Shown one piece after another: positions 1 to 64,000 of a DNA stretch of 64,000 bases (its first letter is position 1; each line of letters begins with the position of its first letter). The notes beneath the pieces were generated by a model. That model worked only from the letters and a program-made list of their open reading frames with translations. It made no database searches and was not told the origin of the DNA. The stretch lies in NCBI RefSeq assembly GCF_004025325.1, contig NZ_RSFE01000007.1, forward strand, positions 1 to 64,000, read 5' to 3'. The DNA is from Pseudidiomarina gelatinasegens. Its GTDB lineage: Bacteria; Pseudomonadota; Gammaproteobacteria; Enterobacterales; Alteromonadaceae. The position numbers were made by a program, and so were the translations under genes.

Positions 1-35
1 ACTTTAATGGTCACAACCATCTCCTGAGTTAACAT
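1..35 (-). CDS. istA: IS21-type transposase IstA, first 11 codons only
   Basis: On the minus strand an ATG at 35 opens a frame reading MLTQEMVVTIK before the window ends. This resembles the usual start of IstA transposases (ML-S/T-x-E, then a helix-turn-helix). An AGAGG stretch about 10 bases upstream can serve as ribosome binding site. IstA is the DDE transposase of IS21 elements and works with the ATPase IstB. The catalytic core is outside the window, so the call depends on the short N-terminus and the adjacent terminal repeats. Confidence 0.5.
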   Translation of the reverse strand, partial: MLTQEMVVTIK

Positions 36-127
36 CGAAAGCGGCCTCTTGAGAAAAACCGCTAGTTTACTTCAGGGGGTCAATTTTCAATTGCCGTTAG
101 GGGGTCATTTTTACACTGCCGGTAACA
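1..127 (-). mobile_element. IS21-family insertion sequence, istA-proximal end (partial)
   Basis: Two 24-bp imperfect direct repeats lie at 73-96 and 98-121. Both carry the core AGGGGGTCA and end in TGCCG. They are followed by GTAACA, so read on the minus strand the element would start with TGTTAC at 127. Multiple internal repeats next to a TG..CA terminus are typical of IS21-family ends. The istA start codon lies just inside at 35 on the minus strand. The element continues beyond base 1, so istB, the other end and the target duplication cannot be seen. The family call comes from pattern recognition of the terminus and the IstA N-terminus together. Confidence 0.7.
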
Positions 128-191
128 CTGTAAACGATTGTTGTTCGACCACGGTGGCGTAAATGGCCATATCGGCTAAGCGGTTCAGCAT
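128..191 (-). pseudogene. LysR-family regulator N-terminal fragment, cut by the insertion sequence
   Basis: From an ATG at 191 on the minus strand, 21 codons read MLNRLADMAIYATVVEQQSF followed by T. This is the classic start of a LysR-type regulator: first helix, then a V-V-E-x-x-S-F-T turn. A GAGGG ribosome binding site stands 5-6 bases before the ATG. The frame meets the IS terminus at base 127/128 and would stop six codons later inside the element, giving a peptide of about 27 residues. Codon phase is intact up to the junction, so the gene was probably functional before insertion. The remainder should lie beyond the far end of the element. Confidence 0.7.
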
Positions 192-323
192 GTAAGCCCT
201 CTTTAAATGTTTAACTGTTTCTTTGTGGAAACAATGAATTCTATTTTGGCTATCTAATCATTTATTTAGGAAACAGTATACTCCCTACATCGAGTTGAAT
301 CTAATCCATTGGGAGTGTTGATC
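192..323. other. Intergenic region between the LysR remnant and the glyoxalase-like gene
   Basis: The two genes diverge here. A TATACT at about 270-280 could be the -10 of the rightward gene, but I see no convincing -35. No repeat, RNA or further gene is evident. Confidence 0.3.
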
Positions 324-758
324 ATGAAAACCTATTCACTAGTTGTTCGTCAGTTATCTGAAAGTATTCACTATGTTCAAAACCAACTTCGTCTGCCGTT
401 GGTTTCACAAAACACAAGATGTGCTGAGTTTGAGTTAGCCGATAATTCACGATTAGCACTGTGCTCATCGTCGGCTTCGAGTGTCGTTGACCGGTCAGCA
501 AAATGCTTACCATTAAGTAAGCGTTTACTTTCAGCATTAGAGCGCAATGGTGGCTTGTTCAGCCATCAGTTCGTATTAGGTGCGGCACGCAATTGTGAGC
601 TGCCCGTTCGCTTGCGGGTGCCAGGCCATTCCGATGTACGTTTGTGCCAAGAGTGTGTTGCAGAGCCAAAAGCTGAAAACACATCGCGCTCATCATTTTG
701 GTCAGGGTTGAATAAAGTGTTTGTTGACTTGGTGAGCCACCATGGTTATCGGATGTAA
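324..758 (+). CDS. Small VOC/glyoxalase-like protein (half module), function unknown
   Basis: The product has 144 residues from the ATG at 324, which is preceded by GGGAG at 311-315; a TTG 15 bases earlier is less likely. Residues 1-45 look like the first beta-alpha-beta module of the vicinal-oxygen-chelate (glyoxalase/bleomycin resistance) superfamily: an S-x-x-Y start, a helix S-I-H-Y-V-Q-N, then L-x-L-P-L-V and the strand pair A-E-F-E-L-A and R-L-A-L. The second half lacks the usual metal-binding glutamate motif and contains four cysteines. It may be a degenerate or single-module member. It faces away from the LysR remnant. No enzymatic role can be assigned; it could also be a structural relative or a decaying gene. 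Confidence 0.5.
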   Translation: MKTYSLVVRQLSESIHYVQNQLRLPLVSQNTRCAEFELADNSRLALCSSSASSVVDRSAKCLPLSKRLLSALERNGGLFSHQFVLGAARNCELPVRLRVPGHSDVRLCQECVAEPKAENTSRSSFWSGLNKVFVDLVSHHGYRM

Positions 759-804
759 CTGTGGTGACGAATGCTATTTGGTATTATCGTAACAATTGAG
801 CGAA

Positions 805-1077
805 TTAATAGCTTATGCCAGCTTGCTTACAATCACTTTTTTCGATGCGCTTCCATTTAAGGTAGTTTGCTTCATCGTTGGCTTGTAAATAGCTAGTAAC
901 TACAACGCTGGCCATTACGCAGATATCGATTTTATCACCACCCTTTTTAGCTAATTGGTATTGGCGTACCGAATCATCGATAACTTGCTGATAGATGGAA
1001 TCCATACTTGGGTTACAGCCCGAAAGGAGAAGTACAGCAATTAGTGAAGCGAACGATCCTTGGATACGAGTAGACAT
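805..1077 (-). CDS. Small hypothetical lipoprotein
   Basis: A 90-residue protein with a type II signal peptide: MSTRIQG, a hydrophobic stretch SLIAVLLL and the lipobox L-S-G-C, with the acylated cysteine at about residue 21. The mature part of about 70 residues is mostly helical and contains two more cysteines (around 53 and 83), which could pair in the periplasm. An AAAGGAAAG ribosome binding site precedes the ATG. I do not recognise a family. It is transcribed towards the preceding gene and stands alone. Confidence 0.6.
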   Translation of the reverse strand: MSTRIQGSFASLIAVLLLSGCNPSMDSIYQQVIDDSVRQYQLAKKGGDKIDICVMASVVVTSYLQANDEANYLKWKRIEKSDCKQAGISY

Positions 1078-1243
1078 CTTTCCTTTGCCTTTTTGTTATG
1101 AAAACTAAAATTGATTTCACTTTGTAATTGAAAGTTAGTCAACAAGTTTTTAACTAAAAACGATTTTACTTCAACGCATCCGCGTAAACTGATTCAACTT
1201 GGCTAAAGTTAGATGCATGCTCTAGTCGTTCAATATTTGCATA

Positions 1244-1308
1244 ATGAGCCGAATACACCTATTATTTGGCTCATATAGTGAGCCGAATATCCATCGCATT
1301 CGGCTCAT
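1244..1308. promoter_or_regulatory. Tandem duplicated palindromic operator upstream of fic
   Basis: Four copies of an 11-bp element alternate in orientation. ATGAGCCGAAT (1244-1254) pairs with ATTTGGCTCAT (1264-1274), and GTGAGCCGAAT (1278-1288) pairs with ATTCGGCTCAT (1298-1308). Each pair makes a 31-bp dyad with a 9-bp spacer, and the second dyad repeats the first at a 34-bp offset. The array ends 26 bases before the fic ATG at 1335. The arrangement fits two adjacent dimer sites of a winged-helix repressor, most simply the C-terminal domain of the Fic protein itself. Binding is inferred; the repeats are seen directly. Confidence 0.75.
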
Positions 1309-1334
1309 CACGAAGCAATCTCTATGGCGCACTT

Positions 1335-2453
1335 ATGACAACTTCGGAAAATTACGGGCAAAAATGGCTTTGGCAGCATCCGCAGTGGCCAGATTTTCAA
1401 TGGCAGCAAGACAAGCTGCAGCCATTACTTCGGCGTGCCTATGATCTACTGGGTCAGCTTAAAGGTCGCATGACTTTGGTTGACGGACATGAGGAATTTA
1501 CGCTCGATGCTCTACTAGCCAATATAGTTGCTTCATCCGCTATTGAAAGCGAGAAGGTTGATGTTTATGGCGTACGCTCTTCGCTTGCGCGACAGCTTGG
1601 TGTTGCTGACCAACACCCCGTTAAGGTTTCAGAGCGCAGTGAAGGTCTTGCCAATTTAATGCGTGATGCAGTGACATCTTGGCAGCAGCCGCTAGCCACC
1701 GATACGCCGTTGCAGTGGCATCGGTGGCTATTTCAAGGGCAGGATTCGCTTCTTCAAAAAGTACTGCCTGGCGAGCTGCGAGGTGATGCGCCGATGCAGA
1801 TTGTTTCAGGCCCCATTTCAAAACCAAAAGTACATTTTGAAGCGCCACCAAGAGCTGCTATCGAAAGGGAGCTTGAGCGATTTCTGAGCTGGTTCAACGA
1901 CACTGCGAATAGCGGCATTGATCCGCTCGTCCGTGCTGGAATAACACACCTTTGGTTTGTGACCATTCACCCGTTTGAAGACGGTAACGGGCGTATCACC
2001 CGTGCGCTCACCGACCGAGCGCTAGCGCAAGCGGACCAAAATAGCATTCGACTGTTTGCTATGTCTGAGGCAATTCTGGAGCACCGCAACGCCTATTACG
2101 ACATTCTAGAGCATACCCAAAAGCACGACACCGATATCACCGCCTGGCTCGTTTGGTTTATCGAAACACTGACATTATCAGTAGACGGTGCACTGGCAAA
2201 AATTGAGCGCACGATATTTAAAACCAAGTTTTGGGCGCAACATGCCAACAAGCAATTGTTAGAACCACAACGCAAAGTGCTTAATAGGCTACTCGATGGC
2301 GATTTTGAAAACGGCATCAATGCGAATCGCTACCAGTCCGTTGCTAAAGTCAGCAAAGCGACAGCCACCCGCCATTTGAGTGATTTGGTAGAACAGGGTA
2401 TTTTGGAAAGATTGCCCGGTGGTGGTCGCAGTACGCGGTATCAACTAATTTAA
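1335..2453 (+). CDS. Fic-domain adenylyltransferase with C-terminal winged helix
   Basis: A 372-residue Fic protein from the ATG at 1335 (MTTSENYGQKW). The N-terminal region (about 1-110, DUF4172-like) carries an inhibitory-helix motif S-S-A-I-E-S at 67-72, with Glu71 expected to block ATP orientation as in class II Fic proteins. The catalytic motif H-P-F-E-D-G-N-G-R starts at His212 and is complete, so AMP transfer from ATP to hydroxyl side chains of a target protein is expected. Residues of about 305-372 form a winged helix-turn-helix (K-A-T-A-T-R-H-L, then a G-G-G-R wing), as in the similarly sized Shewanella Fic. A duplicated palindrome lies immediately upstream. The GPP34 gene follows after 25 bases, probably in one transcript. 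The target is unknown. Confidence 0.9.
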   Translation: MTTSENYGQKWLWQHPQWPDFQWQQDKLQPLLRRAYDLLGQLKGRMTLVDGHEEFTLDALLANIVASSAIESEKVDVYGVRSSLARQLGVADQHPVKVSERSEGLANLMRDAVTSWQQPLATDTPLQWHRWLFQGQDSLLQKVLPGELRGDAPMQIVSGPISKPKVHFEAPPRAAIERELERFLSWFNDTANSGIDPLVRAGITHLWFVTIHPFEDGNGRITRALTDRALAQADQNSIRLFAMSEAILEHRNAYYDILEHTQKHDTDITAWLVWFIETLTLSVDGALAKIERTIFKTKFWAQHANKQLLEPQRKVLNRLLDGDFENGINANRYQSVAKVSKATATRHLSDLVEQGILERLPGGGRSTRYQLI

Positions 2454-2478
2454 AAAAACATCAATAACGAGGCAACCC

Positions 2479-3192
2479 ATGCACACCAATGAACTCAAAG
2501 TGAAGCTCTACGAAGGCCTTGTGCTGCTGTCATTGCACGACGAAAAAGGCACTACGGAAGGTTGGTACATTGAATATACGGTGGCGGCGGCGCTGTTAGC
2601 TGAGTTGCTATTAGCCAAGCGTATTCAAGTGAACGCTGACAATAAAGATAAAATTGAGGTGCTTGATGCGTCGCCAACGGGTGACCAAGTGATGGATGAA
2701 GTGCTGCAAAAAATTGCGGCGAAGAAGCGCCCCGACACCCTTAAAAATTGGGTGATGTCCGTTGCGAACATTTCCAAACTCAAGCATAAAGTTGCAGAGC
2801 AACTGGTAGCCGACGGCATTATTAAAAGCGATGAAAAGAAAATTTTGTGGTTGTTTACCCAGAAAATCTATCCAGAAGTTGACCCCGAACCAGAGCGCCA
2901 TTTGCGCCATGAAATGCGTCGTTTAGTGCTCGATAAGCCGCTCGAAATTGATCCGCGCGTGGCGCTTATGGTCGCGCTTGCGAAAAGTGCTTACCTACTA
3001 AAAGATGTATTCAGTAAAGAAGAGCTGAAAACCCACAAGAAGCGCATTGAGCAAATCGCCAAAGGTGAAGAGCTTGGCGCACTAACACAAGATGTGATTG
3101 ATGCGGTGCAGGCCGCAGTAATGGTTGCCGTGATGCTACCGGCAATGCTCGCTGCAACAACCGCTGCCACTTCCGGCTCCAGCAGCTGCTAA
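2479..3192 (+). CDS. GPP34 family protein (bacterial GOLPH3-like)
   Basis: The protein has 237 residues and starts L-x-E-G-L-V-L-L-S-L-H-D-E-K-G, the conserved beginning of the GPP34/GOLPH3 family (PF05719). A helical region A-A-A-L-L-A-E-L-L and a central T-L-K-N-W-V segment follow, in the usual family order. In eukaryotes the family binds phosphatidylinositol 4-phosphate on Golgi membranes; the bacterial role is not established. The C-terminus is hydrophobic (M-V-A-V-M-L-P-A-M-L-A-A) and ends in a Ser/Cys-rich tail. GAGG precedes the ATG. It lies 25 bases after fic, so it may be co-expressed and could be a target or partner of the Fic enzyme; that link is only positional. Confidence 0.85.
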   Translation: MHTNELKVKLYEGLVLLSLHDEKGTTEGWYIEYTVAAALLAELLLAKRIQVNADNKDKIEVLDASPTGDQVMDEVLQKIAAKKRPDTLKNWVMSVANISKLKHKVAEQLVADGIIKSDEKKILWLFTQKIYPEVDPEPERHLRHEMRRLVLDKPLEIDPRVALMVALAKSAYLLKDVFSKEELKTHKKRIEQIAKGEELGALTQDVIDAVQAAVMVAVMLPAMLAATTAATSGSSSC

Positions 3193-3200
3193 CCGAGATA

Positions 3201-3476
3201 TCATATTTTGTTAAGCTTTAACGAGAGCTCAAAGCCGCAGGCGTGCGCATACTTCAAAAGCGTTGACCAGCTCGGATTCGAATTCCCGTGCTCCAGTCGA
3301 CTTATATTACTTTTGCTCGTTCCCATGCGCTCGGCCACTTGCGCCTGAGTGAAGCCGGCCTTTGAGCGCATGGTGAGCAGTTGATCAATTAAATCGAATT
3401 CATATTCAAGTTTTTCATACTCAGCTTTTACCTCTGGATTAGTTAACGCTCGATTTTTTATCTCGTTCAAACTCAT
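3201..3476 (-). CDS. XRE-family helix-turn-helix protein (HigA-like orphan antitoxin/repressor)
   Basis: A 91-residue protein from the ATG at 3476 (MSLNEIKNRAL), preceded by AGAGG. Residues of about 35-90 form a Cro/C1-type HTH: T-Q-A-Q-V-A-E-R-M-G, then S-K-S-N-I-S-R-L-E-H-G. The N-terminal helix N-P-E-V-K-A-E-Y-E-K-L-E is common in HigA-type antitoxins. No toxin gene is adjacent on either side. Upstream, a promoter overlaps an 18-bp palindrome, which fits autorepression. An in-frame ATG at 3536, also with a GGAG, would add 20 residues starting MTWKISFYT. That segment is not part of the family, so I prefer the shorter start. Confidence 0.8.
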   Translation of the reverse strand: MSLNEIKNRALTNPEVKAEYEKLEYEFDLIDQLLTMRSKAGFTQAQVAERMGTSKSNISRLEHGNSNPSWSTLLKYAHACGFELSLKLNKI

Positions 3477-3551
3477 TATTTGGTTACCTCTTTCTGCCTT
3501 ATCTACACCTGTATAAAAACTGATTTTCCATGTCATCAGGTAACTCTCCGT

Positions 3552-3590
3552 GTTATCAAATATGATAACTATGGAAATCTTGATTGTCTA
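3552..3590 (-). promoter_or_regulatory. Promoter and operator of the XRE gene
   Basis: On the minus strand TAGACA (3585-3590) and TATCAT (3562-3567) are 17 bases apart, each 5 of 6 to sigma-70 consensus. The -10 sits inside the perfect dyad GTTATCA-4-TGATAAC (3552-3569). A repressor bound there would block RNA polymerase. Distance to the XRE start codon at 3476 is 76 bases. Confidence 0.65.
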
Positions 3591-3787
3591 GTTTATATAC
3601 AGTTCAGATATGAGCCATTTTCTAACTAAGAATCTAACCAACAGCAGAAGCCTCGATTTATTGAACAGTTCCAGCTAACACCTTGCCGCAGAGTTGCGGC
3701 GATTCACCCCAAGCCCAGCTGCGTAAATAGACCACTTAGTCAGTATGGTGCTAAGCTAAGGTCACTATAACAATAAGGAGACAACCG
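3591..3787. other. Gene-free stretch between the XRE promoter and the DUF885 gene
   Basis: This completes a gap of 311 bases between the XRE start and the next gene. It contains one small hairpin, GCCGCA-gagt-TGCGGC (3685-3700), without a following T-run. A good ribosome binding site (AAGGAG) precedes the ATG at 3788. I see no small gene. Confidence 0.4.
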
Positions 3788-5677
3788 ATGTCTGATTTAA
3801 AAATGAAGCATTTAGCATTAGCGGTGACGCTAGCGCTGAGCGCAGCGGCATGTTCTGATGCGAAGAATCCTGATGCGACAGCGCCTGTCGCAGAGAGCCA
3901 AACGGCAACGACTGATCAAGCCGTTAGCCAAGCTGAGATTCAAGCGGAATCGGAAAAAGCGAACAAGCTGTTTGAAGACATTTTCATGGAAAATGTTATG
4001 CGCAGCCCAATGTATCAGTCGTACTTAGGTATCAAGCAAGACCAAGACAAGTGGGACGATATTTCTGAGCAACGCGCTGAAGAAGATTTAGCCCTGCAAA
4101 AAGAACAGCTGGCGCGCGTTATGGAAATTGACGAAGCCAAGCTGAATGATCAAACCAAGGTGAGCTGGTTGCTAATGAAGCAAAATTTGGAGCAAGAGAT
4201 TGCTGACTTCAAATGGCGTCATTATAACTATCCGGTAAACCAAATGTTCGGCATGCACTCAAGTGTTGCGTCGTTGCTCATCAACCAACACCGCATTAGC
4301 GAAGTTGCTGACGCCGAAGCCTATGTTGCACGTTTAAATGGTTTACCAGAACTGTTTGCGCAACTGAGCGAGAACTTAAAAATTCGTGCTGAGAAGGGCA
4401 TTATCGCGCCGAAATTTGTGTACCCATATGTTATTAGCGACAGCCAAAACATCATCTCGGGTGCGCCGTTTGAAGACGGTGAGCCAAGCGTTTTCCTAGA
4501 CGATTTCACCAAGAAAGTGGATAACCTCGACATTGATGAAAACCAATACAACGCACTGATGAGTGCTGCTGAACAAGCTTTGGTTGAATCCGTTAAGCCA
4601 GCTTATGAGAACTTGATTAGCACGGTTGAAGACATTGCCGCGCAAGCTGACACCAAAGACGGTGCCTGGAAATTCCCAGACGGTGAAGCCTTCTACAATA
4701 ACGCATTGCAACGCACCACCACCACCGACTTGACCGCTGAAGAAATTCACGAAATTGGTTTAAGTGAAGTGGCGCGTATTCACGACGAAATGCGTGTCAT
4801 CATGGAAAAGGTAGGGTTTGAAGGTACCTTGCAAGAGTTCTTCGTGCACATGCGTAACAACCAGGACTTTATCTACCCTGACACTGCCGAAGGCCGTCAA
4901 CGCTATTTAGATGAAGCCACTGCGCTTATCGACACCATGCGCGAGCGCTTAGACGAGCTGTTTATCACCAAGCCAAAAGCCGACATGATTGTGAAAGCGG
5001 TTGAACCTTTCCGTGAGAAGTCAGCTGGCAAGGCGTTCTATCAGCAACCGTCAATGGACGGCACACGTCCTGGCGTTTACTACGCGAACTTGTACGACAT
5101 GGCATCTATGCCGACTTACCAAATGGAAGCCTTGGCTTACCACGAAGGTATTCCGGGTCACCACATGCAAATTGCTATTCAGCAAGAGCTTGAAGGCATT
5201 CCGTCGTTCCGTAAGTTTGGTCGATTCACCGCATACAGCGAAGGTTGGGGACTGTACACCGAGTTCTTGCCAAAAGAGATTGGCTTCTATGAAGACCCAT
5301 ACTCTGATTTCGGCCGTTTAGCGATGGAACTTTGGCGTGCAGTGCGCTTAGTGGTTGATACAGGTATTCATGCGAAGAAATGGACGCGCGAAGAAGGTAT
5401 CGATTTCTACGTAACCAACACGCCAAACGCTGAAGCGGATGCGAAAAAAATGGTTGAGCGTCATATCGTTATGCCAAGCCAAGCTACGGCTTACAAAATT
5501 GGTATGCTGAAGATTCTTGAGCTACGTGAAAAAGCCAAAACTCAACTTGGTGATGCGTTCGATATTCGTGAGTTCCACGACGCTGTGCTACAGAATGGTC
5601 CAGTGCCGTTGAATATTCTCGAGCAGTTTATTGATGAGTACATCAGCGAAACGCTTGCTGAAAACCAAGCTATGTAA
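3788..5677 (+). CDS. DUF885 family secreted metallopeptidase-like protein
   Basis: A 629-residue protein with an export signal M-K-H-L-A-L-A-V-T-L-A-L-S-A-A-A-C; the cysteine after S-A-A-A could be acylated, but the lipobox is imperfect. A low-complexity Ala/Thr/Gln linker (about 25-55) follows. The DUF885 domain fills the rest. Its hallmark H-E-G-I-P-G-H-H begins at His452, and a downstream S-E-G-W-G-L-Y-T-E is also typical; together these resemble the zinc site of gluzincin peptidases such as carboxypeptidase Taq. An M-P-S-Q-A-T-A-Y-K-I-G segment near 560 is conserved in the family. Likely a periplasmic peptidase in peptide nutrition; the substrate is unknown. AAGGAG precedes the start, and a strong hairpin follows the stop. 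Confidence 0.85.
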   Translation: MSDLKMKHLALAVTLALSAAACSDAKNPDATAPVAESQTATTDQAVSQAEIQAESEKANKLFEDIFMENVMRSPMYQSYLGIKQDQDKWDDISEQRAEEDLALQKEQLARVMEIDEAKLNDQTKVSWLLMKQNLEQEIADFKWRHYNYPVNQMFGMHSSVASLLINQHRISEVADAEAYVARLNGLPELFAQLSENLKIRAEKGIIAPKFVYPYVISDSQNIISGAPFEDGEPSVFLDDFTKKVDNLDIDENQYNALMSAAEQALVESVKPAYENLISTVEDIAAQADTKDGAWKFPDGEAFYNNALQRTTTTDLTAEEIHEIGLSEVARIHDEMRVIMEKVGFEGTLQEFFVHMRNNQDFIYPDTAEGRQRYLDEATALIDTMRERLDELFITKPKADMIVKAVEPFREKSAGKAFYQQPSMDGTRPGVYYANLYDMASMPTYQMEALAYHEGIPGHHMQIAIQQELEGIPSFRKFGRFTAYSEGWGLYTEFLPKEIGFYEDPYSDFGRLAMELWRAVRLVVDTGIHAKKWTREEGIDFYVTNTPNAEADAKKMVERHIVMPSQATAYKIGMLKILELREKAKTQLGDAFDIREFHDAVLQNGPVPLNILEQFIDEYISETLAENQAM

Positions 5678-5701
5678 TTACGGTTGAACGTATAACTACA
5701 T

Positions 5702-5752
5702 AAAAAATCCCGTTCAGTTGAAGCTTGGTAGCTGCAACGGACGGGATTTTTT
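5702..5752. terminator. Bidirectional Rho-independent terminator
   Basis: AAAAAATCCCGT (5702-5713) pairs with ACGGGATTTTTT (5741-5752). An inner stem GTTG..AGCT-TGGT-AGCT..CAAC extends it. A-runs and T-runs flank both sides, so it can end the rightward DUF885 transcript and the leftward glyoxalase transcript, whose stop codon overlaps the last base. Confidence 0.85.
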
Positions 5753-6189
5753 TATTCCCCAGGGGTCATCTCTTGCCACAGTTGAATCGGGTTGCCTTCT
5801 GGGTCAGCGAGGCGCGCAAAACGCCCGTTGGGGTGGGTTTCTGGGTCGACTTCAACCTCTATGCCGGCTTGGCGTAATTGCGCCACCATAGCATCAAGAT
5901 CGCGCACGCGAAAATTGAACATAAACTGCTGATCGTCCGCACCAAAATAACTGGTTTTCGCATTAAAGACGCCAAATACGGTGCTACCGCCAGCCTGCAC
6001 CCACGGTTGTTCTTCATAAGTGGTGGGTGTTTGCTTCACGCCTAGGTGTTCTTCGTACCATTTGGCTAATACGGTCGGGTTTTCCGCTTTAAAAAATACG
6101 CCGCCAAAACCAAGTACGCTTTCGCGTTCAGCTGCCATAGCAGAGCCTAGGCTTACTAATAAAATAAAAATGATGACTACGTGTTTCAT
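5752..6189 (-). CDS. Exported VOC-family glyoxalase-like protein
   Basis: 145 residues with a cleavable signal peptide (MKHVVIIFILLVSLGSAMA, cleavage near 19). The mature part is one two-module VOC domain: G-F-G-G-V-F-F-K-A-E-N-P near 27, a helix L-A-K-W-Y-E-E-H-L-G-V, the second module F-M-F-N-F-R-V-R-D-L-D, and the ending F-A-R-L-A-D-P-E-G-N-P-I-Q-L-W-Q. The closing E-G-N-P-I-Q-L is the usual metal-ligand strand. AGGAAAAA precedes the ATG. Periplasmic location is unusual for this family. It is the last gene of a leftward run with ppiC and the dioxygenase, 8 bases after ppiC. Confidence 0.8.
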   Translation of the reverse strand: MKHVVIIFILLVSLGSAMAAERESVLGFGGVFFKAENPTVLAKWYEEHLGVKQTPTTYEEQPWVQAGGSTVFGVFNAKTSYFGADDQQFMFNFRVRDLDAMVAQLRQAGIEVEVDPETHPNGRFARLADPEGNPIQLWQEMTPGE

Positions 6190-6197
6190 GGTTTTTC

Positions 6198-6476
6198 CTA
6201 TGTACGCGAAAGCGTTTTAATTAAGTGCCAACCGAACTTGGTTTTTATGGGCCCATGCACTTCCAGCGTGGGCTTACCAAAGACTACTTTGTCAAAAGCC
6301 GGTACCATTTGGCCACGCCCAAACTCACCTAAGTCGCCGCCTTTTTTGCCTGAAGGGCAAAGCGAATGCTTCCGCGCAAGGTCACCAAATTTCTTGCCAG
6401 ATGCGAGTTGTTTTTTCAACGCTTCGGCTTCTTCCTGAGTTTTCACCAAAATATGCAATGCGTGGGCGCGTGCCAT
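6198..6476 (-). CDS. ppiC: Parvulin-type peptidyl-prolyl cis-trans isomerase PpiC
   Basis: 92 residues, a stand-alone parvulin domain without a signal peptide, nearly the length of E. coli PpiC (93). The diagnostic run H-I-L-V-K starts at residue 8, and [13 protein letters not shown] then G-Q-M-V-P-A-F-D matches the family core, with F-G-W-H-L-I-K-T at the end. It catalyses cis-trans isomerisation of X-Pro bonds, probably in the cytoplasm. It lies between the dioxygenase (11 bases upstream) and the glyoxalase-like gene (8 bases downstream), so one transcript is likely. Confidence 0.93.
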
Positions 6477-6487
6477 GAATTTCTACC

Positions 6488-7285
6488 TTAATTAATTTGC
6501 CAGTAAAACATACGTGATTCTTTATTCAGTGCGTATACCGTGGTTGCTTGGTTGCAAGCGCGTTCGGCAGCACCATAGCACACGTGCAATGGTAATAAAT
6601 GCTCTTCGCGTGGATGGCAAAATCGCGCATGGGGAGCTTGTTGCCAGTTAATCAGCAACTGTTGGCGTTCTCGCTCTGAAATGTCCGTTGCACAGCAGGT
6701 GTGCTGCAGCCACGCTTGAAACTCGGCATTTTTATTATCGGCATCGCTGGTATCGGGCGCAAAAAACGCGCGCATATTGTGAAATGAGAAACCAGAACCC
6801 AGAATCAATAAGCCGTCGTGGTCAACTGCTTGTAGCGCCTTACCTAGTTTAATGTGCGCTTCAGCGTTCAATGTGTTTTGCAGCGATAATTGAACGCACG
6901 GAATATCGGCGGCTGGATACATAATTTTCAACGGTACAAACAGGCCATGGTCAAACCCACGCTGGGGTTCACCGACGGCTTTCAGGCCTTGGTTGGTTAT
7001 TGCACTCAACACTTTTTCGGCGAGCTCGGGGGCGCCAGGGCTTGGATACTGAATGGTGTAAGACTCAGGCGGGAAACCGTAATAGTCATAAATAAGCTCA
7101 GGTTGCGATCCCGTAGTTACGTGGGGTACGTCGGTTTCCCAGTGCGCGCTGACCACGATAATGGCTGTGGGCTTCGACATGCGGGTAGCAGCTTTGCGCA
7201 GCGCATTGTTCAAATCGTCGTGGCTCCGGTCACCAAGCAACGGCATGGGTCCGCCACCGTGAGCAATATACAAGATTTGTTTCAT
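6488..7285 (-). CDS. DODA/LigB-type extradiol ring-cleavage dioxygenase (YgiD-like)
   Basis: 265 residues of the class III extradiol dioxygenase family. The family signature I-A-H-G-G-G-P-M-P-L-L-G begins at residue 7, with a probable iron-ligand histidine in it; S-A-H-W-E-T and G-F-D-H-G-L-F-V-P-L follow with further conserved histidines. The protein is close in layout to E. coli YgiD, a zinc- or iron-dependent 4,5-DOPA dioxygenase homologue. The natural substrate is unknown. AAGGAG stands 9 bases before the ATG. It is the first gene of the leftward group with ppiC and a glyoxalase-like gene. Confidence 0.85.
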   Translation of the reverse strand: MKQILYIAHGGGPMPLLGDRSHDDLNNALRKAATRMSKPTAIIVVSAHWETDVPHVTTGSQPELIYDYYGFPPESYTIQYPSPGAPELAEKVLSAITNQGLKAVGEPQRGFDHGLFVPLKIMYPAADIPCVQLSLQNTLNAEAHIKLGKALQAVDHDGLLILGSGFSFHNMRAFFAPDTSDADNKNAEFQAWLQHTCCATDISERERQQLLINWQQAPHARFCHPREEHLLPLHVCYGAAERACNQATTVYALNKESRMFYWQIN

Positions 7286-7402
7286 TTATGAATCTCCTTA
7301 TCGACACCCTTGTTGACCGGTAAATTTAGACTACACTTTTTAAATTCTGTTGAAGCAGTAAAACAGGCCATATCGAAGAGATAATACAACAAGGAACTCA
7401 AC

Positions 7403-9340
7403 ATGCGAACTTCATTACTCCTTCAAGCGACTATTGGCAGCCTGCTGCTTGTGGCGTGCGGTAAGCCAGCGCCAGCGCCAGAGCCAACATCGTCAGCTGC
7501 GGAGCCTGTGCAGCAAGCCACGTCAGAAGTGACGGTACCGCAATACAGCGCCCAGACATTTTTCGATACCACCACGCTGTATGGTTCATCCATTAATCAT
7601 GACGGTACCGCAGTACTGGTAACCAGTGACGCATCCGGTATTTATAATGTCTACAGCTACCCGGTTGACGGCAGCGAACCGACTCAGCTTACCAATTCAA
7701 CCACCGACGCCATTCGCGGTATTAGTTGGTTTCCAAAAGATAATCGTCTGTTGTACACGGCAGACCAAGGCGGTAACGAGCTAAATCATGTGTACGTGCG
7801 CCTTGAAGACGGCACCACACAGGATCTAACACCCGGCGAAGAGTTGAAAGCCATGGTTGCCGGATGGCATGAAGACGACACGCATTTCTACGTGATGACC
7901 AACGAGCGGGATAACCGCTATTTCGATTTATACCGTTACAGTGCCGACGATTTTAGTCGCACTATGGTGTTTGAGAACAACACCGGTTTCAACATTGAAT
8001 CGGTCAGCCCCAATGGGCGGTACTTGGCGCTCAGCCGTACCAATAGCAATGCTGACTCCGATCTGTTTTTAGTGGATTTGCAGGCTGACACGGTTGAGCC
8101 TAAATTACTTAACCCAACCGAAGGCGCTATTCAACACAGTGCGTATACCTTCACGGTTGACAGTAACAAGCTCATTTACGGCACCGATGGTCAAGGCGAG
8201 TTCTTTCAAGCCTGGGAATATGACATAGCCAACGATAAACACAGCGAGCGCTATGCTGCAGACTGGGACGTGTCGTTCTTGTACTTCTCAGAGTCAGGTC
8301 GCTATCAGGTGGTTGGTGTCAACGCTGACGCACGCACAGAATTGAGCATTTTGGATCAGAGCACCGGTAAGCAAGTGCAGCTCCCAGAGCACCCACCGGG
8401 TGACTTGCGCGGCGTGAATTTCTCTGATGACGAATCAACTATGGTGTTTTATGTAAATTCCGATGTGTCACCTTCAAACCTCATGGTATGGCAGGTCGGC
8501 AGTGATTCGGTGGCACAGCTTAGCAATACGCTTGCCGAAGGGATGAACCCTGAGCACTTGGTGCAAAGCAGCGTGGAGCGGTTTGAAAGCTTTGATGAGC
8601 TGACCGTACCGGGTTTGCTGTATAAACCGCATCAGGCCAGCGCCGATAATAAGGTGCCTGCAATTATCTTTATTCACGGTGGCCCGGGTGGGCAAACGCG
8701 TCAGGGTTACAGCGCGATGGTTCAGCACTTGGTGAACCATGGTTACGCTATGTTTGGTGTGAATAACCGCGGCTCGTCAGGGTACGGCAAAACCTTCTTC
8801 CATTTAGACGATAAACGCCATGGCGAAGATGATTTGCAAGACATTGTCTACGGCAAAAAGTACCTGCAAACGTTGGATTGGGTTGACCCTGATCGCATCG
8901 CAGTGATGGGCGGCAGCTATGGTGGCTATTTAACCATGGCGGCGTTGGCATTTACCGATGAATTCGATGCCGGTATTAATATCTTTGGTGTCACCAACTG
9001 GGTGCGCACACTGGAAAGCATTCCACCATGGTGGGAAAGCTTCCGTCAGTCGTTGTACGACGAATTGGGTGATCCTGCGGTTGATGGTGAGCGCTTACGC
9101 GCAATTTCGCCACTGTTCCACGCTGACCGTATCAAAGCCCCTGTGTTAGTCGTGCAAGGTGCCAATGACCCGCGTGTACTTCAGGTTGAAAGTGACGAAA
9201 TGGTTGAAGCCATTCGCGCCAATAACGTGCCAGTCGAATATGTGTTATTTGATGACGAAGGCCACGGTTTTGCCGTTAAAGAAAACCGCATTGAAGCGCA
9301 AGAAGCTTATTTGAAGTTCTTAGAAACTTACCTTCAATAG
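7403..9340 (+). CDS. S9 family prolyl oligopeptidase-like lipoprotein
   Basis: 645 residues with a lipoprotein signal ending L-L-V-A-C, acyl cysteine near residue 19. A Pro/Ala-rich linker follows, then a beta-propeller (about 45-390) and a C-terminal alpha/beta hydrolase domain (about 395-645). The catalytic triad is complete: Ser505 in G-G-S-Y-G-G, Asp589 in A-N-D-P-R and His621 in E-G-H-G-F. The oxyanion loop F-I-H-G-G-P-G-G is also present. It should cleave short peptides, acting as a dipeptidyl or acylaminoacyl peptidase, at the periplasmic face of a membrane. Together with the DUF885 protein it suggests growth on peptides. A perfect palindrome follows the gene. Confidence 0.92.
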   Translation: MRTSLLLQATIGSLLLVACGKPAPAPEPTSSAAEPVQQATSEVTVPQYSAQTFFDTTTLYGSSINHDGTAVLVTSDASGIYNVYSYPVDGSEPTQLTNSTTDAIRGISWFPKDNRLLYTADQGGNELNHVYVRLEDGTTQDLTPGEELKAMVAGWHEDDTHFYVMTNERDNRYFDLYRYSADDFSRTMVFENNTGFNIESVSPNGRYLALSRTNSNADSDLFLVDLQADTVEPKLLNPTEGAIQHSAYTFTVDSNKLIYGTDGQGEFFQAWEYDIANDKHSERYAADWDVSFLYFSESGRYQVVGVNADARTELSILDQSTGKQVQLPEHPPGDLRGVNFSDDESTMVFYVNSDVSPSNLMVWQVGSDSVAQLSNTLAEGMNPEHLVQSSVERFESFDELTVPGLLYKPHQASADNKVPAIIFIHGGPGGQTRQGYSAMVQHLVNHGYAMFGVNNRGSSGYGKTFFHLDDKRHGEDDLQDIVYGKKYLQTLDWVDPDRIAVMGGSYGGYLTMAALAFTDEFDAGINIFGVTNWVRTLESIPPWWESFRQSLYDELGDPAVDGERLRAISPLFHADRIKAPVLVVQGANDPRVLQVESDEMVEAIRANNVPVEYVLFDDEGHGFAVKENRIEAQEAYLKFLETYLQ

Positions 9341-9363
9341 TTTGGCGCAGATGTTTAACAAAT

Positions 9364-9397
9364 GAAGGGGGTGCAGTCCCGGGACTGCACCCCCTTC
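9364..9397. terminator. Perfect 34-bp palindrome, probable terminator
   Basis: Arms 9364-9380 and 9381-9397 are exact reverse complements with no spacer; each contains GGGGGTGCAGTCCC or its complement. Only a weak T-run (TTCTTATT) follows. It separates two tandem genes 24 bases after the S9 stop codon. The likely role is termination or transcript protection; a protein-binding site is possible. Confidence 0.65.
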
Positions 9398-9467
9398 TTA
9401 TTCCATCAAAATGTCATAATGTTGTGATATTCTAGCCCGCACTTAAAAATAGCCCGGTACGAATATC

Positions 9468-10685
9468 ATGATGCGGTTTTTGGCAGTGACAACTTTCTTT
9501 CTTCTCAGCTTTCAAGCTCAAGCCGAGCAAACTGTTGTATTAATCTCAATTGATGGTTTTCGCCATGACTATATTGAGTTGCATGGTGCGCCCAATATCG
9601 AACGTATTGCGAGTCAAGGCGTGCGTAGCGAAGGCCTGATACCCGTGTATCCGTCGAAAACCTTCCCAAACCATTTATCGATTGTGACCGGCCAATATCC
9701 TGTTAATCATGGCATTGTCGACAATAACTTCTACGACACCGAGCGCAAGCAGCGCTATAAAATGGGCGACGGTGTTAAAGACAGCACATGGCTAACCACC
9801 TTACCTATTTGGAATTTAGCTGAGTTTCAAGGCGTAAAAGCGGCAACATTTTTCTGGCCTGAGTCAGAGGCTCGAATCAACGGGCGCACGCCAAGTTACT
9901 ACTTCAATTACAGCACGCCAGCGCCAAATCAGCAGCGCATTGACCAAATGGTTCAGTGGTTAAAACTGCCTGAACCCGTTCGGCCGCGCCTAGTTACCGG
10001 ATACTTCTCAATTGTCGATACCATGGGGCATCGATTTGGCCCAGACTCCCATCAGGTTGAGAAGGCCGTAAAGCATGTCGACAAGCTAATCGGCGAGTTT
10101 TGGCAGCGCATTCAAAACGAAGTTGATGTGCCGGTAAACCTTATTTTGGTTTCTGATCATGGCATGGTGGACATCAAAGCGGATGCGATGATTGATGTTT
10201 CAACATTCCCGATAGACGAGTCGCTATTTGAAACTGTGAACGCACAAACACGCTTCATGATTTACGCAAATGAAGAAACAACGCAGCAACAAATTGATGA
10301 CTTGAGAAGCCAGCTCGGGGCAATGGCTGACGGCCGTTACTTCATCGAAACCGAAACCAGTTTGACGCAACTTGGTGTGACAGATGGGCCGCGAACGGCA
10401 GCAATTATTTTAGGTACGCAGGCTCCAGCGTCGTTTACTTCACGCGCAGTTGAACAACGTCGTGACGGTGGCGCTCATGGTTTTCATTCAAGTCGTGACA
10501 TGGACGGCTTGTTCATCGCCGCAGGGCCAGCAATTAAGCACCAGGCTAATATCAGCCGCTTCAGTAACATCCATATCTATCCGTTTATGGCAGAGTTGCT
10601 TGGGCTTAAGCTGATGACGCCTATTGATGGTGACGGTGAGGTTCTCGCACCGCTAATCAGTTCCCAGTTCACGCATAAAAATTAA
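9468..10685 (+). CDS. Nucleotide pyrophosphatase/phosphodiesterase (alkaline phosphatase superfamily)
   Basis: 405 residues with a signal peptide (MMRFLAVTTFFLLSFQAQA). The NPP fold shows the metal ligand Asp29 in I-S-I-D-G-F-R, the nucleophile Thr65 in Y-P-S-K-T-F-P-N-H, and N-H-G-I-V-D-N-N-F-Y-D just after. Later metal ligands are in D-T-M-G-H-R-F-G-P and S-D-H-G-M, with a final G-A-H-G-F-H. The enzyme should hydrolyse phosphodiester or pyrophosphate bonds of nucleotides in the periplasm. Two ATGs stand in tandem and the ribosome binding site is weak, so the start may be one codon later. The last 33 bases overlap the convergent GNAT-fusion gene. Confidence 0.9.
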   Translation: MMRFLAVTTFFLLSFQAQAEQTVVLISIDGFRHDYIELHGAPNIERIASQGVRSEGLIPVYPSKTFPNHLSIVTGQYPVNHGIVDNNFYDTERKQRYKMGDGVKDSTWLTTLPIWNLAEFQGVKAATFFWPESEARINGRTPSYYFNYSTPAPNQQRIDQMVQWLKLPEPVRPRLVTGYFSIVDTMGHRFGPDSHQVEKAVKHVDKLIGEFWQRIQNEVDVPVNLILVSDHGMVDIKADAMIDVSTFPIDESLFETVNAQTRFMIYANEETTQQQIDDLRSQLGAMADGRYFIETETSLTQLGVTDGPRTAAIILGTQAPASFTSRAVEQRRDGGAHGFHSSRDMDGLFIAAGPAIKHQANISRFSNIHIYPFMAELLGLKLMTPIDGDGEVLAPLISSQFTHKN

Positions 10686-11447
10686 GTCGCGCTGTGGGTC
10701 GGTGCCAAGTGGGAACACATGCGACCCTACTTCGCGAAAGCCAATTTTTCTGTAAAACGCGATAGCCCGTGGGTTATGTTCCCAAACGCCCAGCCAAACC
10801 ACATCGTTGCCGCGCTTGGCAAATACATCCAAGGCGGCCGCCATCAAGTCTTGGGCGATGCCTTTGCCATGCCAATCACGGTCAACATACAGGCGCTGAA
10901 GCTCTCCGGCGGATTTCGCCGGCACACAGTCCGGTGTGTTCGCCCAGCGTAACTGAACGAAACCAATTAAATGCCCTTCGTGTGTGGCCAGTAAAGTAAG
11001 GCGGTTAGGGTCATTAATCTCATTACGTTGCAGAGCTTCACTGTAGGTTGCGTCACAATGCTGGCGCATGTTTTCTTCTGAATTGTCGGCTGCAAAGGTA
11101 TCTATAAAGGTTTGCTTGGCCAGCACGGATAAATTCAAAGCGTCATCTTCTGTCGCAGTGCGGATGTGTGCAACAGAGCTGCGGCGTCGATCTTGGCCTT
11201 CTGCCGAGCGGGTAAAATTAGGATTTTTGCTCTCTTCGTGTTCCATAAGTAACAAGGTCAAATATATCTTGGTTGGTAGTGACAAGATGACGCCAAAAGC
11301 GCTAAGAGCGGCACCTAAAATAAAGCCTTGATGGCCAATATTGTCGCTGGCAAAGGTTATCGCAAGTACAATATGCCCGCACACCAACAAAGTGATCCCT
11401 AAAATCATTGCGGAGCGTAGTAGTTTTACTTGGGTGGCTTCATTCAT
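10653..11447 (-). CDS. Two-TM membrane protein fused to a GNAT acetyltransferase
   Basis: 264 residues. Residues 1-70 hold two hydrophobic segments (about 11-32 and 40-66), like a free-standing small membrane protein. A short charged linker (about 68-93) leads into a GNAT domain (94-264) that starts H-I-R-T-A-T-E-D-D-A and contains the acetyl-CoA loop region R-D-W-H-G-K-G-I-A-Q-D-L-M and the closing N-P-R-A-I-A-F-Y-R-K-I-G-F. The cytoplasmic GNAT domain would be membrane-tethered. The fusion could be genuine or come from lost stop and start signals between two genes. It overlaps the phosphodiesterase gene tail-to-tail by 33 bases. The substrate is unknown. Confidence 0.75.
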   Translation of the reverse strand: MNEATQVKLLRSAMILGITLLVCGHIVLAITFASDNIGHQGFILGAALSAFGVILSLPTKIYLTLLLMEHEESKNPNFTRSAEGQDRRRSSVAHIRTATEDDALNLSVLAKQTFIDTFAADNSEENMRQHCDATYSEALQRNEINDPNRLTLLATHEGHLIGFVQLRWANTPDCVPAKSAGELQRLYVDRDWHGKGIAQDLMAAALDVFAKRGNDVVWLGVWEHNPRAIAFYRKIGFREVGSHVFPLGTDPQRDLIFMRELGTD

Positions 11448-11604
11448 TCAGCGTGCTTTCCTGTATACGCGCAGTACAAATTGGAATGTCATCATGACTT
11501 TATGTAATCACGCTTTTAGACTTTAGGCTAGTGCCTGACCAAAGCTAATTCCAATTACTAAAAAACCAAGCTAGGATGTAAAAAAATTAAGGCGATTTCT
11601 AACC

Positions 11605-12660
11605 ATGAAGTATTGGCGAAAGTACCACCCCGACATTGATGCAGCAGACCCGCGTTACAACCAAGTTTCGCTTATTTATAGCGTGCTGCTTATCATGGTG
11701 GCTTACTTTGGGATCATAGGGGTGCTGAATATCACCTTGTTCGATGCTGCGGATATCGCTTTTTACGACTTCATCGGCTTTACTCTCGGCGTCTCTATCT
11801 ATCTTTTCGTAAGCCGTGGCGGTAACTTTCAGGTGGCCAGTTGGGCCGTTATGGCCACCTTAATCATTATTCTTTTTGCGTTTGTGCACCTTGCGGAAGG
11901 CCGCAACTATTCATTGTTATGGGCAACCATGCTGCCACCCATTGCGTTTTTCTTATTGGGCCGAAGCGGTGGTAGCTGGATTAGCGGTTTGGTTTTTCTT
12001 TATTTCAGCTGGTATTTGTATCAACTGTTAAGCCAAGGGGTTACAGCAAACCTCTCACTAGGCGCCTTATTTAACTTTGTTGAAGTGGCCACGGCACAAA
12101 TCTTTCTATTTCGTTTTTATGAGCGCTCTCGCCAAGAAGCCTATGAACAGCTGCAAAAAACTTCAATTACAGACCCATTAACGGGCGTGTTTAACCGTCT
12201 GTATTTAGACAATTCCTTGAAGAAAGTGCTGTCGTTGGCTAGCCGCAACAAGCAGCCCGTTTCGGTATTGTTGATTGATGTGGATCATTTCAAGCGCATT
12301 AATGATGAACACGGGCACTTAGTTGGTGACGTGGTTTTGGTTGCGCTGTGCAAAATATTAAAAGAGGCAACCCGCGAATACGATTCGGTTGGGCGTTGGG
12401 GCGGGGAAGAGTTTCTAGTTATTTGCCCAAATACTAGCGAGGCGCAAGCCAAAGCACTCGGCGAACGTATTATTGAACAGGTGCGCGAAAAGGCCGTTAA
12501 TGGCGGTATTCACGTTACGGTAAGTATTGGTGCGGCAACGTTTAATCAAGTTGATGAAAAATCGATTGAGCGCTTGTTACAGGTTGCGGATAACAACATG
12601 TACAAAGCTAAAGCGGCAGGCCGCAACCAGGTGGTTAGCACCGCATCAGTGACCAGCTAG
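11605..12660 (+). CDS. Membrane diguanylate cyclase (GGDEF)
   Basis: 351 residues. The N-terminal half (about 25-180) has six hydrophobic segments forming a membrane sensor with no recognised ligand. The GGDEF domain begins at D-P-L-T-G-V-F-N-R near 190. The active site G-G-E-E-F is at 266-270, and an inhibitory I-site R-E-Y-D is at 257-260, five residues before it. The enzyme should therefore be active and feedback-inhibited by c-di-GMP. Upstream spacing from AAGG to the ATG is long, so translation may be weak. It ends tail-to-tail with the leftward unknown-membrane-protein gene across a hairpin. Confidence 0.92.
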   Translation: MKYWRKYHPDIDAADPRYNQVSLIYSVLLIMVAYFGIIGVLNITLFDAADIAFYDFIGFTLGVSIYLFVSRGGNFQVASWAVMATLIIILFAFVHLAEGRNYSLLWATMLPPIAFFLLGRSGGSWISGLVFLYFSWYLYQLLSQGVTANLSLGALFNFVEVATAQIFLFRFYERSRQEAYEQLQKTSITDPLTGVFNRLYLDNSLKKVLSLASRNKQPVSVLLIDVDHFKRINDEHGHLVGDVVLVALCKILKEATREYDSVGRWGGEEFLVICPNTSEAQAKALGERIIEQVREKAVNGGIHVTVSIGAATFNQVDEKSIERLLQVADNNMYKAKAAGRNQVVSTASVTS

Positions 12661-12670
12661 TCTGGTCACT
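12648..12670. terminator. Hairpin spanning the stop codons of two convergent genes
   Basis: AGTGACCAG (12648-12656) pairs with CTGGTCACT (12662-12670) around a 5-base loop. The stop codon of the diguanylate cyclase is in the loop and the stop of the leftward gene touches the other arm. There is no strong T-run, so termination efficiency is uncertain. Confidence 0.45.
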
Positions 12671-13617
12671 TATTCAATGTTCACACGAATAATGAACTTG
12701 AGAAATGAAAATGCCGCCACCAAAAACAACCACAAAAAGATCAAGCTTTCGTCATGTGCAAGCTTGGTCCAAATGCTGTTTTTTAGCATGATATCTTCTG
12801 ACTTGTAGCGCTGTATCACCCCCACATCGCCTTTGCCGTTGTAGGTAATGTTAATTCCCGGGTTTTCATCGATGTAAATAAACCCAGAGCTTTGCACCGA
12901 AGGCTCTTTAATAAAAAACTTATCACCCAATTCTAACGGGTACGGATCCGTCTGATAATACTGCCGTGAAAGCGCGCCCTTATCGGAAATAGTAACAGAA
13001 CCACTGTGAAGTATGGGCTCACGCACTGAAGCTTCTTTTACTTCACCACCAACAGTCATAATACCGTCAATGGGTAAGGTATAGCTTTGTGTATGTGAAG
13101 CTGTTAGTTCAAAGGCTTCGCAGTCGCTAAGTTCAATGCGTTCGTTGCTGTCGGTAAGCAGATAGCCAACGGGCGCTAATGAGTCTGAGCTCAGCGTAAT
13201 CCAAAGAGGCCCCGAGCCAACACGTTCTATGTACATTGATGTGTCACGCGCAATGCGTAGCTCACCACTCATGTTGGAGGTCTCGCTTCCACACTCGGCA
13301 TAACGTTTTGCAGACTCTAAGCGCCATGGCACAAAGGCACTGTCTTGGTATGAGTCGATGGTGACAATTTCGGAGCGGGCAGTCACGTTATAAAGCGTGT
13401 CAGGAGTCGCTAAAAATCGTGCTGAAATGAATAAAATATAGAGCAACAGTAGCCAAAATAGCCCAACCAGCACATGAATGAATAACTTAAATCGGCTCAG
13501 CGAAATACGGTCGCGAAACTCAGTCGCGGTATAGGGCAAATCCTCATTGGTTAAGAAAATACCCAGCAGGGCCTTGGCGCACTTTTGGAAGAAGCGTTTA
13601 ATTTTGGATAATGCCAT
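12670..13617 (-). CDS. Unknown two-TM protein, third gene of the DSFWS-repeat protease unit
   Basis: 315 residues with no family I recognise. A basic N-terminus (1-40) precedes a membrane segment at about 44-68. A large extracytoplasmic region of about 220 residues follows, rich in beta-strand-like Ser/Thr/Tyr stretches and with two cysteines (C-G near 109 and D-C-E near 153). A second membrane segment at about 292-310 ends in R-V-N-I-E. The topology suggests both ends in the cytoplasm and the bulk in the periplasm. Its ATG shares one base with the stop of the preceding gene (TAATG), so translation is coupled. The context suggests it anchors or receives the exported partners; this is inference. 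Confidence 0.6.
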   Translation of the reverse strand: MALSKIKRFFQKCAKALLGIFLTNEDLPYTATEFRDRISLSRFKLFIHVLVGLFWLLLLYILFISARFLATPDTLYNVTARSEIVTIDSYQDSAFVPWRLESAKRYAECGSETSNMSGELRIARDTSMYIERVGSGPLWITLSSDSLAPVGYLLTDSNERIELSDCEAFELTASHTQSYTLPIDGIMTVGGEVKEASVREPILHSGSVTISDKGALSRQYYQTDPYPLELGDKFFIKEPSVQSSGFIYIDENPGINITYNGKGDVGVIQRYKSEDIMLKNSIWTKLAHDESLIFLWLFLVAAFSFLKFIIRVNIE

Positions 13618-14306
13618 TAGTAAAACTCGATAAGTTCATCAGGAATGGCGCGCAGGTTGCGGCGTTTAATAATAACGCGCCGGAGTTCTTCGGCCATAAC
13701 ATCAGTGATTAAACATTCTTTGTCATACGAAACACGGTAGTTGCTGCGTAGGTCTTGGCACTTAACTGCTGCGCCGGGCTGCTTGTCACTTTTAAGTAAC
13801 GGCGTCGCAATGTCGCGTCGTGCGTTACTGCGCACAAAAATAGAAATGGCATTTAGTGAATTGGGCTTTCCCCATGCGCTGATCAAATAGTTGCCGTTTA
13901 GCTGTGCGCAATCCGGTTGTGCGGAGGTTAATAAACCGAGCTCACCAGCCGAGAAATCATTTAACTCACTGGTGTACTTAGTGGGGAACTCAATTGGCAC
14001 AACCCCTTCAACGTGCTCGGTAAAGGTATACTGATATTGGGATTTGTAGCGGCCGTCGGCACTACTCACAAACACACAAACCGAACCCAAGTAGGCGCGC
14101 GGGAAATAGATATGCGGTGTTATTTCGAAATTTACGTCCGTGAACTGTAGCCCTTTTAAGAACTGCCCCGATACCTTCACCGTGTCGCTGTATGACTCGC
14201 TGAATTCGCTGACTTGATTGGCGTTGGCAGTATTGTTGACAACGCTACCAAGTAAATGGGCTGAAAATGCCAGCCATAGACCCATGGTGAAAACGTGTTT
14301 AGTCAT
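13617..14306 (-). CDS. Unknown exported four-cysteine protein, second gene of the DSFWS-repeat protease unit
   Basis: 229 residues from the ATG at 14306; an upstream-extended frame exists but would overlap the preceding gene by over 150 bases. A signal peptide is likely (MTKHVFTMGLWLAFSAHLLG, then Ala/Asn-rich to about residue 30). The mature part has four cysteines (77, 133, 183, 198), enough for two disulphides, and a basic C-terminal helix around 205-219. I recognise no domain. The start overlaps the stop of the protease gene by 8 bases and its stop overlaps the next start, which argues for co-translation and a shared complex. Possible roles include inhibitor, substrate or scaffold of the protease; none is shown by sequence. 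Confidence 0.6.
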   Translation of the reverse strand: MTKHVFTMGLWLAFSAHLLGSVVNNTANANQVSEFSESYSDTVKVSGQFLKGLQFTDVNFEITPHIYFPRAYLGSVCVFVSSADGRYKSQYQYTFTEHVEGVVPIEFPTKYTSELNDFSAGELGLLTSAQPDCAQLNGNYLISAWGKPNSLNAISIFVRSNARRDIATPLLKSDKQPGAAVKCQDLRSNYRVSYDKECLITDVMAEELRRVIIKRRNLRAIPDELIEFY

Positions 14307-15918
14307 AATCAAACAACTTAAAGTAGAACGTTCCATGCCGTTGTAAGCCCGTGATGCGAATGATGTGCACATCGGACGAAAGCGGCGTGAATACAAAGCG
14401 ACTGTTATTGCCAGACCAGAATGAGTCGGAATAGCGCACCTCGCCGGTTTCATCAATCACTTCAAGCCGGAACTTTGTACTAAGCGATTGCGACTCAAGT
14501 TTGAAGTCGATAGGTGCATTAGCAGTCATCATCATGCGGTACTCGGCAACCGCGTTGTCCGCAATTTTGTTGGTGACAATGTCGCCCGCCGCGACCACAT
14601 TTTGCGCGCCGGTTAATGCTGTATTCGTGTTCCATTGGCTGACATTGATATCGGTTTGTCCGTAACCCTGAAGCCCAATTAACCGTACTGTATAGGCGTC
14701 ATTTTGCTGCGGCGTAAAGGCATAGGTATAGTTTCTGTTTGACCAAAAACTATCTTTATAGAGCTCATTGCCTGCGCTATCGATGATGTGAAGCGCGTAT
14801 TTGAAGCTACTTCCAGCCACTTCGTTGAGCGTGAATTCTGCGGGACTATTTGCTTCGCCGTTAAATGGGTATTCAGCAACTGCGTTGGGCGCTATTTTTA
14901 CTCGAATATTACCGGGTATTTCAAGTTGATTGCCTGCGCCGCGTAACTCCGCATCGAATGAAAAATCATTCATTTTAATATCAAATTTGCCGAAGTCTTG
15001 CAGGCCAATCACACGAACTGTGAATTCATCCGTTCTTGGTGGTGTAAAGGCAAAACTGTAGGCTCTGTTACTCCAGAAGCTATCTTCAAATAATTCATTT
15101 TCGCGCTTATCGAGTATTTGAATTGCAAATTTGACGCTATCAGAATCGAGTTCTGTTAGAACGAATTCTACGGGACTGTTTTCCTGCATTTTGACGCTGT
15201 AGTCTTTAATCTGGTTGGTCGCTAAACGCCCTGCTAGGTGCGAACTTGTGGTGGTTTCAGCATCGCCGTCAGCGGCTTTATCAGTTGTATTCTCCGAAGC
15301 TTCTTCATTGCTACTGATATCAAAATGTTTGTTCAGCATTGCCGTTAATGCATCGGCGCGATAGACAATACCGCCTGCGTCGTCCACCTCAAGCAAAACT
15401 CCCGCCGCCTGCTCGGCAACGAATAAAATACTGCCGCTATAGCCTTGCTTAAACGGCTCATCAGCACGTTCGGGTTTGATCGCTAAAAACTCACTGTCAT
15501 CCACAGCGCTTATGACTATTTTCGTTTGCAACACGCTGCCGTCAGCCAACCGAGTTTTTAAGACACCGTTTTGATACACTTCAAGTAGCTTGTTTAAATC
15601 ACTAACCTGCAAAAAAGTATTACGGTTGCATTGCGCTGCCGGAATATCAGCTTTCAAAATGGCCATGTCCACATCGAAAACATGTGTAACGTCGGCTGTG
15701 TGATATTGGCGTGTGGGTAACATTACGTTGGCAGATGTTGCGGTGCCCATGACATGATTTGGGGTTAACACGTAACACTGGTCGTCAACAAGGTAGTTAA
15801 ACCCTTGCCCGACATTGAAATCTGCAGAAACCAGCACATCTGAGGCAAGTGCGGGCGTAGTCAAACAGCATGAAAAAACTAAAAGTGATGCAATAGGGCG
15901 ATTTGTGAATAGCTTCAT
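14299..15918 (-). CDS. Secreted trypsin-like protease with three tandem DSFWS repeats
   Basis: 539 residues with a signal peptide (1-26). Residues of about 27-200 resemble a chymotrypsin-fold protease: His55 in L-T-P-N-H-V, Asp84 in F-D-V-D-M-A-I and Ser161 in Q-G-Y-S-G-S are in the right order and surroundings. A Ser/Thr/Asp-rich linker (201-228) leads to three repeats of about 110 residues, each with an N-terminal S-P-V/A-E-F strand, the motif D-S-F-W-S (279, 389, 498), F-T-P and then R-x-x-G-L-Q. They recall pre-peptidase C-terminal (PPC) beta-sandwiches. The protein is probably periplasmic or secreted. It is the first gene of a coupled three-gene unit with its own promoter. No clear ribosome binding site precedes the ATG. 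Confidence 0.75.
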   Translation of the reverse strand: MKLFTNRPIASLLVFSCCLTTPALASDVLVSADFNVGQGFNYLVDDQCYVLTPNHVMGTATSANVMLPTRQYHTADVTHVFDVDMAILKADIPAAQCNRNTFLQVSDLNKLLEVYQNGVLKTRLADGSVLQTKIVISAVDDSEFLAIKPERADEPFKQGYSGSILFVAEQAAGVLLEVDDAGGIVYRADALTAMLNKHFDISSNEEASENTTDKAADGDAETTTSSHLAGRLATNQIKDYSVKMQENSPVEFVLTELDSDSVKFAIQILDKRENELFEDSFWSNRAYSFAFTPPRTDEFTVRVIGLQDFGKFDIKMNDFSFDAELRGAGNQLEIPGNIRVKIAPNAVAEYPFNGEANSPAEFTLNEVAGSSFKYALHIIDSAGNELYKDSFWSNRNYTYAFTPQQNDAYTVRLIGLQGYGQTDINVSQWNTNTALTGAQNVVAAGDIVTNKIADNAVAEYRMMMTANAPIDFKLESQSLSTKFRLEVIDETGEVRYSDSFWSGNNSRFVFTPLSSDVHIIRITGLQRHGTFYFKLFDYD

Positions 15919-15946
15919 AACGTTTTTATTATTGGGAGTTTCCCCA

Positions 15947-15976
15947 TTTATAGTATTCTTTGTTAGCCACCGTCAA
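15947..15976 (-). promoter_or_regulatory. Promoter of the DSFWS-repeat protease unit
   Basis: On the minus strand TTGACG (15971-15976) and TATAAA (15947-15952) are separated by 18 bases. The start codon is 29 bases further on. The leader contains a small GGGG-AAAC-TCCC hairpin in place of a ribosome binding site. Confidence 0.6.
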
Positions 15977-16000
15977 CAATTTTGAAACAATATTGCCCCC

Positions 16001-16630
16001 TTAACGGGTACCAAAAATTTTGTCACCTGCATCACCAAGCCCCGGAATAATATAACCGTGTTCGTTCAAGTGAGAGTCCAATGATGCCGTGTAAATGTGG
16101 GTATCTGGATGGGCTTCAAGCACTTTATCCACACCTTCAGGGGCTGCAACCAAAACCAACACACGAATGTGTGTGCAACCATGCTGTTTAAGCATATTAA
16201 GGGTGGCTATCATACTGCCGCCGGTGGCCAGCATGGGGTCAATAACTAAAGCCATGCGCTGATCAATGTCGCCCACAAATTTTTCGAAATAGGGCACGGG
16301 TTCTAAGGTTTCTTCGTTGCGATACAACCCAACAACGCTAACTTTAGCGCTTGGCATCAATCCCAACACGCCATCAAGCATGCCAATCCCAGCTCGCAGA
16401 ATCGGTACAACAGTCACTTTTTTACCTTTAAGCTTCTGCACTTCAACCGTCTCGCCGCTCCAACTGGTAATTGCAGCAGGTTCCAAGGCAAAGTCGCTGG
16501 TGGCCTCATAGGTAAGTAAATTGCCAAGCTCGTTGGCAAGCTCGCGAAAGCTTTTGGTTGAAATTCCGGCTTCGCGCATTAAGCCAAGTTTGTGCTGAAC
16601 AAGTGGGTGTTTGATTATATGAAGCGGCAT
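16001..16630 (-). CDS. upp: Uracil phosphoribosyltransferase
   Basis: 209 residues, full length and co-linear with E. coli Upp. It makes UMP from uracil and PRPP in pyrimidine salvage. The PRPP-binding loop [11 protein letters not shown] begins near residue 128, the uracil-binding end [12 protein letters not shown] is intact, and [14 protein letters not shown] marks the start. No ribosome binding site is visible: a run of six C residues stands just before the ATG. The following gene starts 82 bases downstream from its own promoter, so the two are probably separate units. Confidence 0.96.
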
Positions 16631-16640
16631 AGGGGGGCTC

Positions 16641-16668
16641 GTTATTAGTTAATCGTTATTCGTTAAGA
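16641..16668. repeat. Four tandem 7-bp repeats upstream of upp
   Basis: GTTATTA, GTTAATC, GTTATTC and GTTAAGA follow each other without gaps at 16641-16668. They lie 10 bases before the upp start codon on the opposite strand, in the expected leader or promoter region. The repeat is seen directly; a regulatory role is a guess. Confidence 0.45.
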
Positions 16669-16793
16669 TTGTAGCTGGATTTAAGTTTTGCGTCTTTGTT
16701 GCAGGCCATGTTTCTAAACACCATGATTAGACAAGTTAGAATATTCGGGGTATTAAATAGGTGTTCACCCGCTTGAATTGCTAGGGATTAGCT

Positions 16794-17567
16794 ATGACAA
16801 AGAAATATAAATCAATATCGCCTCTAACAAGTAAGCCTCTGCGAAACCCTGGCGAATCTCTCGATCACAAGATAATCGACATGCTCGATAAGTCGGTGAT
16901 TCACGTATTAATAATCGCCGTGATTGTTACGACAATCACGCAAGCGTGGGTAGCTTGGTATCATCAGGAAATAGCTGATCCGCTAATACTTTCAATAGTA
17001 CTCTCACCGGTTATTTTATTTTCACTGGTGCGCATTTTTTTCGCAGTCCGCGAGTCTAAACGCATCAAGTTAGGGCGTGATGGTGAAAAAGTGGTGGGTC
17101 AATTCCTTGAGCGCTTACGCCTTGATGGCGCTCAAGTATTTCACGACATTGAAGGTGAAAACTTTAATCTTGATCACGTGGTAATTCATCGTTCTGGGAT
17201 TTTTGTGATTGAAACAAAAACCATGTCCAAACCCGAAAAAGGCAAGTCCGTTTTGTTCTACAATGGCAAGCAAATTTTACGCGGTGGCAAACCGATAAAG
17301 AGTGATGCGGTGACGCAAGTTAAGGCAGCTAGCTCATGGTTGCATAACCTATTGTTTGAAAGTACCGGTAAGCGTTTTGCAATAAAAGGTATTGTTGTGT
17401 TCCCTGGGTGGTACGTAAAAACAACTGAACTAGGCAAATCAGCTGAAATTTCGGTCTTAAACCCACGTGTGTTGCCAAACTATATTGGTAAGAGCAGGCA
17501 GCAGTTGCGTGAGGATGAGTTGCATATGTGTGCGTACCATTTGAGCCGCTATATTCGAACGAAGTAA
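16794..17567 (+). CDS. Membrane protein with NERD nuclease-related domain
   Basis: 257 residues. Two hydrophobic segments (about 34-57 and 63-84) anchor the N-terminus. A NERD domain starts at G-R-D-G-E-K-V-V-G-Q-F-L near 96 and shows the restriction-endonuclease-like core: Asp in F-N-L-D-H-V-V and the E-T-K of V-I-E-T-K. NERD is named for its relation to Holliday-junction resolvase and Mrr-type nucleases; most members have no known role. The domain should face the cytoplasm. GGGA precedes the ATG. It stands alone between upp and katG, and I see no defence genes nearby, so DNA processing is only a family expectation. Confidence 0.85.
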   Translation: MTKKYKSISPLTSKPLRNPGESLDHKIIDMLDKSVIHVLIIAVIVTTITQAWVAWYHQEIADPLILSIVLSPVILFSLVRIFFAVRESKRIKLGRDGEKVVGQFLERLRLDGAQVFHDIEGENFNLDHVVIHRSGIFVIETKTMSKPEKGKSVLFYNGKQILRGGKPIKSDAVTQVKAASSWLHNLLFESTGKRFAIKGIVVFPGWYVKTTELGKSAEISVLNPRVLPNYIGKSRQQLREDELHMCAYHLSRYIRTK

Positions 17568-17602
17568 AAGAAGTATTGATGAAGTATGCGGGAAAATAGG
17601 AA

Positions 17603-17623
17603 ATTCGATTAATCTAATCGAAT
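17603..17623. promoter_or_regulatory. 21-bp inverted repeat upstream of katG
   Basis: ATTCGATTA (17603-17611) and TAATCGAAT (17615-17623) are perfect reverse complements around a 3-base centre, 89 bases before the katG ATG. The core fits the T-N11-A rule of LysR regulators. CGAT and ATCG sit where an OxyR site would have its inner CTAT and ATAG, with three of four bases matching. The outer OxyR tetramers are absent, so the regulator is uncertain. Confidence 0.5.
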
Positions 17624-17669
17624 CTTCCGGCTATGGATCGCCTCGCAGAATCGGTTATTTCTACTATAG

Positions 17670-19934
<2,265 letters not shown>

Positions 19935-19953
19935 GCAACCCATAGGGTAGTAT

Positions 19954-19979
19954 AAAGGGAGCCTCGGCTCCCTTTTTTT
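19954..19979 (+). terminator. Rho-independent terminator of katG
   Basis: GGGAGCC (19957-19963) pairs with GGCTCCC (19966-19972), extended by A-T pairs, and is followed by seven T residues. It separates katG from the LysR gene. Confidence 0.9.
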
Positions 19980-19995
19980 ATAGGAAATTCGCAAC

Positions 19996-20871
19996 ATGGC
20001 GCGTTCTACCATTGAACAATGGCGTATGTTTAAGGCGGTGGCAGATTTTGGTGGCTTCCAGCAAGCGGCTGATCATGTTCATAAAAGCCAATCAACGGTG
20101 CACCATGCTGTGAATAAACTTGAGGAGCAGTTGGGGGTTCAACTCATTGAAGTGCGTGGGCGTAAAACCTCGGTAACCCATGCTGGGCACCAACTGCTTC
20201 GCCGCATTAACTACCTATTGGCAGAAACCGAGCGGTTAGAAAATGTGGCGCAAAATCTCAAGCAAGGGGTTGAGTCAAAACTCGCTATTGCGGTTGACGA
20301 AGCCTTCCCAAAAGATGTGTTATACCAAGCACTAGCCGAAGTTTCTAACGAGTTTCCGCTCGTTCACCTTGAAGTGATTGAAACCATTTTGACCGGCGCC
20401 AACGAGCTACTCAATAAGGGTATGGCTGAAATTGCTTTGTCGCCTTTTACGCTGGCCAATGAGCTCAGTGAAGACCTCTGCCAGCTGGAGTTTATTGCGG
20501 TGTGTGGTGCAAAACATCCACTAGCGCAGAAAAAGAAAGTTACTCCCGATGACTTAAAGCAACATCGGCAAGTGGTACTGCGTGACTCGGGTTTAGAAAA
20601 GAAGACCGACATAGGTTGGCTGGGTTCTGATCAGCGTTGGACTGTTAGCCACTTATCAACATCGATAGAACTCATTCAAAAGAATTTGGGTTTCGCTTTC
20701 TTGCCACGGCGGGCAATTGCAGATGCCTTGCAGTATGGTTTGTTGGTACCCATTCAACTCACTCGCGGTGGCACGCGCACCACCAGCTTCTATTTAAATT
20801 TTCGTGATGCTGAAGCACTAGGGCCTGTAGCCCGCAGTTTCATTGGCCACGTTAGGCATTTAACCATGTAA
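19996..20871 (+). CDS. LysR-type transcriptional regulator
   Basis: 291 residues with an N-terminal winged helix-turn-helix (about 5-63: W-R-M-F-K-A-V-A-D-F-G-G-F-Q-Q-A-A, then K-S-Q-S-T-V-H-H-A-V-N-K-L-E) and a periplasmic-binding-protein-like effector domain (about 90-290). The T-V-H-H-A-V-N-K-L variant of the recognition helix and the overall length resemble YhaJ/PtxR-like LysR members more than OxyR; the two redox cysteines of OxyR are not in their usual place. It sits after the katG terminator and before an iron-uptake gene in the same direction. Its targets could be either neighbour or neither. AGGAAA precedes the ATG. Confidence 0.9.
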   Translation: MARSTIEQWRMFKAVADFGGFQQAADHVHKSQSTVHHAVNKLEEQLGVQLIEVRGRKTSVTHAGHQLLRRINYLLAETERLENVAQNLKQGVESKLAIAVDEAFPKDVLYQALAEVSNEFPLVHLEVIETILTGANELLNKGMAEIALSPFTLANELSEDLCQLEFIAVCGAKHPLAQKKKVTPDDLKQHRQVVLRDSGLEKKTDIGWLGSDQRWTVSHLSTSIELIQKNLGFAFLPRRAIADALQYGLLVPIQLTRGGTRTTSFYLNFRDAEALGPVARSFIGHVRHLTM

Positions 20872-20881
20872 ATAAAGTTAT

Positions 20882-20896
20882 TGCGAATCATTCGCA
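20882..20896. promoter_or_regulatory. Fur-like site before the siderophore receptor
   Basis: TGCGAAT-C-ATTCGCA is a perfect 7-1-7 dyad, with AT-rich flanks. This matches the 7-1-7 reading of a Fur box and lies 56 bases before the receptor start. The half-site TGCGAAT recurs upstream of the second TonB receptor at 31138-31161. Confidence 0.7.
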
Positions 20897-20951
20897 TTTG
20901 CATTAGGATCACCCCCATAATCTGTTTAATTCAATTCACAGGGGTATGGAC

Positions 20952-23108
20952 GTGATCAAATTTTCCGCAGTAACTTCCGCTTTAATTTTAGCTGGCATGC
21001 CAGTTGCCTACGCGGCAGCAGCTGAACCACAAACCACCGAAGCAATCGAGCGCCTTGAAATTCGAGGTGAACAACAAAGTGGGTATCTTGCCAACGATCA
21101 GCAGTCGGCTAGCAAGCTTGATATCAGCGTAAAAGAAACTCCTCAAACGGTTACTGTGATTACCCGGGAAAAAATCCGCGATTTTGCCTTGAACGATCTC
21201 AATACAATTCTCGAAAACTCTGCCACGATTAATGTTGAACAAGTAGAAACGGATCGCACGTACTATACGTCACGTGGCTTTGAGCTTAATAACTTTCAAG
21301 TTGATGGTCTCGGTTTACCGCTCATCAATAGCAATACTCATGGACGGGTGGATTCGGCGCTGTATGAGCGCGTTGAAGTAGTGCATGGTGCCAATGGGAT
21401 TATGACTGGCGTGGGAAGCCCGTCAGCCACTGTCAATTTGGTACGCAAGCGACCCACCTCTGAAACCAAAGGTGCGGTAACTGCAAGCTTGAGTTCGTGG
21501 TCTGGAAAACGTGTTGAAGGCGACTTTTCAGGTGCGTTAACTGCCTCATTGCGCGCGCGCATCGTGGTCGTGGCAGATAACCGCGAATCTTATCTTGATC
21601 GCTATGAAAATACCTCAAACGTTTTCTACGGTGTACTGGACTACGCACCGTCATCAGACACCCTAATTACCTTAGGGCACAGTGAGCATCGCAGTGATAC
21701 CGACGGCAATATGTGGGGGGCATTAACGCTGCATTACGGCGACGGCACACCAACTGATTTCGATAGCTCCGTGAATATTGCCGCTGATTGGTCACGTTGG
21801 AATGTGAAAGAAAGCCGCAGCTTTGTGGACATTGAGTCGGCCCTAACCGATACCTGGACGTTGCGCATGGCATACAACCGTGTGCGCACTGACGAAGACA
21901 GCCTGCTGTTCTACACCTACTTACCGGACCCAGCTACCGGCCTTGACCCTGAAACGGGGCTGGGGTTACTGGGTTACGGCAGTGAATATGATTTAGACGA
22001 TAAGCAGGACATGTTTGATGCGTATGTTAGCGGCACTTTTGAACTTGGCGGCTATCAGCACGAGTTAGTTATAGGTGCGAACTACGCACGTTTAGATTAC
22101 ATCGATACCTCGCTGTATGATTTCCATACTGGCAATGGCTTCCCAGCGATGCCAGCACTCGAAGACTGGAACGGCAGTACACCCCTTCCTGAGTTCACAG
22201 ACGGTTTGGCGGGCAGTGTGATTGATAACACTCAAAAAGCTATTTATGCACAGACCCGCTTAAGCTTAAGCGAAGATACCAAGCTGTTGCTAGGTGGGCG
22301 CTTTAACGAATTTACCACCGAAGGCATCGGTTATGGGGTTGATCAGTCACGTGATGATGCTGAATTTATTCCATATGTGGGCCTAACTCACAATCTGAGT
22401 GATGCCACCACCGTGTATGCGTCGTACACCGAAACGTTCCAATCACAAAACCTACGTGATCGTGACTTTAATCGTCTGCCGCCACTTACCGGTGAAAGCG
22501 CTGAGGTGGGTGTGAAAATGGAACTGTTTAATGGTGGCGCACTGCTTTCAGCGGCTTACTTTGATGTGACGCAAAAGAACCTCGCTGTTGGTGATGGCAC
22601 AGTGACCAATCCAAATACCAACGCACCGGAATCAGTTTATCGCGCCGCCGATGGGGTAACGAGCAAAGGCTTTGAGGTGGAATTGTCGGGCGAAATTGCG
22701 CCTGGCTTGCAAGGCAGTATTGCCGCTTCATCATTTGAACTGGACGGCGATGCAACTGTTGAAGCGTATACGCCAGAAAACCTCTTCCGTGCAGCGCTGA
22801 CTTACCGCCCAACTTTTGCTGAGCAAATAAAACTTGGTGCAAGCTTCCAATGGCAAGACACCATTTCGCGCACTCAGGGAACCGTTGGTGAGAGCTACAG
22901 CAACGCGGGCGAAACCATTGTCACCACACAAGGCGCCTATGGTCGCTTAAACCTGATGGCGGCTTATCAAATCACCAACGCAGTGAGCGTGACTTTGAAC
23001 GCCAACAACGTTACCGACAAAAAGTACATCAACAGCTTGTTGTGGCCAACTCAAGGGTATTACGGTGCGCCAGCCAATTACTCAGCCACATTGAACTGGA
23101 CATTTTAA
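20952..23108 (+). CDS. TonB-dependent siderophore receptor
   Basis: An outer-membrane receptor of about 718 residues. I take the GTG at 20952 as start because AGGGG stands 7 bases before it; the ATG six bases earlier has no such spacing. A signal peptide (to about A-Y-A-A) is followed by the plug domain with K-E-T-P-Q-T-V-T-V-I-T-R and the V-E-V-V-H-G-A-N-G-I-M-T-G-V-G-S-P segment typical of ferric-siderophore receptors. The beta-barrel ends L-N-W-T-F, a standard C-terminal strand with terminal Phe. It would import a ferric siderophore using TonB energy. The Fur-like site upstream implies iron repression, and the PepSY gene follows after 13 bases. Confidence 0.92.
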   Translation: MIKFSAVTSALILAGMPVAYAAAAEPQTTEAIERLEIRGEQQSGYLANDQQSASKLDISVKETPQTVTVITREKIRDFALNDLNTILENSATINVEQVETDRTYYTSRGFELNNFQVDGLGLPLINSNTHGRVDSALYERVEVVHGANGIMTGVGSPSATVNLVRKRPTSETKGAVTASLSSWSGKRVEGDFSGALTASLRARIVVVADNRESYLDRYENTSNVFYGVLDYAPSSDTLITLGHSEHRSDTDGNMWGALTLHYGDGTPTDFDSSVNIAADWSRWNVKESRSFVDIESALTDTWTLRMAYNRVRTDEDSLLFYTYLPDPATGLDPETGLGLLGYGSEYDLDDKQDMFDAYVSGTFELGGYQHELVIGANYARLDYIDTSLYDFHTGNGFPAMPALEDWNGSTPLPEFTDGLAGSVIDNTQKAIYAQTRLSLSEDTKLLLGGRFNEFTTEGIGYGVDQSRDDAEFIPYVGLTHNLSDATTVYASYTETFQSQNLRDRDFNRLPPLTGESAEVGVKMELFNGGALLSAAYFDVTQKNLAVGDGTVTNPNTNAPESVYRAADGVTSKGFEVELSGEIAPGLQGSIAASSFELDGDATVEAYTPENLFRAALTYRPTFAEQIKLGASFQWQDTISRTQGTVGESYSNAGETIVTTQGAYGRLNLMAAYQITNAVSVTLNANNVTDKKYINSLLWPTQGYYGAPANYSATLNWTF

Positions 23109-23121
23109 GGTTTAGCCAACA

Positions 23122-24228
23122 ATGCGAAAGACTCTCCATAAATGGCATGGTTGGGCGGGGATCATTTGTATGGTCCCCTTTCTTGTTATTTGCCTTACCG
23201 GCAGCATTTTAGTGTTCAAAAAGGAAATCGATGCCTGGCTGTTACCTGATATCGCAGCATTGCCGGTAACTGAACAACCGCGCTTGTCGCTGACGGAATT
23301 GACAGCTCGTATTAATCAGCAGCTACCTAATTTCGAGATTGGCAGTTGGGAAATATTTCCGGTGGGACACGATGAAGCCGACCGAGTATTTGTGATCAAG
23401 AAAGGCACGGATACGTGGCACAAGGCACATCTAAACCCCCAAACCGGTGACTTGCTCAGTCAGCCAACAGAGACCGGGCATTATTTAACCGACTGGCTGG
23501 TGGAGTTGCATTACACACTACTGTTGAACGACTTAAACAATCTGCCAGAGCATATGGGCCTGATTATTGGCTTAATATTGTCATTGTTTTTGCTGTTTAT
23601 GGGTGTGTCAGGGCTGATTATGTATCGGCGCTTTTGGGCGCGGTTGTTTACCTTGCGCTGGAACCAACGACTGCTGGCGGTATTTAGTGATTTACACAAA
23701 ATGGTGGGTACCTTTGCATCACCTGTTCTGCTGATTCTGGCGATTACCGGTGGCTATTACAACATTCTTATTTTCTACGAAGAGTGGGTAGAGCACGCAG
23801 GTGGTGCTGAACATCACATTATGAGTGAACGCTTGTATAACGATAATGTGAATATTGATGAATTGGTTACGGACAGCCAGCAGCGTATTGAAGGTTTCAA
23901 AGCGACATTTTTGCTGTTCCCTTATGAACCTGAATTGCCATTTACGGTGTTCGGTCGAGCGCCCACTGCGAATCCGTTACTTAGCAATTATGGCAGCGTG
24001 TCGAACTACGATGCACAAACCGGAGACTACTTAAGTACATATAATTTAAATGACCAAAGCATTGGCGCTAAAACGCTTGATAGCTTCCGTCGCTTGCACT
24101 TTGGTACGTTTGGCGGGTTACCCATTAAAGTGCTCTGGAGTGTTGTCGGTTTGACGCCGTTATTGCTGGCGATTACCGGCACCTATGTGTGGTGGCAACG
24201 CCGCAAAAAACGCCTGCGCAGAAAGTAA
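23122..24228 (+). CDS. PepSY-associated TM protein, probable siderophore-iron reductase partner
   Basis: 368 residues with the four-helix layout of the PepSY_TM family: TM1 at about 12-33 (W-H-G-W-A-G at its start), a periplasmic loop, TM2-TM3 around 142-165 and 193-213, a second loop and TM4 near 340. The family hallmark W-H-x-W-x-G and later D-L-H-K-M-V-G are present; such histidines are thought to bind heme. Members next to TonB siderophore receptors (PiuB, FoxB type) are implicated in inner-membrane reduction of ferric siderophores. It shares the iron-regulated transcript with the receptor. It ends in a basic tail R-R-K-K-R-L-R-R-K. Confidence 0.85.
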   Translation: MRKTLHKWHGWAGIICMVPFLVICLTGSILVFKKEIDAWLLPDIAALPVTEQPRLSLTELTARINQQLPNFEIGSWEIFPVGHDEADRVFVIKKGTDTWHKAHLNPQTGDLLSQPTETGHYLTDWLVELHYTLLLNDLNNLPEHMGLIIGLILSLFLLFMGVSGLIMYRRFWARLFTLRWNQRLLAVFSDLHKMVGTFASPVLLILAITGGYYNILIFYEEWVEHAGGAEHHIMSERLYNDNVNIDELVTDSQQRIEGFKATFLLFPYEPELPFTVFGRAPTANPLLSNYGSVSNYDAQTGDYLSTYNLNDQSIGAKTLDSFRRLHFGTFGGLPIKVLWSVVGLTPLLLAITGTYVWWQRRKKRLRRK

Positions 24229-24276
24229 ATACTCTATGCTATTTATTGACTTGCGTTAGCTGAAAAGTTGTTTCAT

Positions 24277-24307
24277 TGTGTGTTCTGTCACTTGTATAGA
24301 ACACACA
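24277..24307. promoter_or_regulatory. 31-bp inverted repeat before the gst-monooxygenase operon
   Basis: TGTGTGTTCT (24277-24286) and AGAACACACA (24298-24307) are exact reverse complements with an 11-base spacer. The ribosome binding site GGAAG starts at the next base. It could be a repressor operator overlapping a TATAGA -10 (24295-24300) or an mRNA hairpin beside the ribosome binding site. Confidence 0.55.
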
Positions 24308-24317
24308 GGAAGCTCCC

Positions 24318-24935
24318 ATGAAAATCTACCAAACAGCAACTGCTCCCAACCCGCGCCGAGTGCGCATGTTTTTGGCCGAAAAAGGCTTGCTTGATAACGT
24401 TGAGTTTATTGAAGTTGATATCGCAAAAGGTGAAAACTTAACCCCTGAATTTGTTGCCATGAACCCCATGAAAAAAGTGCCCGTTGCAGTATTGGACGAC
24501 GGCACCAGCCTGGCTGAAACCATGGCGATTTGCCGCTATGTGGAAGAAGCGCACCCAGACACGCCCAAATTACTTGGCGAATCGCCCAAACAAAAAGCAT
24601 TGATTGAGCAGTGGTTACGTTGGGTTGATTTTTATTTAATGGTGCCGGTCGGTATGTGTTTCCAGCATACCTCAGGCTATTTTAAAGACCGCATGAATTG
24701 TTTCCCGGATTACGGCCAAGATTGCTTTTCTGCTGCAGAAAAGTTCTTAGCATTTTTGAATGAGCACCTAAAAGATAAAACCTACATCATGGGTGATAGT
24801 TTCAGCGCCGCCGACATTAATGCGTTTGCCACAGTCGGATTCGCACGGGTCGTGAAGCTACGCATTGGAGCTGACCAAGTGCATTTACAAGCTTGGTTTG
24901 ACCGTATCAACCAACGCGCGTCAGCGAAGGTATAG
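24318..24935 (+). CDS. Glutathione S-transferase family protein
   Basis: 205 residues. The thioredoxin-fold N-domain (1-80) has P-N-P-R-R-V-R-M-F-L-A-E-K-G and the conserved N-P-M-K-K-V-P-V-A-V-L-D-D-G-T plus L-A-E-T-M-A-I, which bind glutathione; the E-T-M pair replaces the usual E-S. The helical C-domain (about 88-205) holds the N-capping box S-A-A-D-I-N-A-F-A. It would be cytoplasmic. It is the first gene of an operon with a monooxygenase (2 bases downstream) and a hydrolase, and a perfect dyad lies just before its ribosome binding site, so it may help detoxify substrate or products of that pathway. Confidence 0.9.
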   Translation: MKIYQTATAPNPRRVRMFLAEKGLLDNVEFIEVDIAKGENLTPEFVAMNPMKKVPVAVLDDGTSLAETMAICRYVEEAHPDTPKLLGESPKQKALIEQWLRWVDFYLMVPVGMCFQHTSGYFKDRMNCFPDYGQDCFSAAEKFLAFLNEHLKDKTYIMGDSFSAADINAFATVGFARVVKLRIGADQVHLQAWFDRINQRASAKV

Positions 24936-24937
24936 TC

Positions 24938-26425
24938 TTGGAATCGACAGCGCTACAGCCCCTTGAAGTCGCAATAATAGGTACCGGTTTTGGCGGGCAA
25001 AGCGCTGCCATTAACCTGTTAAATCAGGGCACGCAACACTTTGTTATGCTTGAACGGCGTGACTTTATGGGCGGAACGTGGTGCCAGAACAGTTACCCGG
25101 GCGCCCAAGTGGATGTGCAATCACCGCTGTATTCGTTGGCCTGCGAACCTTATGTGTGGTCACAAATGTTTGCCACGCAACCAGAGCTCGAAGCCTACAC
25201 CAAGAAAGTGATCGCTAAATATAAGCTGCGTGACAAAGCGATTCTGAATTTCAACGTTACGCGCCTGACATGGCTTGAAGATACATTATGTTGGCAAATT
25301 GATAGCGACACCGGACAGCAGTTATTCGCACGCTCGGTTATCAGTGCCCAAGGGCCATTAAGTAATCCGGTTATTCCGGATTTTCCAGGGCGCGATGAAT
25401 TCAAAGGCAAGAGCTTTCATACCAATAACTGGGACCATAGTTTCGATTACACCAATAAGCGCGTCGCAGTGATCGGCAGTGGCGCCAGTGCTGCACAAGT
25501 TATTCCAACCATTGCACCGAAAGTTGGCCATCTGCATGTGTTTCAGCGGTCGCCCCACTGGGTTTTGCCACGCCCTGATCGAATATTCTCACCCTTTACG
25601 CGCAAGTTGCTGGGTATTAAATCGATCTATCAGGCGCTACGAAAAACCATTTATTGGGGGCTTGAATGGCGCGTGTTCGCCTTTAAATATGCCCATGGGC
25701 TGATGCGCTTTTTCGCACAGCGTCCGGCACTCAAGCACTTGCGCAAGCAAGTTCCGGATGCTGAGCTGCGCCAGAAGCTTACGCCCGACTACACCATCGG
25801 GTGTAAACGTATCATCGTGTCAAACACCTTGTATCCAGCGCTTGGCCGCGAAAATGTGACTTTACACGACAAATACGATGGCATTGCGCGCATCACGGAA
25901 ACCGGTATTGAAACGACGACTGGGGCCAAGCTTGAGCTTGATCTGATTGTTTATTCGACCGGATTTGATGCCACTGACGGTGCGGTGGGTTACGACATCA
26001 TTGGCCGCAATGGCCAGCATCTGAATGCGTTTTGGCATGAGTTTCCGCGAGCTTATTTAGGTACCACAATGCCAGGATTCCCAAATTTATATTTGGTGAC
26101 CGGCCCCAACACTGGTATTGGGCATACATCGGCTATATTTGTGATTGAATCACAGATGAAATACATCATGAAGTTGCTCCATTATGCCAAGCAACAGCAG
26201 GCGCAAGCTGTTGAAGTAACAGCGCAGGCTGAAGCTGAATACACCACCATGGTGCATCACGAAATGCGTAAAACGGTTTGGCATAGTGGCGGGTGTAACA
26301 GTTGGTACAAGAGTAAGAGTGGCCACGTTATTGCTATGTTTCCAGGTTTTAGCTTTGTGTATCGGTTACTGGCAAGCCGCTTGAAGCCGAAACACCATCA
26401 GCTTTATAAGCAGGAGCGGATATGA
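24938..26425 (+). CDS. Flavin-dependent monooxygenase with Baeyer-Villiger signature
   Basis: 495 residues from a TTG start two bases after the GST stop; no ATG would keep the Rossmann motif. The FAD motif G-T-G-F-G-G lies at 15-20, the NADPH motif G-S-G-A-S-A at about 181-186, and between them F-K-G-K-S-F-H-T-N-N-W-D (Phe155 to Asp166) matches the type I Baeyer-Villiger pattern F-x-G-x-x-x-H-x-x-x-W-D. It should insert oxygen next to a ketone carbonyl to give an ester or lactone. The hydrolase gene overlaps its end by 4 bases and could open that ester. Other flavin monooxygenase chemistry is possible; the substrate is not visible. Confidence 0.88.
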   Translation: MESTALQPLEVAIIGTGFGGQSAAINLLNQGTQHFVMLERRDFMGGTWCQNSYPGAQVDVQSPLYSLACEPYVWSQMFATQPELEAYTKKVIAKYKLRDKAILNFNVTRLTWLEDTLCWQIDSDTGQQLFARSVISAQGPLSNPVIPDFPGRDEFKGKSFHTNNWDHSFDYTNKRVAVIGSGASAAQVIPTIAPKVGHLHVFQRSPHWVLPRPDRIFSPFTRKLLGIKSIYQALRKTIYWGLEWRVFAFKYAHGLMRFFAQRPALKHLRKQVPDAELRQKLTPDYTIGCKRIIVSNTLYPALGRENVTLHDKYDGIARITETGIETTTGAKLELDLIVYSTGFDATDGAVGYDIIGRNGQHLNAFWHEFPRAYLGTTMPGFPNLYLVTGPNTGIGHTSAIFVIESQMKYIMKLLHYAKQQQAQAVEVTAQAEAEYTTMVHHEMRKTVWHSGGCNSWYKSKSGHVIAMFPGFSFVYRLLASRLKPKHHQLYKQERI

Positions 26426-27348
26426 AAAAGTTTATTGTCACCACGCTGGCGCTGGTGTTTGCCGCTTGGCTAGCAACCTTGCATCCGCGTGTGGGGCTGG
26501 CTTTTTATGATGCGGTGGGGGCACTTGAAGCACGTATTTATGGGTTTCAAAAATCCTCGGTAGACATTGGCGACATGCAGCTTTCGGTGTATGCGCGTAA
26601 CTCAGAACAGGCGCGGAAAACCATTATCTTGCTGCACGGCTATACCGCCTCAAAAGAAATTTGGTTGCGCTTTGCCAATCGCCTGAACCCGGAATACCGC
26701 GTGGTGATTCCAGATTTGGCGGGTCACGGTGAAACCGGGTTCTTCAGCGGTTGGTCATACCGAGCGTCAAGCCAAGCGAAACGTGTGGCGCAATTGATGG
26801 ATAAACTTGGAATAGAACGGGCAACGATTATTGGCAATTCCATGGGGGGAATGATTGCTGCTAATTTTGCGATTATGTACCCACAGCGCGCGACCTCTAT
26901 TGTGCTATTTAATCCAGCCGGCATTACCCCGCCACAACCCAGTGTAACCGAAGCAATGTTTGCCGCCGGTGAATCGCCGTTTGAAATTGATTCCCAACAA
27001 CAGTTTTTTGACTTTTATCAGCTCACCATGGCAAAGCCACCTGTTGTGCCCGATTTTGTATTGCGTGGTATGGCCCTGCGGTATAGCGAACGCAAGGCGG
27101 ATTATGCACAGATTGCGCAAGACTTTCGATTCCACGATCAGTTAGATGGCAGGCTCAATCAAATTAGTACCCCAACATTAATTGTTTGGGGCAACCAAGA
27201 TAATATCTTAAGCCCTTCAGCAGCCCCGGTGTGGCATCAGGGAATCAAAGATAGCCAGTTGCATATTTTTGACGGCATCGGCCACATGCCGATGGTAGAA
27301 GTGCCGAACGAATCGGCACAACGGGTGCAAGCATTTTTAGCCGAGTAG
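26422..27348 (+). CDS. Membrane-anchored alpha/beta hydrolase (probable esterase)
   Basis: 308 residues. A hydrophobic N-terminus (about 4-20) acts as signal anchor. The alpha/beta hydrolase domain shows the oxyanion motif L-L-H-G-Y-T-A-S-K, the nucleophile Ser140 in G-N-S-M-G-G-M, an Asp in W-G-N-Q-D-N and His in G-I-G-H-M-P. Its ATG overlaps the monooxygenase stop (ATGA), with AGGAG inside the upstream gene, so the two are co-translated. The pairing of a Baeyer-Villiger enzyme with an esterase suggests cleavage of the ester product. If the anchor is real, the hydrolase acts outside the cytoplasm while the monooxygenase acts inside, which is a point against direct coupling. Confidence 0.88.
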   Translation: MKKFIVTTLALVFAAWLATLHPRVGLAFYDAVGALEARIYGFQKSSVDIGDMQLSVYARNSEQARKTIILLHGYTASKEIWLRFANRLNPEYRVVIPDLAGHGETGFFSGWSYRASSQAKRVAQLMDKLGIERATIIGNSMGGMIAANFAIMYPQRATSIVLFNPAGITPPQPSVTEAMFAAGESPFEIDSQQQFFDFYQLTMAKPPVVPDFVLRGMALRYSERKADYAQIAQDFRFHDQLDGRLNQISTPTLIVWGNQDNILSPSAAPVWHQGIKDSQLHIFDGIGHMPMVEVPNESAQRVQAFLAE

Positions 27349-27360
27349 CGTTTTAGCGAA

Positions 27361-27816
27361 CTATTCAGCCGTGCGGGTGGCATTCCAGTTCACGGCTTGC
27401 CAGCGGTTATTACGTTGCACAAACACGCCGCTGTTTAAAAACGTTTGACGTGAATAACCGGCATCGGTTTCGGTGTGACCAACAAGAGTAAAATTCACTA
27501 CCGCTGTCGGCCCAAAAAACCGAATTTCTACATCTTCTGCGGTGTAATAGTTGGTGAGTGGTTGTTCGGTAATTTCACCAGACGCGTGCACGCCGCTCAT
27601 CAATTCAGCTTTGCCAAAACGTTTGCCTGATGAACTGGTGTACACCAACTCGTCAGCCCAAAATGCCTCATGAATTGCAGCACTGTTGATACTGGCACCT
27701 TCCATGAAGGTGTGTAAAGTTTTGGTAATTTCTTCCCGAGCCTGTTCATGCATCGTTTCGGTGGCCCAGCTAGCGCTGCTGCACAGTGCAAGCAATAAGG
27801 CGATTAGGGTTTTCAT
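27361..27816 (-). CDS. Exported NTF2-like (DUF4440) protein
   Basis: 151 residues with a signal peptide (MKTLIALLLALCSSASWA). The remainder is a single cone-shaped NTF2-like domain: a first helix E-E-I-T-K-T-L-H-T-F-M-E-G-A, then F-W-A-D-E-L-V-Y-T-S-S-S-G-K-R, and the final strands F-V-Q-R-N-N-R-W-Q-A-V-N-W-N-A-T. DUF4440 proteins resemble SnoaL and ketosteroid isomerases; catalytic roles are mostly unproven. The gene lies tail-to-tail with the hydrolase operon, 12 bases apart, and is probably monocistronic. Confidence 0.8.
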   Translation of the reverse strand: MKTLIALLLALCSSASWATETMHEQAREEITKTLHTFMEGASINSAAIHEAFWADELVYTSSSGKRFGKAELMSGVHASGEITEQPLTNYYTAEDVEIRFFGPTAVVNFTLVGHTETDAGYSRQTFLNSGVFVQRNNRWQAVNWNATRTAE

Positions 27817-27922
27817 GTTTTCCTCACAACGTCCTATGATTTAGGGGCTATAGTTAATAGCATTATTTTTAATTCAATGAAACCGTGTTAAAAAGGTGTT
27901 GAAAAATACAGGGTGGCAACGG

Positions 27923-28903
27923 GTGAAACAAAATCCATTTAATCAAGAAGAGCTGATGCTATTTTTCGAGCAGCTCTGGAAGAAATCGCTAAATCCATTT
28001 TGGGTGTGCAAACCCATTGCGGACGATTTCGAGATGATTATAGCCAATCCCGCAGCGCAAGCTTTAGATAAGCGGCAGACACCAGGAACCAAATTCTCTG
28101 AACTGATCGCCCACTCCGGTTATTCACACGGCATCCTCTCTGGTTATTACCAATGTTTGGCGACTAAAGAGCCTGTCGAATTTGAGCAGACAGTAAAACA
28201 CAATGGCAAAGAATTTGTATTTCGTACCTTCTTGGTACCGATTCTTGATGACAATGACAAGGTCACCCACATTTGGGGTACCTCGCATAACTTAACCGAT
28301 TTTTTGGATCCACAGCGCGAACTACTAGCACTGAACGAATTGCTGGATGCGAAAGTCCGCGAACGTACTGAGCAATTAAATCATGCCATGGAAAAGTTGG
28401 AGAAGTTATCGATTACCGATGAGCTAACTCAACTGGCCAATCGCCGGTATTTTGATAAGGCCTTGAAAAAAGAAATTGCTCGAGCCAAGCGTTCGGCGCG
28501 GCCGTTAGCATTGATTTATTTTGATATTGATTACTTTAAAACATTCAACGACACATATGGGCACAGCGCGGGCGACCGCTGTTTGAAGCAAGTTGCTAAG
28601 GTTTTAGCTGCACATGCGAAACGCTCAGCGGACGTCGTTGCCCGTTACGGTGGTGAAGAGTTTGTGATGCTGCTGCCGGACTTGCACAAAGAGCAGGCAC
28701 TTGAAGTGGCAGAATTGGTGCGTCGTGATATTGCCAAGCTAAAATTGCATAACGAGAATGCGCCGGCGGGGCAGGTTACCATGAGCGCAGGTATTGCTGT
28801 TGTTCAAGACAACTTTACCGCAGACGACTTGCTAAAATTGGCCGACGACGCTTTGTATAAAAGCAAAGCCGACGGCCGCAATCGCAGTCTAGTGGCCGAC
28901 TAG
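27923..28903 (+). CDS. PAS-GGDEF diguanylate cyclase
   Basis: 326 residues from the GTG at 27923, which has AGGGTGG six bases upstream; an in-frame TTG at 27896 is less well placed. A PAS domain (about 8-125) opens with P-F-W-V-C-K-P and ends with a coiled linker L-D-A-K-V-R-E-R-T-E-Q-L. The GGDEF domain follows from D-E-L-T-Q-L-A-N-R-R. The active motif G-G-E-E-F is intact and the I-site R-S-A-D lies five residues before it, so active, feedback-controlled synthesis of c-di-GMP is expected. There are no membrane segments, so it senses a cytoplasmic or redox signal. Confidence 0.92.
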   Translation: MKQNPFNQEELMLFFEQLWKKSLNPFWVCKPIADDFEMIIANPAAQALDKRQTPGTKFSELIAHSGYSHGILSGYYQCLATKEPVEFEQTVKHNGKEFVFRTFLVPILDDNDKVTHIWGTSHNLTDFLDPQRELLALNELLDAKVRERTEQLNHAMEKLEKLSITDELTQLANRRYFDKALKKEIARAKRSARPLALIYFDIDYFKTFNDTYGHSAGDRCLKQVAKVLAAHAKRSADVVARYGGEEFVMLLPDLHKEQALEVAELVRRDIAKLKLHNENAPAGQVTMSAGIAVVQDNFTADDLLKLADDALYKSKADGRNRSLVAD

Positions 28904-28918
28904 TTTCAGCGAAACTAG
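28900..28918. terminator. Hairpin at the end of the PAS-GGDEF gene
   Basis: CTAGTTTC (28900-28907) pairs with GAAACTAG (28911-28918) around AGC, flanked by further partial pairing. The stop codon is in the stem. It lies between convergent genes and lacks a T-run on either side, so a terminator function is only probable. Confidence 0.4.
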
Positions 28919-28938
28919 CCGACCAAGGTGCAGACCTT

Positions 28939-31095
28939 TTAGAAGTTGTATTCCAATCCAACAGAAACCGTTTGTGGTTTATTCGGGCGGGCACCGTGCG
29001 GTGTGCGTGACACAATACGTTGTTGGTCAAGCAAATTATCAACTTTCAAGAAAACGGTAGCCTGTGAGCTGAGCAGATAACGGCTGATCAAGTCCACCAC
29101 AAAAACTGAGTCGGTGTAGCTAAACGGAGTGGTGTCACGGTTGCAACCTACGCGCACGCAAGTTTCGTCCATGTATTTTGCGACCAGGTAGTTATTCCAA
29201 CCTGAAGCATGCTCGATACCGGTTCTGAAGCTCATGGTGTGCTCTGGAATATCGGCCAAACGGTCACCATCTTCCACGCCGGTTAGGGCGTTATCAGCAC
29301 TAATTTCGGCGTTGCTTAGGGTGTAGTTGAAGTGCGCTGGAATCACGAATTCACCAGTTTTCCATTCGTTACCGAGCTGAAACTCAATCCCTTGCACCAC
29401 GGCTTCACCCGTAACGTAGGTTCCTGACGTGGCGCCATTGCTGCATGGGCTAGCGAGTGAGCAAACTTCAGCTTGGTTGTTAAAGTCACTACGAAACGCG
29501 AGGGCTTCGACAAACCAACCATTACTGTAACGTAAACCTGCTTCATAGTTGGTGCTAGTTTCAGGTTCATCTGTTTCAGTTGCACCGCCGCCAATTGGTG
29601 AAAACCCGCGGTGAATACCTGCCAGTACTTGCCAGTTGCTGTCGATGTCGTAAGTGAACGATGCGCCTGGTAACCATTCTTTGGTGTGATTAGAACGGTA
29701 GCTTCCAGGCTCGGAGCGGTCGGCTAGGCTGAATTGTTCACGGAAGCTTTTCACGTCTTCGTAACGTAAGGCCAAGTTTACGAGAAGGTCTGAAGTTACT
29801 TGCCATGCATCGGTAATCCAGAAGCTACGCGCATCGCCACCCTCGAGTCGGTTGTCGCCACCTGTTGGTTCAATGATGCTATCGAATACCAAGCTACCGT
29901 TTACTTGGTCGTACACTTCAATCGGCTGAAAGCGGTCAAGTGTATCGTTATGATCACGTACACCCACGTTCAAGGTATGATCGGCTAACAATGTGGTTAA
30001 GTTCAATTCGACGCCATAGGACTCATAGGCACGATTACCATGCGTGTAGCGTAAATCCTGCACGTCCATGGTGCCGTCTAAAATCGCTTGGGCAGTTGCG
30101 TCACCCGCATTGGCAGCATTTATAAACGAGCTGGTGCTAGTTTTGAACCAGTCACGTTGGTATTCATTGCGATAGGCAATTGCGCGCAGGCTTGAGGTGT
30201 CCGTTACGTCCAGGCTGTAAGTTAGTGAGAAACCTTTGTGGCGATTCGCCATTTGATCGATTTCTGATAAACCGTAGCGACGATTTGGATTTTCTGCGAA
30301 GTCAGCGTCGGTTAAGCCAGCGTAGGTTTCATTTGAGACTTGCTCTGAATATTGTACTTTCGCTAATAAGCTTTGGCGTTCGCCAGTCCAGCTAAACTTG
30401 AGCAAGTAATCTTCGATGTCGAAACCCGCGTCACGTGAGCTGCGGTCAATCTCTTTAAAGCCAGCACTGCTGCGTTGTACGGTATCAATTAAGAAACCAA
30501 AATCACCAGAACGTCCGCCATAGTACGCATGAATGTCTTGGCTATTAAATTCACCCATTTTTGCCACAACTCGGCCACTGTTCTCCTGGGGGATAGGGGT
30601 GGTCAACATGTTGATTACACCACCGGTGGTTTGCGGACCATAACGTAACAAAGGTGCGCCTTTTAGCACTTCAATGGTGTGCATGCGGTAGGCTTCAGGG
30701 AAGTAATAAGCAGCTGGGTCAATGTATGGTGCTGGTGCAATCATGACACCATCTTCCATGAGGGTTACCTTACTGCTACGACCGCCTGCGGCAGCGCGAA
30801 TACCGATGTTAGGGCGTAAGCCTTGACCGTCTTCTTCACGGATGTAAACACCCGGTACGGTCTTTAATAACTGATTGATGTCGGTGTTCGCTTCAATAAC
30901 CAACTGCTCGTTATCAATTACTGCACTGGAGCCTGCGAGCTTACGGGCATCATCTTTGCTGCCCACAATTTGCAATACTTCATAAATTTTTTCGTTGGTT
31001 TCAGTTTCAGAATCAGATACTTCGGCAGCGTAAGCTGTTGATAATGATAAGCCAAGCGCAGCGAGCAAAGCGGTGGCGACATAAGTTGGTTGCAT
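28939..31095 (-). CDS. TonB-dependent receptor, FecA-like
   Basis: 718 residues with a signal peptide (to T-A-Y-A near 23). The plug shows V-P-G-V-Y-I-R-E-E-D-G-Q-G-L-R-P-N-I-G-I-R and V-L-K-G-A-P-L-L-R-Y-G-P-Q-T-T-G-G-V-I-N, close to ferric dicitrate receptors. The N-terminal signalling domain of true FecA is absent, and no fecI/fecR pair is nearby. The barrel ends V-G-L-E-Y-N-F. It should import a ferric chelate, perhaps citrate-like; the ligand cannot be read from sequence. A Fur-like site at 31138-31161 precedes it, so it is probably iron-repressed together with the receptor at 20952. Confidence 0.9.
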   Translation of the reverse strand: MQPTYVATALLAALGLSLSTAYAAEVSDSETETNEKIYEVLQIVGSKDDARKLAGSSAVIDNEQLVIEANTDINQLLKTVPGVYIREEDGQGLRPNIGIRAAAGGRSSKVTLMEDGVMIAPAPYIDPAAYYFPEAYRMHTIEVLKGAPLLRYGPQTTGGVINMLTTPIPQENSGRVVAKMGEFNSQDIHAYYGGRSGDFGFLIDTVQRSSAGFKEIDRSSRDAGFDIEDYLLKFSWTGERQSLLAKVQYSEQVSNETYAGLTDADFAENPNRRYGLSEIDQMANRHKGFSLTYSLDVTDTSSLRAIAYRNEYQRDWFKTSTSSFINAANAGDATAQAILDGTMDVQDLRYTHGNRAYESYGVELNLTTLLADHTLNVGVRDHNDTLDRFQPIEVYDQVNGSLVFDSIIEPTGGDNRLEGGDARSFWITDAWQVTSDLLVNLALRYEDVKSFREQFSLADRSEPGSYRSNHTKEWLPGASFTYDIDSNWQVLAGIHRGFSPIGGGATETDEPETSTNYEAGLRYSNGWFVEALAFRSDFNNQAEVCSLASPCSNGATSGTYVTGEAVVQGIEFQLGNEWKTGEFVIPAHFNYTLSNAEISADNALTGVEDGDRLADIPEHTMSFRTGIEHASGWNNYLVAKYMDETCVRVGCNRDTTPFSYTDSVFVVDLISRYLLSSQATVFLKVDNLLDQQRIVSRTPHGARPNKPQTVSVGLEYNF

Positions 31096-31137
31096 TGAGT
31101 TTCCCCCAAAAGAAGCGATTGATTAGGGTGCGAAGTA

Positions 31138-31161
31138 TAAATAATAACGATTCGCATTTGC
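31138..31161 (-). promoter_or_regulatory. Fur-like site before the FecA-like receptor
   Basis: Read on the minus strand, AAATGCGAATCGTTATTATT contains one exact half-site TGCGAAT, an unpaired C and a degenerate AT-rich second half. It lies 40-65 bases before the receptor ATG. It is weaker than the site at 20882-20896. Confidence 0.5.
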
Positions 31162-31295
31162 AACCCCAAATTTTATATGGGTTCTGTTTTTAATCAATTG
31201 GTAACGCAAATACGCTATTCTTAAGTCGATGTTTAGCCGCCATCTTTGTTAGGATGCTCGGTAACATAGCGATGCATTTATGAATGGGAGTTCAG

Positions 31296-32276
31296 ATGGC
31301 AGTACTTTCTGTATTAGATTTAGCGCCAATCACGGTCGGTGGAAGCGCTGCAATATCATTAAACCATTCGGCAGATTTAGCTGAGCATGTTGAACGCTGG
31401 GGGTACCACCGATTTTGGATGGCGGAACATCACAACATGACAGGTATCGCCAGTGCAGCAACCGCAGTTGCCTTAGCGTATGTGGGTAGCCGAACCCGTT
31501 CTATACGTATTGGCGCCGGCGGCATCATGTTACCCAATCACGCGCCATTAATAGCCGCTGAACAATTCGGCACGCTCGCGGCGTTATACCCTGATCGGGT
31601 TGATTTAGGTTTAGGGCGTGCACCAGGCACCGATGGAGCCACCTTACGCGCTTTGCGCCGCAACTATGACAGTGCCGATACGTTTCCTGCTGATGTGCAA
31701 GAATTGCTTATGTATTTGGATGAGCCAACGCCTGATCAGAAAATTAAGGCGATACCCGGGATGGGCTCGAAGGTTCCTGTGTGGTTACTGGGCTCAAGCT
31801 TGTTCGGTGCTCAATTGGCTGCGCAAATGGGGTTGCCCTATACCTTCGCCTCGCACTTTGCCCCCGACTATTTACAGTTGGCGCTAGAGGCTTACCGTAG
31901 CAATTTCCAACCATCAAAATACCTAGATAAACCCTATGCGATGGCGGCAATCAATGTTTTTGCAGCCGATACAGAGCAGGCAGCCAAGCGCTTAAAAAGT
32001 TCCATGCAGTTACAATTCATGGCATTGCGCCAAGGTAACCCAGGGCCGCTACCTGCGCCAATTGATGCCATTGAAAAGCAGGTTGACCCAATGGCTTTGG
32101 CAGCCGCTAACCATGCACTGAAATACACAGCTACCGGTACGCCTGAACAGGTGCATCAGTACATGCGCGATTTTGTTGCGGCCACCGGTGTAAACGAGCT
32201 GATGTTAACCTGTCATGCCTTTGATCATAACGAACGTTTGAGAAGCTTTGAAATTGCAAAAGACTGTCATTTTTAA
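31296..32276 (+). CDS. LLM-class flavin-dependent oxidoreductase (luciferase-like)
   Basis: 326 residues from the ATG at 31296, with GGGAG five bases before it. A bacterial-luciferase-like TIM barrel: it starts L-S-V-L-D-L-A-P-I, then [25 protein letters not shown] and [12 protein letters not shown], which is the MsnO8/YhbW-type subgroup. These use reduced FMN supplied by a reductase to oxidise a small substrate, which is unknown here. The permease gene starts 30 bases after its stop and could be in the same transcript. Confidence 0.9.
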
Positions 32277-32306
32277 CCCCCAAACTGCTTAGGAAGGATA
32301 GTAAAC

Positions 32307-33551
32307 ATGGCCGATCACCAACAGTTAGTGCGCAGCACCGCATTAGGCGGCGCAATTTTACTGGGCTTGGGCTCGATTATTGGTACCGGAGCTTTTGTGA
32401 GTGTCGGCTTTGGTGTTGAGTTAGCCGGGGCTTGGGTGGTTTGGGCCATCTTAATTGCGGCTGCTGTGGCAACCTTTAATGGACTATCCAGTGCACAACT
32501 GGCCGCTATCCATCCGGTTAGTGGCGGCACCTATGAATACGGTTATGAATTCTTGACGCGTCAGTTGGGCTTCACCGCCGGTTGGTTGTTTGTATTGGCT
32601 AAAAGCGCGAGTGCCGCTACGGCCGCGCTGGCGGTAGGCTATGCATTGCAAAGTTGGTTTGCAGGCCCTGCGTGGCTCGCCCAGGTGATTGCTGGGTTCA
32701 CCCTGTTAGTGTTTACGCTATTGGTGTTAGGCGGCTTGCGTCGGTCTAATCGGGCTAACGCTATTCTGGTGCTGCTTGCTATCGCAGCGCTGGCGATATT
32801 TATAGTTTCGAGTGCCCAGTTGCCCATGCCCGTTGAACAATTGGCGCAAGCGAAGCCAACCTGGCGCGATTTATTTGCCGCGGCAGCCTTATTGTTTGTG
32901 GCGTATACTGGCTATGGGCGCATTGCCACAATGGGTGAGGAAGTTCAGAATCCACGCCATGTTATTCCACGAGCAATTATTGCTACTGTGCTGGTGGTTA
33001 CAGCGTGGTATGCTGCTATTGGCTGGGGTGTTTTGCACTACGTACCCTTAACCACAACGGCAGATTTTGTGCTGGCGACACTGATGCCACGTGGCGTTTG
33101 GCAACAGTTCGTTGCGGCTGGCGCAGTGGTGGCCATGTGCGGCGTTATTCTTAACTTGATTTTAGGGGTATCGCGCGTGGTGTTGGCGATGGCGCGCCGT
33201 AACGATTTACCGATGGCGTGGGCAACATTGAATGCCGAGCGTACCTCGGCACCTGCAGCCGTTTGGGTAACCTTTGCAGTCATGCTGGTGATCGTTTTGG
33301 TGGGTGATTTACGTACTGCATGGTCATTTAGTGCATTTACCGTGCTGGTGTATTACAGCATTACCAACCTTGCTGCGCTGCGCATCCCAACAGAAAAACG
33401 CTTTGTTCCGCGCTGGGTTTCAATTTTAGGGCTTGCCAGCTGCCTAGGTTTAGCCGTATTTATAGAGTTGAAAATTCTTTTTAGTGGCCTGATTCTTATT
33501 GGCCTCGGTCTACTTTGGCATGCTTATCGAGCGGCATCAAATAGAACGTAG
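32307..33551 (+). CDS. APC-family amino acid permease
   Basis: 414 residues, about 12 hydrophobic segments and almost no hydrophilic tails. The first helix carries G-L-G-S-I-I-G-T-G-A-F-V, the unwound G-[S/T]-G substrate site of the amino acid-polyamine-organocation superfamily. Y-E-Y-G-Y-E-F near 75 and F-V-A-Y-T-G-Y-G-R-I-A-T near 200 are also family-typical. It probably takes up an amino acid with a cation; specificity is not visible. AGGAAGG precedes the ATG, and the next gene starts 25 bases later, so the oxidoreductase, permease and c-di-GMP gene may form one transcript. Confidence 0.88.
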   Translation: MADHQQLVRSTALGGAILLGLGSIIGTGAFVSVGFGVELAGAWVVWAILIAAAVATFNGLSSAQLAAIHPVSGGTYEYGYEFLTRQLGFTAGWLFVLAKSASAATAALAVGYALQSWFAGPAWLAQVIAGFTLLVFTLLVLGGLRRSNRANAILVLLAIAALAIFIVSSAQLPMPVEQLAQAKPTWRDLFAAAALLFVAYTGYGRIATMGEEVQNPRHVIPRAIIATVLVVTAWYAAIGWGVLHYVPLTTTADFVLATLMPRGVWQQFVAAGAVVAMCGVILNLILGVSRVVLAMARRNDLPMAWATLNAERTSAPAAVWVTFAVMLVIVLVGDLRTAWSFSAFTVLVYYSITNLAALRIPTEKRFVPRWVSILGLASCLGLAVFIELKILFSGLILIGLGLLWHAYRAASNRT

Positions 33552-33576
33552 CATCTAACCAAAAGGACAGCATCGC

Positions 33577-36225
33577 GTGATTGAACACTGGGGTTTTGTT
33601 TCGATCATCAGCGGATTAATGTTGGTGACAGCGGCTGCATGGGTGCTGGCCATCATATTTTGGCGTCGCGCTCGGCGCCAAACCAAACACCTGCAAGCTT
33701 TTATTGAAGCTGAATACGACACCTTAAGCTCGCTTGCACAGGACCGCTCGTTGGCCGAAAAGCTCACCGACATTTGTGAGTTGGTTGAATTGCAAATCAA
33801 AGACTGTTTTGCCTCGGTGATGATGGTCAACCAAGAAGGGATTGCACTCAATGCTGTCGCGGTTAACACCTTACCGCCGGAATTCACCAAGGCTTTGCAA
33901 AATATTCCGATTATCGATGGCGTTGGAGCATGTGGTACTGCTGCCGCGTTGAAACAGCCCGTTATTGTCGAAGATATGCATCGCGATACACGCTTTGAAT
34001 TATTCACCACCCTCGTTGAACACTACAAATTACGCGCCGCTTGGTCTATACCCGTGTTTGCGCCCGGCGATAAACACTTATTGGGCACTTTCGCACTTTA
34101 TTCCTCTCAGGCACGAGCGCCAACTGAAGCTGAGCTAAAACTCATTGAGCGCAGTCGCGATCTAATTTCCTTAGTGATCACCCAGCACAATGACCGCATG
34201 GAACGCGAGCGCAGTGAACAACATGCGTTGTCGTTGTTTACGCACAATCCCGAGGCGGTTTTTACACTGGATCGTGAAGGGCGCTTTATGAGCTTAAACA
34301 ACGCTGGGGAGAAATTGCTTGAATTAACTGAGCAGCAGGTGGTTGGTCAGCATTACGAAATGGTGGTATTGGAAGAAGATAAAGCACGTACTAAAGAACA
34401 TTTTGAAGCCACCAAACGGGGTGAGCCACAGCATTATGAAATTAGAATTTTTAATAACCATGGGCAAGTTCGCCAAATCGAAATTACGAACATGCCGATT
34501 ATTATTCACGGTCAAATTACCGGTGTGCATGGCATCGCGAAAGACGTAACCCAACAGCGCGATTATGAAGAACGCTTGCAAATACTCGATCGCAGCGTGG
34601 AAGCCAGTACCAATGGCGTGGTTATCAGCGATGCACGCAAGAAAGGTTTCCCTATAATTTATGTGAACCCGGCGTTTACTTTAATGAGCGGCTACAGTGC
34701 AGATGATATGGTAGGGCGCAGCTGTCGTATCTTGCAGGGGCCAAAATCTGACCCGAATACGGTGAAAGAAATTGCCAGTGCGCTGCGTGCCCAAACCGAA
34801 ATTCGTTGCACCATTCGAAACTACCGAAAGGATGGCACACCTTTTTGGAATGAACTTATCATTTCACCCGTGCGCGATAGCAACGGCGAAGTAACTCACT
34901 TTGTCGGTTTGCAGAATGATATTTCCGAACGCGTTGAACGCGAAGAAAAGCTGGCGTTCCATGCTGAGCATGACGTACTAACCGGACTACCAAACCGGAC
35001 TGCATTGGAGCGCTTCTTACAGCAAGCGGTGGCACTGAGCGAACAGCGTATTTACGTATTGTTTATCGATTTGGATGGCTTTAAACCAGTCAATGACAGT
35101 CTAGGGCACGAGTGTGGCGATCACATTCTTGTGCAAACTGCTCAGCGACTTCAGAAAGTGACCTCGGAATTTGATTTGCTGGCGCGCTTTGGCGGCGATG
35201 AGTTTGTTGCGGTGGTGCAGAGCTTACCTGATGATGAAAGCGTGATGAACTATGCACGCACAATTTTAGCTCAATTCGATCGCCCATTCGTATATGAAGA
35301 CGCCGAAGTGAGCTTGTCAGCCGCAATTGGTATTGCAAGCAGTGAGTTAGCGGTTAAAACCCCCAATGAAATGATTCAACATGCCGACGTGGCCATGTAT
35401 GAAGCGAAGCGCCGTGGCAGCAATACCTTTCAATGGTTCTCCCCTGATCTTGATTTGGATACACAGCAGCAAATTACGTTGCGTGCACAACTGCAAGAAG
35501 CCATTCAAACGCATCAGTTTGAGGTGTTTTACCAGCCGATTGTGTCACGCAATGGTGCGGTTGTGGCCGTTGAGGCGCTGCTACGTTGGAACCACCCTGA
35601 ACGTGGCTATGTTTCACCGGCTGACTTTATCCCACTTGCTGAACGCACAGGACAAATCGTTGCAATGGGGCACTGGGTGCTAGAGCAAGCGTGCAAAGAT
35701 GCAGCGCGATTGCGTGAGGCCGGTATCGCTCAGGTCAGTGTGAATTTTTCGCCCATGCAGTTCTATCGCGACGACTTCATTGAGTCCGTGGCTAAATTAG
35801 TAGCTAAGTATAAAATTCAACCCAATCAGCTGATGGCTGAAATTACCGAAAATGTATTATTGCGCGACTCTGCTAGCGCGCTAAAAATGATGGCTGACTT
35901 ACGCGATTTAGGCTTGGAAATCGCCCTTGATGATTTCGGCACCGGGTTTGCGAGTTTGAGTTATTTGAACGTGATACCGGCTCAAAAACTAAAAATTGAC
36001 CGTTGTTTTGTACAGAATATTGAAAGCAACACCCGCAATGCCGCAATTACCCGCGGGGTGCTGACCATGGCCGCCGAACTCGGCATTTCGGCGGTTGCGG
36101 AAGGTGTTGAAACCGAAGCAGAGCGTGACTATTTAACGCGTTATGCATGTGACTATATGCAGGGTTATTTGTTCTGTCGCCCGCAACCAATAAATAAACT
36201 GCTGGCGTGGCTAGACCACAAATAA
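33577..36225 (+). CDS. GAF-PAS-PAS-GGDEF-EAL c-di-GMP turnover protein
   Basis: 882 residues from a GTG with AAGGA upstream. The order is one TM segment (about 8-28), GAF (45-195), PAS (205-325), PAS/PAC (335-455), GGDEF (460-620) and EAL (630-882). R-F-G-G-D-E-F is intact, but the I-site position reads S-E-F-D, losing the Arg. The EAL domain keeps E-A-L-L-R-W, N-F-S-P, E-I-T-E-N, D-D-F-G-T-G-F and E-G-V-E-T-E, so phosphodiesterase activity is expected. Y-V-N-P-A-F-T and R-I-L-Q-G-P in the second PAS resemble flavin-binding LOV-like PAS domains but lack a clear N-C-R-F-L-Q cysteine motif. Its last 15 bases overlap the convergent dgt gene. Confidence 0.92.
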   Translation: MIEHWGFVSIISGLMLVTAAAWVLAIIFWRRARRQTKHLQAFIEAEYDTLSSLAQDRSLAEKLTDICELVELQIKDCFASVMMVNQEGIALNAVAVNTLPPEFTKALQNIPIIDGVGACGTAAALKQPVIVEDMHRDTRFELFTTLVEHYKLRAAWSIPVFAPGDKHLLGTFALYSSQARAPTEAELKLIERSRDLISLVITQHNDRMERERSEQHALSLFTHNPEAVFTLDREGRFMSLNNAGEKLLELTEQQVVGQHYEMVVLEEDKARTKEHFEATKRGEPQHYEIRIFNNHGQVRQIEITNMPIIIHGQITGVHGIAKDVTQQRDYEERLQILDRSVEASTNGVVISDARKKGFPIIYVNPAFTLMSGYSADDMVGRSCRILQGPKSDPNTVKEIASALRAQTEIRCTIRNYRKDGTPFWNELIISPVRDSNGEVTHFVGLQNDISERVEREEKLAFHAEHDVLTGLPNRTALERFLQQAVALSEQRIYVLFIDLDGFKPVNDSLGHECGDHILVQTAQRLQKVTSEFDLLARFGGDEFVAVVQSLPDDESVMNYARTILAQFDRPFVYEDAEVSLSAAIGIASSELAVKTPNEMIQHADVAMYEAKRRGSNTFQWFSPDLDLDTQQQITLRAQLQEAIQTHQFEVFYQPIVSRNGAVVAVEALLRWNHPERGYVSPADFIPLAERTGQIVAMGHWVLEQACKDAARLREAGIAQVSVNFSPMQFYRDDFIESVAKLVAKYKIQPNQLMAEITENVLLRDSASALKMMADLRDLGLEIALDDFGTGFASLSYLNVIPAQKLKIDRCFVQNIESNTRNAAITRGVLTMAAELGISAVAEGVETEAERDYLTRYACDYMQGYLFCRPQPINKLLAWLDHK

Positions 36226-37500
36226 GTTTCGATACATCCGTTCGGCGTAGTCGTCGGTCATACCCGCAACGTAATCACACAAAATGCGGTCAGCCGCTGT
36301 TTTATCTTGCTCTTGTTGCGCCTTCTGCCAGCGTTCGCGGGTATTGCGCGGCAATAATCGCAGCGGCTCAGTATGCAACGCGGTGAATAAATCCAACAGC
36401 ATGTTTTGGCTGCGATAGCGCAACTGCTGAATTGACGGTTCATTAATCACGTGTTCAAACACTACGTCTTTTAAGCTTTTTAGCAGGTAGGCTTCATCTT
36501 TTGGCAGCGTGGCGTTAAATCGAATAAGCGGCTCTTCGGCCTCTGGCAGCACCTCTTCAAGGCGCACCGTGGTGACAAAGATATTCACCAATGCCCCTAT
36601 CGCATTTTTGCGCAGATGATGTTCGCGCGCGAATAGCTGCTCCCCGAGTTCTTGCATCAATTGGGCTAACTTTGCAGGCAACTGATTAATTACCGTATCA
36701 ACGTGTGCATGCCACTGGCTTTCGCTTAACGTTCCCGTAACCACCGCATCTTCTAAATCATGCACGCCATAAGCTATGTCGTCGGCTAATTCCATCAGCG
36801 ATGCGTCTAAGGCTTTGTGTATGGATTTTTGCCAAGGCGCTTTGTCTAAGGTGGTGACGGATTGAAACAATTCGCGGTCTGATTCTGAAAGTGGCTGCAA
36901 TACCCAGTCCAGTAAATCAGCGTCGCAGGCAAACAGTGCTTTGGCTGGTTTCCATTGCGCCAAACTGCCGGGGTGCTCAAGATCTTTGGGTGCCTGCAGC
37001 TGCGGCATCAATACGGGGTATTTTAATAATCCGAGTAATGAACGGCGGGTTAAGTCCATGCCGTGCTCTGGATGGTAAGCTTCGAGTTTGCCAACAATAC
37101 GAAATGTTTGTCCGTTACCTTCAAATCCACCGGCGCCCAGCATTTTAAAATGCAGCGCGGCTTCACCACCATGCCCGAAGGGTGGGTGGCCAATGTCGTG
37201 TGCCAAGCACAAGGTTTCCATCAGGTTCAAGTCAGGCAACATGGGTGTTAGTTTTGGCGCGCAAACTTGCTGCAATTGGTTAATTAATGAAGCGCCAATT
37301 TGCGCAGCTTCTAAGCTGTGCGTGAGGCGGGTGCGGTAAAAGTCATTTTCACCCACGTTCATGATTTGAGTTTTAGATTGTAACCGCCGAAATGCAGCCG
37401 AATGCAGGACGCGCGCACGGTCTCGTTGCCACGGGCTGCGAAGATCACCAGGACGATTTGCTGGATCGCCAGAGCGGCGTTGTTGCCAATGAGATGTCAT
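36211..37500 (-). CDS. dgt: dGTP triphosphohydrolase family protein
   Basis: 429 residues. The HD metal site is complete: R-L-T-H-S-L-E-A near 61, A-H-D-I-G-H-P-P-F-G-H-G-G-E near 99, and a later D-D-I-A-Y-G-V-H-D-L-E-D. The start R-A-R-V-L-H-S-A-A-F-R-R-L-Q-S-K-T-Q is the family N-terminal signature. It hydrolyses dGTP (or other dNTPs) to the nucleoside and triphosphate, controlling dNTP pools; some members restrict phage. It is closer in length to the shorter Dgt-like group than to E. coli Dgt (about 505). It follows the methyltransferase gene by 6 bases in a leftward group. Confidence 0.9.
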   Translation of the reverse strand: MTSHWQQRRSGDPANRPGDLRSPWQRDRARVLHSAAFRRLQSKTQIMNVGENDFYRTRLTHSLEAAQIGASLINQLQQVCAPKLTPMLPDLNLMETLCLAHDIGHPPFGHGGEAALHFKMLGAGGFEGNGQTFRIVGKLEAYHPEHGMDLTRRSLLGLLKYPVLMPQLQAPKDLEHPGSLAQWKPAKALFACDADLLDWVLQPLSESDRELFQSVTTLDKAPWQKSIHKALDASLMELADDIAYGVHDLEDAVVTGTLSESQWHAHVDTVINQLPAKLAQLMQELGEQLFAREHHLRKNAIGALVNIFVTTVRLEEVLPEAEEPLIRFNATLPKDEAYLLKSLKDVVFEHVINEPSIQQLRYRSQNMLLDLFTALHTEPLRLLPRNTRERWQKAQQEQDKTAADRILCDYVAGMTDDYAERMYRNLFVV

Positions 37501-37506
37501 GCGTTG

Positions 37507-38169
37507 CTATCCTTGGTCATGCGGTTTTCTAAAAATTACCACATCGCGTGGGTAAATAGTCAGTTCAAGCGCAAACTTTATCGCTAAGTAGCGAAACGTT
37601 CGTTCGTGGAAAAAACCAATATGGGTTGGGTCATTTCTATACGTCCAACCTTTGAATCGTTCAGCATCAAGCCAGCGTTGGGTCATGATGCCAAGATAAC
37701 CACCAGGCTTTAAACATCGGATTAGCGTGTTAAAAACTTCCAGCGGTGCAGCGACATGTTCAATGACCTCGGTACACACAACATAATCATAGCAATGCTG
37801 CAGACGCTCTAGTCGGTTGTCATAGTAAATATCATAAGTTGTACAGGGCATTCCGGCTTCAGCAAACATGCTGCTTAATGTCGGGCCTGGGCCACTGCCA
37901 AAATCTAATCCGCACGCCCCAGCATCAAGTCGCTCGATCATAGGCTCAAAAATTCGCGCCAAAAACTGTCGATACTGCGGGTCATTCGGGTTGTTTTCAT
38001 GCAAGTCATAAACCGACTTTTCGGTTTCAGAATCAAGTTGAAACCTTTGTGGTACATGCACCAGTTGGCACTGCTCGCAATGATAGTACTCTCGGCCGCT
38101 AAGCAGTCCACGCTGTTGTTGATAAAACAGCGTGGTGCGCAAATTGTTGCAAAGCGGGCACGCCGGCAT
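37507..38169 (-). CDS. Class I SAM methyltransferase with N-terminal zinc ribbon
   Basis: 220 residues from the ATG at 38169, five bases after the yajQ stop. The N-terminus has two C-P-L-C and C-E-Q-C knuckles (about 4-7 and 30-33), a zinc-ribbon pattern. The methyltransferase fold follows: L-D-F-G-S-G-P-G-P-T near 90 binds S-adenosylmethionine, then Y-D-I-Y-Y-D, C-T-E-V-I-E-H-V and P-G-G-Y-L-G-I-M-T. This layout is common in C-methyltransferases of the Methyltransf_23 type. The substrate is unknown. There is no ribosome binding site of its own, so translation probably depends on yajQ; dgt follows. Confidence 0.82.
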   Translation of the reverse strand: MPACPLCNNLRTTLFYQQQRGLLSGREYYHCEQCQLVHVPQRFQLDSETEKSVYDLHENNPNDPQYRQFLARIFEPMIERLDAGACGLDFGSGPGPTLSSMFAEAGMPCTTYDIYYDNRLERLQHCYDYVVCTEVIEHVAAPLEVFNTLIRCLKPGGYLGIMTQRWLDAERFKGWTYRNDPTHIGFFHERTFRYLAIKFALELTIYPRDVVIFRKPHDQG

Positions 38170-38173
38170 TGAG

Positions 38174-38659
38174 CTAGTCGCGGAAGTTCTCAAACTGCAG
38201 CGGCAATTCAATATCGGAGTTTTTCAACAATGCGATAGCTTGCTGCAAGTCGTCACGCTTTTTGCCTGTAACGCGAACTTTGTCACCTTGAATGGAGGCC
38301 TGCACCTTGATTTTACTTTCTTTGATTTTCTTGGTGATTTCTTTGCCGAGCGGCTGATCAATGCCTTGCTTGAAGGTTAATGCGAGGCTATATGTTTTAC
38401 CGCTATGGGTTGGTTCATCCGGCATTTCAATACCAGCCATGCTGATGTTGCGCTTGGCACAATGGTTGTTAAATACGTCTTGCAGCTGGCGCACTTGAAA
38501 GTCTGACTCTGAGGTTAGCGTAACCGTTAGGTCATTCAATTCGATAGTGGCTTCTACGCCGCGAAAGTCAAAACGCGTGGTGATTTCACGGGTTGCATTA
38601 TCCACCGCATTTTTCAATTCAACTTTGTCGATTTCAGAAACAATATCAAAACTTGGCAT
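38174..38659 (-). CDS. yajQ: YajQ family nucleotide-binding protein (DUF520)
   Basis: 161 residues, full length. The family start M-P-S-F-D-I-V-S-E-I-D and the N-A-V-D-N-A-T-R-E-I-T-T-R-F-D-F-R-G segment are intact, as is the C-terminal V-R-V-T-G-K-K-R-D-D-L-Q-Q-A-I. YajQ proteins bind c-di-GMP in Xanthomonas and Pseudomonas and also bind RNA or nucleotides elsewhere. With three c-di-GMP enzymes in this window, a receptor role is attractive but unproven. It is the first gene of the leftward group with the methyltransferase and dgt. Confidence 0.95.
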   Translation of the reverse strand: MPSFDIVSEIDKVELKNAVDNATREITTRFDFRGVEATIELNDLTVTLTSESDFQVRQLQDVFNNHCAKRNISMAGIEMPDEPTHSGKTYSLALTFKQGIDQPLGKEITKKIKESKIKVQASIQGDKVRVTGKKRDDLQQAIALLKNSDIELPLQFENFRD

Positions 38660-38757
38660 GGTTGTTTGTCACCTAATTATTAACTTACATATTCGGATTA
38701 TCGCAATAAGTGAGGCGTTATACAAAACCATATCAAAAATTATGGATTTATTATTTT

Positions 38758-38773
38758 GGACATCTAAACGTCC
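38758..38773. promoter_or_regulatory. MetJ-box pair before the metX-like gene
   Basis: GGACATCT and AAACGTCC are adjacent 8-bp elements, each 6 of 8 to the MetJ consensus AGACGTCT. They lie 64-79 bases before the start codon. Two boxes are the minimum for MetJ dimer pairs, so this is the weakest of the three arrays. Confidence 0.6.
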
Positions 38774-38836
38774 ATATTGATATTGTCAGTAAAAGCCGAT
38801 ACATTAGCGTCATCCAATTTTAATGAGGCTTACTTC

Positions 38837-39748
38837 ATGACCCACGCATCAATTGCGCCAGCTGTTACACATACCTGCCCAGTGCCAGGTGGTGTGCTGT
38901 ACCTGAATGAAATAGGTAATGGGCCGTTAGTATTAGTATTAGGAGGTATCTCGGGCGACCGCGATGCCATCACCGATACCGAAGACGGTTGGTGGCAAGG
39001 GCTTGCTGAGGCGGTAAATCCTAGCAAATTTAAGATAATTACAGTTGACTATGCTGGTGGCAATGGCGCATCGGAAGTTGCCGCGCTGCCAACCACAATT
39101 ACCGAGCAAGCCGCCTACATCAGCACCGCGTTGCAGGAGCTTGATTGGTTGGAGTTTCATGCCGTGGTGGGTGGTTCTTACGGTGGCTTGGTAGCGCTTG
39201 AGCTGGCGCAAGATAAACGCCTGCAGTTCCAGCGCGTGGCAGTTATTGGCGCTGCCCATCGGCCGACCGCTCAAGCTGTTATGTTACGAGCGCTGCAGCG
39301 CGAATTCGTGCGCTTGGGCGATGCTGCTGGGCAGCCGCAACGCGGCGCTCAACTGGCACGTGCACTGGCTATGCTGAGTTATCGTAGCGCCGATGGCATG
39401 GATCAGTACTATCCCAATCCGAAAGATGCCGTCGCCTACATTGAAAGTCGCGGTCTTCGTACGGTGGAGCGGTCGTTACCCCGTGCGCGGCAATTGTTTG
39501 AGATTTTTGGGCCGGCCCTTGATGACTACCGAATTGAGCCATACCACATAGAGCAGCCGACGCTGTTGATTGGTTTTGATAGCGATCAATTGGTACCGCC
39601 GAGCTTGCTGCATGAATTTCACGCTGCGCTGCCCGACGGGCGCGGTTGTCATATCTTGCCTTCTACTTATGGTCACGACGGCTTTATTAAGAACACGGCC
39701 GATTACGCAGCTGTTCTTGCAAGCTTTTTGGAATGCTCATGCAACTGA
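38837..39748 (+). CDS. MetX-like homoserine acyltransferase
   Basis: 303 residues from the ATG at 38837, with GAGG eight bases upstream. The alpha/beta hydrolase fold has Ser114 in V-V-G-G-S-Y-G-G-L, an Asp in G-F-D-S-D-Q-L-V-P-P and His in Y-G-H-D-G-F. The last is the MetX signature (G-H-D-x-F), and D-Y-A-G-G-N-G near 71 is also MetX-like. The enzyme should acylate homoserine from acetyl- or succinyl-CoA in methionine synthesis. It is shorter than classical MetX (about 370). MetJ boxes precede it, homoserine dehydrogenase overlaps its end and MetY follows, supporting the role. The acyl donor cannot be told from the sequence. Confidence 0.82.
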   Translation: MTHASIAPAVTHTCPVPGGVLYLNEIGNGPLVLVLGGISGDRDAITDTEDGWWQGLAEAVNPSKFKIITVDYAGGNGASEVAALPTTITEQAAYISTALQELDWLEFHAVVGGSYGGLVALELAQDKRLQFQRVAVIGAAHRPTAQAVMLRALQREFVRLGDAAGQPQRGAQLARALAMLSYRSADGMDQYYPNPKDAVAYIESRGLRTVERSLPRARQLFEIFGPALDDYRIEPYHIEQPTLLIGFDSDQLVPPSLLHEFHAALPDGRGCHILPSTYGHDGFIKNTADYAAVLASFLECSCN

Positions 39749-40800
39749 TGCACGCCAAACAGCTCGCTATTATTGTGGTTGGTTTAGGGAATATTGGTCA
39801 AACTTGGTTGCGTGACTTTGCCCATCGACTTCCGGCCTCGGCCTACGTGCACGCAGCAGCAAACTCAAAACGCTTATGGTTATGGCCGTTACCCGTGAAC
39901 TATCGGGAGCAGCGGGAGACTGATGCTGTAGACCAAGCCCTGATGCGCGAAATTACCACTCTAAACGAACGTAATCAGCCCGTTGTGGTGTTGGACTTAA
40001 CCGCATCAAAGAGGGTCAGCCGAGCCTATCCGGATTGGATAGCCGCAGGTGCGCACATTATAAGCGCCAATAAATACGCTGGTTCAAGCCATCCTGACTA
40101 CTACCAGCAAGTTCGGCAGGCACTAAGCGATCACCAACGATACTGGCTCTACAACACCACTGTGGGCGCTGGGCTACCCATTCAAAAGGCTATTCGCGAA
40201 AGGTTGGATTGTTACGATCAAATCACCGCAATGGAAGGTAATTTTTCGGGCTCTTTATCGTGGATATTTCAGCAGTACCGTCCGGGCGACAGCCTTTCAC
40301 GTTGGTTGCGCAAAGCCGCCGATTTAGGTTTTACCGAACCGGATCCACGCACCGATTTAAGCGGTATGGATGTCGCCCGCAAGCTCCTGATTCTGGCACG
40401 GGATGCTGGCTGGGCACTTGAGCTTGCTGACGTTAACCTTCAAAACTTGGTTCCGGCCGCACTGCGCGAATGCAGTGTTGAACAATTTTGGCAGCATGGT
40501 GAGCTGTTTGATAATGCGTTTGACCAATGGCGTTTGCAGGCATTCCCTGACGCGAAACAGTTTTGTTATATTGGCAGCGTAAAGCAATCCAACTCAGGGC
40601 ATATTGACGCCGAAGCCAGCTTAGTACCCGTTAGCGCGGATTCACCCTATGCACATTTGCCGCCAGGTAATGCGAATTTCATTATTCGCAGTCAACAATA
40701 CCAGCACAACCCGTTAATCATACAAGGGCCAGGCGCTGGACCTGAAGTGACAGCCGCGGGCGTGCACAGCGATATTCTCGAGCTACTTAAACAACTTTAA
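39733..40800 (+). CDS. Stand-alone homoserine dehydrogenase (MetL/ThrA C-terminal type)
   Basis: About 350-355 residues. In-frame ATGs stand at 39733, 39739 and 39748; the last shares one base with the metX-like stop (TGATG). The NAD(P) motif V-G-L-G-N-I-G opens the protein, N-K-Y-A contains the usual catalytic-region lysine, and G-F-T-E-P-D-P-R-T-D-L-S-G-M-D-V-A-R-K-L-L-I-L-A-R matches the homoserine dehydrogenase half of E. coli ThrA and MetL closely. The closing I-Q-G-P-G-A-G is also conserved. No aspartokinase domain is present, so the enzyme has been separated from it. It reduces aspartate semialdehyde to homoserine, the substrate of the upstream MetX-like enzyme. Confidence 0.9.
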   Translation: MLMQLMHAKQLAIIVVGLGNIGQTWLRDFAHRLPASAYVHAAANSKRLWLWPLPVNYREQRETDAVDQALMREITTLNERNQPVVVLDLTASKRVSRAYPDWIAAGAHIISANKYAGSSHPDYYQQVRQALSDHQRYWLYNTTVGAGLPIQKAIRERLDCYDQITAMEGNFSGSLSWIFQQYRPGDSLSRWLRKAADLGFTEPDPRTDLSGMDVARKLLILARDAGWALELADVNLQNLVPAALRECSVEQFWQHGELFDNAFDQWRLQAFPDAKQFCYIGSVKQSNSGHIDAEASLVPVSADSPYAHLPPGNANFIIRSQQYQHNPLIIQGPGAGPEVTAAGVHSDILELLKQL

Positions 40801-40835
40801 ATAATGCTTGCACCATGATGGCTTTTAATTATTAT

Positions 40836-40859
40836 AGACGTCTAAACGTATAAACATCT
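40836..40859. promoter_or_regulatory. Three tandem MetJ boxes before metY
   Basis: AGACGTCT, AAACGTAT and AAACATCT follow without gaps. The first matches consensus at 8 of 8 and the others at 6 of 8. The array is 28 bases before the metY ATG, so metY has its own methionine-repressed promoter. Confidence 0.85.
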
Positions 40860-40886
40860 GTAATTAATCGATTGTAAGAGGCCGTC

Positions 40887-42167
40887 ATGACTGCAACCTA
40901 TCAACCCGCCACATTAGCTATTCATCATGGCTATGAAACTGACCCTACCACCAAGTCGGTCGCGGTACCGATTTATCAAACCGCGGCTTACGAATTTGAT
41001 AGTGCGCAGCACGGCGCGGACTTATTCGATTTGGTTGTTCCCGGGAACATTTATTCGCGCATTATGAACCCAACCAATGACGTGCTAGAGCAGCGTGTAG
41101 CAGCCCTTGAAGGGGGCATTGCCGGGCTGGCGGTTGCATCCGGTATGGCAGCCATTCATTACACACTGATCACGTTGGCGAAGCAGGGTGATAACATTGT
41201 TACCACGCCGCAAATTTACGGTGGAACCTATACGTTATTTGCACACCAGCTGCCGGCCTTAGGCATCGAAGTGCGCTTTGCAAAAGACGACTCACCGGCT
41301 TCGTTAGCGGCGCTGGTGGACGACAATACAAAGGCTTTATATTGCGAAAGCATCGGTAATCCTGCGGGCAACATTGCCGATATCAAGGGGCTGGCTGAGG
41401 TTGCTGAGCAAGCCGGCGTACCTTTGATTGTGGATAATACGGTCGCAACCCCTATCTTATGCCAACCATTGGCACTGGGTGCGCATATCGTGGTGCATTC
41501 GTTAACGAAGTACATTGGTGGTCACGGCACCACGGTGGGGGGCATTGTGGTTGACGGCGGCCGTTTTGACTGGGTTAAGCACGGCCAAAAATTCCCACAA
41601 TTTAGCCAGCCGGAGCCGGCTTATCATGGGGTGATTTACAATGAAGCTTTTGAAGCAGCGGCATTTATTGCCCGAGCACGTACGGTAGCGCTTCGCAACA
41701 CAGGCTCAGCGTTATCACCTTTTAACGCCTTCTTAATTTTACAGGGTCTGGAAACCTTAGAACTGCGGATGCAACGACACTGCGAGAACACACAACGGGT
41801 GGTCGATTACTTACGCCAGCATGAACATGTGGATTGGGTTAACTATGCCGGCACCTCTGATCACCCTCATTATCACCTTGCTCAAGCGACAATTAAGGGC
41901 GGGTTACCCGCTTCGCTGCTAACTTTTGGTATCAAAGGCGGCTATGAAGCGGGGGTAAAATTTTATGACCAGTTGCAGTTATTCAAGCGGTTAGTAAATA
42001 TTGGAGATGCGAAATCATTGGCGTGTCATCCAGCGTCGACCACGCACCGTCAGCTAACACCAGACGAACAGGCGAAGGTTGGCGTCAAGCCTGAAGCAAT
42101 ACGCTTGTGTGTGGGCATAGAGCATATTGACGATATCCTCGCTGACTTGGCACAAGCGCTCGCCTAA
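40887..42167 (+). CDS. metY: O-acetylhomoserine sulfhydrylase (MetY)
   Basis: 426 residues of the Cys/Met-metabolism PLP family. It starts T-L-A-I-H-H-G-Y-E-T-D-P-T-T-K-S-V-A-V-P-I-Y-Q, with Y-S-R-I-M-N-P-T and the PLP lysine in H-S-L-T-K-Y-I-G-G-H-G-T. The length and N-terminal T-x-x-I-H-x-G fit the O-acetylhomoserine aminocarboxypropyltransferase subgroup better than cystathionine gamma-synthase (about 385). It uses sulphide and acylated homoserine to make homocysteine, completing the path opened by the two upstream genes. AGAGG precedes the ATG, and three MetJ boxes stand in front. Confidence 0.92.
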   Translation: MTATYQPATLAIHHGYETDPTTKSVAVPIYQTAAYEFDSAQHGADLFDLVVPGNIYSRIMNPTNDVLEQRVAALEGGIAGLAVASGMAAIHYTLITLAKQGDNIVTTPQIYGGTYTLFAHQLPALGIEVRFAKDDSPASLAALVDDNTKALYCESIGNPAGNIADIKGLAEVAEQAGVPLIVDNTVATPILCQPLALGAHIVVHSLTKYIGGHGTTVGGIVVDGGRFDWVKHGQKFPQFSQPEPAYHGVIYNEAFEAAAFIARARTVALRNTGSALSPFNAFLILQGLETLELRMQRHCENTQRVVDYLRQHEHVDWVNYAGTSDHPHYHLAQATIKGGLPASLLTFGIKGGYEAGVKFYDQLQLFKRLVNIGDAKSLACHPASTTHRQLTPDEQAKVGVKPEAIRLCVGIEHIDDILADLAQALA

Positions 42168-42213
42168 TTAACGCAACGTAAAGACTGTTGGCGTTACGTA
42201 AAGAAGTGATATT

Positions 42214-42261
42214 ATCGGGGAATATATCAATTGTCAGATAAGCATGTTGAGGTTCCCCGAT
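42214..42261 (+). promoter_or_regulatory. Inverted repeat reaching into the start codon of the lipoprotein hydrolase gene
   Basis: ATCGGGGAA (42214-42222) and TTCCCCGAT (42253-42261) are perfect 9-bp arms around 30 bases. The second arm lies between the AGG ribosome binding site (42250-42252) and the ATG, and includes its first two bases. In an mRNA beginning upstream, pairing would hide the start. A possible promoter (TTGGCG, 16 bases, TATTAT at 42210-42215) would start transcription after the first arm, in which case the dyad acts in DNA or not at all. Confidence 0.45.
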
Positions 42262-43228
42262 GTATCGCAAGTTGTGTTTTGGACTGCTCGCCGTCACCCT
42301 ATTACAGGGGTGTGCCACCTACGTTGAGCATAAATTATTAAATCGGGTTGAGCCTTTGGGTATTCCTGCCAACATGCCGGAAATTATTGCGGAACTTGGT
42401 GGTGAATCACGTCAGTTTTGTATGCCACATCTGGGCGGTTGTACCGAGTATTTGTATGGTGCGCCAATTAAGGATGAAACCGGCCGCAGTTTTTCGTTTA
42501 CTGCGGTGGGCGACGATAAAACCATTGAATACAAGTTAGCCTTAGACCGTAAGCAAATTCCTGAAGCGCGCCGTGGCACCATGGTCATGTTACATGGCTA
42601 CGGTGGCAGCAAAGAAACCATGTTCTTCCTTGCAGATTACTACCGTTTTATCGGTTTTCATGTGGTTATTCCGGATTTAAAAGGCCATGGCGGGTCATCG
42701 CATGATACACCTGGTTTTGCGGTTGAAGATGCTGACATGATCACCACATTAATTGACTCCCTGCCGGCGCGCGAACGGCCGCACCCGATTTATTTAACCG
42801 GCTTTTCAATGGGTGCATTAGCGGCGGTGCATGTGGCGCGGCAGCGTAACGACATTAGCGGTATGGTGCTGTTAGCACCCATGCGTCAATTTGAAGATGC
42901 GGTTTATGAAGTCACTAAGATGACCTACAAAAACACCAGTAAAATTGTTTCTGAAAAGTCAATTCGCGAAGGTGTTCGTAATGCTCTTGTTACGAAAGAA
43001 ATTGATCCGTCTTCTTTAGATTTGCACCAGGTGTTGCCGCCAGTAAAAGTTCCTACGCTCATTCTAGCCAGTGATGTTGATCCGGTGGGGCCATATGACT
43101 ATTTTGAAGCGCTTAATTCGCGTTATGTGACCGTGAAGCTGATTCAGGATAGACACCATTTTTTAATGGGGATTATGGATCCGAAAATGCACGAGCATTT
43201 GTACACGTGGCTGCAAAAACAGCGCTAA
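42260..43228 (+). CDS. Alpha/beta hydrolase lipoprotein
   Basis: 322 residues with a lipoprotein signal ending L-L-Q-G-C, acyl cysteine at about residue 18. The hydrolase fold shows M-L-H-G-Y-G-G-S-K, the nucleophile Ser in T-G-F-S-M-G-A-L, a likely Asp in A-S-D-V-D-P-V-G and a His near the end in D-R-H-H-F-L-M-G. It should be a lipase or esterase anchored to a membrane facing the periplasm. Two cysteines near 53 and 59 (F-C-M-P-H-L-G-G-C) may form a disulphide. It is monocistronic with an unusual dyad over its start. The substrate is unknown. Confidence 0.85.
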   Translation: MYRKLCFGLLAVTLLQGCATYVEHKLLNRVEPLGIPANMPEIIAELGGESRQFCMPHLGGCTEYLYGAPIKDETGRSFSFTAVGDDKTIEYKLALDRKQIPEARRGTMVMLHGYGGSKETMFFLADYYRFIGFHVVIPDLKGHGGSSHDTPGFAVEDADMITTLIDSLPARERPHPIYLTGFSMGALAAVHVARQRNDISGMVLLAPMRQFEDAVYEVTKMTYKNTSKIVSEKSIREGVRNALVTKEIDPSSLDLHQVLPPVKVPTLILASDVDPVGPYDYFEALNSRYVTVKLIQDRHHFLMGIMDPKMHEHLYTWLQKQR

Positions 43229-43241
43229 GCGCATTTAGGAA

Positions 43242-44582
43242 TTAGCGTATTGGCCAGTCGGCAGCATCGCTGTGATCGAGATGCTGCTCGTGGTCGTCAC
43301 CTTGCCAGCGTTCTATAAACTCGCGTTTTGGGTCATACATAGCGGTTTGCTTGCCCAGATCAAACCAACGATGGCCGCGCGGGTCGGCGCCAACTCCGGC
43401 TAAGTACTGCCAATTGCCCCAATTCGCAGCAACGTCATAATCAACCAGCTGCTGTTCAAAGTAGGCCGCACCATAGCGCCAATCTAGTCCAAGCTCATGA
43501 ACAAAACAGCTTGCGACTAATTGTCGGCCGCGATTTGAAATATAGCCGGTGGCATTAAGCTGTTTCATGCACGCATTCACAATTGGGTAGGGTGTATTTC
43601 CCTGGCACCACTTTTGAAAACGCCCAGGATAAAAGCTGGTTGTGGGGCGGTGGCCTTGAATGCCTCCGGCAGCAAATACTTGGTTGCCGTAATGCTGTGC
43701 ATACCAATGAAAATATTCGCGCCAGAGTAATTCAAAAAATATCCAATAGGTACTCTCATTAGCGCCTTGCCGGGCTTCATGTTGGTCTAACTGTGCTAGA
43801 ACTTGTCTTGCCGACACAGAACCGTCGGCCAGCCATGGTGAAAACTTGGTGGAGTGCTGCCAGGTGTCCAGTGCGTTGCGGGTGGTCTTGTAGTGCTGTG
43901 CAGCGTTGCTCTTGAAATAGCCCTCGATATGTTGCTGACCCGCTGCGCTACCCCCACTGAAAGGGCTGTTTTCGTTGGGTGTTGCGGGTGGCTGAAAAGT
44001 CGAGCAATTTAAACGGGCTGGCTTCGGTGGTAACGACGCGGGGGCTGGCAACGGCGCTTTGATAGCCGGCCGTAAGCTGTTGCTTTCGACATATTTGCGG
44101 AATTTCGAAAACGATGCCGGAAAGCTCTCAGTTTGAGACGGCATGATGTGTTGTAGTTGCGCGCGTTCAAACAAGGTGGTGGTGTCATCTTGCACGTAGT
44201 CCAGAAAAGGGTAGCGCTCGCGCACAATATCAAAATAGTGGCGCTCGTAAGCACCGGACTGATGGCTGCGATAGATGGCATCAACACCAAATTCTGCAAT
44301 CAGTTTAGCGACCGCATGCAAAGGCGCCTCATAGGAAACAAATAAGCGTTGGCCCAGCGTCTGCAGTTGGTTGTCGAGGTCGGCGAGGCTTTGTTGTAAA
44401 AATTGCCAGCGTAATTCGCCCATACTGCGCAACCCGTATCGATTCGGTTGAAACCATTTCGGGTTCACACAATACAAACAAATGAGCTGCTGGCATTCTT
44501 GAGCAGCGTGGTGCAGCAACGGGTGGTCGTCGGTGCGTAAATCATTTTCAAACCAAACTAAACCCACCCGATGCTTGGCCAT
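43242..44582 (-). CDS. DASH-type cryptochrome / photolyase family protein
   Basis: 446 residues. The N-terminal antenna domain starts V-G-L-V-W-F-E-N-D-L-R-T-D-D-H-P-L. The FAD domain contains F-Q-K-W-C-Q-G-N-T-P-Y-P-I-V-N-A-C-M-K-Q-L-N-A-T-G-Y in the region where DASH members are strongly conserved, then N-R-G-R-Q and N-W-G-N-W-Q-Y-L-A-G-V-G-A-D-P-R. These features point to cryptochrome-DASH more than to a classical CPD photolyase. DASH proteins repair cyclobutane dimers in single-stranded DNA under blue light. It follows the Old Yellow Enzyme gene by 3 bases, with that gene's end supplying the ribosome binding site, so they form one operon. Confidence 0.9.
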   Translation of the reverse strand: MAKHRVGLVWFENDLRTDDHPLLHHAAQECQQLICLYCVNPKWFQPNRYGLRSMGELRWQFLQQSLADLDNQLQTLGQRLFVSYEAPLHAVAKLIAEFGVDAIYRSHQSGAYERHYFDIVRERYPFLDYVQDDTTTLFERAQLQHIMPSQTESFPASFSKFRKYVESNSLRPAIKAPLPAPASLPPKPARLNCSTFQPPATPNENSPFSGGSAAGQQHIEGYFKSNAAQHYKTTRNALDTWQHSTKFSPWLADGSVSARQVLAQLDQHEARQGANESTYWIFFELLWREYFHWYAQHYGNQVFAAGGIQGHRPTTSFYPGRFQKWCQGNTPYPIVNACMKQLNATGYISNRGRQLVASCFVHELGLDWRYGAAYFEQQLVDYDVAANWGNWQYLAGVGADPRGHRWFDLGKQTAMYDPKREFIERWQGDDHEQHLDHSDAADWPIR

Positions 44583-44585
44583 TGG

Positions 44586-45692
44586 CTACACCAGCTCTTT
44601 CAATGCGGCCTTGCTGAATGCTTCAACCTCATCTTCACGGCCATCACGCATTTTTTGCAGCCAATTGGGGTCTTGCAACAGGGCACGACCAACCGCAATA
44701 AGTTCGAATTCGTGGTTACCCATACGTTTAACGAGCTCATCGATACCTGATTTTTCTACTGCAGGTTTGTCGGAAGCAAAGGTACCGCTGATAAAGTCTT
44801 CGGTAAGGCCAACGCTGCCTACTGAAATAGCAGGTTTACCAGTTAGCTTCTGCGTCCAACCGGCTAAGTTCAGATCAGACCCTTCAAATTCTGTTTCCCA
44901 GAACCGGCGCGTTGAGGCATGGAAAATATCCACACCCGCATCAATCAGCAGGTCGAGCAATTCTTTCAGTTGTTCTGGCGTGTTAGCTAACTTGCCGTCG
45001 TAGTCTTGCTGTTTCCACTGCGAGAAGCGAAATACGATGGCAAAGTCTTTGCCGACAGCGGTCCGCACGGCCCGCACAATTTCGCAGGCGAATCGGGCGC
45101 GGTTTGCGAGTGAACCGCCATAGCTATCGTCGCGTTTATTGGTGCCTTCCCATAAAAATTGGTCAATTAAATAACCGTGTGCACCATGAATTTCAACACC
45201 GTCAAAACCCACATCCTTGGCTTGTTTGGCCGAGTCAGCGAAGGCAGCGACCACGTCATCAATATCCTGCTGGGTCATGGTGACGCCGTTTGGTTTACCC
45301 GGGGCGAACAACCCAGACGGGCTATAGGCTGGCGCAGCATTGTCATCTTCTGGCTTGCGTACGCCACCCACGTGCCATAACTGTGGAATAATTTGTCCAC
45401 CCGCTTGGTGCACGGCATCAACGACCTGTTTCCAGCCTGCCATAGCCTGTTCACCAAAAATATGGGGCACGTTCGGGAAGCCGCTTGCACCGGGATGATT
45501 GATTTCAACACCTTCGGTGATGATGAGGCCCACTTCGCCTTCGGCCCGACGCTGGTAGTAGCTAACAACAGCAGCATTTGGCACGTTGCCGGGAGAAAAG
45601 CTGCGTGTCATAGGCGCCATAACAACGCGATTACGCAGGTTCAGTGACTTGCATGAAAATGGTTGAAGTAACGGGGATAAATCGGTCGACAT
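44586..45692 (-). CDS. Old Yellow Enzyme family alkene reductase (NemA-like)
   Basis: 368 residues forming an FMN TIM barrel. M-A-P-M-T-R-S near 25, the substrate-binding H-G-A-H-G-Y-L-I-D-Q-F-L near 180, and A-V-G-R-A-L-L-Q-D-P-N-W near 340 are the family landmarks. It should reduce activated C=C bonds of enones, maleimides or nitro compounds with NAD(P)H. GGAG stands before the ATG. The cryptochrome gene follows after 3 bases. The pairing of two flavoproteins suggests a shared response, possibly to light or electrophile stress; this is inference. Confidence 0.93.
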   Translation of the reverse strand: MSTDLSPLLQPFSCKSLNLRNRVVMAPMTRSFSPGNVPNAAVVSYYQRRAEGEVGLIITEGVEINHPGASGFPNVPHIFGEQAMAGWKQVVDAVHQAGGQIIPQLWHVGGVRKPEDDNAAPAYSPSGLFAPGKPNGVTMTQQDIDDVVAAFADSAKQAKDVGFDGVEIHGAHGYLIDQFLWEGTNKRDDSYGGSLANRARFACEIVRAVRTAVGKDFAIVFRFSQWKQQDYDGKLANTPEQLKELLDLLIDAGVDIFHASTRRFWETEFEGSDLNLAGWTQKLTGKPAISVGSVGLTEDFISGTFASDKPAVEKSGIDELVKRMGNHEFELIAVGRALLQDPNWLQKMRDGREDEVEAFSKAALKELV

Positions 45693-45753
45693 GATAACTC
45701 CTTGAATCAGTCTGGTGATGGCATTACGGAATAACTCAGCAAAACGATCGTTG

Positions 45754-47400
45754 TTAGGCGTTATTCAGCATTTCATCGGGAAGAGGTTCTTCAATGCAGG
45801 CACATAGCGTCGCAACAAGTTTGCGCTCGGTATCTGAGATATGTTGGTCTGCCGCGACAGTTTCAACCCATTTCTTAACCAACGGCTGTTTTGCCCGTGG
45901 TGACCAGCTTTTACAAGTATTTAGCGCCTGTTCAAGTTGACGAAAATCGACCGGTTCTTTTTGTTCCGCACGTTTCAAGGCAACGACTGTTGCGGCAAAG
46001 GCTTCCGCATTATCAAGCTTCGCTTGAAATCGTTTGTCTTTGGTTAGCTGGCGGGCCAGTAGCTGGTAAAGGCACCAATGGAATAAGTCGTCGCTTTGGT
46101 CAAGGCGTTCGAGATCTTGCAGCAGAGCGAGCCTGTCTGAGTCTTTCGCTACGCGCAGTGCTGGTACTGACAGTTCAACTAATGCCAACTGCTGCGCTGG
46201 TGTCAGTGCCGTTAAGTTTGGGTGGCTTTCACCGAATAGCTGACCCACCACCATGTCACGAATAAACTGCGGTGCCTGTTGCGGCGATCGGGCTCGCTCA
46301 AGCAACAATGCTGGCAAAGCTAACATCGCTAAGCGATTCAATGCGGATGGTTGCGATTGGCTGGCTTGCTGTTCAGTTTCAGACTGAGCCATGGCCTGTT
46401 TGGGTTGCGGGTAGCGACCATTCCAGCTAGGTTGGATGCGCTTAATGCGTTTGTCCAGCGGTGGGTGTGTGGCCATTAAAGTTAGCCAAGAGCTGAGCGC
46501 TTGGCCAAAAAACAGGTGGGCTGTTTCATCGGCATTGGCATGTGCAATGCGGCTGCCGTGTTCACGCGCGCCAATTTGTTGCAGCGCACCGGACAATGCT
46601 TCTGGATTACGAGTAAACTGCACGGCTGCGGCGTCAGCTAAATATTCACGCTGTCGACTTACCGCAGACTTGATTAAATTGCCAAAAAACACACCAATGT
46701 AGCCGATGATGAATAAGGCTAAGCCCACTAATGGCAACGCATTGCCATTACCGCGCCTACGGGCGCCGCTAAAACGCGCTGAGTGAATAAATATTCGGCC
46801 CACATGTGCAATCAACAGAATTCCTGCAAGTGCGGCGATTAAGCGAATATTAAGACGCATGTCGCCATTCAAAATATGGCTGAACTCGTGTGCGACTACC
46901 GCTTGAAGTTGCTCACGCGAAAAAGTTTCGACCGCACCGCGGGTTAAGCCAATTACCGCATCTTTGGTTTCGTAACCTGCGGCAAAGGCATTGATGTTGC
47001 TTTCATTGGGAAGTAAATAAACCGCCGGAACCGGCATGTTTGCAGCAATCGCCATTTCTTCGACGACATTAAGAATACGCCGCTCTAACGGATCTGTGGT
47101 GTCTGGGGAGATGCGCTCGCCGCCCAAGCTTTCAGCAACCACGTGGCCGCCGGGCTTAAGGCTGAGCCACTTGACCAACATGGCCATTAAAATACCGCCG
47201 CCTACTAACACCACCACCCAGGCAATAGGCTCCCAACTGAAGTGGTATTCCCCGTTTTGTTGCACCGCAACGCCACCGAAAATAGCGGCTGTGACCAAAG
47301 CAACGAAACCGATAATCAACGTAAAGGCAATCAGAAACAGCACAACCAGCAGGCCAGTGTTACGCTTGGCCTGCTGTTGGTGTTCAAAAAAATTAACCAT
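45754..47400 (-). CDS. M48 metallopeptidase with long C-terminal extension
   Basis: 548 residues. Two TM segments near the N-terminus (about 16-42 and 60-80) precede the M48 peptidase domain. The zinc site H-E-F-S-H starts at His171 and a second hydrophobic pair follows (185-250). This much resembles HtpX (about 290 residues). Residues of about 330-548 are an additional cytoplasmic region whose end, D-Q-H-I-S-D-T-E-R-K-L-V-A-T-L, looks like a TerB-type helix. It may degrade misfolded membrane proteins. LemA lies 15 bases upstream in the same operon, a pairing seen in many bacteria. Confidence 0.88.
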   Translation of the reverse strand: MVNFFEHQQQAKRNTGLLVVLFLIAFTLIIGFVALVTAAIFGGVAVQQNGEYHFSWEPIAWVVVLVGGGILMAMLVKWLSLKPGGHVVAESLGGERISPDTTDPLERRILNVVEEMAIAANMPVPAVYLLPNESNINAFAAGYETKDAVIGLTRGAVETFSREQLQAVVAHEFSHILNGDMRLNIRLIAALAGILLIAHVGRIFIHSARFSGARRRGNGNALPLVGLALFIIGYIGVFFGNLIKSAVSRQREYLADAAAVQFTRNPEALSGALQQIGAREHGSRIAHANADETAHLFFGQALSSWLTLMATHPPLDKRIKRIQPSWNGRYPQPKQAMAQSETEQQASQSQPSALNRLAMLALPALLLERARSPQQAPQFIRDMVVGQLFGESHPNLTALTPAQQLALVELSVPALRVAKDSDRLALLQDLERLDQSDDLFHWCLYQLLARQLTKDKRFQAKLDNAEAFAATVVALKRAEQKEPVDFRQLEQALNTCKSWSPRAKQPLVKKWVETVAADQHISDTERKLVATLCACIEEPLPDEMLNNA

Positions 47401-47415
47401 ACTTAGTCGCTCGCC

Positions 47416-48009
47416 TTAAAAATTAACTTTTGGCGCGGCTTGAATCTCGGCGCTGTCAGCAAACTCAAGCAAGTTGGCGTCTTTGCTATGCCCAAAGAAG
47501 CTTGCAAAAACCACTGGCGGGAATGACTGACGATAGGTGTTGTAAGTCATTACAGCGTCATTAAATGCCTGCCGTGAAAATGCCACGCGGTTTTCCGTAC
47601 TGGTTAATTCTTCACTAACCTGCATCATGTTTTGGTTGGCTTTTAAATCTGGGTAAGCTTCCATCACTACGTTCAGGCGGCCAAGCGCACTGCCCAAAGC
47701 TGATTCCGCACCACCGAGTTGTTGCATGGCACCCGCATTGGTTGGGTCTTTTGCCGCATTCGGCAATGCCGCTGCAGCTTGGTTACGCGCCGAAATAACG
47801 GCTTCTAATGTTTCACGTTCGTGGGTTAAGTAAGCTTTTGCTGTTTCAACCAAGTTAGGAATCAGGTCATAGCGGCGCTTCAGTTGCACTTCAATTTGCG
47901 CAAAGGCGTTTTCGAATTGATTTTTAAAGCGTACTAGTTTGTTGTAGATGCCAATTAGGTAAACCAGCAACACTACTACTGCAATGATAATAATCCAGCC
48001 TGTAGTCAT
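47416..48009 (-). CDS. lemA: LemA family protein
   Basis: 197 residues. One TM segment at the N-terminus (about 3-22: W-I-I-I-I-A-V-V-V-L-L-V-Y-L-I-G) is followed by the LemA helical bundle: Y-N-K-L-V-R-F-K-N-Q-F-E-N-A-F-A-Q-I-E-V-Q-L-K-R-R-Y-D-L-I-P-N-L-V is cut into the usual first helices, then L-T-S-T-E-N-R-V-A-F-S-R-Q-A-F-N-D-A-V. The exact role of LemA is not known; it commonly pairs with M48 peptidases. GGAG precedes the ATG. It is the first gene of the leftward pair and is divergent from gmk. Confidence 0.92.
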   Translation of the reverse strand: MTTGWIIIIAVVVLLVYLIGIYNKLVRFKNQFENAFAQIEVQLKRRYDLIPNLVETAKAYLTHERETLEAVISARNQAAAALPNAAKDPTNAGAMQQLGGAESALGSALGRLNVVMEAYPDLKANQNMMQVSEELTSTENRVAFSRQAFNDAVMTYNTYRQSFPPVVFASFFGHSKDANLLEFADSAEIQAAPKVNF

Positions 48010-48090
48010 CCCGTTTCTCCGCTCTAGTTATTTGTCTATGCAACATGCTATGCTTTGCCGTTATTAGCAAGCCAATCAATGTAATTATTC

Positions 48091-48732
48091 ATGAAAACAC
48101 CAATCGCCAACGGCAACTTGTTTATTTTGGCTGCTCCAAGTGGGGCAGGTAAATCCAGTTTAATTCGTGCGTTGCTGGAACGCCATAGCCATGACAGCAT
48201 GCAAGTGTCTGTGTCGTGTACTACCCGTGCGCCACGCCCTGGTGAAGTTAACGGTGAGCACTACCACTTTCTTACCGAAAGCCAATTCAAAGATAAAATC
48301 ACCAATAATGAATTTTATGAATGGGCGCACGTGTTCGGTAACTACTACGGTACCTCACGCACTTACATTGAACAGACTTTAGCGCAAGGCATTGACGTGT
48401 TTCTTGATATCGATTGGCAAGGTGCACGTCAGGTTCGTGAAGCGCACCCAAGTGCCCAGTCAATTTTTATTGTTCCGCCAAGTCTGGAAACTCTTGAGCA
48501 GCGCTTGCGCGCCAGGGGGCAAGACAGCGACGAAGTTATTTGCTCGCGTATGGCAAAAGCTCAGGCGGAAATGTCGCATTATCATGAGTTTGACTACCTG
48601 TTGGTCAACGACAAATTTGAGCAAACGTTGGCGCAACTTGAGCATATTGTATTTGCGCAGCGGCTTAAGTTAGGATTACAACAAGTGCGGCATGCCGCTA
48701 AACTCAAAGATCTCTTGGCGAATGGCGGGTAA
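48091..48732 (+). CDS. gmk: Guanylate kinase
   Basis: 213 residues. The P-loop [10 protein letters not shown] is at about 14-23, followed by [16 protein letters not shown] and Y-H-F, which bind GMP. D-I-D-W-Q-G-A and R-L-R-A-R-G-Q complete the signature. It phosphorylates GMP to GDP. I see no good ribosome binding site before the ATG. It is the first gene of the conserved gmk-rpoZ-spoT-ridA order, which links GTP supply to (p)ppGpp metabolism. Confidence 0.96.
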
Positions 48733-48776
48733 ATCCGTATAATTCCTGACCCGTTTTGCACATAGTTGGAGTAAAC

Positions 48777-49052
48777 ATGGCTCGCGTAACTGTAGAAGAT
48801 GCTGTTGACCGTATTGGCAACCGATTTGATTTAGTACTGGTATCAGCACGTCGTGCTCGCCAATTGGCAACCCAAGGCAAAGAAGCTTTGGTTCCTTGGA
48901 AGAACAATGAAAAAGCCACCGTTGTCGCCTTGCGCGAAATTGAAGGCGGATTTATTGACGCGAAGCGTTTAGACGCTGAAGAGCGTACTGAAATGGCGCA
49001 AAAAGACGCCGAAGAAATGGCGGCCGTTGACGCAATTCGTGGGCTTGAGTAA
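48777..49052 (+). CDS. rpoZ: RNA polymerase omega subunit
   Basis: 91 residues from the ATG at 48777 with TGGAG upstream, identical in length to E. coli omega. The start [21 protein letters not shown] and the R-A-R-Q-L-A-T-Q-G motif are invariant in the family. Omega folds the beta-prime subunit and forms one (p)ppGpp site on RNA polymerase. It lies 44 bases after gmk and 5 bases before spoT. Confidence 0.97.
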
Positions 49053-49057
49053 ATCGG

Positions 49058-51172
49058 GTGTATTTGTTTGAAGGCCTCAGGCAACAGCTAGCTGAGTATT
49101 TGCCACCAGAAGAGGTGGAGCGCGCTGCTGCGGCCTTCAAATTAGCTGCCGACGGACACAAGCTACAAAAACGCCATAGCGGCGAACCTTATATTACCCA
49201 CCCCGTGGCAGTCGCAGGCCTATTGGCTGACATGCGACTCGATCACGAAACCATCATGGCCGCGTTGCTGCATGATGTGATTGAAGATACCCAATATACC
49301 CAAGAAGACCTTGCGGAACAGTTTGGCTCTACCGTCGCCGAATTGGTTGAGGGTGTGTCCAAGTTGGACAAGTTGCAGTTTCATTCGAAAGAAGAGCTGC
49401 AAACTGAAAACTATCGCAAAATGATCATGGCGATGGTGCAAGACATACGGGTGATTTTGATCAAGTTAGCAGACCGCACGCACAATATGCGTACTATCGG
49501 GCATTTGCGTCCTGAGAAGCGTCGCCGCATTGCCCGTGAAACACTCGAAATCTATGCGCCACTTGCTCATCGTTTGGGTATTCACGATATTAAGAATGAA
49601 CTCGAGTTGCTCGGCTTTCATGCCTTGCATCCGTGGCGCGCGAAATTACTTGAGTCAGAAGTTAAAAAAGCCCGCGGTAACCGACGTGAGTTGGTTGAGC
49701 GGGTGCAAGAAGAAATTGAAAAGCGCTTAAAAGACGTTGGCATCAAAGCCCGCGTACTTGGCCGCGAAAAGCATCTATACAGCATCTATCACAAAATGCG
49801 CGACAAAGAGCTGAAGTTCGAGCAAGTGATGGATATTTACGCGTTTCGGGTGATTGTTGATGAACTCGATACCTGCTATCGCGTTCTTGGTGCGTTACAC
49901 AACTTATATAAGCCAATTGAAACGCGCTTTAAAGATTACATAGCCATTCCCAAGTCGAATGGCTACCAGTCGCTGCATACATCGTTAAAAGGCCCACACG
50001 GTATCCCTGTTGAAGTTCAAATTCGTACCGAAGAAATGAACTTAATGGCAGATCGTGGCGTTGCGGCGCACTGGCTGTATAAAACCGACGAGAGCACCGG
50101 CACTACCGCGCAGGTTCGCGCGCGGCGCTGGATGCAGAGTTTGCTTGAGTTGCAGCAAAGCACAGGCAACACCTTTGAATTTATTGAAAACGTGAAGTCA
50201 GAGCTGTTCCCTGAAGAAATTTATGTGTTTACGCCAGAAGGGCGCATCATTGAGTTACCGCAAGGCGCTACGCCTGTTGATTTTGCCTATGCGGTGCATA
50301 CGGATATCGGTAACACCTGTATCGGTGCGCGCGTCAATCACAAGGTGTATTCGTTGTCGAAGCCATTGGAAACGGGGCAAACCGTTGAAATCAAAACGGC
50401 GCCCGGTTCTCGGCCAAATATTGCATGGCTAAACTTTGCCGTTACCGGCAAAGCACGGGCGAAAATTCGCCAGTACTTGAAAGGTCAAGAGTCACGCGAG
50501 GCGGAATATTTAGGCGAACGATTGTTGCGTGCAGCTTTAGGTCCAGTGAACTATGATGAGATTCCTGCAGCAGACTTCAAGCGCGTGCTAAAAGAAGTGA
50601 AGCTCGACGACGTACCGGCACTGCTGCGTGAAATTGGTCTCGGCAACATGATGTCGATAGCCATCGCAAAACGGTTACTTGGCGAACTGGCCCAACTCAA
50701 AGATGAACAAGCTGCTTCGATGGCGAAATCCACGTTAGCCATTCGCGGTGCAGAAGGCTTGCTGGTTAGCTTCGCAAAATGTTGCCGACCAATTCCTGGT
50801 GACGATATTATTGCCCATGTAAGCCCCGGTAAGGGTCTGGTTGTGCACCGCCGTGAATGTAAAAACGTGCGCGGCTATGAAGAAGAGCCAGGCCGTTATT
50901 TCCCAGTACAGTGGGAAACCAACATGGACGCTGAATTTACGACTGAAGTGCGGGTGGAAATTGTGAACCACCAAGGCGCTTTAGCCAAACTTACGGCATC
51001 GATAGCGAGTACTGGCTGCAATATTCATGGCCTGAAAACTGAAGAGCTTGATGCCAATGTCTATTACATTGATATCGCACTGAGTGTGCGAGATAGAAAA
51101 CAACTCGCCGATGTTATTCGCCACATTCGAAAAATGCCGAATGTGCAGCGTGTATCGCGATTAAGGAAGTAA
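49058..51172 (+). CDS. spoT: Bifunctional (p)ppGpp synthetase/hydrolase SpoT
   Basis: 704 residues from a GTG five bases after rpoZ; M-Y-L-F-E-G-L aligns with the E. coli start. Domains in order: hydrolase HD (H-D-V-I-E-D-T near 70), synthetase (D-I-Y-A-F-R-V-I-V near 265, then [11 protein letters not shown]), TGS (from about 385), a helical region and the C-terminal ACT (from about 625). The retained HD histidines mark it as SpoT and not RelA. It sets (p)ppGpp in response to fatty acid, carbon and iron stress. No independent ribosome binding site is clear, so coupling to rpoZ is likely. Confidence 0.96.
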
Positions 51173-51174
51173 CC

Positions 51175-51567
51175 ATGTCAAAAGTTATTATCAGCACTGA
51201 AAAAGCACCTGCCGCTATTGGAACCTATTCGCAAGCCGTTAAAATAGGTACAACGGTATACTTGTCCGGCCAAATTCCATTGGTGCCTGAAACCATGGAG
51301 TTCGTCAGCGAAGAGTTTCGTGCGCAAGCTGTACAAGTATTTAAGAATCTAACTGCAGTGTGTGAAGCTGCGGGCGGTTGCTTGCAAGATATGATCAAAG
51401 TTCAGATTTACCTGACTGATCTTGGCAACTTCCCGATTGTGAACGAAGTGATGGCAGAATTTTTTGAGATGCCATACCCAGCGCGCGCCGCAATTGGCGT
51501 AAAAGCCTTGCCAAAGGGCGCGCAAATAGAAATTGACGGTGTTATGGAGATACCTAGCACCAACTAA
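51175..51567 (+). CDS. ridA: RidA family enamine/imine deaminase
   Basis: 130 residues, 2 bases after spoT. The trimeric RidA fold shows A-I-G-T-Y-S-Q-A-V near 14, V-Y-L-S-G-Q-I-P-L near 30 and P-A-R-A-A-I-G-V near 102, whose Arg binds the carboxylate of the imine substrate. It clears reactive 2-aminoacrylate formed by PLP enzymes such as threonine and serine dehydratases. The last 4 bases overlap the stop of the convergent transporter. Confidence 0.95.
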
Positions 51568-52889
51568 GCAACGGCTTCGCTGGTGCGGGCTTCTAACGGT
51601 CTGCGCCAGACGATCATTGCAATTGCAACGCCAGCCAGAATAAAACAGTAGCCTGTGTGAACACTCACTTCTAACGGCGAAAGCCCGAAGCTGGCGCCCA
51701 TTAGTAGCGCCTGCGCCCCGTAGGGCAAGGCACCTTGTACAACGCATGCAAATATATCCAGCAAACTGGCACTTTGGCGGGGCGCTAGATTCCCTTCTTC
51801 GGCCAAGCGTTTACTGACTTCACCGGAAAGTAAAATGGTCACGGTGTTGTTGGCTACGGCGAAGTTGGTGAGCCCGGTTAAAGCGGCGATACCAAACGCA
51901 GCCCGCTGCTGTTTATGTTTGAATAAACGGCCGGTGACTGCGCTGACGGTATTGGCTAAGAACTTCAAACCGCCTTGCTGACGGATGAGTGCCGACAGCC
52001 CCCCAATAAGCAGCGAGAGCAAGAAAATTTCTTGCATGCTGGTGAAGCCTTCGTAAACATCTTTGCTAAATGCCACCCATTCGTAGCCAACCGTGAACAT
52101 GCCAAAAGCAGCCGCTAGAATGATACCCAGAGTGAGCACAGCAAATACGTTCAGCCCCATTACGGCGAGCACAATGATGAAGAAATACGGAAGGCTCAAC
52201 CACAAGTTTGCTTCGGGAATCTTAGGTGGCACTGCGCCGGTGTCGTAGGTAAGTAACCAAATAATCGTGATGGCGGCAGCGGGCAATGAAATTTTAAGGT
52301 TGGCTTTAAATTTGTCACTCATCTCACAGCCTTGCGTGCGCGTCGCGGCAATTGTTGTGTCAGAAATAAAAGACAAGTTATCACCGAACATGGCACCACT
52401 GACTAATACCCCAGCTAGCAAGGCCAAGTCGATCTCGGCAGCTTCGCCTAAGCCAAGCGCTACGGGTGCGAGTGCGGCCAGTGTGCCCATTGATGTGCCC
52501 ATAGCGGTTGAGACCACTGCAGCTATAATGAACAAGCCAGGCAATAAGAATTGCGGCGGAATGATGTTTAGCCCTAATGCCACCATTGCGTCGACACCAC
52601 CCGTTGCTGCCGCAACCGTGGAAAAGGCGCCTGCTAACAGGTAAATCATGCACATGGTGACAATGTTGCGCTCACCAACGCCAGCGACAAAGGTGTCAAT
52701 GCGTTGCTCGAATGCCTGTTTGCTTAGCAGCACGCCTAAAATAATGGCCGGTAAAATAGCGACAGGGCTGGCGAGTTGATAAAACGCATAGTCGACACCT
52801 GCTTGTTGGAAATAGATCCCGGTGCCAAGAAACAGCGTAAGAAATAAACCAAGAGGCAGAAGGGCCTTGGCACTGGCTGGCTGTGTCAT
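51564..52889 (-). CDS. metT: NhaC-family transporter, probable methionine transporter MetT
   Basis: 441 residues with about 12 membrane segments. [19 protein letters not shown] near 178 and F-A-V-A-N-N-T-V-T near 345 are NhaC superfamily features. NhaC proteins are usually named sodium/proton antiporters. Here three MetJ-like boxes lie 32-55 bases before the start codon, and regulon studies in Vibrio and Shewanella assigned MetJ-controlled NhaC members as the methionine transporter MetT. I therefore prefer methionine uptake. The function is inferred from family plus regulation; no residue shows substrate choice. AAGGA precedes the ATG. Confidence 0.78.
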
Positions 52890-52920
52890 AAAAATCCTTG
52901 CAATGGTTATGTTGTTATTT

Positions 52921-52944
52921 AGACGTCCAGAAGTTTATATGTCT
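52921..52944 (-). promoter_or_regulatory. Three tandem MetJ boxes before the NhaC-family transporter
   Basis: On the plus strand AGACGTCC, AGAAGTTT and ATATGTCT are contiguous; read towards the gene they are AGACATAT, AAACTTCT and GGACGTCT, matching AGACGTCT at 6, 6 and 7 of 8. The array lies in the 129-base gap between this gene and the divergent GNAT-nitrilase gene, so it could affect both. Confidence 0.75.
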
Positions 52945-53018
52945 TATCTTGACGTTGCAAGCACCGCGTAGAACGCTTACCTTTATTCAAGTTGTACACA
53001 GAACACCAAAGGATGTCT

Positions 53019-54542
53019 ATGAGCCCGGATGAACTTCATTTACAGTTGCGTAATCTTCGCAAAGACGATTACCCCCAGTTAAAAGCATTAATGGATAAAG
53101 TCTATCCAGACATTGGTGGCGCTTGGGGCGAACACACGATTTTAAAATTAATCAATGAGTTCGCAGAAGGACAAATTTGCCTGGAAGATAATGGGCAATT
53201 GGTGGGCGTTGCGTTAACTGTGAAAGTTAAATACGCACGCTTCAGTAACCCGCATACCTATGATGATTTGATGGATGCGCGGGAGAATATTCTTAATGAT
53301 CGCAAAGGCGATGCTATTTACGGTTTGGATGTACTGATTCATCCGGACTATCGGGGCTATCGTCTCGGTCGACGTCTTTATGATGCGCGTAAAGAGTTGT
53401 GCCGACAATCGAACCTAAAAGCCATCTTGGCCGGTGGTCGCATTGTCAATTTCCATAAATACGCCGATGAGATGACACCGGGCCAGTACATTGAGGCCGT
53501 GCATCGTCGTGAAATTTATGACCCGATTTTAACCTTCCAACTCGCCAACGATTTCACCGTGAAGCGCTTGCTGGGTAAATACTTACCTGAAGATAAACGC
53601 TCGGTAGGTTTTGCCACCTTGTTGGAGTGGAATAACTTTTTATACGAGCCATCGGATAACATCCTCGGCTCACGTATCCGCAATGTTCGTGTGGGTGCGC
53701 TGCAGTGGCAAATGCGTGAAATTGACTCGGTTGAAGAAATGCTGCGCCAAGTAGAATATTTCGTTGATGCCATTTCAAGTTACCAAAGCGATTTCGCGGT
53801 ATTCCCTGAGTTCTTTAATGCGCCGTTAATGGGTTTAACTGATCAGAGCCAGCAAAAGGATGCGATTCGCTTCTTGGCGGGGTTCACCGAACGTTTTAAA
53901 CGTGAAATGTCGCAAATGGCGGTGAGCTATAACGTCAATATTATTACTGGGTCGATGCCGATTAATGAAGACGATGTGATTTATAACGCATCGTATTTGT
54001 GCCGTCGTGACGGCACCATTGAAGAGCAACGCAAAATCCATGTTACGCCCCATGAAAAACGCGATTGGGTCATCGAAGGTGGCGATCATGTGCAGGTATT
54101 TGATACCGATGCCGGCAAAATTGGCATCCTGATCTGTTACGACGTGGAATTTCCGGAACTGGGTCGCCTGATGGCCGATGAAGGCTTAGAAATTTTGTTT
54201 GTGCCGTTTTGGACCGATACGCGCAATGCTTATTTGCGTGTTCGTCACTGTGCACAAGCGCGTGCCGTAGAAAACGAATGTTACGTGGTTACTTGTGGCA
54301 GTGTGGGTAATTTGCCGCAGGTTGAAAGTTTAGACGTGCAGTATGCGCAGTCGGCAGTATTCTCACCGTCCGACTTTGCGTTTCCCTACGATGCTATCTT
54401 GGCTGAAACCACAGCCAACACGGAGCAACTTATATTCTCTGATCTCAATTTAGATGAATTGCGTTACTTACATCATGAAGGCTCGGTGACGAATCTGAAG
54501 GATCGTCGCACCGATATTTATGAAGTGACACGAAAGTGGTAG
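53019..54542 (+). CDS. GNAT acetyltransferase fused to a carbon-nitrogen hydrolase
   Basis: 507 residues from the ATG at 53019, with AAAGG six bases before it. Residues of about 5-190 are a GNAT domain, including L-D-V-L-I-H-P-D-Y-R-G-Y-R-L-G-R-R-L-Y-D that carries the acetyl-CoA loop. Residues of about 225-500 are a nitrilase-superfamily domain with the Glu in F-P-E-F-F-N-A-P, Lys in R-K-I-H-V-T-P and Cys in L-I-C-Y-D-V-E-F-P-E. All catalytic residues look intact. Such fusions are known as bifunctional GNAT/carbon-nitrogen hydrolases, with no firm substrate. The acyl-CoA ligase gene 54 bases downstream may share the transcript. Confidence 0.88.
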   Translation: MSPDELHLQLRNLRKDDYPQLKALMDKVYPDIGGAWGEHTILKLINEFAEGQICLEDNGQLVGVALTVKVKYARFSNPHTYDDLMDARENILNDRKGDAIYGLDVLIHPDYRGYRLGRRLYDARKELCRQSNLKAILAGGRIVNFHKYADEMTPGQYIEAVHRREIYDPILTFQLANDFTVKRLLGKYLPEDKRSVGFATLLEWNNFLYEPSDNILGSRIRNVRVGALQWQMREIDSVEEMLRQVEYFVDAISSYQSDFAVFPEFFNAPLMGLTDQSQQKDAIRFLAGFTERFKREMSQMAVSYNVNIITGSMPINEDDVIYNASYLCRRDGTIEEQRKIHVTPHEKRDWVIEGGDHVQVFDTDAGKIGILICYDVEFPELGRLMADEGLEILFVPFWTDTRNAYLRVRHCAQARAVENECYVVTCGSVGNLPQVESLDVQYAQSAVFSPSDFAFPYDAILAETTANTEQLIFSDLNLDELRYLHHEGSVTNLKDRRTDIYEVTRKW

Positions 54543-54596
54543 AACAATAAAAAGACAAGAATACATAACAAGAATACAGAACAACAAGGAACCATT

Positions 54597-56252
54597 ATGC
54601 CGGTAAAACTCTTAAAACCGACGGAAGACGCCTACGAGTACCCGTTACTCATTAAGCAATTGTTGTTATCAAGCCAGCGTTACGGTGGTGACAATGAAAT
54701 TGTAGGGGGTAACAACGGCCAGCGTTTCAGCTATCGTGAATTTAATGAGCGTGTGTGCCGTCTTGCTAATGTATTGACAGAAGCGGGTGTGAAAGCCGGC
54801 GACGTGGTTGCTGTACTCGACTGGGATACGCCACGGTACTTGGAATGTTTCTTCGCAATTCCAATGATTGGCGCGGTTCTGCATACAGTGAACGTGCGTT
54901 TGGCCCCAGAACAAATTGTGTACACCATGAATCATGCCGAAGACAAACTGGTACTGGCGCATGACGATTTCTTGCCGTTATTGGCGAAAGTGAAGCATGA
55001 ACTCATGACGGTTGAGAAATTCATTCAATTAAGTGATTCAGATACACCCAGCGAAGCGCCGCTTAAAACTGCGGGCGAATATGAAGAGTTATTACGTAAA
55101 GCGCTGCCCGACTTTGATTTCCCTGATTTTGATGAGAACGCAATCGCTACAACCTTCTACACCACGGGTACCACGGGTAATCCGAAAGGGGTTTATTTCT
55201 CCCACCGTCAACTGGTGTTGCACACCATGACTTTGGCTGCGACCACTTCAATGAATGACAACATGCAATTGATGCAGTCATCCAGCGTGTATATGCCAAT
55301 AACACCTATGTTTCATGTGCACGCATGGGGCGTTCCTTATGTCGCGACCATGATGGGTTTGAAGCAGGTTTATCCGGGGCGCTACGAGCCAGCAACCCTG
55401 TTGAAACTATTCATGACCGAGAAGGTGACTTTCTCACATTGTGTGCCAACTATTTTGCAGATGGTATTAAGCAGTGAAAAAGCCAAGGCCATCGACTTCA
55501 GCGGCTGGCAGGTATTGATAGGCGGCAGCGCATTAACCGCTGGGTTGGCAAGCGCAGCGTTGGAGCGTGGTATAGAAATTTATACCGGCTACGGCATGTC
55601 AGAAACCTGTCCATTGTTGAGCACAACCTGGATGCCACTCCATGCATCGGAGTTCAGCCATGATGAGCAAGTTGCTGAACGTATTAAAACTGGCCGACCG
55701 GTACCTTTTGTGAATATGCGTATTATTGACAGCAATGGGCGCTTTTTACCGCATGATGGCGAAGCCATGGGGGAGGTTGTGGTGCGTACGCCGTGGCTTA
55801 CTCAAGGTTATTTAAAGGAACCGGATAAGAGTAAAGAGCTGTGGGCAAATGGTTGGATGCACACCGGCGATGTTGGAACCATTGATAGCAGTTACACGTT
55901 ACAGATCCGTGACCGCATCAAAGATGTGATTAAAACCGGCGGCGAGTGGGTGTCATCGCTAGACATCGAAAATCTAATTAGTAAGCATCAGGATATTGAA
56001 TTAGCGGCTGTTATTGGGTTGCCGGATGATGAATGGGGCGAGCGTCCACACGCTTTAGTAACCGTTCGTGCTGGCGCTCAAGTTGACCATCAAGCAGTGG
56101 TGGCGCATATGCAGCAATATGTTGATGAAGGGTTGATTGAGAAGTGGGCTATTCCAGACACGGTAAAAGTCGTGGACGAAATTCCACGTACCAGTGTCGG
56201 GAAAATTGATAAGAAAGTGATTCGAGAAATGCTTAAGAAAAACGCCCAATAA
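54597..56252 (+). CDS. Fatty-acid CoA ligase (AMP-binding family)
   Basis: 551 residues of the acyl-adenylate family. The ATP motif Y-T-T-G-T-T-G-N-P-K-G-V-Y-F-S-H is near 188-203, Y-T-G-Y-G-M-S-E-T near 330, H-T-G-D-V-G near 424 and the catalytic Lys in P-R-T-S-V-G-K-I-D-K-K near 533. It activates a medium- or long-chain fatty acid to its CoA ester via acyl-AMP. AAGGAAC precedes the ATG. The stop codon lies in the loop of the terminator, so the gene ends its transcript. It follows the GNAT-nitrilase gene in the same direction. Confidence 0.92.
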   Translation: MPVKLLKPTEDAYEYPLLIKQLLLSSQRYGGDNEIVGGNNGQRFSYREFNERVCRLANVLTEAGVKAGDVVAVLDWDTPRYLECFFAIPMIGAVLHTVNVRLAPEQIVYTMNHAEDKLVLAHDDFLPLLAKVKHELMTVEKFIQLSDSDTPSEAPLKTAGEYEELLRKALPDFDFPDFDENAIATTFYTTGTTGNPKGVYFSHRQLVLHTMTLAATTSMNDNMQLMQSSSVYMPITPMFHVHAWGVPYVATMMGLKQVYPGRYEPATLLKLFMTEKVTFSHCVPTILQMVLSSEKAKAIDFSGWQVLIGGSALTAGLASAALERGIEIYTGYGMSETCPLLSTTWMPLHASEFSHDEQVAERIKTGRPVPFVNMRIIDSNGRFLPHDGEAMGEVVVRTPWLTQGYLKEPDKSKELWANGWMHTGDVGTIDSSYTLQIRDRIKDVIKTGGEWVSSLDIENLISKHQDIELAAVIGLPDDEWGERPHALVTVRAGAQVDHQAVVAHMQQYVDEGLIEKWAIPDTVKVVDEIPRTSVGKIDKKVIREMLKKNAQ

Positions 56253-56264
56253 AGGGCGTTTTTT
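56238..56264 (+). terminator. Rho-independent terminator overlapping the CoA ligase stop
   Basis: AAAAACGCCC (56238-56247) pairs with GGGCGTTTTT (56254-56263) around AATAAA, and the run continues with T. The stop codon TAA (56250-56252) is in the loop. It may also slow leftward transcription, although the A-run side is shorter. Confidence 0.88.
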
Positions 56265-56289
56265 CTTCGTATCTTAACGAGTGTTTTGC

Positions 56290-57582
56290 TTACTTCGTGT
56301 TGGCGTAGTCAAACACCCAGTTCACATAAAGCTCGGTACCTACTTTAAGTGCATCTTCGTCTGCGTAGAAGTACGGCGAATGGTTACTTGGCGCTTCAGC
56401 AGGGTTTTGGCCGTCAGGCGTGATTCCCAAAAACACGAATAACCCAGGCACTTCAAGCGCAAAAAATGAAAAGTCCTCTGCGCCAGTAACTAAGGCATTC
56501 ACCTTCACGTTATCCGCACCAGCAACGCGTTGCATGGTTGGCAGCATTTGACGTGTTAGCTCCGGGTTATTAATAGTGACTGGGTAGCCTTCATCAATGT
56601 GTACGTGCGCTTCAGCACCGCTCGCTTTCGCGGTCATTTCTGCGGTGGTTTTCAGATTTTCAAAAATCTGTGCACGATTGCCCATATCAAAATTACGAAT
56701 GGTACCTTCCAGATAGACTTCATCCGGAATGATGTTGTTGCGCACGCCGCCTTCCACAATTCCGAAGCTCACCACTGCAGGTGCTTTGGTGATATCCACT
56801 TGGCGTGAAATGATACTTTGCGTGTTACTGATAATCTGACCCGCGGCGACAATTGGATCCACTCCACCCCAAGGGCGTGAACCATGCGTTTGGCGACCTT
56901 TAACATTAATCTCAAAGCGATCAGAAGAGGCCATTAATGGGCCTTCGCGATAACCGATTTCACCGGTGTTACCAGCAGACCATACGTGAATACCAAACAC
57001 GGCTTCAGGAGCATATTGCTTGAATAAGCCCTCTTTCAACATCAGCTCTGCACCACCTTCTTCATCTGCAGGCGCGCCTTCCTCTGCGGGCTGAAAGATA
57101 AACACAACATTTCCAGCAAGCTGGTCACGCATAGCTGTTAGTTTTTCTGCGGCACCCATCAACATGGCAACGTGTAAATCGTGCCCACATGCGTGCATAA
57201 CGCCAACTTCTTTGCCTCGGTATTCAGACACCGCTTTTGACGCGAACGGTACATCGGTGAGTTCAACAACCGGCAAGGCGTCCATGTCAGCGCGTAACGC
57301 GATGGTTGGGCCAGGCTTGCCACCTTTCAGCAGGCCAACAACGCCGGTATGGGCAACACCGGTTTGAACTTCAAGGCCCAGCTCTTCTAGGTGCGCTGTG
57401 ATGACTTTTGCGGTGCGGAATTCACGATTACTTAATTCTGGATGTTGGTGCAAATCGCGACGCCACTCGATGATTTTCTGTTCAAGTTGCGCATTAATTT
57501 TGACTGTTTCTTGTGCTTGGGCTGCGCCAAAAAGTGAGCTGGCTGCGGCGACTAACGCCAAGCTAATTGCTGTACGTTTCAT
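56290..57582 (-). CDS. Exported M20 family amidohydrolase/peptidase
   Basis: 430 residues with a signal peptide (MKRTAISLALVAAASSLFG then A-Q-A). The M20D catalytic domain has W-R-R-D-L-H-Q-H-P-E-L-S near 40, A-L-R-A-D-M-D-A-L-P-V near 95, M-H-A-C-G-H-D-L-H near 128 and P-A-E-E-G near 164, which supply metal ligands and the catalytic Glu. A lid domain follows at about 205-320. It should hydrolyse N-acyl amino acids or hippurate-like amides in the periplasm. AAAGGGA precedes the ATG. It is probably monocistronic and continues the theme of external peptide use. Confidence 0.92.
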   Translation of the reverse strand: MKRTAISLALVAAASSLFGAAQAQETVKINAQLEQKIIEWRRDLHQHPELSNREFRTAKVITAHLEELGLEVQTGVAHTGVVGLLKGGKPGPTIALRADMDALPVVELTDVPFASKAVSEYRGKEVGVMHACGHDLHVAMLMGAAEKLTAMRDQLAGNVVFIFQPAEEGAPADEEGGAELMLKEGLFKQYAPEAVFGIHVWSAGNTGEIGYREGPLMASSDRFEINVKGRQTHGSRPWGGVDPIVAAGQIISNTQSIISRQVDITKAPAVVSFGIVEGGVRNNIIPDEVYLEGTIRNFDMGNRAQIFENLKTTAEMTAKASGAEAHVHIDEGYPVTINNPELTRQMLPTMQRVAGADNVKVNALVTGAEDFSFFALEVPGLFVFLGITPDGQNPAEAPSNHSPYFYADEDALKVGTELYVNWVFDYANTK

Positions 57583-57683
57583 GAATTGATCCCTTTGGGT
57601 TTCTAACGATGTGTAGCAATGAGTATGCCGCTTTTTTCATCACAATGCCAAGCTACACCTTGGTCGAATATCGCGCAGGAAAG

Positions 57684-58322
57684 TTAAAGCGTCGAAATGC
57701 TGGCGGGTAAATCTAGAAAATGTTCGTAAGCGGGCCAAGGTACTTCAATATCGATAAGGGCATTGGCGTAAGTGAACTGTAATTTCCAGGCATGCAAATG
57801 CAAGTGCTGCGCAGGTTCACCACCGTAGCGTTTATCGCCGCAAATGGGAACGCCCAAACTTTTTAACGCCACGCGTAACTGATGGGTACGCCCAGTAATC
57901 GGCTTTAAAACATAATAACGATAACCAGGCTTCAGCGAGTAACTCATAAACCGGGTTTGAGCTGGGTTGTCATGGGTATGCAGCAATCGCCAGTTGCCAC
58001 GACGTACGTTCTGCATGTCGCCACTTACCAATCCTTGCTTTTTCTTCGGCTTGCCGGCACTAATGGCCAAGTAGAACTTTTGCACGGCGCGCTGAGCGAA
58101 AAGCTCACTCAAGGCAGCTGCAGCGGCCTGATTCCGAGCCACCAACAAGGCTCCCGATGTTGGCGTGTCAAGCCGGTGCACGGGCCACAGAGGCTCGTTT
58201 AGTTGCTCGCTGAGCTGATGTACAACACTGCGCTCGTCATCGTTGGCATGCATAGGCGCACCAGCAGGTTTATCCAGCACATAGAAATCTGGGTGGTGAA
58301 ACACTATGGTTAACTCACGCAT
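57684..58322 (-). CDS. RluA-type RNA pseudouridine synthase
   Basis: 212 residues, a single catalytic domain without an S4 domain. The active-site motif H-R-L-D-T-P-T-S-G begins near 48 with the catalytic Asp, K-P-A-G-A-P-M-H is near 18, and G-R-T-H-Q-L-R-V near 141 is the second conserved box. It isomerises uridine to pseudouridine in an RNA. The short form without S4 resembles the TIGR01621 group; the target RNA is not evident. It is divergent from trmH, 48 bases apart. Confidence 0.9.
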   Translation of the reverse strand: MRELTIVFHHPDFYVLDKPAGAPMHANDDERSVVHQLSEQLNEPLWPVHRLDTPTSGALLVARNQAAAAALSELFAQRAVQKFYLAISAGKPKKKQGLVSGDMQNVRRGNWRLLHTHDNPAQTRFMSYSLKPGYRYYVLKPITGRTHQLRVALKSLGVPICGDKRYGGEPAQHLHLHAWKLQFTYANALIDIEVPWPAYEHFLDLPASISTL

Positions 58323-58370
58323 GCCGTTATACTTGCCTTAAGTTTGAGTGAAAAACTGTTGGAAATCATC

Positions 58371-59057
58371 ATGTCGCCGGAGCGCTTCGCACGAATTTCA
58401 CAATTGTTAGATAAGCGTCAGGCTGATCTTACGTTGTGTTTAGAGAGTGTCCACAAAAATCATAACTTAGCTGCGCTTGTGCGCACTGCGGATGCTGTTG
58501 GCATCCATGAAGTACACGCTATTTGGTACGAGCAAGCGTTGCGCATTAAGCGTGGTGCGGCCGTTGGTAGTGAAAAGTGGGTGAAAGTTCACCATCACAA
58601 TGGCCTTGATCCTGCGATTAACCAACTTCGCGCTGAGGGCAAACAAATTCTGGTTACCAACCTATCGCAACATGCGGTCGACTTTCGAACTATTGATTAT
58701 ACCAAGCCAACGGCCATTATTATGGGCCAAGAGCGCCGCGGTGTAACGCCAGAAGCTATTGCTGCGGCAGACCATGAAATTATTATACCTATGGTGGGCA
58801 TGGCTGAATCACTCAACGTGTCAGTGGCCGCAGCAGTGATTCTGTATGAGGCACAGCGCCAACGCGAAGCCGCGGGTTGTTATCAGCAGTCAACGGTTAG
58901 CGCAGCTGAGCGCGAGCGCGTATTGTTTGAAGGCGGGCATCCTATTTTTGCACGTTTATGTCGGCTCAATGATATTCCCTACCCAAGCTTAGATAAAACC
59001 GGCCAAATTGTTGCCGATGAACAATGGTGGCAACGCATTCGGAGCGCAAAACGATGA
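58371..59057 (+). CDS. trmH: tRNA (guanosine-18-2'-O)-methyltransferase
   Basis: 228 residues from the ATG at 58371, which aligns with the start of E. coli TrmH (M-x-P-x-R-x-A-R-I). A TTG 27 bases earlier is in frame but would add residues absent from the family. The SPOUT signature is N-L-A-A-L-V-R-T-A-D-A-V-G near 31, I-M-G-Q-E-R-R-G-V near 122 and L-N-V-S-V-A-A-A near 155 forming the SAM knot. It methylates the ribose of G18 in tRNA. Its stop overlaps the recG start (ATGA). Confidence 0.95.
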   Translation: MSPERFARISQLLDKRQADLTLCLESVHKNHNLAALVRTADAVGIHEVHAIWYEQALRIKRGAAVGSEKWVKVHHHNGLDPAINQLRAEGKQILVTNLSQHAVDFRTIDYTKPTAIIMGQERRGVTPEAIAAADHEIIIPMVGMAESLNVSVAAAVILYEAQRQREAAGCYQQSTVSAAERERVLFEGGHPIFARLCRLNDIPYPSLDKTGQIVADEQWWQRIRSAKR

Positions 59058-61135
59058 GCGGCGACGGCCTGCACCGAATTCCTATAAGCACACTGAAAGG
59101 TGTGGGGCCCAAGCTACAAACCAAGCTGGCGAAGCTGGGGTTGGTGAATGTGCAGGACGTACTCTTACACTTGCCGTTACGTTATGAAGACCGCTCACGT
59201 ATCTACCCGATTGCAGCTCTGCAACCCGGCACCAGCGCAACGGTCATTGCGGAAGTACTTAAAGCTGAGGTTGCCTATGGCCGCCGTCGCATGCTGAAGG
59301 TGCGGGTGCGCGATGCGAGCGGTGTGTTGAATTTGGTGTTTTTCCAGTTTTCCGCGGCACAGCTTAAGCAGTTTGCACAAGGCACACGTTTGCAGTTATT
59401 CGGCGAGGCGCGTCGCGGTATTAGTGGGCCTGATATGATTCACCCCGAATACAAGATTATTGACGATGAAACACCAAGCCTCGGCGAAGAAGCTCTAACG
59501 CCTGTTTACCCAGCCACCGAAGGCGTTCAGCAAGCTACGTTGCGCAAGCTCAGTGAGCAAGCACTCACCTACTTAAATGATCAAGCGTTGCCAGAGTTGT
59601 TGCCGGAACAATTGCGCCCAGGGGGCTTGAGTTTAGCGCAAGCTATTCGCACCCTGCATCGGCCGCCATTGGACGTGAGCTTGCAACAATTGAGTGAGGG
59701 CACTCACCCTGCGCAAACACGACTTGCTGCAGAAGAATTGCTGGCGCATCAAGTGAGCTTACTCAAGTTACGCGCACTCAAACAGGCGCATAAAGCACGG
59801 GCACTGCATATCAATGAAGAGTTGCAGCAGCAATTTTTGGCACAATTACCCTTTAAACCAACCGCAGCCCAACAACGCGTGGTGCAAGAAATTCAAACCG
59901 ATCTTGCCATGGATTTGCCAATGATGCGGCTGGTTCAAGGCGACGTGGGTTCAGGCAAAACATTGGTTGCAGCACTGGCTGCGCTAACCGCAATTGGGCA
60001 GGGGTTTCAAGTTGCGTTAATGGCACCCACTGAGATACTTGCCGAACAACATGCATTGACGTTTCGGCAATGGCTGCAACCATTAGGTATCCAGGTCGGT
60101 TGGCTGGCGGGTAAACAGAAGGCCAAGGAGCGCCAAGAAAATTTAGCTGCTGTGGCAGCGGGGCGCGTTCAACTGGTGGTGGGCACGCATGCATTATTTC
60201 AAGCCGAAGTGACCTACCACAATTTGGCTCTGGTCATTATCGATGAACAGCACCGGTTTGGGGTGCACCAACGCCTCGAGCTGCGGCAAAAAGGTGTTGA
60301 TCAAGGTTACCAACCCCATCAATTAATTATGACCGCAACCCCTATACCACGGACCTTGGCGATGACGGCCTATGCTGATTTGGCCACCTCAATCATCGAT
60401 GAGCTGCCGCCAGGCCGAACGCCCGTTAAGACCGTGGCCATTCCAGACACGCGGCGCGACCAAGTCATCGATCGTGTAGAACACGTGTGCTCCGATCAAG
60501 GTTTACAAGCGTATTGGGTATGTACGCTGATAGAAGAATCCGAAGCCTTGCAATGCCAAGCGGCGGAAGATACCGCCAGTCAGTTGCAAGAAGCGCTGCC
60601 GAATCTGCGCATTGGCTTGGTTCATGGGCGTTTAAAAAGCCAAGAGAAAGAAGCTGTTATGACTGCTTTTAAGGCGCATGAATTGGATTTGCTGGTTGCG
60701 ACGACGGTTATCGAAGTGGGCGTTGATGTGCCCAATGCAAGTCTGATGATTATTGAAAACCCGGAGCGTTTAGGCTTGGCGCAACTGCATCAATTACGTG
60801 GCCGTGTTGGGCGCGGCGCTGCTGCCAGCCATTGTGTACTGCTGTACCATGCACCGTTGTCTAAAACAGCAACGCAGCGGTTGGCGGTGCTACGTGACAG
60901 CAGTGATGGCTTCGTGATTGCGCAGCGCGATCTTGAGCTGCGTGGACCGGGCGAGCTGCTCGGCCAGAAGCAAACCGGATTGACCGAAATGAAGGTTGCC
61001 GACCTGGTAAAACACAGTCACTTGGTGGACCAAGTACACGAATTAGCCCAGACCATTTGGGCGCGCTATCCACAAACTGCAGATGCTTTGATCTTGCGCT
61101 GGTTACCGCGCCGCGACCACTACGCCCAAGCATGA
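59054..61135 (+). CDS. recG: ATP-dependent DNA helicase RecG
   Basis: 693 residues from the ATG at 59054, identical in length to E. coli RecG. The wedge domain (to about 150) includes L-K-G-V-G-P-K-L; the helicase core has Walker A G-D-V-G-S-G-K-T near 297-304, D-E-Q-H in place of D-E-x-H near 398, and motif VI Q-L-H-Q-L-R-G-R-V-G-R-G near 580. It remodels stalled forks and Holliday junctions. It overlaps trmH by 4 bases, an order shared with E. coli, where spoT-trmH-recG are contiguous; here spoT lies separately about 8 kb upstream. Confidence 0.96.
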   Translation: MSGDGLHRIPISTLKGVGPKLQTKLAKLGLVNVQDVLLHLPLRYEDRSRIYPIAALQPGTSATVIAEVLKAEVAYGRRRMLKVRVRDASGVLNLVFFQFSAAQLKQFAQGTRLQLFGEARRGISGPDMIHPEYKIIDDETPSLGEEALTPVYPATEGVQQATLRKLSEQALTYLNDQALPELLPEQLRPGGLSLAQAIRTLHRPPLDVSLQQLSEGTHPAQTRLAAEELLAHQVSLLKLRALKQAHKARALHINEELQQQFLAQLPFKPTAAQQRVVQEIQTDLAMDLPMMRLVQGDVGSGKTLVAALAALTAIGQGFQVALMAPTEILAEQHALTFRQWLQPLGIQVGWLAGKQKAKERQENLAAVAAGRVQLVVGTHALFQAEVTYHNLALVIIDEQHRFGVHQRLELRQKGVDQGYQPHQLIMTATPIPRTLAMTAYADLATSIIDELPPGRTPVKTVAIPDTRRDQVIDRVEHVCSDQGLQAYWVCTLIEESEALQCQAAEDTASQLQEALPNLRIGLVHGRLKSQEKEAVMTAFKAHELDLLVATTVIEVGVDVPNASLMIIENPERLGLAQLHQLRGRVGRGAAASHCVLLYHAPLSKTATQRLAVLRDSSDGFVIAQRDLELRGPGELLGQKQTGLTEMKVADLVKHSHLVDQVHELAQTIWARYPQTADALILRWLPRRDHYAQA

Positions 61136-61177
61136 TTTCGTAGTACACTAGCGCGAGATGTTCAAAAAGGTTTAAAC

Positions 61178-61933
61178 ATGAAAGATTCCAATCAAGACAC
61201 AATCGATTTTGGTTACAAGCAGGTTGCGAAAACCGAGAAACAAAGCCTGGTTGCTAACGTATTCAATTCGGTAGCGCAAAAGTACGATGTGATGAATGAC
61301 TTAATGTCATTCGGCATTCACCGTTTGTGGAAGCGCTATACCATTGATTGCAGTGGCGTTCGTAGCGGTATGAAGGTGCTCGATATTGCCGGTGGAACAG
61401 GTGATTTAACCGCACAGTTCTCGCGTCGCGTGGGTCCAACCGGTGAAGTTGTCTTGGCAGATATCAATGATGCCATGCTTGAAGTGGGGCGGGATAAACT
61501 GCGCAATCGAGGCATTGTTGGTAATGTTCGTTATGTGCAAGCGAATGCCGAAGAGCTGCCGTTTGCGGATGATAGTTTTGACATCATTACCATCGCTTTT
61601 GGTTTGCGTAATGTCACTGATAAGCAAAAAGCATTGGAATCCATGTTTCGTGTATTGAAGCCTGGCGGTCGTTTGTTGGTATTGGAGTTCTCGAAACCCA
61701 TTCAACCGATGCTCAATCAAGCTTACGATTTTTACTCATTTAATATCTTGCCCAAAATGGGGCAAATGGTCGCTGGCGATGCTGAGAGCTATCAGTATTT
61801 AGCTGAATCCATTCGTATGCACCCCGATCAAGCAACGCTCAAAGGCATGATGGAGCAAGCCGGCTATGAGCAGGTAACGTTTGACAATTTAACTGGTGGC
61901 ATTGTTGCTTTGCACCGTGGGTTTAAATTCTGA
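61178..61933 (+). CDS. ubiE: Ubiquinone/menaquinone C-methyltransferase UbiE
   Basis: 251 residues, same length as E. coli UbiE. F-G-Y-K-Q-V near 12, [18 protein letters not shown] near 36, the SAM loop [11 protein letters not shown] near 68 and [10 protein letters not shown] near 142 are all present. It C-methylates 2-octaprenyl-6-methoxybenzoquinol and demethylmenaquinol. AAGG precedes the ATG. The stop shares one base with the ubiJ start. Confidence 0.97.
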
Positions 61934-62538
61934 TGTTGTGGACCGTACTGCCGACCGGCGCTGCTGAAGCCCTTGCCAACCATCTGTTAAGCCTTGACGA
62001 GCAGTCGCCGGAGCGCTTTAAAAAAGTTGCCCACAAGCGGGTTCGTGTAACCTTAACTGAGCTTGGCAAGCCGTTTACCGTGCAAGCACTGGACGATAGC
62101 TTACGGTTTAGTTGGGTCGATAATGAGCCGGTAGACTGCCATATTATGACCCGCATTGCGGTGCTGCCAGAATTACGCGATACCGCGAATATTACCCGCT
62201 TGATCAAAGCCGATGCGCTAGATATTGATGGTGATCCGTTGCTGGCGCAGCAGTTTAGTCGGTTGTTTGTCGAACTTGATATTGACTGGCAAGAGCAGCT
62301 AGCTCAGCGTTTAGGCGACGTGCCAGCGCACTTTTTGAGTCAGGCCTTTGCGCGCAGCCGCAGTTGGCTTGAGCAAGCACTTGATGACCAAAAGAATTGG
62401 GTGCGTGATGTTTTGATTGAAGAAAAACAACTGCTTGTTAGTGCGACTGAATTTGATGTATTTAAACAGCAATTGCAGCAACTGCGCGCAACAGTTGACC
62501 GTCTAGAACGTGAAATTGGTAAAAGGAAATCGAAGTGA
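61933..62538 (+). CDS. ubiJ: Ubiquinone biosynthesis accessory factor UbiJ
   Basis: 201 residues. The N-terminal two thirds form an SCP2-like lipid-binding fold, with V-P-A-H-F-L-S-Q near 123 and a C-terminal coiled coil (about 165-201: [19 protein letters not shown]). UbiJ binds prenylated intermediates and helps assemble the soluble Ubi metabolon with UbiK. The TGATG overlap with ubiE and GTGA overlap with ubiB show tight co-translation in the usual ubiE-ubiJ-ubiB order. Confidence 0.92.
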
Positions 62539-64000
62539 GTCAGCGCATCCAGCGAGCCTATCAAATCACGAAAACCTTTTTAAGCTACGGTTTGGATGAG
62601 ATTATCCCTGCCCGCTGGTTACCTTGGAGTATACGGGTTGGGCGTTATGCGCTGTTCTGGATGCCGAACAGGCATAAGCAAAAGTCAGCTGGTGCGCGTT
62701 TACGGTTGGCATTAGAGTCACTTGGGCCGGTGTGGGTGAAGTTTGGCCAAATGCTGTCAACGCGGCGCGATTTACTGCCGCCTGATATCGCAAATGAGCT
62801 GGCTAAATTACAAGATAAAGTTAAAGCATTTCCAGGCGAGAAAGCCCAACAACTCATTGAAAAAGCGCTGGATTTGAAGTCGATTGATGATGCATTTGAT
62901 GACTTTTCTGTGCATCCGTTGGCTTCAGCATCGATTGCGCAAGTACATACCGCGCGTTTGAAGCGTGGTGACGATGCTGGCGCTGATGTTGTAATTAAAG
63001 TTATCCGGCCGGACATTCGTACCTCAATTGACGCCGATTTGCGGCTGATGGAAACTTTGGCTGGCGTGTTAGCAAGGCACCTGCCAGATGGTCGCCGACT
63101 GAAGCCGAAAGAGGTCGTCAAAGAATATCGAAAGACACTCCTTGATGAGCTTGATTTGCTGCGCGAAGCAGGCAACGCCATTCAATTAAAACGCAATTTT
63201 GATGATTCACCGCTGCTTTATATTCCAACGGTGTACAGTGATTATAGCCGTCATAATGTGATGGTCATGGAACGCATCGATGGCATTCCAGTCAGCGACG
63301 TGGACACGCTAATGGCCATGGGCGTGAATATGAAAATACTGGCTGAGCGCGGTGTGGAAGTATTCTTCACGCAAGTGTTTAGGGATAGTTTTTTCCATGC
63401 CGATATGCACCCAGGCAATATTTTTGTGTCACGCGACAATCCCGATAATCCGAGCTACTTAGGTATCGATTTTGGCATTGTCGGTACGCTTAACCGTGAT
63501 GATAAACGTTACCTAGCTGAAAACTTTCTGGCCTTTTTCAATCGTGATTATCGCAAGGTGGCTGAGCTGCATGTGGATTCAGGTTGGGTGCCAGCGCACA
63601 TCAATGTTGAAGACTTTGAGTCGGCCATTCGTACCGTGTGTGAACCTATATTTAATAAGCCGTTGGCAGATATCTCTTTTGGCCACGTGCTGGTTAATTT
63701 GTTTAATACGGCGCGCCGTTTTGAAATGGAAGTGCAGCCGCAGTTAGTGCTGTTACAAAAAACCTTGCTGTATGTAGAAGGGTTGGGCCGCACCTTATAT
63801 CCGCAGTTGGACTTATGGAAAACTGCAAAGCCATTTTTAGAAAAATGGATGCAGGAGCAGCTGGGCTGGCGTGCTGTGGTGCGCTCAGTAAAAGAAAATG
63901 CACCGTTTTGGGCAGAAAAGCTGCCTGAGATGCCAACCTTGCTTTATGATTATTTAAAACATCAGCAACCACATGCACAAGCTCAACAACAGTTGTTAGC
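62535..64000 (+). CDS. ubiB: Ubiquinone biosynthesis protein UbiB, 3' end outside the window
   Basis: 488 codons are visible from a GTG that overlaps the ubiJ stop (GTGA), with AGGA upstream; E. coli UbiB has 546 residues, so about 60 are missing at the right edge. The ABC1/UbiB kinase-like signature [18 protein letters not shown] is near 61, A-S-A-S-I-A-Q-V-H near 137 is the Ala-rich nucleotide loop, V-V-I-K-V-I-R-P holds the ATP lysine, and F-H-A-D-M-H-P-G-N and I-D-F-G-I-V-G supply the catalytic-loop and metal residues. It has ATPase activity needed for ubiquinone synthesis. The membrane tail is not seen. Confidence 0.95.

Follow-up and report, generated by a model that had tools for sequence, protein, structure and literature searches.

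Periplasmic protease control by LapG and LapD relies on a cysteine protease, LapG, and on a protein with cyclic-di-GMP domains, LapD. The majority of bacterial defence systems described so far act inside the cytoplasm, and a protease that travelled as type VI secretion cargo would need no export signal of its own. The HtrA/Deg proteases (family S1), marked by one or more PDZ domains at the C-terminal end and by a trimer-based oligomeric assembly, include DegP, DegQ, DegS and mycobacterial HtrA1. Concerning proteases with PPC domains, the part of the report consulted (PMC2605481) records PPC-bearing subtilisins from Idiomarina loihiensis and from Pseudoalteromonas, as well as a single PPC-bearing trypsin. 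For the VMAP/iSTAND ternary conflict systems, the portion of the source used here (PMC7159879) gives Trypco1/2 as the dedicated proteins, along with vWA, MoxR or other NTP-dependent parts.

The locus reported here, from Pseudidiomarina gelatinasegens, associates a predicted HtrA-like protease with two dedicated, probably envelope-located proteins. No description of this module was found in the family databases or in the literature searches made, in agreement with the original prediction that it was undescribed.

Genetic organization of the locus

The window (the whole stretch analysed, i.e. positions 1 to 64,000 of contig NZ_RSFE01000007.1) carries a C-A-B gene trio which, according to open reading frame coordinates, occupies positions 12670-15918 of the minus strand. 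The features are as follows.

11605-12660: flanking GGDEF gene
12661-16000: extra stretch, from the stop codon of the GGDEF gene to the stop codon of upp, from the comparison with P. donghaiensis (G012)
12670-13617, minus: gene B, 315 residues, with transmembrane segments 40-72 and 290-315 and about 217 residues between them
13617-14306, minus: gene A, predicted exported protein, 229 residues counted from its own ATG
14299-15918, minus: gene C, 539 residues, trypsin/HtrA-like protease, predicted to be exported, with three repeats in its C-terminal part
15310-15843, minus: protease domain of C, residues 26-203, from the 18-sequence alignment and domain alignments
15754-15756, 15667-15669 and 15436-15438, minus: codons of the triad residues His55, Asp84 and Ser161, from the 18-sequence alignment
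14923-15246, minus: repeat 1 of C, residues 225-332, DSFWS at 279
14593-14916, minus: repeat 2 of C, residues 335-442, DSFWS at 389, likeness to PPC strongest over 350-413
14302-14589, minus: repeat 3 of C, residues 444-539, DSFWS at 498
16001-16630: flanking gene upp

The coordinates reproduced the predicted overlaps of 8 bases between C and A and of 1 base between A and B, and these overlaps suggest co-transcription of the three genes. The shared promoter proposed with them was not borne out, since a sigma-70 scan returned four promoter-like sites, where shuffled sequences gave 6.0 on average. No foreign base composition was seen, the G+C content being 0.46 for the module and 0.485 for the window. 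Export signals of C and A were assigned by eye, and a plain hydropathy scan likewise flagged the N-termini of the window proteins.

Catalytic domain of protease C

His55, Asp84 and Ser161, the residues of the predicted trypsin-like triad, were unchanged in 18/18 aligned related proteases; the original prediction had staked itself on this conservation, and no loss of a triad residue was seen. They follow the His-Asp-Ser order with a GxSG, as in trypsin-like peptidases. The corresponding GYSGS starts at residue 159, G159 and G162 being likewise invariant (18/18), as were C48 and C97 of the protease domain in the same alignment. The Pfam model Trypsin_2 matched the window protein below threshold (E 6.3e-4, 20.9 bits for a cut-off of 27.6) and reached E 0.01 or better in five of the 18 members (best 4.1e-4, 21.6 bits). 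Among solved structures, the family profile matched 27 HtrA/Deg chains at E 0.1 or better, the top match being 'Probable serine protease HtrA1' (7vyz; E 6e-4, profile positions 24-177). No PDZ domain was present among the 25 listed of the 27 Pfam families matched by the 18 members at E 0.01.

C-terminal repeats and tail diversity

The positions of DSFWS, of FTP (291, 401 and 510) and of GLQ (305, 415 and 524) agreed with the predicted three repeats spaced by 110 and then 109 residues. The DSFWS letters were not kept in the two nearest orthologues, where YDFYS, YDFYN, GDFYT and GEFYS were found, but the repeats themselves were. Taken as a whole, window protein C gave a match to Pfam PPC (PF04151) that remained below threshold (E 4.6e-4, 21.5 bits for a cut-off of 25.9), and the repeats of the G361 and V. 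tubiashii proteins gave stray matches to other beta-sandwich families, e.g. Filamin and GOLD.

Three short stretches of the repeats were alike within one protein and unlike between orthologues, in a total of eight columns. A kinship-aware shuffle, which preserves the near relationship between two of the three orthologues, gave 3.6 expected columns and reached eight in 0.0011 of 20000 trials; with labels shuffled freely, the expectation was 1.9 and the proportion 0.0002 of 5000, neighbouring columns not being independent in these statistics. Shuffling all nine residues of each column did not separate the repeat signal, which was reached by 12% of 2000 shuffles. Likeness within a protein combined with difference between orthologues is the pattern expected for a multivalent recognition of one ligand, and the earlier suggestion that the repeats bind a ligand gains support from these co-varying stretches. 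Contacts between neighbouring repeats could be another source of this likeness. Recent gene conversion was rejected for the window protein because synonymous codons differ among its repeats, as for the serine of one motif position (AGC, AGT and TCA).

Tail types differed among the proteases and included PPC-like repeats, F5/8C-like, pentapeptide and SH3-like tails, other tails being assigned to no type. The pentapeptide tail was found in one of the 18 members, above cut-off (E 1.9e-20). Matches to F5_F8_type_C (3/18 members, best 1.6e-4) and to SH3_3 (one member, the G1052 protease, E 6.5e-5) were below cut-off, and the F5/8C-like label fits only part of the short tails.

Partner proteins

Protein A of the window has four cysteines (77, 133, 183 and 198), as predicted for an exported four-cysteine protein, its export signal being judged by eye. 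C183 and C198 were invariant in the 15 aligned members of the family and C77 and C133 were present in at least 90% of them; A is probably disulfide-bonded. The description of B as a protein with two transmembrane segments and a large, presumably periplasmic part between them agreed with a hydropathy scan, which detected two hydrophobic segments in B proteins of all 15 modules scanned. A fourth exported family, D, was present at 14 of the 21 loci. Pfam searches with A, B and D gave stray matches only, with no convincing family and, for B, no recognised cytoplasmic domain.

Co-occurrence and distribution

A check of the gene order found A, B and C side by side at 20 of 21 loci, and at the remaining locus the contig ends where B is expected. 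All 12 loci reached through A (eight genome loci and four plasmid records) had an adjoining protease; partners found mostly without it, the outcome named as contrary to the original prediction, were not seen. In the order-level search of 394 genomes, the same two were matched by the profile of A at E 1e-3 and by that of the protease at E 1e-8; at genus level the same eight genomes were reached by B (8/26) and by the window protease (8/59). Chance or mis-annotation was rejected on the basis of this co-occurrence (same 2/394 genomes; 20/21 loci). Distance matrices of A, B and C were correlated at 0.93-0.94 over 15 modules, a level reached by none of 5000 permutations, and at 0.86-0.89 when two close modules were left out. 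As judged from these sequence comparisons, C, A and B are a coupled unit, inherited together.

Hosts belonged to Pseudidiomarina/Idiomarina, Vibrio, Pseudoalteromonas, Rhizobium, Bosea and further Pseudomonadota. A-bearing genomes amounted to 2/394, 4/369 and 3/398, the window genome being included each time, and genome G588 harboured two unlike copies of the module. Neither the window protease nor A had a match among phage records. When plasmids were searched with four other members, one additional module was obtained, in Bosea, and otherwise modules already found or none; two cyanobacterial matches from plasmid searches spanned the repeat region only.

This distribution bears on the possibility of a surface or extracellular enzyme for feeding or adhesion, where C would be secreted and adhesive, its tail binding substrate or surface glycans, with A as inhibitor or chaperone and B in export or display. 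The names of several hosts point to a marine origin, C and A have the look of exported proteins, and PPC-domain subtilisins from Idiomarina loihiensis and Pseudoalteromonas, and a PPC-domain trypsin, are on record in the part of PMC2605481 consulted. Such a role is nevertheless unlikely: among the 394 genomes of the order, the protease family was detected at E 1e-8 in A-bearing genomes only, and the module is rare, with two unlike copies in one genome.

Mobility and genomic neighbourhood

In P. donghaiensis (G012) the site is empty, the GGDEF gene and upp abutting with the 12661-16000 stretch absent, which indicates that the module is accessory. A cyclic-di-GMP link through the adjoining GGDEF gene was rejected, this gene adjoining upp without the module in that species. 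The Vibrio p09022A copy is carried by a plasmid, where it is flanked by two recombinase genes, and this plasmid has a restriction-modification pair; the G1052 copy is flanked by 443-bp direct repeats that are 92% identical. In Pseudoalteromonas a neighbour of the module matches a model for type IV restriction enzymes (682 bits), and in Bosea a neighbour matches PADLOC 'Upx' (257 bits), while neighbours inspected by eye in the window genome, Rhizobium, G658, G588 and G811 were mostly ordinary. The neighbour observation is uncontrolled. A link of the module with defence is suggestive only.

In V. tubiashii, a type VI secretion cluster is located some 4 kb away from the module, as might be expected if C were a toxic protease used in antagonism between bacteria, with A and/or B conferring immunity. 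Since only one of the six annotated loci is near such a cluster, and C and A seem to carry export signals of their own, this explanation appears very improbable. DegS/DegP-like envelope quality control or stress sensing, in which A and B would present or sense misfolded proteins cleaved by C, is suggested by the nearest solved relatives of the family profile, which are HtrA/DegP proteases. It is nonetheless quite unlikely in view of the accessory distribution with its empty site, the lack of PDZ among the families listed, and presumed binding stretches that diversify between close relatives, unlike what a housekeeping function implies.

Proposed function

We favour, at slightly under even odds (about 0.45), a protease complex of the cell envelope, perhaps protective, encoded by an accessory module that moves horizontally. 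Protein C has the conserved Ser-His-Asp triad, together with a predicted export signal at its N-terminus and a tail whose type varies. B would anchor the complex at the periplasmic face, with A as its dedicated soluble adaptor or regulator; ligand recognition would fall to the tail of C. In the window-type tail, a PPC-like array, the three co-varying stretches may form like binding sites, whose repetition along the array would allow multivalent binding to a repetitive ligand, possibly a surface glycan, or a particle or protein array. Binding would bring the protease near its substrate or switch it on there.

The likeliest purpose would be to shield the envelope from something foreign (a phage, a competitor or its products), because the module is rare, patchy, mobile, partly plasmid-borne and sometimes adjacent to restriction genes or candidate defence genes, and because the surface presumed to serve its recognition differs between close relatives. 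Of all parts of this explanation, the purpose is the least certain. It is a tentative and rather doubtful extension that the module represents an extracytoplasmic conflict system of a class new for Pseudomonadota: a mobile cassette would encode three or four dedicated envelope proteins, whose HtrA-like protease, with an interchangeable tail bearing like, fast-changing sites, would respond to a foreign or changing surface structure by proteolysis outside the cytoplasm. If so, a mobile and modular envelope protease system would add a layer of defence where surfaces meet invaders. Whatever the purpose, the conserved but unannotated families A, B and D can now be given partner genes, a compartment and a mechanism open to test.

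Comparison with known systems

With PADLOC 2.0.0, no model matched the window protease and none matched nine A, B and D proteins (window A and B, and seven from three relatives); over the 18 proteases, six unrelated models each matched one member. The module shares its general plan with LapG/LapD, an inner-membrane protein being associated with a periplasmic protease, but its protease has a serine triad and B has no recognised cytoplasmic domain. VMAP/iSTAND systems, likened here by their description in the portion of the source used, also combine a trypsin-like peptidase, dedicated co-occurring proteins and exchangeable partner domains, whereas the parts of the module look exported or membrane-bound. 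No vWA, MoxR, STAND or GTPase domain was recognised in A, B and D (stray Pfam matches only), and no such product name occurred among the annotated neighbours at six loci.

HtrA/Deg proteases have in common with C the trypsin-type triad, the profile match and an export signal (by eye for C); C differs by having no PDZ among the families listed, other tails, and two or three dedicated partners. PPC-domain proteases, trypsins or subtilisins with a C-terminal PPC, resemble it by the PPC-like domains that follow the protease, a sub-threshold likeness, whereas the module has the partners A and B, and its relatives carry F5/8C-like, pentapeptide and SH3-like tails.

Organisation of the locus

The module of the 2.47-Mb genome consists of three genes encoded on the minus strand in the order C, A, B, with predicted export signals and transmembrane (TM) segments:

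14299-15918, minus strand: C, putative exported trypsin/HtrA-like protease, 539 aa
13617-14306, minus strand: A, putative exported four-cysteine protein, 229 aa
12670-13617, minus strand: B, putative membrane-periplasm-membrane protein, 315 aa

These coordinates confirmed the overlaps of 8 bases (C/A) and 1 base (A/B) of the original prediction, and the triad residues and repeat spacing in C (110 and 109) were found as it had described them. The module is flanked by a GGDEF gene and upp. The product of a gene adjoining upp (16794-17567) resembles the nuclease-related (NERD) type, and that of 17712-19934, whose start looks like an export signal by eye, resembles a catalase-peroxidase. A NERD-like gene also stood beside upp in 5 of 21 other genus genomes with the upp locus, and the module was at that place in two of these five.

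Distribution and mobility

With the window protease as query, matches were obtained in 8 of 59 relatives, every one within the genus (Pseudidiomarina and Idiomarina), and the B profile retrieved the identical eight genomes among 26 of the genus. The order C-A-B with repeats occurred in three of them (the window genome, P. tainanensis and P. marina); the other five displayed the order A-B-C, a shorter C-terminal tail of the protease and a convergent fourth gene, D. The A profile matched 2 of 394 genomes in the order, 4 of 369 in the class and 3 of 398 in the phylum, each count taking in the window genome, and the protease-domain profile, at a stricter threshold (E 1e-8), matched the same two genomes in the order. 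Plasmid copies were found in Vibrio tubiashii (pFP31), Vibrio sp. 09022 (p09022A), Pseudoalteromonas shioyasakiensis (p1), Rhizobium leguminosarum (two plasmids) and Bosea vestrisii (a conjugative plasmid).

In one final scan, A, B and C were adjacent in 20 of 21 loci, which are not fully independent: the pair from Rhizobium hardly differs (B 99.4% alike), and loci L012, L013 and L014, the same places as L005, L006 and L007, carry very similar proteins. The exception, genome G361, is a 4.7-kb contig ending in an open 69-aa frame at the expected place of B, to which the B profile gave no score. The Bosea A match was spread across two reading frames. The module is conserved across classes.

In P. 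donghaiensis, which carries the other module type elsewhere in its genome, the GGDEF gene directly abuts upp, where the window has about 3.3 kb. The module of genome G1052 (C-D-A-B; locus L058, 3859-9293) has on both sides 443-bp direct repeats, 92% identical, which correspond to the 3' terminus of a gene of helicase-like type. It looks as though the cassette had brought a duplicated gene end along and might be removed again through recombination. On Vibrio p09022A the module lies between two recombinase genes; comparison of the flanks of the Vibrio p09022A, Pseudoalteromonas and Bosea loci revealed no repeat of note.

Conserved residues and co-inheritance

Nine positions were invariant among 18 aligned proteases (G37, C48, H55, D84, C97, G159, S161, G162 and D189), a pattern expected of an active trypsin-type enzyme with disulfide bonds. 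All 15 aligned members of A share C183 and C198; C77 and C133 may form a bonded pair, since both are absent from the same single member, that of Vibrio p09022A. Two TM segments were predicted in 15 of 15 B proteins.

Across 15 modules, the distances between pairs of A, of B and of C proteins correlated at 0.93-0.94 (0.86-0.89 minus two close modules), and the unit therefore moves as a whole. Window A was closer to A of V. tubiashii (32%) and G361 (34%) than to A of the second type within the genus (20-28%); for B the values were 38% (V. tubiashii) versus 17-22%. These values point to horizontal transfer rather than descent within the genus. Judged from the sequences, the triad is conserved, A, B and C are co-inherited, the tails differ and the module is mobile.

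Family searches, tails and family D

In a single-sequence scan against Pfam, C gave no more than sub-threshold matches to Trypsin_2 (E 6.3e-4) and PPC (E 4.6e-4), and the protease profile retrieved HtrA-type chains among solved structures (best E 6e-4). Single-sequence scans of A and B against Pfam and NCBIfam gave no match above cut-off, a Pfam scan of all aligned members of A (15), B (14) and D (9) gave single stray matches only, and solved structures contained no convincing relative of A or B. The start of D weakly resembled designed alpha-helical repeat proteins (E 0.002).

D was present in 14 of 21 loci: the five second-type Idiomarina, Pseudoalteromonas, both Rhizobium, Bosea, genome G658, and both-sided neighbours in G588 C14, G574, G811 and G1052. 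It was missing from all seven loci whose tails are long repeats or pentapeptides; among these, G361 is a short contig. Searched genome-wide, D matched in 5 of the 9 genomes given. Lipoprotein-like genes, which may resemble the LPP20/CsgG type, adjoin the A-B-C-D module in P. donghaiensis (L012, 6396-9362) and I. loihiensis SN11 (L015, 392-2393).

Among the tails, F5_F8_type_C matched three members (G588 C14, P. donghaiensis and I. loihiensis) at E <=0.0014, all under the 28.2-bit cut-off. A profile of four F5/8C-like tails also retrieved those of G658 (E 1e-17) and G588 C14 (E 2e-10) and did not match those of G574, Bosea, G811 and Rhizobium (E 0.07 to 1.3), leaving these tails unassigned. The end of the G1052 protease was SH3_3-like (E 6.5e-5, 23.5 bits versus a cut-off of 27). 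Genome G588 hosted two unlike copies (L051, L052), one with an F5/8C-like tail and D, the other with pentapeptide repeats far over cut-off (E 1.9e-20) and without D on its 12.5-kb stretch. The tail of Vibrio sp. 09022 (L090, 10645-12645) consists, by eye, of four almost identical repeats, which suggests recent repeat expansion or conversion, in contrast to the window protein.

Repeats of the window-type tail

Three repeats from each of three orthologues were compared over 95 ungapped columns. Repeats were more alike by position across orthologues (0.44-0.82) than inside one protein (0.32-0.42). Eight columns were clearly reversed, the repeats of one protein agreeing better than those of different proteins (e.g. 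S/Q,N/R; K/R/R; S/D/D,E; W/Y/Y; Q/R/S), and all eight fell within three short stretches, at columns 38-40, 57-62 and 84-85 of the alignment. When labels were shuffled per repeat position, the mean was 1.9 reversed columns, eight were reached in 0.0002 of 5000 shuffles, and the total within-protein agreement (309) exceeded all of them (maximum 302). A stricter shuffle, which respected how close P. marina and P. tainanensis are to each other, gave a mean of 3.6 columns, eight being reached in 0.0011 and the total in 0.00045 of 20000. A cruder null, in which the nine residues of each column were all shuffled together, reached eight in 12% of 2000 and did not set the repeat signal apart. As neighbouring columns are non-independent, these fractions are guides only.

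Shared residues use differing codons (Ser AGC, AGT, TCA; Gln CAA, CAG), an argument for selection at the protein level rather than recent DNA copying. Six repeats were detected in G361 and six in V. tubiashii; both proteins have their own shared letters at the same places, to which lineage-specific duplication may contribute. Because of weak matches to PPC, Filamin and similar domains, the three stretches may be loops of a beta-sandwich. The simplest reading is that the repeats offer a number of similar sites binding a single ligand, which would differ from species to species; alternatively, the like stretches could reflect contacts between adjacent repeats.

Possible role and relation to known systems

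Our reasoned first proposal for the mechanism is that B would anchor, A adapt or regulate and the tail recognise, the protease cutting something close by. The purpose is uncertain. The arguments for a protective one are that the module is mobile and patchily distributed, that its repeat surface diversifies, and that restriction or candidate defence genes lie near it in Pseudoalteromonas, Bosea and Vibrio p09022A. Against it, neighbours at other loci were mostly ordinary by eye, in an uncontrolled comparison, the PADLOC scan of neighbours covered ten selected proteins from four loci, and the module proteins scanned matched no PADLOC model as a family.

No description of the module was found in the literature searched (mainly open papers, with preprints outside its scope), including passages of PMC7159879 and PMC2605481. 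It is a real, conserved and so far undescribed envelope module. As far as tested, the PDZ feature defining HtrA was absent, as were the vWA, MoxR and STAND features of NTP-dependent conflict systems; by its triad C is a trypsin-type peptidase, yet it lies under the curated Pfam score. For these reasons the module was filed under none of the three, but its mode of action could resemble that of an HtrA protease coupled to recognition.
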